A stretch of DNA of 25,710 nucleotides from a virus. The translations under genes and the position numbers were made by a program. The notes under the pieces were generated by a model, which was given only the letters and a program-made list of their open reading frames with translations, was not told where the DNA came from and made no database searches. The stretch covers positions 1 through 25,710 of the IMG/VR virus record IMGVR_UViG_3300043410_000715; one strand, 5' to 3'. Shown here piece after piece: positions 1 to 25,710 of the stretch (its first letter is position 1; every line of letters begins with the position of its first letter).

Positions 1-120
1 AGTTTATTCGCAGAATTTGCAATATGTATGTTGGGTTACGGCATCATCAGTATGCTTGGCTTGCTGTACCGATCACGTGTCGAATACTATGAATTTAAAG
101 AAAAATTCAAAAAACAATGA
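1..120 (+). CDS. C-terminal end of an unknown protein with a membrane segment (partial)
   Basis: The frame is open from the first base and ends in TGA at 118-120, giving 39 residues. A hydrophobic stretch (roughly residues 2-23, rich in Leu, Ile, Gly and Met) is followed by a charged tail ending in Lys-Lys-Gln. This suggests a C-terminal membrane anchor with a basic tail on the cytoplasmic side. The stop overlaps the next start as ATGA, so the two genes are probably translationally coupled. The 5' end lies outside the window and the family is not recognisable. Confidence 0.6.
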   Translation, partial: SLFAEFAICMLGYGIISMLGLLYRSRVEYYEFKEKFKKQ

Positions 121-428
121 CAGTAGGAGTGTGTCCAGTTTGCAACGGAACTAAAAGAGTTCCTTGCCCCGAACACTTGAAAGGTGTAGGCGTGTTGTTA
201 AAGTGGTATAATTATGATTTACAATCTGATACTATACCTTGTCAAAATTGCGGTGGGCAGTATCACATTGACAAATATGTGTGCGGCGAACCGACTGGAG
301 TAGTTGTCTTGCAATCTAATGGAGTGCCGTGTACGCATGAGTATGAAAGTGCAAACAAAGGTAGACAACATACCGAATACAAATGCGTACACTGCGGAGA
401 TACTTACATAACCGATTTTAATTACTAA
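117..428 (+). CDS. Small zinc-ribbon protein with several CxxC motifs
   Basis: This 103-residue protein of unknown function begins with CPVCNGT and a further Cys at residue 17, then has CQNCGG in the middle and CVHCG near the C-terminus. The paired CxxC knuckles, some followed by Gly, resemble the zinc-binding segments of DnaJ-type cysteine-rich domains and rubredoxin-like knuckles. Two or more zinc sites are likely, which points to a role in binding protein or nucleic acid; that role is inference. There is no J-domain and no catalytic motif. The start overlaps the upstream stop by four bases (ATGA), as is common in this block. Confidence 0.75.
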   Translation: MTVGVCPVCNGTKRVPCPEHLKGVGVLLKWYNYDLQSDTIPCQNCGGQYHIDKYVCGEPTGVVVLQSNGVPCTHEYESANKGRQHTEYKCVHCGDTYITDFNY

Positions 429-440
429 ACGGAGATTTTT

Positions 441-689
441 ATGAATATCTACACCGTCCGTGACAATCTGAAAAACACAATCGCCGGCAAGGAAAAGTAT
501 GTTACTGAGTTGCGTCAAGGTCTCAAGGCAGACCTGACTGATGGCGCATATATGGCAGTGCAGGCGACTGCTACTATGTTAGATATCAATATCAACGAAC
601 TCAAAGTGATTTTGTTTGATGTGGAGAAGTGTTGCGAACAATGGAACCTTATGAGTTGGGAAATCAACCCTGAAAGGATGGGGCAATGA
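441..689 (+). CDS. Small conserved phage protein, unknown function
   Basis: This 82-residue soluble protein is predicted to be mostly helical. The ATG follows a CGGAG ribosome-binding site (430-434) at about six bases. The C-terminal part (ILFDVEKCCEQWNL...NPERMGQ), with adjacent Cys residues and a trailing NPERMGQ, resembles small proteins common in environmental tailed phages; this is recalled similarity, not a search. It has no membrane segment. Its stop overlaps the next start (ATGA, 686-689), so it is probably co-translated with its neighbour. Confidence 0.7.
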   Translation: MNIYTVRDNLKNTIAGKEKYVTELRQGLKADLTDGAYMAVQATATMLDININELKVILFDVEKCCEQWNLMSWEINPERMGQ

Positions 690-946
690 AACAAAGTGAC
701 TTTGCTGTTATTGAAGAAAGAGCAGGGATAGTTTTTCTCTGGGACTTGGATCAAGGTGGCATGAGTGTCACAAACGATGCCGAGCGTGTTTATGAATGGT
801 GTCAATACAATCATGGGCATGGTGTAGGCATTCGTGTTGTATATCGTGACAGTCAAGGCGAGTGGTCAGAAATGGCCCGCAACGAAGGTGGTTGGATCGA
901 ATTCAAAGAGTGGCACGGTCTTGATTGGGACTTGTTGAAGAGGTAA
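686..946 (+). CDS. Small acidic phage protein, unknown function
   Basis: This 86-residue protein is rich in Trp and acidic residues (for example VFLWDLDQGGMSVTNDAERV near the N-terminus). A likely strand, strand, helix, strand pattern would suit a small alpha/beta fold. The start overlaps the preceding stop by four bases and no separate promoter is visible, so it belongs to the same transcription unit. No catalytic or metal-binding motif is visible. It is taken as coding because it fits the overlap chain and has codon use like its neighbours. Confidence 0.65.
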   Translation: MKQSDFAVIEERAGIVFLWDLDQGGMSVTNDAERVYEWCQYNHGHGVGIRVVYRDSQGEWSEMARNEGGWIEFKEWHGLDWDLLKR

Positions 947-948
947 TT

Positions 949-1266
949 ATGAGCAAAAAACATATTCTTTGGTGTAAAGAAGGTATACACGACAAGGTGT
1001 GGGGCATCATTCTCTTAGCAGAAGATGTTCAAATCAGTGATGCTTGGCCGTTTAAGTCTAACAAATATGTTACTTTCTGGGGCCGCAGAGGAGCCAAACT
1101 ACAAACCAAACAGTGGAATGGCAAAGAGTATGATGCTTATGAAATGACACGGAAGAAAATGAAGAAAGGATATCAGGAAGTTGATGAACGTTACCTCGAT
1201 GAAGTGTATCCAGAATTTCAACAAGACTTAGAAAAGACGGAGTTTTGGGCGCAACTAAAATTGTAA
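949..1266 (+). CDS. WGR-domain-like protein
   Basis: This 105-residue protein carries the hallmark of the WGR domain: a strand ending in FWGRRG (W44-G45-R46), then a Lys/Gln-rich strand, a helix with EYDAYEMTRKKMKKGY, and a closing Tyr-x-x-Val. WGR domains occur in eukaryotic PARPs, where they contact DNA and neighbouring domains, and in bacterial regulators; here the domain stands almost alone. The ATG at 949 is preferred to an in-frame TTG at 925 because AGAGG (939-943) lies at good distance and the upstream gene stops at 944-946. Nucleic-acid binding is inferred from the family. Confidence 0.7.
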   Translation: MSKKHILWCKEGIHDKVWGIILLAEDVQISDAWPFKSNKYVTFWGRRGAKLQTKQWNGKEYDAYEMTRKKMKKGYQEVDERYLDEVYPEFQQDLEKTEFWAQLKL

Positions 1267-1288
1267 CTAAAGTATTCATTTTAAAGGA

Positions 1289-1317
1289 TTGACAAATAAT
1301 CATTTTGGGCATATAAT
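1289..1317 (+). promoter_or_regulatory. Sigma70-type promoter P1 (repeat copy 1)
   Basis: A perfect -35 box TTGACA (1289-1294) is followed by a 17-nt spacer and a perfect -10 box TATAAT (1312-1317). The spacer contains ATTTTGGGCA (1302-1311), shared with the promoters at 2005 and 2527. ACAGTCA follows at 1326-1332. The promoter would drive the genes at 1350 and 1651. Confidence 0.85.
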
Positions 1318-1349
1318 ATAGTCATACAGTCAGAAAAGAGGAACACAAA

Positions 1350-1649
1350 ATGTCAGAACTCAAATTGCCCGAAGGTTATGGTGAGATTCTTACTCCCATT
1401 GTGAAGATGCCCAAGATTACACTTGAGAAAGGTTCTTGGGGCGACTACACCGCTTACATTGACGGCGTTGAAGTTCCTCGTGAGCCTGGTAGCATTAAAC
1501 TTGACCGTGCTGATTTGCTTGAAGCTGTCCTCGCTAAGATGGGCATTGAAGTTGAAACAAAATGGCATTGGTACTCCACTGAAGAAGTTGATGGAAAGTT
1601 GCGTGGCAAACGCATTGACGGTTCTAGCACTAACATGAAAGGAGCTTGA
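1350..1649 (+). CDS. Phage protein of unknown function
   Basis: This 99-residue protein is first in the unit driven by promoter P1. AGAGGAA (1337-1343) gives a ribosome-binding site six bases before the ATG. The middle contains a strand-like GDYTAYIDGVEVPREPGSI and the rest is mixed charged and helical. There is no membrane segment, Cys cluster or recognisable catalytic motif. It is followed one base after its stop by the gene at 1651, whose ribosome-binding site (AAAGGAG) lies inside this gene's end. The family is not recognised. Confidence 0.65.
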   Translation: MSELKLPEGYGEILTPIVKMPKITLEKGSWGDYTAYIDGVEVPREPGSIKLDRADLLEAVLAKMGIEVETKWHWYSTEEVDGKLRGKRIDGSSTNMKGA

Positions 1650-1650
1650 T

Positions 1651-1980
1651 ATGCCCTGTAGAGATTATGACAGTCGTTGGGACGATAGTTGGGAGCGCCA
1701 AGCCCGTGAATCGGCTAAAAAAGAAATGCGTGACCACGCTGACAAACTAGCCCGTATTGCATGTAAGGCAATGACTGAGTTGGTTGAGCAAGGTAAGGCT
1801 GACTTTTTGATTCTACGTGATGACGAAGTCCGTGAATGGTGGGAGGCACATCAAGAGGCTGACCGCAAAGCAAAAGAAGCTGAACAGGAAAGACGCCGCA
1901 AAGCTAAAATCAAAAAAGATGCATTGGCTAAACTTAGTGACGAAGAAAAAGCAATCCTCGGCATAAAGACAAAAAAGTAA
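1651..1980 (+). CDS. Highly charged helical (coiled-coil) phage protein
   Basis: This 109-residue protein is dominated by Lys, Arg, Glu and Ala. Residues about 65-100 (EADRKAKEAEQERRRKAKIK) form a long charged helix, probably a coiled coil or an RNA- or protein-binding helix. The N-terminus MPCRDYDSR resembles short phage proteins beginning MPCxD, by memory only. It starts one base after the preceding stop with AAAGGAG at 1638-1644, so the two genes form a pair. No terminator is visible before promoter P2. Confidence 0.65.
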   Translation: MPCRDYDSRWDDSWERQARESAKKEMRDHADKLARIACKAMTELVEQGKADFLILRDDEVREWWEAHQEADRKAKEAEQERRRKAKIKKDALAKLSDEEKAILGIKTKK

Positions 1981-2004
1981 TACTTTAGTACTACTTTTAA
2001 AAGG

Positions 2005-2033
2005 TTGACAATAAATCATTTTGGGTATACAAT
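2005..2033 (+). promoter_or_regulatory. Sigma70-type promoter P2 (repeat copy 2)
   Basis: TTGACA (2005-2010), 17-nt spacer, TACAAT (2028-2033). The spacer is nearly identical to those of P1 and P3 and contains ATTTTGGGTA (2018-2027). ACAGTTA at 2044-2050 falls in the predicted start of the transcript. It drives the genes at 2067 and 2351. Confidence 0.85.
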
Positions 2034-2066
2034 AGAATCTTAAACAGTTAATTCAAGGAGTTTGAA

Positions 2067-2351
2067 ATGGCTACGATTCAGGAAATCAATTCTACAATTA
2101 TCGCTGGTAACTTTACTAACGAACAATTGGATGCAATCTCAATGGCAATCAAGTTTGCCCGCAACCAACTTGCTAACAAAAATAAGTTTACATTCCGTGC
2201 AGGTTCACAAGTGAAATTCACTAGTTCTCGCAACGGTCAAACAATTTTGGGTACTGTTGAAAAGATCAACCGTAAATTTATCATCGTCCGTGAAAACGGT
2301 AAGGCGTTTGGTTCTTGGAGAGTTCCCGCTAACATGCTGGAGGCCGCATAA
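2067..2351 (+). CDS. SH3-like/KOW-type small phage protein
   Basis: This 94-residue protein has an N-terminal helical region (residues about 1-38) and a C-terminal beta-barrel-like segment, FRAGSQVKFTSSRNGQTILG, followed by GTVEKINRKFIIVRENG. The pattern of Gly-x-x-V-x-F, Arg-Asn-Gly, G-T-V-x-K-x-N-x-K-F-I-I-V is typical of SH3-like barrels that bind nucleic acid or act as adaptors. A strong AAGGAG ribosome-binding site (2055-2060) and promoter P2 suggest substantial expression. The stop overlaps the following ATG by one base (TAATG). Confidence 0.75.
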   Translation: MATIQEINSTIIAGNFTNEQLDAISMAIKFARNQLANKNKFTFRAGSQVKFTSSRNGQTILGTVEKINRKFIIVRENGKAFGSWRVPANMLEAA

Positions 2352-2521
2352 TGAGTGAAATTGGAATCGATATTTTGGATATGCTTGACCGAGGAGAAAG
2401 CCCGCAGTATATCGCTAGAATCCTAGAAATTCCTGTAAGTTGGGTATATGAAACCCTCTCGTACAGCGAGGATGAAGGTAATACTGAAGTATTCAGTCCC
2501 TTCGAGACCTGCAATTCATAA
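2351..2521 (+). CDS. 56-residue helix-turn-helix-like protein
   Basis: This short gene begins on the last base of the preceding stop (TAATG). Residues about 15-37 (GESPQYIARILEIPVSWVYE) match a helix-turn-helix: a helix with Tyr-Ile-Ala-x-x-Leu, a turn at Ile-Pro-Val, and a recognition-like helix SWVYETL. The tail is acidic. It could be a small transcription factor or an adaptor acting with the SH3-like partner; both are inference. Its stop lies immediately before promoter P3, and it is the only gene between the SH3-like gene and that promoter. Confidence 0.75.
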   Translation: MSEIGIDILDMLDRGESPQYIARILEIPVSWVYETLSYSEDEGNTEVFSPFETCNS

Positions 2522-2526
2522 AAAGG

Positions 2527-2555
2527 TTGACAATAAATCACTTTGGGTATACAAT
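2527..2555 (+). promoter_or_regulatory. Sigma70-type promoter P3 (repeat copy 3)
   Basis: TTGACA (2527-2532), 17-nt spacer, TACAAT (2550-2555). The spacer differs from P2 by one base (ACTTTGGGTA, 2540-2549). ACAGTTA recurs at 2566-2572, the same distance from the -10 box as in P2. It drives the gene at 2590 and probably those up to 3703. Confidence 0.85.
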
Positions 2556-2589
2556 CATTACATAGACAGTTAACTAAAGGAGTTCACAA

Positions 2590-3036
2590 ATGGCTTATTT
2601 CAATCAAGAACGTAAACAAGAACGTGCCCCTGCTATCAAAGCTATCCTGAAAAAGTATGGCATCAAGGGTTCGCTTGCTGTTCGCAATCACAGTACCTTT
2701 GTGTTGAATGTCAAATCAGGTTCCATTGACTTCATTGAAAACTATATTGCAACCGATGCTAAATTGATTCACGGTGGCAAAATGTCTCAGGAACAAATTG
2801 ACTACATCCGTAAGAATCGTAGCCTCGATGTTAACCCCTACTGGTTCAAGGAACACTATTCAGGTAAAGCAAAAGAATTCTTGACCGAAGTGTTCGCCGC
2901 AATGAATGTCGGTAACCACGACAATTCGGACATCATGACCGATTACTTTGATGTGGGTTGGTATGTTGATGTGAATATCGGTTCTTGGAACAAGCCCTAC
3001 GCTGTTGAGGGTTCTTGGGAAGCTGTTACAGTTTAA
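2590..3036 (+). CDS. Conserved phage protein, possibly a polyvalent-protein-associated domain
   Basis: This 148-residue soluble protein begins with a basic helix (QERKQERAPAIKAILKKYGI), continues with SLAVRNHSTFVLNVKSGSID, and ends with a strand-rich DVGWYVDVNIGSWNKPY. The alternation of a short helix, SVRNHST-like strands and an aromatic C-terminus resembles small 'large polyvalent protein-associated' domains of phages; I could not confirm the exact family. It is preceded by promoter P3 and AAAGGAG (2576-2582), so it is likely expressed early and strongly. No membrane or metal motif is present. Confidence 0.7.
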   Translation: MAYFNQERKQERAPAIKAILKKYGIKGSLAVRNHSTFVLNVKSGSIDFIENYIATDAKLIHGGKMSQEQIDYIRKNRSLDVNPYWFKEHYSGKAKEFLTEVFAAMNVGNHDNSDIMTDYFDVGWYVDVNIGSWNKPYAVEGSWEAVTV

Positions 3037-3046
3037 GGAGATGATG

Positions 3047-3283
3047 ATGAACGATTGGGATAAAAACAATTTGCAATTCATTTTGGCCCTTGATGAAAAT
3101 CAATTTGACGAATGGTATTCTTCAATCTCTGATGACGATGCAGATTATGCAATGGAGCTTTTGAAAGCCGCCCGTGCAGAGGTTGCAATGCAAATTGCAG
3201 AATTGTATGACAATACTGCTGAGGACAATCTGTCCGATGCTAAAGAAGTGTTAGGTCGTTTTACTTTGAAAGGTTCATTGTGA
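3047..3283 (+). CDS. Acidic phage protein, unknown function
   Basis: This 78-residue, strongly acidic and mainly helical protein contains LDENQFDEWYSSISDDDADY near the N-terminus. Three consecutive in-frame ATGs lie at 3041, 3044 and 3047; the last is chosen because AAGGAG at 3035-3040 then sits six bases upstream. An in-frame TTG at 3005 lies inside the previous gene and is rejected. The charge profile could suit a DNA mimic or an inhibitor of a host protein, but nothing proves this. The stop overlaps the next start as GTGA. Confidence 0.7.
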   Translation: MNDWDKNNLQFILALDENQFDEWYSSISDDDADYAMELLKAARAEVAMQIAELYDNTAEDNLSDAKEVLGRFTLKGSL

Positions 3284-3435
3284 ACACATATTTTGTATTG
3301 GTTCGTACAAAAGACGAACCGGGTGCAGGCGTTACACGTGCATACGTTAATGCTGAAAACACTTATGCCGCAATACAGATGGCAAAGGCTCTATACGGGC
3401 GGCTCTTGCTATCTGAATCTGTTATGCCCGTTTAA
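3280..3435 (+). CDS. 51-residue conserved phage protein with GTG start
   Basis: The gene starts with GTG overlapping the preceding TGA (GTGA, 3280-3283). AAAGG lies seven bases upstream. The product reads NTYFVLVRTKDEPGAG, then a strand and the helix NAENTYAAIQMAKALYG. This is a small beta-beta-alpha unit like short proteins seen in many marine and freshwater phages, where the helix ends in an ALYG-like motif (recalled, not searched). Both the codon phase and the stop at 3433-3435 fit. The function is unknown. Confidence 0.7.
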   Translation: MNTYFVLVRTKDEPGAGVTRAYVNAENTYAAIQMAKALYGRLLLSESVMPV

Positions 3436-3445
3436 AAGGAAATAA

Positions 3446-3703
3446 ATGTCTAAAACTGAAACTAAACGTGTGTTGGATATCGAAATTTTGGTTGCTATTA
3501 TGCGTAGCAAACAACATCAAGGTGTCACTGTTCTTACTCGCCCCGAATGTGGCGCACTGAAAGAACCCATTAGTCCTGACAACGGTGCAGGATTCGGACT
3601 ATCGGATGCGATGGAAGCCGCGGCGGCACTGGTTCCAGGTGCTGAGTTTAAATTCGAACTTGATGCTAGTGGCAATCGCACTAACATCCGAGTCGAACTT
3701 TGA
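3446..3703 (+). CDS. Phage protein of unknown function
   Basis: This 85-residue protein has a ribosome-binding site AAAGGAA (3435-3441) ten bases after the previous gene. The N-terminal half is helical (KRVLDIEILVAIMRS), the centre holds a Gly/Pro-rich loop (PDNGAGFG), and the last 25 residues form strand-like segments ending FKFELD...NIRVEL. It has one Cys and no membrane segment. Promoter P4 follows immediately, so this gene probably ends the P3 unit. I do not recognise the family. Confidence 0.65.
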   Translation: MSKTETKRVLDIEILVAIMRSKQHQGVTVLTRPECGALKEPISPDNGAGFGLSDAMEAAAALVPGAEFKFELDASGNRTNIRVEL

Positions 3704-3710
3704 TTTTGGG

Positions 3711-3759
3711 TAACTGTCTGGTTGACAGTTATCCATTCCAGTGTTACAATAGTAACTGT
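3711..3759 (+). promoter_or_regulatory. Promoter P4 with three TAACTGT operator-like elements
   Basis: TTGACA (3722-3727), 17-nt spacer and TACAAT (3745-3750) form a near-consensus promoter with a spacer unlike P1-P3. TAACTGT occurs at 3711-3717, inverted (ACAGTTA) at 3725-3731 over the end of the -35 box, and again at 3753-3759 just after the -10 box. The first two make an inverted repeat with a short centre. ATTTTGGGTA lies upstream at 3703-3712. The arrangement suggests repressor control of the genes at 3806 and 4171. Confidence 0.75.
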
Positions 3760-3805
3760 GCTGAAAGGCATATTTTATCAACTAGCTTAATGTAAAGGAA
3801 ACATA

Positions 3806-4174
3806 ATGGCTAAAACTTCTCAAACTTTTAAGGTCGCTGGTATCACTGTTCACAACGGTAATGCTAAGGTTCGTTTCACTGATGATATGGTTCGCCGTAT
3901 CAAGCAATTCAGTAAAGGCGGTGCAACTCGCATTGACTTAGTTGAGTTGCCTTCTGAAATGACTAAGATCGATGCGCTTAAACACATTGCTACTCTCCCT
4001 GAGTTTCAATCAGCCGCAGATCAGGCAACTATCGCTGACAGTCTTGCTGACAAAGAAAAAGAAGCTCGTAAGGGTGAAGTTAAAGTTAAGGCAACTAAAA
4101 AGCCTAGCCTTGATGCTATCAAAGCACGTGGCAAGAAAGCAGTCAAGGAAACTTCTGAGGCTGTTACTGAATGA
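3806..4174 (+). CDS. Lys-rich phage protein, possibly nucleic-acid binding
   Basis: This 122-residue protein has a folded N-terminal half (residues about 1-70: TFKVAGITVHNGNAKVRFTD, then a helix MVRRIKQFS, a strand TRIDLVEL and a helical segment). The Lys/Ala-rich C-terminal half (KEKEARKGEVKVKATKK and on) resembles disordered tails of DNA- or RNA-binding proteins. Promoter P4 and AAAGGAAA (3795-3802) precede it. The histone-like tail is seen directly; a nucleic-acid role is inferred. Its stop overlaps the next start (ATGA). Confidence 0.7.
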   Translation: MAKTSQTFKVAGITVHNGNAKVRFTDDMVRRIKQFSKGGATRIDLVELPSEMTKIDALKHIATLPEFQSAADQATIADSLADKEKEARKGEVKVKATKKPSLDAIKARGKKAVKETSEAVTE

Positions 4175-4440
4175 TTGACGGGGCTTCGGCCCCTCCAAGC
4201 ATCATGCTAAGATACTCCCTGCTCAATGCTGTTAACATTCGTAGGCGTTTTGACCCTGCTAGTGAACAGGACGTGCTAGAGTTGAAACATTACTTGGACA
4301 CTAATCAATGGACAGGTCCTTGTCCCTTTTATCTTGAAGATGATTGGGACAATATCCCTGTCATGTGTATGCACAAATATGCTAGACACATGTTATCAAG
4401 TAAGAAAACAACAAAGCAAAAAACAAAAAGCCCCAAGTAA
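4171..4440 (+). CDS. Conserved small phage protein, last gene of the plus block
   Basis: The frame gives 89 residues from the overlapping ATG at 4171. A second in-frame ATG at 4204 would give a product starting MLRYSLLNAVNIRRRFDP, which looks like the true folded start because the first 11 codons coincide with a stable hairpin (4180-4193). The core contains a helix (LELKHYLDTNQWTGPCPFYL), a Pro-rich turn, and a C-terminal helix with a basic tail. Two Cys residues are present with no clear metal site. The stop at 4438-4440 lies within the terminator loop. Start choice is uncertain and the function unknown. Confidence 0.65.
   Translation: MIDGASAPPSIMLRYSLLNAVNIRRRFDPASEQDVLELKHYLDTNQWTGPCPFYLEDDWDNIPVMCMHKYARHMLSSKKTTKQKTKSPK
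4180..4193 (+). other. GC-rich hairpin with cUUCGg tetraloop
   Basis: GGGGC (4180-4184), TTCG (4185-4188) and GCCCC (4189-4193) form a very stable small hairpin. It lies directly after the stop of the gene at 3806 and within the first codons of the frame at 4171. No T-run follows, so it is not a classical terminator. It may stabilise the 3' end of the upstream message or tune translation of the next gene. Confidence 0.65.
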
Positions 4441-4453
4441 AGGGGCTTTTTTT
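4425..4453. terminator. Bidirectional rho-independent terminator
   Basis: GCCCC (4430-4434) pairs with GGGGC (4442-4446) around a 7-nt loop. Seven T residues follow on the plus strand (4447-4453) and five A residues precede (4425-4429), giving a U-run for minus-strand transcripts as well. It separates the convergent gene blocks; stop codons of both flanking genes lie within it. Confidence 0.9.
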
Positions 4454-5297
4454 ATGGGTTCGTTACCGACTTTATAATCCAGAAATCACCGGACATACCT
4501 GTGTTTTGAATCACTTGAAACGGCATATAGAAATAACCGTTGTCACCCCATGTTGGTCCCCAACTGTTACGTGCGATATAAACTTGCCTAGTCTTATCGT
4601 ATCCTACAAGTAATACCGCATGACCACCTAATAGTCGTTCACGTTTTGTGTTAGGATAGGGCATTACACCTGTCCTGGACACTTGCGGCGCACCGAAACT
4701 ATCGTAAACATAGAAGCCAATTACAACAGGGTATCCATTGTTCAATGCGTCTAAACAACCATTGTGATTTTCTATTCTTTCGTATAATGTTACTTTGCGA
4801 GTTAATCCATCATTGATTGCATTTGGACTTGGTCTTTGTCTAAATTTTTGTATGTCATACGGCCAAAACTTTTCTAATGGAGCACCCTGTTTGTTAGTTA
4901 CTTTTATTCCGTCTCTGATGTACGCACCTGAATCATAATTAATTGTATTGAGTAAAGCACGTTCATAATAATAAATGAACAGTCTGCTTACATCAGTTTG
5001 TTTTCCGTTGCGTTTGTTCAATAGTTCGATAGCACCTGCAATTGCTTGACCAGTACAACTGCCTAAGTTGCCTTGGTCTTCTATCAAACTACAATACGGA
5101 CGCAAATCAACAACATTTGATTGTGCTTTGTTTGACACAGAATATTTGTAATCACGGTTATCTACTTTGTCGGGCCTCCAATGATATTTAGGAATACGCA
5201 TTGGTGGTTTAGGTATAGATACAACTGTCCTAATCGGTGTTCTATGTAAACCCGGATCTTGACTGATATCAATTATTGTTCTTACGTCTTGTTTCAT
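4452..5297 (-). CDS. Papain-like (C1A family) cysteine peptidase
   Basis: This 281-residue protein has the full papain-type active site. Gln75 (oxyanion hole) and Cys81 lie in EDQGNLGSCTGQAIAGA, His226 in LLGGHAVLLVGYD, and Asn244 in ARNSWGPTWGDNGYF. Residues about 1-60 form a short Pro-rich leader with PDKVDNRDYKYS, typical of the C1A-like subgroup in bacteria and phages. There is no signal peptide or membrane segment. The start overlaps the stop of the LamG gene by four bases, so it is the last gene of the tail-fibre operon. It may process or release fibres or digest host surface protein; both are inference. The catalytic set is intact, so the enzyme is probably active. Confidence 0.88.
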   Translation of the reverse strand: MKQDVRTIIDISQDPGLHRTPIRTVVSIPKPPMRIPKYHWRPDKVDNRDYKYSVSNKAQSNVVDLRPYCSLIEDQGNLGSCTGQAIAGAIELLNKRNGKQTDVSRLFIYYYERALLNTINYDSGAYIRDGIKVTNKQGAPLEKFWPYDIQKFRQRPSPNAINDGLTRKVTLYERIENHNGCLDALNNGYPVVIGFYVYDSFGAPQVSRTGVMPYPNTKRERLLGGHAVLLVGYDKTRQVYIARNSWGPTWGDNGYFYMPFQVIQNTGMSGDFWIIKSVTNP

Positions 5298-6043
5298 ACT
5301 CCGTAACGACCTCTTAGTGCATTGAAGTTTTGATTAACTTCTGATCCTGATAAACCTCTATTGTATAATCTGGCTACTGGTACACTACCATCCAAAAAAC
5401 TCTTTGGAAAGTAAGGTGCGTCCCAGCGTTCGCCTATGTGTATGCCCAGTCCACTAGACCCTGGAGTAGATCCAGTAACTGCTGATTCGTTCAGAGCACC
5501 ATTAATGTAAAACCTAACATTGCTGCCGTCAAATGTTACACACATGCAATACCATGTGTGAATCACTGGCACAAAATTTCCAGCCACTTGCCAACCACCG
5601 CCATCAAAAAATCCACCCTGCCATACTGTAGGATCAGCAGCCAAGCCGCAGGTTATACTGTAGTTAATTGGAGTAGTAGCATATACTTCAGTTATAGTGC
5701 AGGTGGCATCACCAGAGGTGTTATCTAAGGTATTAAAGTACACCCAAGTCTCAGCAGTGAATGTAGTTAAAGCACCCCCGGCTAAATCACCAGCGTGGGC
5801 ACTTTGTTGACTTGCTCTACTGAATGTTAATATACCACCATTAGAGCTACTATAAGTAGCACCATTAGGTAAAGTAGCATCGGCTGATCCTACTAAATCA
5901 TACCAATTATTACCTGAGCCGGGGTAGCTTTCACTATTGCCCGCGTCAAGTTCAAACACTAATCCATCAGTTACTACTGAGTAACTAGGTGTAATTGTTA
6001 TTCCTGCGCCAATTGTGATACCCGGTTCGATTGTGAAACTCAT
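5294..6043 (-). CDS. LamG/concanavalin-like lectin-domain tail protein
   Basis: This 249-residue protein has a short repetitive N-terminus (EPGITIGAGITITPSY, residues 6-21). A jelly-roll domain follows, starting GLVFELDAGNSESYPGSG (27-44) and containing FTAETWVYFN, WYCMCVTFDGSNVRFYING and the C-terminal DGSVPVARLYNRGLSGSEV. These are classic LamG/Laminin_G_3 strand motifs; the domain binds carbohydrate and is common in phage tail-tip and fibre-associated proteins. The ribosome-binding site AGGATAAACA precedes the ATG. It lies 28 bases after the giant fibre gene and overlaps the protease gene, suggesting a role as a fibre-tip or accessory adhesin. Confidence 0.85.
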   Translation of the reverse strand: MSFTIEPGITIGAGITITPSYSVVTDGLVFELDAGNSESYPGSGNNWYDLVGSADATLPNGATYSSSNGGILTFSRASQQSAHAGDLAGGALTTFTAETWVYFNTLDNTSGDATCTITEVYATTPINYSITCGLAADPTVWQGGFFDGGGWQVAGNFVPVIHTWYCMCVTFDGSNVRFYINGALNESAVTGSTPGSSGLGIHIGERWDAPYFPKSFLDGSVPVARLYNRGLSGSEVNQNFNALRGRYGV

Positions 6044-6071
6044 TGTTTATCCTATTTTCTATTTACCATCA

Positions 6072-9000
6072 TTATGAAGTTGGTGCCTTCATAATGAAGA
6101 ACTTCACAACAGGTGCGCTACTAATAGTATCTAATGCTCTGACATTTATATAGAAAGAAGTACCAGTAAAATAATAAGCACTTACCATAAAATACGTAGA
6201 GTATGTACCAGAAATTTGCGCTAAGATATAATCATCGGCACTAACCTTATTACATTGAACTACGAATGCTTCAAGGTCATTTGCAGTCCAAGAACTCTTT
6301 GCTAGAGTGATTTGTCCAGTTAGTTGATTTAATGTAACACCTTGACCTGTACCAGTCTGTGTAACAGTACCACCACTAGAATAACCAATTTTGCCTGTAG
6401 CAGTAATATTACCTGCAGTAGCAAAGTCACCGCTGGTATTCAAGTTGGCTAGAGTAGTTCCTGGTTTGTAAAATCTTAATGTTCCGCCGTCATTGTCAAT
6501 TTCAAGTGTTTGTGCTGTGGTCCCTGTTCCAAACATTATTCGGGGTGTACCACCAGCATAGCCTAGATATAAACCAGCAGTTGAAGCCTGTGATTCATCA
6601 AATGCACCAGTAAATCTAGCATAGCCATTGCCTAATACATTAGCTGAAGCAATTAAGTTGCCACTGCTGATGTTGCCCGTGGTGCTCACAGTGTTGCTAC
6701 CATACGCAGCCAAGAATGTAGCTACATTAGAATCACCATATGATGATGTTGCTACAATGCCAGTCAACTGAGAACCATTACCAATAAAATAGTTACCTGT
6801 GACATTGCCTGTAGCACTAAAAACATTAGCAGTTATAACATTGGCACCTGAAATGTTACCACCTGTACCAGTAGAAGTAACAATACTACCCGGTGCAGTT
6901 AAGTTACCGTCATTACCGAATACCCAACTACTTGCTCCTGCATTAATGTTTACATTACCATATTCTGCTAGACCGTTACCCGCGCCGCCACCTGTAATAT
7001 TAACATTACCACCACTGCCACCACCGTAACCACCTTTAAGTTCCGCAATGCCACCGGCTACACTACCTTGGCCGCCTTGAACATTAGCAGTTCCGCCTGT
7101 TGTAGCACCGATGCCGCCTATTAATCTTACTTCAGCACCTGCACTATTGGTACTACGACCACCGGTAATACTAACATCACCGCCACCATCAAATCCTTGA
7201 CCACCTGTAATGTTTATGTAACCACCATAACCAGATCCTCCATCAGCATCACCTGCGTAGATTTTGATATCACCGCCGTTAACATCACTGTCACCGGCCC
7301 ATACATAAACATCGCCACCTTCTCCGCCAGACTGACCAGCCTGACCTTGAATGATTAATCGTTGTGCGTTATAGCCAGACGGTGGGGTAGGTCCAGTGAT
7401 AACTGCCTGATAGTCAATATCACCAAACTGTAATGTTCGTGCTGTTTGACTGCCGCCATTGTGTAAGTTTACAGTTAGTACTGGGAATAACATGCTACCG
7501 TCATTGTTGTATGACCAAGTATAGTTTGTAGTATGGTCACTGGCTTGTGTGTTTAATGTAATGTTACCACTACCATAATCAACACCACCAGTACCTGCTG
7601 TAATAACAACCCCTCCGCCTACGTAGGATCCAGTGGTGTAGCCTGCTGTAATAACAACATTACCACCTTCACGACCTAAATTAATATCACTAGCATTATC
7701 GCCTGCATTGCCGGCTTGTAGTACTACTGAACCACCGTTACCTGCATTTTGCTCGCCTCCGGCGTTAGCACTACCACCAGGAGCACCAGTGATATATACT
7801 GTACCACCGTTACCAGCACCATATATATTACTTGCATACCCACCTTGACCACCATTGATATTAATATCGCCACCATTACCAGCTGGATCTTGAGTATCTG
7901 CACTTCCGCCGTTGCCGGCGTTTATGTCAATTTGACCACCGGTATTATCTGATGTTGTTTTGTCTCCTGCATTCAAGACGATATCATCACCTGCATTAAT
8001 GCGTACATCACCTTGATAGCCACTAGTAATGTTTACAGGCCAACCACTGAAACTTTGTAAGTTTAATTGATTACCATCATCGTCCAACTCCATGACATTT
8101 CGCATCACAGCGTATAGTGTCATTGTAGTAACTGTTACTGAATCTCCTGGACTTTGAACTACATATATAGTAAATGTATCACCATTATATTCAAATCCAT
8201 TATATATTAATTCAGTTGATGAATCGTTGATTGTCAATACAGCAGTACCTGTATTTGCGTACTGCATGTATAACTGTACAAATCTTCTTAGACTACTATA
8301 CGCACCAACTATATCTATTCTACCAGTGCCACTATTGTCTGAGTATGTTGCTGTATTCCATGCACCAGTGAATGTTTGGTCAACTGGAACATTTATTACA
8401 TTGGTTAGTTTGCTGCCCGCACCAGCTTCAACTGCTAAACCATTACCACCTATAATTGACGCAGTACTATGTGTGGCAACTATATTGCCATCATCATAGA
8501 TAGTCCATTGACGATTAGGATTGCCTAGAGTAAGAACACCGGCACCTACTACTAAGTTATCATATGTTACTGATACAATACTACCGCCACCTATATAAGG
8601 AAGCCATGTTGTACCGTTAGCCGGTGTTGTAAATTCACTATCTGTGTATAGTTGTATTTCATTTACTTCTACAGCTTGGAACCACCATGTTTGATTAGCC
8701 TCTACTGTTCCTAACACACCAGATATAGCAACCTTTCCAGTTACTGGACCGGGGAAAGTTGTTGAGTTTAATGTTACAACTACTGTAGTGCTTCCAGTAG
8801 TTATATTACTGATAGTATCATTTAATGCGAAACCTCCAGTAGCCACAGCATTGATGTTGCCGGGAACTGTTAGATTACCATCAGTACCAAATGACCATGT
8901 GTTATTACTTGATACTAGATTCAATGCTTCAGGTATAGCACCGATAGCAAACTGGCTTATAGCCGCCTTAGTTCCGTCACCATCAGAACCTGTGTTACCA

Positions 9001-12000
9001 GCATATGAAACAATTGACGCAGTGCCATCTAAACATACCATTGAGAAGATACCATTGCCGTTACTACCAACCATAGTACCATAAGTGCCAGCGCCCCAGT
9101 TCTCACCATTGCCAGTTACAGTTTCGCCAACACCATAATACATACCATAAGCAGTATATGTAGTTGATGGTAGATTACTACCAATAGTATCATATCCACC
9201 CGTTACATAAGTTCCCGTACCACCTTCTGTTGCACCATCTGTCTGCCACATCACCATTGGGTATGTCTGATTAGTTGGTTCATAGAAAGTCATGAATGGA
9301 TATAGACCACCTGAATCTACGCTAGTTACTATTAGATTACTATCAGCATCAGTATACGCAGTGAATACACAACGAGAAACATCTGTACCTAAGAAGTTAC
9401 CTTGGTCTTGTATATCGCTTGTACCGTCATAGATATAACGCTTTACAAAATTTTGTTCATAACTTGCTTGGCTCATTGTGCCTGTTACTGAGAAGTCAGT
9501 AATACCACCAGAACCGTTAATTGCACCGACTGTAATAGTCATGTTATCAGCAGGTGCCGCGCCACCTAATTCAGTACCCGGTACTGTGATAGTGTCACCT
9601 ACCTGATATCCTGTTCCAGGTACCACACAATCAGCAGAATTCCATTCAGCAGTGTTATAATCTATTGCACCAATTGGATCGTCTAAGTCAAAGAAGAATA
9701 CAGCATCAGTACCACTACCTGTGTGTGTGAAACTGTTGACTTGGAATATGGCTTGTATGCCATTGAAGTTCATGTTGTCTACGATTGTGCCAGGAGCGAA
9801 ATTCTCTTCCAACAATGATACTTCATTGGTAGCAAACGCAGTTTGAATATCACTGATTGATGTGCGTTGTGTATCTCCGTTATACAAGACTACATCAATA
9901 TAGTTTCTTATGAAATAGAATATACTTTCTGTATCAAGTGGAGTTGAAGTACTAGTGCCATACAAATTAACAATCGCAGTGATGTTTGAACCGTCGATGC
10001 CTGTTACAATAAAGTTGTCATCGTCCGTGTCAGTTGTTGGGTTTGAGCCACTGATATCTGAACTTCTTGACAATACAATCTGATTGATAGATGGATCGTC
10101 ACCTGATATCTGATTTAATACAGCATAGAATCCACGATATGCAAAACTGCCTATTGATTTGATAACACCTGGTACTGTGAATGAACCGTCGCTATCAAAT
10201 CTCCATCGTTGTGAACTACTTGCCCAAATATCAACTGGCTTACTAGCAGTAGTACCTAAACGAACACCACCTTCAGAACCAGGCTCAATATCAAACTGTA
10301 CATCTAAGTTGATAAAGCCACTCTCGTTGTTAGAAAGAATCTGTCCTGTACTAGTAGTGTTAGCACTACCTGCTGGTATAATTAATGCACCATATCTATC
10401 AAATCTTAAACTAGCATTTACAGCATTTGCGTTATTGTTTTGATTTAATCCAACATAAAGACCACCGTCATTCAAGAATAATGTATTGCGTAATACATCG
10501 CTGTTATCAAACACATTACCAACATCACTGGCGTCTGACCAATCTAATTCAGGACCACCGTGTTCTGGATCTGATCCATATGACAATAATGTTGTATAGC
10601 CGTTGTTAGTTAATAAACGACCATAACCACCTGATGCGTAAGCACCACCTGGCATTTGTATATCACCAGTAGGTGTAAAGTGGAATATGCTATCACCTGT
10701 GCGAATGTCTACAGTATCACCTTTTAATTCTAAGTCGTTGTATTCTGGTGAGTAAGCAAACCCGCCAGTAGTGTATGCAGTCCAATCTGTACCAGATGTT
10801 GGTATAGTACAAGCCGCATCATTAAATAATTGGAACGCATTCACCTCCACTGCTCTATAGTATCTTGTACCATTCGCTTGTGTAGCACCTGTAACTCCTG
10901 TAATTGTTACTCGTCCAGTTACTGCATCAGAGAATGGACTACTATCAAGAGTAACGATAACAGTCGGGTCACCTGTAGTTATATATGTAATAGCACCGCC
11001 GAACGGGAAGCCACCACTTAGTGAACTAGTGATACTTCCAGGGACTACTAAATTGCCACTAGTGTCAAGTACCATTGGATGTGCATTAGTACCGTCATAT
11101 GATGACATGATGATATTACCAGTACTGCTCACTTGAACATACTTGTTGTCATCGCCAAAGTATTGGTCGTAAGAAGTATTGTCACCTGTGTCAAAGTGAA
11201 TGTGACTATCAACATCACCTGCACGAACTTGTAGATATTTCAAGTTAGCAGTATCATCTGGAGATGGAGACAATTGTAAACCAAACCCAGATACACCTTG
11301 AACTGCTACATTATCAAATGTTACATTGCCTGTGTTTCCACTTCCACCAGCAGACCAGCTTAAATTACCAGTGCCATCTGTAGTCAACACTTGACCATCC
11401 ATACCTGCATCTGCTGGTAAGTTCAATGAGTAGTTACCTGTTGCGCCGCTACCAGTAATTGTTGCAGTGTATAATCCATTCAAGAAATTAAACTTAGTTC
11501 CTGTAACTTGATTAGTTAGAATGTTACCTGAACTTGCATTGACAGCAGTTCCAGTACCAGTAGCATACAATGTGCCGCCTCTAATAGTACCAGTAGCAGT
11601 AACTAATCCATTAGTAACTATATTACCTCCAATGACATTTCCAGTAGCTGAAACATTACCAGCAGAATTGATATTACCCCCACCTACATTGCCTGTCGCT
11701 GTAACCGTACCAGCAGTACCGATATTACCTATATTAGCATTGCCTGCAACAGATATATTGCCCGGAGTTGTCAAATTGCCTGTGTTGTCAAAAATAAAAT
11801 TCTTCAATGAACCTGAGTTGACACCGGTAGTGATTTGAACATTACCGTATGTATTGGTTACTTGAGCAGGAACTGTTGTGTTACCGTTACTAGGCAACAC
11901 AAGTGCGGCTGTTGCGCCGTGTGTTAAGTCAGCGTTTTCAACAACAACACCATTCAAATGATATACTTCTGCTGTATCTACTTTTGCAACTGCTAATGCA

Positions 12001-12479
12001 CCTGCAGTTTTATTAAATGTGAAGCCTGTGTTACCACCGAATGAACCTGCATCGTTAAATTGAATTTGAGTGTTAGAACCACCAGGACTACCGTTTCCAC
12101 CTCCACCACCTGTTTGTGCAGTCCAACTTAAATTACCTGCACCGTCTGTTTGTAGAACATAACCATTAGTACCACCTTGAATGCTAACATCAGATACATC
12201 AGGTAAAACTGTAGTACCAGTGACAGTCAATCCTGTTAATGTACCAACACTTGTAATGTTAGGTTGTGCGGCATTGGCGACACTATATGCTATAGTTGAA
12301 ACGAATGCTGGTGGTAAAGTGTTACCTGCTTGTAACAAAGTAAAGTTAGCAATGTTACCTACTGCTACTTTGTCTGTTGTTGCAGTTCCTGTTGTATTAA
12401 CTACAGGAAGAATTGTACTTGCAGATAATCCATTACCGATGCTTGGCAGTTGTGTTATTTTAATTGTTGCGTTTGCCAT
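6072..12479 (-). CDS. Giant repetitive tail fibre/adhesin (2135 aa)
   Basis: The conserved N-terminus (ITQLPSIGNGLSASTILPVV, residues 8-27) resembles phage fibre attachment regions. Residues about 230-310 hold 17-residue units such as SAGNVSATGNVIGGN. Motifs of the type F-x-x-D-G-N-L-T-x-P-G-x-I recur about eight times along the chain. Two similar segments (about 488-575 and 1217-1298; VTGRVTITGVTGATQANGT and VTGKVAISGVLGTVEANQT) look like FCCH-type beta domains. Two Gly-rich blocks (about 1478-1641 and 1705-1852) repeat units like GGDININGGQGG. The C-terminus (about 2045-2135; GQGVTLNQLTGQITLAKSSW) is a typical fibre-tip domain. It is very likely a trimeric host-recognition fibre. AGGAAAT precedes the start, 13 bases after the 509-aa fibre gene. 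Confidence 0.9.
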   Translation of the reverse strand: MANATIKITQLPSIGNGLSASTILPVVNTTGTATTDKVAVGNIANFTLLQAGNTLPPAFVSTIAYSVANAAQPNITSVGTLTGLTVTGTTVLPDVSDVSIQGGTNGYVLQTDGAGNLSWTAQTGGGGGNGSPGGSNTQIQFNDAGSFGGNTGFTFNKTAGALAVAKVDTAEVYHLNGVVVENADLTHGATAALVLPSNGNTTVPAQVTNTYGNVQITTGVNSGSLKNFIFDNTGNLTTPGNISVAGNANIGNIGTAGTVTATGNVGGGNINSAGNVSATGNVIGGNIVTNGLVTATGTIRGGTLYATGTGTAVNASSGNILTNQVTGTKFNFLNGLYTATITGSGATGNYSLNLPADAGMDGQVLTTDGTGNLSWSAGGSGNTGNVTFDNVAVQGVSGFGLQLSPSPDDTANLKYLQVRAGDVDSHIHFDTGDNTSYDQYFGDDNKYVQVSSTGNIIMSSYDGTNAHPMVLDTSGNLVVPGSITSSLSGGFPFGGAITYITTGDPTVIVTLDSSPFSDAVTGRVTITGVTGATQANGTRYYRAVEVNAFQLFNDAACTIPTSGTDWTAYTTGGFAYSPEYNDLELKGDTVDIRTGDSIFHFTPTGDIQMPGGAYASGGYGRLLTNNGYTTLLSYGSDPEHGGPELDWSDASDVGNVFDNSDVLRNTLFLNDGGLYVGLNQNNNANAVNASLRFDRYGALIIPAGSANTTSTGQILSNNESGFINLDVQFDIEPGSEGGVRLGTTASKPVDIWASSSQRWRFDSDGSFTVPGVIKSIGSFAYRGFYAVLNQISGDDPSINQIVLSRSSDISGSNPTTDTDDDNFIVTGIDGSNITAIVNLYGTSTSTPLDTESIFYFIRNYIDVVLYNGDTQRTSISDIQTAFATNEVSLLEENFAPGTIVDNMNFNGIQAIFQVNSFTHTGSGTDAVFFFDLDDPIGAIDYNTAEWNSADCVVPGTGYQVGDTITVPGTELGGAAPADNMTITVGAINGSGGITDFSVTGTMSQASYEQNFVKRYIYDGTSDIQDQGNFLGTDVSRCVFTAYTDADSNLIVTSVDSGGLYPFMTFYEPTNQTYPMVMWQTDGATEGGTGTYVTGGYDTIGSNLPSTTYTAYGMYYGVGETVTGNGENWGAGTYGTMVGSNGNGIFSMVCLDGTASIVSYAGNTGSDGDGTKAAISQFAIGAIPEALNLVSSNNTWSFGTDGNLTVPGNINAVATGGFALNDTISNITTGSTTVVVTLNSTTFPGPVTGKVAISGVLGTVEANQTWWFQAVEVNEIQLYTDSEFTTPANGTTWLPYIGGGSIVSVTYDNLVVGAGVLTLGNPNRQWTIYDDGNIVATHSTASIIGGNGLAVEAGAGSKLTNVINVPVDQTFTGAWNTATYSDNSGTGRIDIVGAYSSLRRFVQLYMQYANTGTAVLTINDSSTELIYNGFEYNGDTFTIYVVQSPGDSVTVTTMTLYAVMRNVMELDDDGNQLNLQSFSGWPVNITSGYQGDVRINAGDDIVLNAGDKTTSDNTGGQIDINAGNGGSADTQDPAGNGGDININGGQGGYASNIYGAGNGGTVYITGAPGGSANAGGEQNAGNGGSVVLQAGNAGDNASDINLGREGGNVVITAGYTTGSYVGGGVVITAGTGGVDYGSGNITLNTQASDHTTNYTWSYNNDGSMLFPVLTVNLHNGGSQTARTLQFGDIDYQAVITGPTPPSGYNAQRLIIQGQAGQSGGEGGDVYVWAGDSDVNGGDIKIYAGDADGGSGYGGYINITGGQGFDGGGDVSITGGRSTNSAGAEVRLIGGIGATTGGTANVQGGQGSVAGGIAELKGGYGGGSGGNVNITGGGAGNGLAEYGNVNINAGASSWVFGNDGNLTAPGSIVTSTGTGGNISGANVITANVFSATGNVTGNYFIGNGSQLTGIVATSSYGDSNVATFLAAYGSNTVSTTGNISSGNLIASANVLGNGYARFTGAFDESQASTAGLYLGYAGGTPRIMFGTGTTAQTLEIDNDGGTLRFYKPGTTLANLNTSGDFATAGNITATGKIGYSSGGTVTQTGTGQGVTLNQLTGQITLAKSSWTANDLEAFVVQCNKVSADDYILAQISGTYSTYFMVSAYYFTGTSFYINVRALDTISSAPVVKFFIMKAPTS

Positions 12480-12492
12480 TTATATTTCCTAA

Positions 12493-14022
12493 TTATGCGA
12501 ATGTCGCTCCGTTGTTGCCAATGCAGAACCATTTGCCATTAACATACTGTAATGTGCATGATTGTCCCACTGCTGAAAATGTGATTGTTCCTGTTCCACT
12601 TGCTTTCCAGCCTGCGTTAGTAACAGTGATTACCATATTGCCACCGTGTGCAACTGTCATAAATGTTTTGATTTGACCTTCTGTGCCTGCGGCTAATGTT
12701 CCCGTCCATGCACCTGTTGTGCTGAAATAACTTGGTACTACTGTTAAACTCGCCGCTGCCCCGTTTGTCATGTCATCTGAACCACTAGCAATTACTTTAC
12801 CGGCTGTTACTAAATTACCACCGATGACGTTACCAGTTGAAGTTACAATACCAGCAGTAGTTAAGTTACCACCGATGACGTTACCAGTTGAAGTTACAAT
12901 ACCAGCAGTAGTTAAGTTACCACCGATGACGTTACCAGTAGATGATACAATTCCTGCAGTTTTTAAATTACCACCTTGAATGTTACCAGTAGCAGTGATT
13001 ATACCTGCTGTGCCGATGTTACCAATGTTAGCGTTACCAGATACACTCAATGTACCTGAAATGTTTGACCCAGTACCAGTGACTGTCAATATGTTTGCAT
13101 TACCAGCACTACTGATAGTTACGTTACCACTAGCACCGATAATGTCAACGTTACTGGTGCCATTAGCAATAGATGACACAGTGATATCACCCGCTGATAA
13201 ATTACCAGTAACAGTTAAATTACCTATTGTAACGTTGCCAGGCAACGTTGGGTTTGTTGGGATTTCAACACTGATTGTACCAGTTGTTGTGATTGGGCTA
13301 TTTGTGACGTTTAATGTTGAACTAGATATTCCGATACTAGTTACGGTTCCACCTAACGTAACTGTAGAAACAGTGATGTTACCGTTACTTGAACTTAAAC
13401 TGATACCAGATCCAGCATTCAATCTAGTAACACCAGTGTTAATAATATTAATATTACCGTTGCCAGTGATAGGGCTTCCTGAAATCTGTAGTCCAGGGCC
13501 ACTAGTAGTCACGCCCACGCTAGTGACTGTACCTAATGTTGCACCATTTGCAATATTAGTGATTCTACCATATCCATCAACAGTGATGCTTGGGTATGAA
13601 TATGAACCCTGTACGTTAGCAATTGCTGGTAAGTTGAGTGTTATATTCCCTGCACTAACAATAGGAGATCCAGATACTGTTAATGTACCTGATAACACGC
13701 CTACACTAGTAACTGTGCCACCGCTACCATTACCACCACCTGTACTTGAAATTGTAACGTTTCCGTTAGCTTGGTCAACAATGATACCAGTACCAGCTAT
13801 GATGCTAGTTACACCGGTGTTTGTTATATCAACTGTTCCCGCTACAGCATTTGATGATGTTGAAATACCAGTATTACCAGTAAATGTAACGAATGGACTG
13901 GCTGTGCTGAAAAGCGTTGAAAAGTTGTTTTTTGTCTTAGCAAATGCTACATACAACGAATCACTGTTTGCGGATTCGTTTGGTAAGCCAATTCTAATTA
14001 ATTCTTGCCCAGAAATTGCCAT
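12493..14022 (-). CDS. Repetitive tail fibre/structural protein (509 aa)
   Basis: The N-terminus (ELIRIGLPNESANSDSLYVA, residues 7-26) resembles fibre or baseplate-attachment domains, followed by low-complexity Gly/Ser/Thr/Val repeats. Three copies of a GTVTSVGV...SGSPI...G segment begin near residues 103, 167 and 225. Four 17-residue units of the type GNVIGGNLTTAGIVTST lie at about 343-413, and a C-terminal domain ends with QYVNGKWFCIGNNGATFA. The protein is a plausible partner or proximal segment of the 2135-aa fibre, with which it shares a SGNANIGNIGTAG stretch. Its ribosome-binding site (AAGGA) is inside the 3' arm of a perfect hairpin that carries a late-promoter motif. Confidence 0.88.
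   Translation of the reverse strand: MAISGQELIRIGLPNESANSDSLYVAFAKTKNNFSTLFSTASPFVTFTGNTGISTSSNAVAGTVDITNTGVTSIIAGTGIIVDQANGNVTISSTGGGNGSGGTVTSVGVLSGTLTVSGSPIVSAGNITLNLPAIANVQGSYSYPSITVDGYGRITNIANGATLGTVTSVGVTTSGPGLQISGSPITGNGNINIINTGVTRLNAGSGISLSSSNGNITVSTVTLGGTVTSIGISSSTLNVTNSPITTTGTISVEIPTNPTLPGNVTIGNLTVTGNLSAGDITVSSIANGTSNVDIIGASGNVTISSAGNANILTVTGTGSNISGTLSVSGNANIGNIGTAGIITATGNIQGGNLKTAGIVSSTGNVIGGNLTTAGIVTSTGNVIGGNLTTAGIVTSTGNVIGGNLVTAGKVIASGSDDMTNGAAASLTVVPSYFSTTGAWTGTLAAGTEGQIKTFMTVAHGGNMVITVTNAGWKASGTGTITFSAVGQSCTLQYVNGKWFCIGNNGATFA
12799..12985 (-). repeat. Tandem 51-bp repeats within the 509-aa fibre gene
   Basis: About four units of 51 bp (17 codons) lie in tandem. The units at 12850-12900 and from 12901 agree exactly over their first 40 bases, and the segment before 12850 matches the next with one or two changes. 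The outer units are more diverged. The repeats keep the reading frame, so gain or loss of a unit would change fibre length without breaking it. Confidence 0.85.
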
Positions 14023-14030
14023 AATTTAAT

Positions 14031-14055
14031 CCTTATTGAGTATTTATCAATAAGG
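14031..14055 (-). promoter_or_regulatory. Late-promoter motif inside an RBS-sequestering hairpin
   Basis: A perfect 9-bp inverted repeat (14031-14039 with 14047-14055) flanks a 7-nt loop. On the minus strand, GATAAATACT (14048-14039) matches nine of ten bases of the extended T4 late-promoter form TATAAATACT. The 3' arm ends AATAAGG and is followed by A, so the AAGGA ribosome-binding site of the fibre gene (ATG 14022) is mostly paired. Transcripts starting about 6-7 bases after the motif would lack the 5' arm. Confidence 0.7.
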
Positions 14056-14073
14056 ACTAAATGGTCTGGGCTG

Positions 14074-14400
14074 TTACACGCTGAAACTACTCCCGCAACC
14101 GCAGGTACTTGATGCTTGTGGGTTTTTGATACTGAATCTCGACCCACTCAAATCGTCTATAAAATCAATTTCAGCACCGTTTACATACTGTGCTGACATA
14201 CTATCAACTAGTACACTTGTGGATCCTGCGGAGACCTCAAAATCATCTTCATTTTGTTCTTCGTCTAGTGTAAATCCATAACTAAAGCCAGCGCATCCGC
14301 CACCTTGAATGAACATTCGTAGTCGTAGATTTGGGTTGTTTTCTTCCGCTAATACGTCGGCTATTTTTTGTTGTGCTGATTCGGTTATTGTTAGATTCAT
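14074..14400 (-). CDS. erpA: A-type iron-sulfur carrier protein, ErpA-like
   Basis: This 108-residue protein matches the HesB/IscA/ErpA family along its full length. Residues 1-20 resemble the family N-terminus, Cys36 lies in IQGGGCAGFSYGF, and Cys100 and Cys102 lie in the C-terminal STCGCGSSFSV. The long GGGC-x-G-F-x-Y-G-F block and the CGCGSSFS ending are closer to ErpA than to IscA. A-type carriers accept [2Fe-2S] or [4Fe-4S] clusters from the scaffold and pass them to apo-proteins in the cytoplasm. All three cluster ligands are intact. The gene sits between SGNH-like genes and the fibre genes and has its own late-promoter-like motif at 14420-14427 and AGGA ribosome-binding site. Confidence 0.93.
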   Translation of the reverse strand: MNLTITESAQQKIADVLAEENNPNLRLRMFIQGGGCAGFSYGFTLDEEQNEDDFEVSAGSTSVLVDSMSAQYVNGAEIDFIDDLSGSRFSIKNPQASSTCGCGSSFSV

Positions 14401-14419
14401 AATGTTTTCCTATATTTGA

Positions 14420-14427
14420 TATTTATT
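14420..14427 (-). promoter_or_regulatory. T4-like late promoter motif upstream of erpA
   Basis: On the minus strand AATAAATA (14427-14420) differs from the T4 late consensus TATAAATA by one base. It lies 19 bases before the erpA ATG, nearly the same distance as the motif before the 509-aa fibre gene (18 bases). It overlaps the stop codon of the upstream SGNH gene, so part of the match could reflect coding. Confidence 0.5.
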
Positions 14428-15160
14428 GCTGTAGTCGTTCTAAGATTGCTTTTGCAAAAGTAGAATTGGAATTGATTCCTGCATGACTCAAATCTCTCGC
14501 TTTATCTATCGTTCGCATTGTAAAATTTTCCATATCGTATGGGACTTGCCCGCTGATATTACATGTTATAAGTCTAGTTTGTGATTCTACTACAGTACGT
14601 ATTAAATCAACTGTAAATTTTACCCGAGCATTAAAAAATCCGGATAAATCGCCGCTTGCAATAAATTTCATTTTATCTGGATCTTTTTCCCAAGACCCGC
14701 TAGTTATACCGTGTTTAAATTCATCATTGTATGTTATATATCTACTGCAATCGGGCCATTGTATGAATACAATTTTAGGTTTCTTTTTTACTTTAGCGAA
14801 CCAGGTTAATAAGTTATATTCTAGTACATCTATACCCGTAGCGGGCATTGCTAAATTGTAATAATCACAATTTAATTGCTGACTTACTAAGTAAGGGTAT
14901 GTTTTTTCTAATTCTATTCCAACACCAGATGTATGACTACATCCAGTGAATAATACATAATTGTCTAAATCTATATCCTGCAAATCTTTTGACCTATGAC
15001 CGTAGCTGTTATAAGCATATTCAATTGGTTTGTTAATATAATACCAATCCGGTGGCTGTGATTTTTTGTTTTTTTCAAACTGTTCTTCACTATCCTCACC
15101 TGCAAACATCATTTGAATATTGGCGAAATCTTCTCCTAGGAAATCTTCATAAAATTTCAT
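14423..15160 (-). CDS. SGNH/GDSL-hydrolase-like protein
   Basis: This 245-residue protein has the SGNH layout. The block I nucleophile is Ser75 in LFTGCSHTSGVG, preceded by NSYGHRSKDLQDIDLDNYV. Next come a strand with YYNLAMPATGIDVLEYN (block II/III-like Gly and Asn) and PKIVFIQWP. Block V is Asp223-x-x-His226 in RDLSHAGIN. Members hydrolyse acyl esters, often acetyl groups on polysaccharides. There is no signal peptide, so it acts in the infected cell or in the virion. It is paralogous to the next upstream gene, which it overlaps by four bases. A strong GAGGA ribosome-binding site precedes the ATG. Confidence 0.8.
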   Translation of the reverse strand: MKFYEDFLGEDFANIQMMFAGEDSEEQFEKNKKSQPPDWYYINKPIEYAYNSYGHRSKDLQDIDLDNYVLFTGCSHTSGVGIELEKTYPYLVSQQLNCDYYNLAMPATGIDVLEYNLLTWFAKVKKKPKIVFIQWPDCSRYITYNDEFKHGITSGSWEKDPDKMKFIASGDLSGFFNARVKFTVDLIRTVVESQTRLITCNISGQVPYDMENFTMRTIDKARDLSHAGINSNSTFAKAILERLQQ

Positions 15161-15780
15161 GGTTTGATCCTCACTGTTAATTCATTTATTTTGTTTATTA
15201 CTTCTTTTGAAATTGAATGATGGTCAAACATGCCCCCGTCGTACTTGATGTTAATCACGTTTGTAGTGAACGCGGGTAATTTATCTTTGAACTCTATTTG
15301 GTAGATAGGTATATTGATTAAATTGCTAATTAACTTTTCAAATAGTAGCTTCCGTGTAGTGAAAAATCCATTGAAGTTTCCTGCATCAGTGAAATCTTTT
15401 GTCACCTGATTGTTATAATCAGCAGGGGTAAAAAACGAATGATTATGATCGGATGTTATGATAGAGTTTAAAAACTCTGTACTGACGATTATCATTTTGG
15501 GTTTCTGGGGGACTAGTTGAAACCAAGATATCAAGTTAAACTTGATGGCATCCAGCCCACCGTTAAAGACGCATAGATTATAATAATCCATCTTTAAACG
15601 TTGACTGATTAAATAAGGGTAGGTTTCTTCAACTGGTTTAGATAAATCTACACCCACGTTGTCACCCACAAATAAAATGTATTTGTGTAAGTCTACATCT
15701 TTTAGTTCTTTACACCTATGACCGCTAGTATTGAAATATTCACTAGGGTCGTGTCCTAGCAATCCATTACAGAATTGCAT
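15157..15780 (-). CDS. SGNH-like paralogue that has lost the catalytic Ser
   Basis: This 207-residue protein is clearly related to its downstream neighbour: TSGHRCKELKDVDLHKYILF aligns with the equivalent stretch there, and VEETYPYLISQRLKMDYYNL matches EKTYPYLVSQQLNCDYYNL. Where the neighbour has GCSHT, this protein has GDNVG (Asn41 in place of Ser), and the C-terminal Asp-x-x-His is changed (FDHHS). It therefore probably does not hydrolyse esters and may serve as a binding subunit or inhibitor. The gene starts directly after the IF-1 stop with no spacer (TAAATG) and uses AAGG in the IF-1 coding end as ribosome-binding site. Confidence 0.75.
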   Translation of the reverse strand: MQFCNGLLGHDPSEYFNTSGHRCKELKDVDLHKYILFVGDNVGVDLSKPVEETYPYLISQRLKMDYYNLCVFNGGLDAIKFNLISWFQLVPQKPKMIIVSTEFLNSIITSDHNHSFFTPADYNNQVTKDFTDAGNFNGFFTTRKLLFEKLISNLINIPIYQIEFKDKLPAFTTNVINIKYDGGMFDHHSISKEVINKINELTVRIKP

Positions 15781-15996
15781 TTATCTACGCCTTACAATTC
15801 GTCCTTTTGTCAGGTCGTATGGACTAAATTCGACTTCTACTGTGTCACCTAATAGAATTTTAATATCATGTTGACGCATTTTTCCTGAGATATAACCCAT
15901 TACAGTTTGACCTGCATTTAGTGTTACTCTGAAGGTGGCGTTGGGTAACACTTCAACTACTTTGCCATCCATCTTAATGCCTTCTTCTTTTGCCAT
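15781..15996 (-). CDS. infA: Translation initiation factor IF-1
   Basis: This 71-residue protein matches bacterial IF-1 over its whole length. It starts [20 protein letters not shown], has [20 protein letters not shown] in the middle, and ends GDTVEVEF...[15 protein letters not shown]-1 is an OB-fold protein that binds the 30S A site with IF-2 and IF-3 during initiation. The key basic residues and the PYDL-x-KGRI ending are all kept, so it should be functional. It lies in a run of minus-strand phage genes. AAGGAG (16016-16011) overlaps the stop of the upstream gene and sits an unusually long 14 bases before the ATG. Confidence 0.95.
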
Positions 15997-16015
15997 TTTG
16001 GTTTTACTTTCTCCT

Positions 16016-16273
16016 TTAAATATTTTGTGCTTTAAGTTTTGTCCACATGAACTGTTTCAATTCATCCTGGGTTAATAAATCAGGGGTAGCTCTGGAACGA
16101 TTCTTTATCCAAACCGTTCTTCCACCTTCATATTCTTTAATTACGTAATGTGACATTTGAACTAGTTTAGCACGTTTCCCCCACCCGAGATTGAAGGCAT
16201 CTTCCTGAAATGTGTAAACACCCGGCTTGTAGACACTATGATCCACAATGACTTCACAGTAGTAATTAGCCAC
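16016..16273 (-). CDS. Small phage protein upstream of IF-1, GTG start likely
   Basis: The preferred start is GTG at 16273, which gives 85 residues beginning [17 protein letters not shown] and has AGGA five to six bases upstream. It overlaps the preceding stop by eight bases. A longer start (ATG at 16306) would overlap by 41 bases and has no ribosome-binding site. The protein has a strand-rich N-terminal half, [20 protein letters not shown] in the middle, and a C-terminal helix ([16 protein letters not shown]). No known family is recognised. Its stop overlaps the ribosome-binding site of infA. Confidence 0.7.
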
Positions 16274-16664
16274 GGCGCATCCTAGAGATATCTTTAGCTT
16301 CGTCATCACTGAACACAGGCACAGCATTAGACTTGTGCAGTGTACCGATACCTAACATCTTAGTACCAGTATATTGTTGAGTGGGCTTGCTACTGACTGC
16401 ACCTAAATGTGTGTCAGGCAGACTACGTGCCTTATGTGTGGATTCACGTCCAGCAGGAGCAGTTAGCCGATATGTTAGGGGCGGTGCCGCTAATGCGGAC
16501 TTACGCTTTTTTTCTTGTTGTTCAACGCCCCACTTTTTCTGTAATTCTTTCCAAGAGGTGTCAAGCTCACGTGCTTTACGTGCCTCGTCTGCATTGCGAA
16601 ACTTTTGCTTGCCTTTGCGTTTGCCGCCCATAGAAAGGGCAGGATGTGCGAGGTGCATAGTCAT
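16266..16664 (-). CDS. Conserved basic phage protein (MGGKRKG family)
   Basis: This 132-residue basic protein contains MGGKRKGKQKFRNADEARKA (residues 12-31), then SWKELQKKWGVE, AAPPLTYRL and AGRESTHKARSL, and a C-terminal QYTGTKMLGIGTLHKSNAVP. The order of these blocks matches a conserved hypothetical protein of many tailed phages, as I recall it. It looks largely extended and basic, which suggests nucleic-acid or assembly work. It is led by a sigma70-type promoter on the minus strand; no clear ribosome-binding site is visible at 16664 or at the alternative start 16631. Confidence 0.75.
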   Translation of the reverse strand: MTMHLAHPALSMGGKRKGKQKFRNADEARKARELDTSWKELQKKWGVEQQEKKRKSALAAPPLTYRLTAPAGRESTHKARSLPDTHLGAVSSKPTQQYTGTKMLGIGTLHKSNAVPVFSDDEAKDISRMRRG

Positions 16665-16696
16665 ACTGTTGAATCCATGTAGTTCATACAGTATCT

Positions 16697-16724
16697 ATTA
16701 TACGGAAAAGTGGTAAATTGTCAA
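16697..16724 (-). promoter_or_regulatory. Sigma70-type promoter P5 (minus strand)
   Basis: On the minus strand TTGACA (16724-16719), a 16-nt spacer and TATAAT (16702-16697) form a consensus promoter. AGATACTGT follows the -10 box, much like the AGTAACTGT after the -10 box of P4. It lies about 33 bases before the gene at 16664 and can drive the IF-1, SGNH and erpA genes independently of late transcription. Confidence 0.8.
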
Positions 16725-16738
16725 GTACATAAAAAGTA

Positions 16739-17170
16739 TTACTTTTTTAGGGTAGCCCAGATTTGTTCTTTTTCGATAATTTCAGCTTCAAGTTCACGGT
16801 ACATGTCACCCAAAGACTTTAGACGTTCCCATTTTTCTTCTAGTTCTTTGTTTGGGTGAAGAATAGCCAAACGTTTTTCAATATTCTCTAATGTGTCGGA
16901 AAGGCTTTTGCCTTGTATCTTAACATCACCTTCAAATTCTGCGTCCCCCTTAACTGTGAGGGCTTTGCTGTCTATTACTGTTGAACCAGATATAGAATCA
17001 ACCCATGAAGCAGAACCAGCACTGTTAGCTGTTAACCAAACACTACTTGTCCCTGCTGTACTAACCCATGATGCCGCTGATGTGCTCGTGGGTGAATTTA
17101 TAATATATGCCATATCATCTTCTTCACTTAAATTTAGTGTGATTGTGTCTATGGAAATGTCATCGTTCAT
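16739..17170 (-). CDS. Conserved phage protein with C-terminal coiled coil
   Basis: This 143-residue protein has a Ser/Thr/Ala/Trp-rich N-terminal half (SAASWVSTAG, SAGSASWVDS), then a conserved block KALTVKGDAEFEGDVKIQGK (residues about 69-88), then SLSDTLENIEKRLAILHPN. The C-terminal helix (about 105-143, ending EKEQIWATLKK) is heptad-like. The beta-helix-like VKGDAEFEGDVKIQGK stretch plus coiled coil suggests a trimeric virion or fibre-associated protein. It overlaps the AbrB-like gene by four bases. I have seen the block in other phages but not with a proven function. Confidence 0.75.
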   Translation of the reverse strand: MNDDISIDTITLNLSEEDDMAYIINSPTSTSAASWVSTAGTSSVWLTANSAGSASWVDSISGSTVIDSKALTVKGDAEFEGDVKIQGKSLSDTLENIEKRLAILHPNKELEEKWERLKSLGDMYRELEAEIIEKEQIWATLKK

Positions 17171-17352
17171 TTGTTTAACTTTCTAATAATGTAGTGACCA
17201 TTTTCATCGAGACTAAAATCAATCGTGTCCCCTTCAACCCATCCTAGTTGGTCAAGTAATACTTGTGGAATCGGAACAATTAAATCACCGGTTTCAGGAT
17301 CTTCCTGTGTGATTACTTCATAACGTGTGTAGTGTTGTCCGGGGTTAGCCAT
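17167..17352 (-). CDS. AbrB/MazE-like small DNA-binding protein
   Basis: This 61-residue protein has the core of the SpoVT/AbrB swapped-hairpin fold: LIVPIPQVLLDQLGWVEGDT followed by a strand IDFSLDENGHYIIRKL. The fold normally dimerises and binds DNA with its N-terminal strands, as in transition-state regulators and antitoxins. No toxin gene lies beside it, so an antitoxin role is unlikely. It may regulate the downstream virion genes. The ATG lies only five bases after a -10-like TATTAT, and the stop overlaps the next start (ATGA). Confidence 0.75.
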   Translation of the reverse strand: MANPGQHYTRYEVITQEDPETGDLIVPIPQVLLDQLGWVEGDTIDFSLDENGHYIIRKLNK

Positions 17353-17357
17353 ACTCT

Positions 17358-17386
17358 ATAATACTTTCTTATTAACTATTAGTCAA
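17358..17386 (-). promoter_or_regulatory. Possible sigma70-type promoter P6, close to the start codon
   Basis: On the minus strand TTGACT (17386-17381), a 17-nt spacer and TATTAT (17363-17358) each match the consensus in five of six positions. The -10 box ends five bases before the ATG at 17352, so the transcript would start at or inside the codon, giving a nearly leaderless message. A late-like GATAAATA occurs further upstream at 17409-17402 but spans the stop of the preceding gene. Confidence 0.45.
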
Positions 17387-17400
17387 ACTGTTTGGTAAGA

Positions 17401-18174
17401 TTATTTATCGTCTAACCAGGGCATTTTTGTTTTTACAAGCTCTGATTGTTTATCCAAATAATTTTGGTAGTATTCTACAATATCAGGTCTGATTTCAGAA
17501 CCAGTCACAGAACTCAGTGTTTGCAAAACTTTATCAGGGTCGTGTATCAAATCATGCATTTTGATTTTAGTAACATTATCAACATATTTGTCTGGAATCG
17601 AAAAATCATCAGTAAAGAATTCTGCGCCCTGTAACGGCCAGCTATGGCTACAGTTTATAATGTATTCTTGTGCAACATCAACAGGTAATATTCTTGGGTC
17701 TGCATATTCTTGTAGGTACTGATGTGTGTTTTTAATGTTTTTCCATTGTATGTCTGATCCAGGAAACGTGTCACATATAGTTTTAAAGAAGAAGTTTCCA
17801 TTCATCCTCTGAACCATGTTTTCATCTACTGTCACTATTATTTGCTTGCAGAGAGGGTACTTGTAAAATAAACCATCAAAATCAGGTATCAAATGACCAA
17901 ACAATATTAATGGTCTATTTTTAAACAATGGATTAATAGTTTTATAAATTGGTTCGTTATCTTCATAACGTTTGTCACTGATGCTAGTCCAATTTTTCTC
18001 ACACTGTTTGAGGGCAACATCATGTGCGTTCCCATACTGAGAAAATTTGTACTTGTTTACTGAAACCTCTACAAATTGATATACAAGTGACGTAATGAAT
18101 GCCCCACATGAACCTCCCATCCATGTAATTGCATATGTAGGTGTGTCGGGGAAACTTATTGGTCGTTGATCCAT
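17401..18174 (-). CDS. Sulfotransferase-like P-loop paralogue 1
   Basis: This protein of 257 residues begins MDQRPISFPDTPTYAITWMG and has a P-loop-like GGSCGAF near the N-terminus. FGHLIPDFDGLFYKYPLCKQ follows mid-chain, and a C-terminal VTKIKMHDLIHDPDKVL plus the conserved ending KTKMPWLDDK. The layout (beta strand, Gly-rich loop, late H/Y-D-L-I-x-D motif) resembles the sulfotransferase fold that uses PAPS, but the 3'-phosphate motif is not clear. The start at 18174 is chosen over 18198 because it gives the same length as the adjacent paralogue and a 19-base overlap. Family assignment is moderate. Confidence 0.65.
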   Translation of the reverse strand: MDQRPISFPDTPTYAITWMGGSCGAFITSLVYQFVEVSVNKYKFSQYGNAHDVALKQCEKNWTSISDKRYEDNEPIYKTINPLFKNRPLILFGHLIPDFDGLFYKYPLCKQIIVTVDENMVQRMNGNFFFKTICDTFPGSDIQWKNIKNTHQYLQEYADPRILPVDVAQEYIINCSHSWPLQGAEFFTDDFSIPDKYVDNVTKIKMHDLIHDPDKVLQTLSSVTGSEIRPDIVEYYQNYLDKQSELVKTKMPWLDDK

Positions 18175-18929
18175 GGCATCTTTTCTTGCATCAACCATTT
18201 TTGTTTTGCCAAATAAATATCATAAAAATCAACAATATCTTGTCGTATTGGTTTTTCTGTTAATGTAGATAGCAAATCTAAGATTTTGTCACGTTTATAA
18301 ATTATGTCATAGTATGGTACTGTGATTACTCTATCACGGAACTCTGATGGAATTTCGTAATATTCAGTGTAATAATTATCAGATGCCATTGCGGGCCAAA
18401 TCTTACATGTATCTTCGATGTAACGTCTAATTAATTCTTGTGGACAATTTTGTGGAGTGTACCCATTTAAATACGAGTGTTGGAACACCATTCGATCCCA
18501 GCGCAATTGGCTAACATCGTAGTGTTCATAAGTTGTTTTGTAAAACAAATTACCTTGAATCCTAGGTAACATTTTATCACACACTGATATTCTAATGTGC
18601 TTGCATTTAGGATATTTTGCAAATAATTTTTCTAGATTGGGTGGAACATGATTGTATAGAATCAACGGTTTTGTTTCGTCCAATGGATCTATAACATCAT
18701 AAATTTTGATTTGATTTAATCTGAAGTTGGTACGCCTAAATGCTGGATTTTTCCAATTATTAGTAACTATTTCAAATGCGACTTCGTGTGCATTGCCGCT
18801 ATCTGATATATGTTCTTCATTAACTTTATTATATAGAAAACTATAAAGCAAAGATAAAATAAATGCCCCGCTAGCACCACCAGTCCAATTTACCAGATAG
18901 GTATCTGTATTAGGAAAAGTTACTGACAA
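18156..18929 (-). CDS. Sulfotransferase-like P-loop paralogue 2, TTG start
   Basis: This 257-residue protein starts at TTG with GAGG five bases before it; no better ATG exists nearby. It begins SVTFPNTDTYLVNWTGGASG (Gly-rich loop GGASGAF), has YNHVPPNLEKLFAKYPKCKH mid-chain, RIQGNLFYKT, and a late VITVPYYDIIYKRDKILDLL, ending QEKMPWINDQ. It is most similar to paralogue 1 (GNAHEVAFE against GNAHDVALK), so the two look like a recent tandem duplication. There is no signal peptide. Substrate and partner are unknown; transfer of sulfate or phosphate to a sugar or protein is one possibility. Confidence 0.65.
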   Translation of the reverse strand: MSVTFPNTDTYLVNWTGGASGAFILSLLYSFLYNKVNEEHISDSGNAHEVAFEIVTNNWKNPAFRRTNFRLNQIKIYDVIDPLDETKPLILYNHVPPNLEKLFAKYPKCKHIRISVCDKMLPRIQGNLFYKTTYEHYDVSQLRWDRMVFQHSYLNGYTPQNCPQELIRRYIEDTCKIWPAMASDNYYTEYYEIPSEFRDRVITVPYYDIIYKRDKILDLLSTLTEKPIRQDIVDFYDIYLAKQKWLMQEKMPWINDQ

Positions 18930-18941
18930 TATTTCCTCACT

Positions 18942-19703
18942 TTATAGTGCTGGATACACCGTAGAACGCATTGTTTCGTGTTCTTCAACTAAGTCTGTGT
19001 ATACTTGTAAAATTTCAGGTTTTAGTTGTCCACCAGTAAATTCAACCAGTTGATCCAATGCAACGTATGAATTGTTCGTTGAAGGCGTGATGATATCATC
19101 GTAGTTAATCACACAAACTCTATCTTCCATACCTGCTGGAATAGAAACATTCTTGGAATATCTGACTAATAATAATTCATTGTTTTTATTATTTGTCACA
19201 TCGAATAATTTTTGCTGAACGTCTGTGCTATTCACGTTTTCTGCGGAAACAGTAACATCAAACTTTTCTTTGACCTTGTTAAAAGTGTATTCTATTTTTT
19301 CAATAGCTTCCGGATTTAGTAAGTCCTTTTCCTGCTGGGATAGTGTAAAATACTGTTTTGACAAAGGTTCAATAACTTTACAATAAGTATTTTTAGTGAT
19401 TTCTACACGATTAGCATCTGATAGTTTAATAATCACAAACTTGGTATTTGTCAAATTGCTATTAGTTGCTACTTCTTCTAGGTTCACCAACGTTCTAGTT
19501 GCAAATACTCCATTTGCATTAGGTGGAAAACTCAGATGAGAGAATACATCTGAATCATATGAATTAACACCGGAGTCAAGAATGTAGGATGGATTATTAA
19601 CTGAAATGTCAGTTGGATATTCAAAGTCATTTGCTAGATTAAATAAAATCATTGCTAATGAGGGCCCAAATGTGCCAGGTGCGGAAGAAACTACATAGTT
19701 CAT
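18942..19703 (-). CDS. Diverged paralogue 3 of the sulfotransferase-like family
   Basis: This 253-residue protein starts MNYVVSSAPGTFGPSLAMIL, with the Gly-rich loop PGTFGPS. It lacks the H-x-x-P mid-chain block in clear form but has FVIIKLSDANRVEITKNTYC at the equivalent place. The C-terminal part (DRVCVINYDDIITPSTNN, then EFTGGQLKPEILQVYTDLV and MRSTVYPAL) aligns with the YDII...MPW region of the other copies, although the final MPW is changed to VYP. It may be a non-catalytic relative. It starts two bases after the HAD gene's stop codon. Confidence 0.6.
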   Translation of the reverse strand: MNYVVSSAPGTFGPSLAMILFNLANDFEYPTDISVNNPSYILDSGVNSYDSDVFSHLSFPPNANGVFATRTLVNLEEVATNSNLTNTKFVIIKLSDANRVEITKNTYCKVIEPLSKQYFTLSQQEKDLLNPEAIEKIEYTFNKVKEKFDVTVSAENVNSTDVQQKLFDVTNNKNNELLLVRYSKNVSIPAGMEDRVCVINYDDIITPSTNNSYVALDQLVEFTGGQLKPEILQVYTDLVEEHETMRSTVYPAL

Positions 19704-19704
19704 T

Positions 19705-20235
19705 TTATAAATACCTTTCGTATATCTTATTTAGCTGTTTTATCGTATATTCAGTGGTAGCATCACTGTGTTTTACTGCAATTCCACCCGCTTCAGCCCA
19801 GGATTGTAGATAATAGTTAAAGTCATCAACTAAAACATTGGGTCGTCCATCAGTCGTTGCATACCTAAATTTTCTCTTTGTAAAGATAGCATTTTCGCTG
19901 GTGCCCGGATTATATTGGTCTAACCAATCACGTTTTGCTTCGATACTAGCTTGTGGTTCGTTCCTAAGAGGAGCACTAAGTACAGTAAACGGAATCTTGT
20001 TTTTATGTAACCATTTGATGATTTCTTGACCACCGGGCAATGGATCAAGTTCACGGAATAGTTGATAAACTTCGTACGGGCCTTTTAGACTCAATCTAGT
20101 GATTGCTTCATTTTGATCCGGTATATCGTCCCAGTGAGGTACATTTTCACGTTTTGCTATAGCATGGAATAAGTCAGCTTGGACTCCGTCCATATCTAGA
20201 TATAAGTGGGGCATTTTTTCTCTATTTGTATTCAT
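19705..20235 (-). CDS. HAD-family 5'(3')-nucleotidase-like phosphatase
   Basis: This 176-residue protein has the HAD motifs in order. Motif I is Asp14-x-Asp16 in HLYLDMDGVQAD, motif II Ser87 in FTVLSAP, motif III Lys120 or Lys122 in FTKRKFRY, and motif IV Asp137-Asp138 in NVLVDDFNYYL. Size and cap region fit the 5'(3')-deoxyribonucleotidase (NT5C-like) subgroup, which removes phosphate from nucleotides. The start at 20235 is preferred to TTG 20247 because it overlaps the preceding stop as ATGA. In this position it could instead dephosphorylate 3'-phosphoadenosine made by sulfotransferases; that is speculation. Confidence 0.8.
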   Translation of the reverse strand: MNTNREKMPHLYLDMDGVQADLFHAIAKRENVPHWDDIPDQNEAITRLSLKGPYEVYQLFRELDPLPGGQEIIKWLHKNKIPFTVLSAPLRNEPQASIEAKRDWLDQYNPGTSENAIFTKRKFRYATTDGRPNVLVDDFNYYLQSWAEAGGIAVKHSDATTEYTIKQLNKIYERYL

Positions 20236-20999
20236 AATAATATCCAAGGCATTTTTTCTTTGATTAATTTGTCTCTACCATCAACGTATTTTTCATACAT
20301 CTTTTGCACACTATCGGAAACGATTGTGTCAGTAAAATTGGCTAAACTTGACAACCCTTTGTACTGTTCAGATTCCATAGTAAACAAATCATTATAACTC
20401 AGTACTAGTGTAGTGTCAACAAAATCAGGTGGAATTACTGGGTTTCTAAAAGGTCTGGTTGGCAAGAATTGTTTCTCGTATATGTAGTATTCCAAACTTA
20501 TTTCTCGAATCTCGTTGGTAGTAATTTTGGTATAATCGTACTCACGCCCGTATAGTTTCCTATGACAATTGAGTATAAAGCGAGTATAAAGCGTATCGTG
20601 CGGTGGTGTTTTTTCTAGCCCGTCAAACCCATTCTTAAGTAATGCATTTCCCGTAATTTCTAAAAAATCATTTTCTGTATAGCTCAAAACAACAATCTTG
20701 GCATTCGGGAATCGTTGACGAATTGTATCCCAATCAGGAAACACATGAGTGTTTAATAGTTTGTTACCATATGGATTTAGTGGGCTGGGGCTGTCAGAAA
20801 ACTCAATTTTTTTATAAACATCAGTGGTAAAAACTGGTTGATTGGCCCAACTTAAAGCCCAATGTGATGTTGTGTGTGCTGAATTGTGTTTAGTGTATTC
20901 AATGTTAACGTCAAGATTGTTAATCAGACTCCAAATGATACTAGAAACAAATCTACCGGACGTTCCTGGAATAAAGCTGACTATATACAGGTCGTTCAT
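20232..20999 (-). CDS. Sulfotransferase-like P-loop paralogue 4, first gene of the block
   Basis: This 255-residue protein begins MNDLYIVSFIPGTSGRFVSS, with the clearest P-loop-like PGTSGRF of the four. Mid-chain NTHVFPDWDTIRQRFPNAKI is followed by VVLSYTENDFLEITGNALLK, matching the GN-x-F/L-x-K of paralogues 1 and 2. The end (TTLVLSYNDLFTMESEQYKG, then IKEKMPWILL) carries the family's MPW signature. It is the most distal gene of the minus block. A T4-type TATAAATA lies at 21062-21055 and a -10-like TATAAT at 21022-21017. No strong ribosome-binding site is visible. Confidence 0.65.
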   Translation of the reverse strand: MNDLYIVSFIPGTSGRFVSSIIWSLINNLDVNIEYTKHNSAHTTSHWALSWANQPVFTTDVYKKIEFSDSPSPLNPYGNKLLNTHVFPDWDTIRQRFPNAKIVVLSYTENDFLEITGNALLKNGFDGLEKTPPHDTLYTRFILNCHRKLYGREYDYTKITTNEIREISLEYYIYEKQFLPTRPFRNPVIPPDFVDTTLVLSYNDLFTMESEQYKGLSSLANFTDTIVSDSVQKMYEKYVDGRDKLIKEKMPWILL

Positions 21000-21054
21000 G
21001 TTATATTTAGTAGGCCATTATATTGCGTGATTGTTTTCACCGAAAACAGCTAAA

Positions 21055-21062
21055 TATTTATA
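21055..21062 (-). promoter_or_regulatory. Perfect T4-like late promoter motif
   Basis: The minus strand reads TATAAATA at 21062-21055, identical to the T4 late consensus. It lies 55 bases before the ATG at 20999 in the divergent gap between the minus and plus blocks, and is well placed to start the whole late minus block. A small 7-bp hairpin (21032-21048) lies between the motif and the gene. Confidence 0.6.
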
Positions 21063-21093
21063 CAATAATAATAAGAAGAAAGAACAATTTGGG

Positions 21094-21876
21094 ATGGATC
21101 CATTGACGCTGTTTGCACTTGCCAACGGAGCTGTATCCGCAGTTAAGGCAGGTTGTAAACTGTATAAAGATATCAAGGGTGCCGCTGGGGAAGTGAAAGA
21201 AGTCCTCAAAGACCTTGACGACCAGTTTCATAAACTCCATCCCCCAGAAAAGCCTGCTACAGTAGAACAACGCAATCAGTATGTTCAAGAACGCAACAAA
21301 ATTGTAGACCTAAACAAAAAAGCAAATGCCGGTCAACACACTGATATCTATAAAGACATAGGTGAACAACTAGGCGCATACTACGACAATTATTACAAGT
21401 GCGTTGCTATCTTTGATGAAGAAGAAAAACGTGCCAAAACAGAAGTATACACAGGAGATGCTAGTTTAGGCAAACGTGCATTGCAACGTATTTTGATGCG
21501 TAAACAATTAGAGGAGATGGGTAAAGAATTACGTGAAGTTATGATTTACCAATCGCCACCTGAGTTGGGTGCTTTGTACACTGAAGTTTCTGATATGATG
21601 GAACAGATGGGCAAAGAACAACAAGTGTTAATTTCTAAAAAGATGCGTGAAGACCACGCTGCCTCAGTTAAAAGAAAAAAGAGAATTGAAAAACTTTGGC
21701 TTGAAGCCGCTTGGGGTATGGGTGCAGTTGTTATTGCTGCCGGGATAGGACTAGGATTAGCTCTAGTCGTTGAAGATAGAATAAAGAAATACCCTCATTT
21801 GGGAGAAGACTGGATTCCAAAGACAGAAGCACAACGCATCAAAGATGCCCAACCAAAGGTGTATACTGGAAGATAA
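21094..21876 (+). CDS. Conserved phage protein with C-terminal membrane segment
   Basis: This 260-residue protein starts at ATG 21094 (MDPLTLFALANGAVSAVKAG); the upstream extension to 21031 is low-complexity and unlikely to be coding. The N-terminus is amphipathic (residues 5-30). A long charged helical region follows (VKEVLKDLDDQFHKLHP through about 200), then one transmembrane helix (about 203-226, WGMGAVVIAAGIGLGLALVV) and a cytoplasmic-type tail of about 34 residues. It looks like a membrane-anchored coiled-coil protein that recurs in phages (recalled). No strong ribosome-binding site or sigma70 promoter is visible. It is first in the plus-strand envelope block. Confidence 0.75.
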   Translation: MDPLTLFALANGAVSAVKAGCKLYKDIKGAAGEVKEVLKDLDDQFHKLHPPEKPATVEQRNQYVQERNKIVDLNKKANAGQHTDIYKDIGEQLGAYYDNYYKCVAIFDEEEKRAKTEVYTGDASLGKRALQRILMRKQLEEMGKELREVMIYQSPPELGALYTEVSDMMEQMGKEQQVLISKKMREDHAASVKRKKRIEKLWLEAAWGMGAVVIAAGIGLGLALVVEDRIKKYPHLGEDWIPKTEAQRIKDAQPKVYTGR

Positions 21877-21877
21877 T

Positions 21878-22033
21878 ATGAGTTTAATAAGAGAATACCA
21901 CACACTTTGGAACTGGTTGTTGAACAGGGGAATACTTATAGCATCAATTATTGTAAATTTTGTGCTAGCAACTATATTTGCGATTAGTATAGCAATATTA
22001 ATCGTATTCATTAGATGGTGGGACAAACACTAA
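21878..22033 (+). CDS. 51-residue single-span membrane protein
   Basis: The gene starts at ATG 21878, one base after the previous stop. GGAAG (about 21868-21872) provides the ribosome-binding site. The product is MSLIREYHTLWNWLLNRGIL followed by a long hydrophobic stretch (residues about 19-44, rich in Ile, Val and Ala) and a basic, Trp-rich end (FIRWWDKH). It could be a small inner-membrane partner of its neighbours, or a holin-like or superinfection-exclusion protein. No proof of any function is visible in the sequence. Confidence 0.7.
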   Translation: MSLIREYHTLWNWLLNRGILIASIIVNFVLATIFAISIAILIVFIRWWDKH

Positions 22034-22053
22034 ATAAATTAAAGGAGAAAATC

Positions 22054-22599
22054 ATGGCAGAAGAACAAAAAGAAGTTAAACCATTATCACGTTCAGAGCG
22101 TGAAGCATTAATCAAAGACAAAGCAGGATTAGTTATCGTTATCATGGCATTGTTTATGGCATTAACTACGTACTTTGGAAACAAGCACTCAGGTGCTGTA
22201 ATGAAGAACATGTTAAAGGCTACAGACACATACGCTTTCTATCAATCTAAGAGTATCAAGCAAGCAATTGCTGAAGGTCAATTAGACGATGCGATGCAAC
22301 GCAAAGACACAGCAAAGATAGAGAAACTACAAGCTAAGATCGACCGCTACGAATCTGATCCAAAGTCAGGTGAAGGTAAGAAAGAATTGCTTGCAAAGGC
22401 TAGAGCATTTGAAGAAGCAAGAGATGATGCGGCTAAACATGGTCCGTGGTTAACGTTTGCTAGTATGATATTCCAATTAGCGATTGTTTTATTGTCTGCT
22501 AGTATTTTAGCAGTCAACAATAAAATGTATAAGACCAGTTTATACGTTGCGGGCGTTGGAGTACTAATGCTAGTTCAAGGTATCTGGTTGTGGGTATAA
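22054..22599 (+). CDS. DUF4337-family membrane protein
   Basis: This 181-residue protein starts at 22054 with AAAGGAGA (22040-22047) upstream; the longer frame from 22015 is rejected. It contains one membrane helix (about 24-46, LVIVIMALFMALTTYFG), the DUF4337-like block MKATDTYAFYQSKSIKQA-type sequence (here MLKATDTYAFYQSKSIKQ), and a long charged coiled-coil (about 72-130). Two C-terminal membrane helices follow (WLTFASMIFQLAIVLLSASI and SLYVAGVGVLMLVQGIWLWV). The family occurs in bacteria and phages and has no assigned function. It is in the envelope block and probably forms an inner-membrane complex. Confidence 0.8.
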   Translation: MAEEQKEVKPLSRSEREALIKDKAGLVIVIMALFMALTTYFGNKHSGAVMKNMLKATDTYAFYQSKSIKQAIAEGQLDDAMQRKDTAKIEKLQAKIDRYESDPKSGEGKKELLAKARAFEEARDDAAKHGPWLTFASMIFQLAIVLLSASILAVNNKMYKTSLYVAGVGVLMLVQGIWLWV

Positions 22600-22781
22600 C
22601 CCGACCATCAGACGGAAACCTCAAAGAATATGAGGTTTCTTTAGTTTTGCCTGATGATTTCACATTTGCGGGAATCGTCCCATATGACATGCAATTTAAT
22701 AACAAAACTGTTACAGTACGATTATTAGCATTGACTTATGAAGAGGCAGAAGAAAAAGTATTTGAATACTTTTACAAATAA
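22590..22781 (+). CDS. Small phage protein with GTG start, unknown function
   Basis: This 63-residue protein overlaps the end of the DUF4337 gene by ten bases. The GTG at 22590 has AAGG (22578-22581) eight bases upstream. It reads GITRPSDGNLKEYEVSLVLP, then TFAGIVPYDM, strands and a helix TYEEAEEKVFEYFYK. The pattern is a small alpha/beta unit without membrane segment. It is the last gene before the terminator at 22785, so it probably belongs to the same message as the two genes upstream. Confidence 0.65.
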   Translation: MGITRPSDGNLKEYEVSLVLPDDFTFAGIVPYDMQFNNKTVTVRLLALTYEEAEEKVFEYFYK

Positions 22782-22784
22782 TTC

Positions 22785-22804
22785 AGCCCCGAAAGGGGCT
22801 TTTT
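22785..22804 (+). terminator. Rho-independent terminator with GAAA loop
   Basis: AGCCCC (22785-22790) and GGGGCT (22795-22800) form a 6-bp GC-rich stem with a GAAA tetraloop, followed by TTTT (22801-22804). It lies three bases after the stop of the gene at 22590. The next gene starts 16 bases further on, so termination may be partial. Confidence 0.85.
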
Positions 22805-22819
22805 CATAGGAGAATGACT

Positions 22820-22957
22820 ATGAGTTGGTTTATGAGAAGACCTAGATTAAAAGAGCAACCAAAACAAACACCTCATCACCAGAGTCCAATGTCTGTTAAG
22901 GTTATGAAAAAAATGAAGGAAGAAACACAACCGACTAAACCTAAAAAGACTAAATAA
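22820..22957 (+). CDS. 45-residue basic Pro/Lys-rich phage protein
   Basis: This short gene has AGGAGA (22808-22813) six bases before the ATG. The product MSWFMRRPRLKEQPKQTPHH continues QSPMSVKVMKKMKEE and ends in a Lys/Thr-rich tail. Short proteins starting M-S/A-W-F-x-R-R-P-R-L and containing HH-x-SP are frequent in environmental phages, as I recall. It lies between the terminator and the exported-protein pair. It may be membrane-associated through its aromatic, basic N-terminus, or bind nucleic acid; neither is shown. Confidence 0.7.
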   Translation: MSWFMRRPRLKEQPKQTPHHQSPMSVKVMKKMKEETQPTKPKKTK

Positions 22958-22960
22958 CTA

Positions 22961-23290
22961 ATGTTTAAAAAACTCTTACTTGTATTGTGTATAAGTTCAG
23001 TTTATGCACAAGACGCTAAAAAATTACCTCCGATTGAACCCGAAGCCATCACGTTTGAGGCTCAGTGTTTTGACACTGATGTTCTATTCGGAGAACTACG
23101 CCGTAGCTACAGAGAAGTACCGTTAGCTACTGGTAAGGCTGATGATGAAGCCGAATCTATAATGAGTATTTGGATACACCCGACTTTAAGTACGTGGTCT
23201 ATTATTGCAACTAAAAATTCATTATCATGTGTAATTGGGTATGGAAAGGAGTTTAATGTAGTTCCCTACCCAAGAGGAAAATCTCTATGA
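22961..23290 (+). CDS. Exported 109-residue phage protein with signal peptide
   Basis: The N-terminus MFKKLLLVLCISSVYA is a typical signal peptide (basic start, hydrophobic core, Ala-type cleavage near residue 16). The mature part begins QDAKKLPPIEPE and has FEAQCFDTDVLFGELRRSYR and SIWIHPTLSTWSIIATKN, followed by LSCVIGYG. Two Cys residues in the mature chain could form a disulfide in the periplasm. Its stop overlaps the start of the D,D-carboxypeptidase gene (ATGA), so the two exported proteins are probably made together. The function is unknown. Confidence 0.78.
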   Translation: MFKKLLLVLCISSVYAQDAKKLPPIEPEAITFEAQCFDTDVLFGELRRSYREVPLATGKADDEAESIMSIWIHPTLSTWSIIATKNSLSCVIGYGKEFNVVPYPRGKSL

Positions 23291-24024
23291 TTAGAAAATT
23301 GGTAACATTTATATGTTCCTTTTTGGTTGTTTTATCTGCAACTGCAACTCCATTGACTGCACAAGCATGGTTGCTAGCTGATGAAGCGGGGAACATTCTT
23401 GAGGGGTCAAACATAGCAGAAGTACGTGCGATTGGTAGCATAACTAAATTAATGTCTGCTATAGTTGTGTTAGATAGCGGTCAATCATTATTAGAAACAA
23501 TTCCAAAAAAATTACACAACAAAAAATTTACACGGTTAGAATTGCTAGAACTATCGATTGTTAAATCAGACAACAGTGCGGCAAAGATATTGTGCGATTT
23601 TTATCCAGGTGGATATAAAAGTTGTGTAAGGGCAATGAATGACAAAGCAATGGCATTGGGAATGTTTCGCAGTGAATTCACTGATCCAACTGGATTATAC
23701 GACACAAACGTAAGTACAGCAGAGGATTTAATTAAGTTAGTATCAGCCGCAAGTGCGTATAATGTTATTACAAAGGCTAGCAACACTATGAGATTGACAT
23801 ATCCTATCACTTCTAAAAAGGTCGCAACGTTTAACAATACTAATTCACTTGTAGGTCATGACTTTGATTTTATAGTGAGCAAGACAGGCTTTATTCGCAA
23901 GAGTGGCGGATGTATTGTAATGATGTTAAAAACAAACAACGGTGTTAGAACAGTTGTTTTATTGGGAAGCAAGAATACAAAGACACGTATTCCTGAAGCA
24001 AAGATGATTGCAAGTTTACATTAA
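23287..24024 (+). CDS. Periplasmic D-alanyl-D-alanine carboxypeptidase (S11 family)
   Basis: This 245-residue protein has a signal peptide (MIRKLVTFICSFLVVLSATA, cleavage probably near residue 20-27) and the three penicillin-binding motifs. These are Ser51-x-x-Lys54 in IGSITKLMSA, Ser94-x-Asn96 in VKSDNSAAK, and Lys199-Thr-Gly201 in VSKTGFI. DPTGLYDTN resembles the family block. S11 enzymes remove the terminal D-Ala of peptidoglycan stem peptides. The protein lacks the C-terminal domain and membrane anchor of PBP5 and is closest in size to a minimal PBP7-like core. It would act in the periplasm of the infected host, altering cross-linking. All catalytic residues are present. Confidence 0.9.
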   Translation: MIRKLVTFICSFLVVLSATATPLTAQAWLLADEAGNILEGSNIAEVRAIGSITKLMSAIVVLDSGQSLLETIPKKLHNKKFTRLELLELSIVKSDNSAAKILCDFYPGGYKSCVRAMNDKAMALGMFRSEFTDPTGLYDTNVSTAEDLIKLVSAASAYNVITKASNTMRLTYPITSKKVATFNNTNSLVGHDFDFIVSKTGFIRKSGGCIVMMLKTNNGVRTVVLLGSKNTKTRIPEAKMIASLH

Positions 24025-24293
24025 ACTTGTTTCTTCACGTACTTATTTTTATCTTTCTTGGGAGTATAATCAACACCTGCAATGGGTGTGTAGTCTTTAG
24101 CTACGGGATTAATCATGTCATCACCGTACTTTAACGTGATTAAACTAAAATTCTGTTCATTCTTTTCTGATTCAATACCAACCATTAAATGTCGAAACCA
24201 TTTAATTTTTATATCAACGATTTGTTTAACAATAGGATCCTTTAGGATATCATCAAAGTTATTAGATTCGCGGTAAAATGTATAGTACTTCAT
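24021..24293 (-). CDS. Conserved phage protein, last gene of the nucleotide-metabolism operon
   Basis: This 90-residue protein starts at ATG 24293, which overlaps the preceding stop as ATGA; an upstream ATG at 24302 is less likely. It begins MKYYTFYRESNNFDDILKDP, has IKWFRHLMVGIE and then FSLITLKYGDDMINPVAKDY, and ends in a Lys-rich tail. Similar small proteins starting MKYYTFYRE occur in environmental phages (recalled). It has no membrane segment or catalytic motif. Its stop overlaps the stop of the convergent carboxypeptidase gene over four bases. Confidence 0.7.
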   Translation of the reverse strand: MKYYTFYRESNNFDDILKDPIVKQIVDIKIKWFRHLMVGIESEKNEQNFSLITLKYGDDMINPVAKDYTPIAGVDYTPKKDKNKYVKKQV

Positions 24294-24487
24294 GTTTTCC
24301 ATAACGTGAATGCTACTGCATCACGCTCCTCGTCAAAGAAAAATTCATAAACGCCAGCACCAGCCCCCGCTGGTTCTAATTGATTCCAACCCCACTCACC
24401 TGTGCAATTTCTTTCGCACCAGCTTATGATGGGTGTTAAATCTCCGTACAGTAATGCGATATCAACTTTTCTCGTATTTGGTGACAC
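24290..24487 (-). CDS. 65-residue conserved phage protein, GTG start
   Basis: This protein starts at GTG 24487 with TGGAG (24496-24492) close upstream, inside the end of the dCMP deaminase gene (26-base overlap). It contains LYGDLTPIISWCERNCTGEW, then a Gly/Ala-rich turn, and VYEFFFDEERDAVAFTLWKT at the C-terminus. The alternation resembles an alpha/beta unit ending in a helix. The YGDLTPII-x-WCERNC-x-G block recurs in small phage proteins, as I recall. Function is unknown; the two Cys residues are not in a standard metal site. Confidence 0.7.
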   Translation of the reverse strand: MSPNTRKVDIALLYGDLTPIISWCERNCTGEWGWNQLEPAGAGAGVYEFFFDEERDAVAFTLWKT

Positions 24488-25001
24488 TTACTCCACCTTT
24501 AGTTAAGAACTCTATCCCAGATTCATCACGGTATGAATCTCGGTAGAACACATTTTTGATACCCGATTGGAATATCATTTTCGCACAATGAATACACGGT
24601 GCTGTAGTTACAAACAATGTTGCGTTTTCACTGGATTCAGTTGAACCGGACACTTTAGCAATTGCGTTACTTTCAGCATGTAACACCTCGTCTTTAGTGA
24701 CTAGCTTATATCTAGCAGTATATTCCCAAGGCTCACCTGCTTCTGTATGTCTGATTTGTTCCTCAGTGAGCGGCCAACGTTCATGTATTTCTTCAGGGGC
24801 TAACCAACCACCTGCGTCAATACTCATGTATTCTTTGTACTCACATTCGTTATCCCAACCAGTGGGCATACCATTATAGCCGTATGACAAAATGCGATTG
24901 TCTTTAACGATGACAGCACCAACTTGTCTGCGAATCGCATGGCTGAGTTTACCTGTACGTTCTGCAACGTCCATGTAATAGTCTATATATTTTTGCTTCA
25001 T
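24462..25001 (-). CDS. Deoxycytidylate (dCMP) deaminase
   Basis: This 179-residue protein has the zinc-dependent deaminase motifs. His108-Ala-Glu110 lies in [11 protein letters not shown] (zinc ligand and catalytic acid), and Cys136-x-x-Cys139 in [12 protein letters not shown]. The N-terminal [20 protein letters not shown] and the [13 protein letters not shown] block match the dCMP deaminase group, similar in size to the T4 enzyme (193 aa). It converts dCMP to dUMP, the precursor for dTMP, in the infected cell. It overlaps the ferredoxin gene by four bases (ATGA) and the next gene by 26. The active site is intact, so activity is expected. Confidence 0.92.
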
Positions 25002-25324
25002 TTTTCTAGGAATATTTTTTTATCAGGATTCTTAGCCCATTCATCTGCACTAGGAAGTTCTGGTTTCTTTTTAGTTATGTTGGGCCATTTCTTGCTTAGT
25101 TCAGTGTTTATGTCAAACCAATATTTTTGTTCTTCTGGTGAAATATCATCTTCGTGTACAATAGCCTTTACTGGGCATTCAGGTATACACACACCGCAAT
25201 CAATGCATTCATCTGGGTTGATGGTGAGAAAATTAGGACCTTCGTAGAAGCAATCAACTGGGCACACGATAACACAATCTGTGTATTTGCAATTGATGCA
25301 ATTGTTTGTAACCAAGTGTGTCAT
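24998..25324 (-). CDS. fdxA: FdxA-type 7Fe ferredoxin
   Basis: This 108-residue protein closely follows proteobacterial FdxA and Azotobacter ferredoxin I. Cys9, 12, 17, 21 and 25 lie in [17 protein letters not shown] and Cys40, 43, 46 and 50 in [26 protein letters not shown] joins them, and the long C-terminal tail ([10 protein letters not shown]) is typical. The pattern holds one [3Fe-4S] and one [4Fe-4S] cluster in relatives. It is an electron carrier; the partner enzyme is not visible here. It overlaps both the 75-residue gene upstream and the dCMP deaminase gene downstream by four bases, so it is embedded in the operon. Confidence 0.93.
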
Positions 25325-25548
25325 TTAATATATCCGAGTGTTTCAATTAGATATTTAGCTTCACTGTCGCTTGAAACTAAATTAAGAAGGTTGTCTGTAA
25401 TTTTAAATTTCCTACAGAATGATTGACCAAATGTTTCTCCGGACAATGAATCAAAAATAAATTCTTTACAAAAGACTTCGTATTCACTTTTGGCTATAGT
25501 CTTTTTCTGTTTATTCAACGTGGAATCATATACTAAATTTTCAAACAT
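25321..25548 (-). CDS. 75-residue conserved phage protein upstream of fdxA
   Basis: The start at ATG 25548, two bases after the previous stop codon, gives [20 protein letters not shown], then [37 protein letters not shown] and a C-terminal [12 protein letters not shown] longer frame to 25692 overlaps the upstream gene and is rejected. The protein is helical and has two Cys residues but no cluster motif. Its stop overlaps the fdxA start (ATGA), suggesting a co-translated partner. The family is not identified. Confidence 0.7.
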
Positions 25549-25549
25549 G

Positions 25550-25710
25550 TTAATCCCACAAGTTCCTGTAATACTTGCCGAACAACTCAAGACCTTCTTG
25601 AATACGTGCTTCGTGTAGCAAGTGACCTTCATGGTCATACCAATGTGCATCGGGGTCTTTGTCAACCATTTGATAAGTTTTTTCCATAACACCTGTGATA
25701 GGGTTCGGAT
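25550..25710 (-). CDS. C-terminal part of a conserved phage protein (partial)
   Basis: The frame is open to the window edge and stops with TAA at 25552-25550, giving 52 residues. It contains PNPITGVMEKTYQMVDKDPD and then AHWYDHEGHLLHEARIQEGL, ending FGKYYRNLWD. The aromatic and His-rich helical end suggests a folded small protein, but no family is certain. A start at ATG 25687 is possible (AGG just upstream), but the reading frame continues past it, so the real start may lie outside the window. The next gene begins one base after its stop. Confidence 0.65.
   Translation of the reverse strand, partial: PNPITGVMEKTYQMVDKDPDAHWYDHEGHLLHEARIQEGLELFGKYYRNLWD

Follow-up and report, generated by a model that had tools for sequence, protein, structure and literature searches.

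In an uncultured virus, we find that a gene for a tail-fibre-like protein has its start region enclosed by an RNA hairpin that carries a late promoter motif across its loop and the complete ribosome-binding site (RBS) in its 3′ arm, and we consider it likely that this element works as a cis-acting timing switch of the T4 gene e type. This reading rests on the sequence, the computed fold, comparative support, the gene specificity of the hairpin and the position of the motif, and it predicts a transcript start, its dependence on a late sigma factor, a translation block and the timing of expression. The DNA analysed here (the window, 25,710 nt) covers positions 1–25710 of an uncultured virus record of 105,319 bp, itself partial, whose DNA polymerase is nearest to those of the jumbo T4-related phages Phosso, Atu_ph07, XaC1 and K64-1 (42–48% identity); the source is probably a giant (jumbo), T4-related, uncultured phage.

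The gene in question (12493–14022, minus strand; start codon 14022–14020) encodes a protein of 509 aa that has no family match of its own and for which we found no homologue in annotated phages, while its N-terminal module is similar to proteins that carry the annotation baseplate wedge tail fibre connector. A second large, glycine-rich fibre-like ORF (2135 aa; 6072–12479, minus strand), for which a family search returned no match, follows after 13 nt and is probably co-transcribed with it; a perfect 11-bp inverted repeat, TCATTATGAAG...CTTCATAATGA (6069–6097), spans the stop codon of this ORF. Downstream of the fibre genes and of a lectin-fold (PF13385) protein lies a papain-like cysteine protease (PF00112, 3.6e-16; 4452–5297, minus strand). 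On the upstream side is an erpA-like A-type Fe–S carrier gene (14074–14400, minus strand; Pfam PF01521, 1.5e-19), and 51 bases separate its stop (14074) from the fibre-like ATG (14022). The same operon holds a phage-encoded translation initiation factor, IF-1 (PF01176, 4.4e-24; 15781–15996, minus strand), which adjoins erpA in the divergent relative L002 too.

The gap between erpA and the fibre gene holds the entire hairpin, which reads ATTTAGTCCTTATTGA-TAAATAC-TCAATAAGGATTAAAT on the minus strand (14062–14024), with the 5′ arm at 14062–14047, the loop at 14046–14040 (UAAAUAC in RNA) and the 3′ arm at 14039–14024. Its core is a stem of ten perfect pairs, TCCTTATTGA (14056–14047) with TCAATAAGGA (14039–14030), around the 7-nt DNA loop TAAATAC; as RNA, the stem extends to 16 bp, including one G–U at 14057/14029, and ends one base short of the ATG at 14022. 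The original prediction of a perfect 9-bp stem (14031–14039 with 14047–14055) thus described a real structure but fell one pair short of its core, and where it placed most of the AAGGA Shine–Dalgarno (SD) sequence in the 3′ arm, we find that the complete SD (14030–14034, minus strand) lies within that arm and the RBS is occluded. The late-type motif does run across the loop on the minus strand as predicted: GATAAATA, a predicted T4-type (gp55) late promoter element, occupies 14048–14041, with its first two bases in the closing pairs and the rest in the loop. The window contains three stems of at least 10 bp with loops of 3–10 nt, whereas dinucleotide shuffles predict 0.35, and this hairpin is the only one of the three to cover a gene start; another of them, situated between convergent genes, has the look of a terminator. 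At 4425–4451 of the window, a G+C-rich 10-bp hairpin with A and T runs on either side lies between convergent genes and is likely a bidirectional terminator. An exact 27-mer of the element is found again, at the same position, in a divergent phage contig (L002/L007) whose ErpA is 63% and whose fibre N-terminus is 67% identical.

RNA folding gives a quantitative measure of this occlusion. In the read-through RNA of the window, the modelled cost of opening the SD is 13.5–15 kcal/mol, rising to 19.8 kcal/mol for the region from the SD to the AUG; in RNA that begins at the predicted late start, and so lacks the 5′ arm, the corresponding costs are about 0.2 and 1.8 kcal/mol. The computed fold is therefore as predicted for both transcripts, with the RBS hidden in the longer one and free in the shorter one, if this starts at the predicted site. 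The hairpin mechanism of T4 gene e and I-TevI, which had been cited as precedent, is experimental and has been reviewed (PMC3014915, PMC2988022), and gene e, run as a control in the same model (AATACCTTC-TATAAATA-CTTAGGAGGTATT), has the same geometry as the window, with a cost of 9–10 kcal/mol for read-through RNA and 0.3–0.5 kcal/mol, that is, below 1, for late RNA.

The abundance of ATAAATA-like words was dropped as promoter evidence, as words one mismatch from TATAAATA are not over-represented (45 seen vs 60 expected), and we used their spacing instead. ATAAATA-to-ATG distances in the window's own record cluster at 4–6 nt and 18–19 nt, and in 413 kb of family DNA they are bimodal, with 44 of 154 sites at 4–6 nt and 67 of 154 at 16–20 nt, the latter peak being inflated by the way loci were picked; five control words in the same DNA show flat or almost flat spacing to starts. 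Across ten related records the pattern ATAAATA-n4-6-ATG occurs 168 times, compared with 36 for the reversed pattern. Because the near-distance peak puts the start no more than about 6 nt past the motif, and by analogy with T4 late promoters, we infer that the late transcript of the fibre gene begins at 14036–14034 (minus strand), 5–7 nt after GATAAATA and 3′ of the entire 5′ arm. Many genes have ATAAATA just 4–6 nt before the ATG and no SD (in the window's own record, G000, but outside the window, at 54061(+), 64831(+), 26473(−), 34053(−), 55433(−), 99251(−) and 41247(−), and others in the related records G001–G009), from which these phages are predicted to have a large class of leaderless late mRNAs.

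A homologue of the gp55-type late sigma factor is present in one relative (G008, 524 kb), where it is 41% identical to a so-annotated protein of Pseudomonas phage PA5oct relatives; none was found in the window's own 105-kb record, which is partial, or in a 335-kb relative. In the related jumbo phage CBB, a relative of T4 that has a gp55-like factor, an ATAAATA late motif has been reported before structural genes (PMC5259590), with no RBS hairpin mentioned in the excerpted part of its description. The erpA gene of the window has a late-type motif of its own, AATAAATA (14420–14427, minus strand), 19 nt before its ATG, and its SD is accessible. At two other genes, late motifs are overlapped by a 5′ arm that pairs with the SD (GATAAATACTCTATCGGAGACTATTTATGG, G000 85066–85036(−), L103; GATAAATACTCTATTAATGGAGTATTTTTCATGG, G000 104133–104100(−), L104), and L176 carries a homologue of the L104 element, GATAAATACTCCATCAAGGAGTATTTCATGGC.

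Read-through RNA has a candidate source in a consensus sigma-70 promoter, TTGACA-16-TATAAT (16724–16697, minus strand; 12/12 matches), which lies 2.7 kb upstream and heads an operon that includes IF-1 and erpA and continues into the fibre gene, with one weak terminator-like site in between, where the chance level in the scan is 2.5 on both strands. The divergent relative L002 has TTGACA...TATAAT before the same gene (about 2075, minus strand), and the promoter is the best candidate for early read-through; since a late-type motif precedes erpA itself, silencing may have to act on late read-through in addition to early. This sigma-70 promoter comes after a short inverted repeat, AAAAAGTAATACTTTTT, and the two possibly form a promoter–terminator cassette. 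Five consensus sigma-70 promoters share a near-identical spacer of the AAATCATTTTGGGC type (window 1289(+); L100 5952, 5424 and 5152(−); L101 5298(−)), a similarity that suggests a class of dedicated early promoters whose spacer is under constraint.

In the switch that we propose, RNA entering from the sigma-70 promoter or from the late promoter of erpA would fold the 16-bp hairpin and hide the fibre RBS, and little fibre protein would be made from it. At the late stage, RNA polymerase carrying a gp55-type sigma factor would initiate inside the hairpin, at about 14036–14034, and the resulting RNA, with no 5′ arm, a leader of about 12–14 nt and a free AAGGA, would be translated. The erpA stop of the window would be too far upstream for its ribosomes to open the hairpin, so that the fibre gene would be uncoupled from the operon.

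Relatives were gathered through their proteins, and a motif pattern blind to the 5′ arm supplied a few more, to give 63 distinct fibre starts. The mean cost of opening the SD over these loci is 7.5 kcal/mol for the native sequence and 0.7 kcal/mol for late-start RNA; it falls to 2.1 kcal/mol when the 5′ sequence is dinucleotide-shuffled (P = 1.6e-11) and to 5.4 kcal/mol when 5′ arms are exchanged between loci (n = 63; P = 1.6e-5). The stem conservation anticipated in relatives is upheld by this advantage of native over swapped arms, but it is not complete: 9 of the 63 loci keep the start region with a stem that is weak or absent (cost below 3 kcal/mol), so that the situation named as refuting in the original prediction does arise, in a minority of relatives, and the structure is not universal. 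A further 66 late-type starts, of genes other than fibre genes, share this motif and SD spacing but are no more structured than their shuffled versions (2.1 vs 1.7, P = 0.84), so that the hairpin is specific to the fibre gene, and a general feature of late starts is ruled out.

The position of the erpA stop codon divides the relatives and bears on the strongest competing explanation, in which the hairpin mainly ties fibre translation to the ribosomes that translate erpA and the late promoter adds a separate, second source. In 31 of 63 loci, the stop overlaps the loop (usually as TGATAAATA) and erpA codons make up the 5′ arm, such that arm conservation at these loci is not for pairing alone; a ribosome held at this stop lowers the modelled SD cost from 6.5 to 0.6 kcal/mol, and on this model ribosomes translating erpA would be expected to open the hairpin in these 31 relatives. 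More distant erpA–fibre pairs (L031, L038, L057, L059 and L063), in which stop and start almost touch and there is no hairpin, are also in keeping with translational coupling. The window and 16 other loci are wired differently, with erpA ending upstream and a 5′ arm that is non-coding. Stems in these 17 loci are stronger than in the 31 (10.3 vs 6.5 kcal/mol, P = 6e-4), and a ribosome at the erpA stop still leaves an average cost of 7.8 kcal/mol, and 13.4 kcal/mol in the window, where 11 nt lie between the end of the stop and the hairpin arm 3′ of it and a terminating ribosome consequently does not reach the core stem. In the other 15 loci, no recognised erpA end lies just upstream. We consider coupling unlikely as the hairpin's main function in this family, and read the two settings as one locus wired either coupled or uncoupled and late-only, the window being the latter. 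The silencing of erpA read-through put forward in the original prediction is thus expected for the window's version of the element and not for all relatives, given the 31 of 63 with the erpA stop in the hairpin. Somewhat more tentatively, and with slightly less than even confidence, we suggest that related viruses have moved between translational coupling and a late switch of the gene e type at this one locus, using coding sequence as the anti-SD arm, and that the strengthened non-coding arm in the window leaves the late promoter as the sole source of fibre protein.

Substitution patterns were next compared in a 54-sequence alignment against 500 shuffles. Cells changed on both sides of the stem number 28, compared with 15.2 in shuffles (0/500), and the covariation score is 0.163 vs 0.124 (0/500), two values that kinship among the relatives may inflate; pairs with two-sided change (139/500) and further pair types (298/500) show no excess over shuffles. 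A one-base slide of the register lowers pairing from 71% to 51%. A–C mismatches are depleted (z −4.5) beyond G–U pairs (z −2.4), the main register having 30 G–U and 13 A–C cells, and this asymmetry favours an RNA of minus-strand sense over a palindrome in the DNA. The DNA alternative, in which the dyad surrounds the late promoter as a repressor operator or recombination element and its folding as RNA is incidental, draws on the perfect 10-bp dyad with the promoter motif at its centre and on T4, where operators lie over late promoters and I-TevI represses its own (PMC2988022). A shared operator would hold its sequence, however, and here the arm sequences differ between loci while pairing is kept, with G–U tolerated over A–C; in addition, the core of the element is present once in the 105-kb record, which also rules out a repeated or mobile element or a dispersed cassette. 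We find this alternative very improbable.

We give equally little credence to the idea that the complementarity is unselected, a product of chance and homology in which the 3′ arm is kept as promoter-proximal and SD sequence and the 5′ arm derives from erpA codons (Phe-Ser-Pro-Tyr-stop). In some relatives, L255 and L310 among them, the 5′ arm TTTAGTCCTTATTGA does encode FSPY*, but the arm is retained where it is non-coding, at 76% identity between the 17 loci, whereas the adjacent spacer is at 25%, the random level. Furthermore, the SD remains hidden in L313 (TCCTCTGTCTAT/ATAGATAGAGGA) and L271 (opening cost 7.1), for example, by stems of unlike sequence, and swapped arms pair worse than native ones. 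Judged from these sequence comparisons, the hairpin is very likely an RNA feature under selection.

A terminator or attenuator of the erpA transcript, for which the stem–loop is suitably placed just past erpA, is next to impossible, since the stem is A+T-rich rather than G+C-rich and has no U-run, as an intrinsic terminator would, a minus-strand terminator scan gives no site at the hairpin, and Rfam covariance models, including those of the RNA thermometers FourU and ROSE, give no match up to E = 5 in 13900–14500. In the PeSL elements of T4-like phages, an early promoter is coupled to a terminator. The window's element resembles them in placing a predicted promoter and a stem–loop between genes, but its motif is of the late type and no terminator-like site coincides with the hairpin, and it is not a promoter–terminator cassette.

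The late switch that we favour has its closest parallel in T4 gene e, which encodes lysozyme and in which a late promoter (TATAAATA in the loop) lies between the arms, the SD is in the 3′ arm and late RNA lacks the 5′ arm (PMC3014915), as would hold here for a start at the predicted site. The window's element differs in lying before a fibre-like gene in another phage group, in having erpA upstream and a longer stem, and in carrying one late motif where gene e has two late promoters. Published work on T4 I-TevI, I-TevII, I-TevIII and segB, Aeh1 mobE, and also soc and 49, describes the same logic that we propose for the window, with an RBS hidden in read-through RNA and freed by an adjacent upstream late promoter (PMC2988022, PMC3014915); most of that group are homing endonucleases, whereas we found no I-TevI-like operator or endonuclease here.

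These findings would bring a tail-fibre-like gene, from a group of uncultured and probably jumbo phages, under the T4 mode of control in which an RBS-hiding hairpin encloses a late promoter. The roughly 60 natural variants of the element provide a means to test how the timing of a virion protein depends on stem strength, promoter position and an upstream stop codon, and the comparative approach offers a route to locate the starts of late transcripts in phages that resist cultivation.
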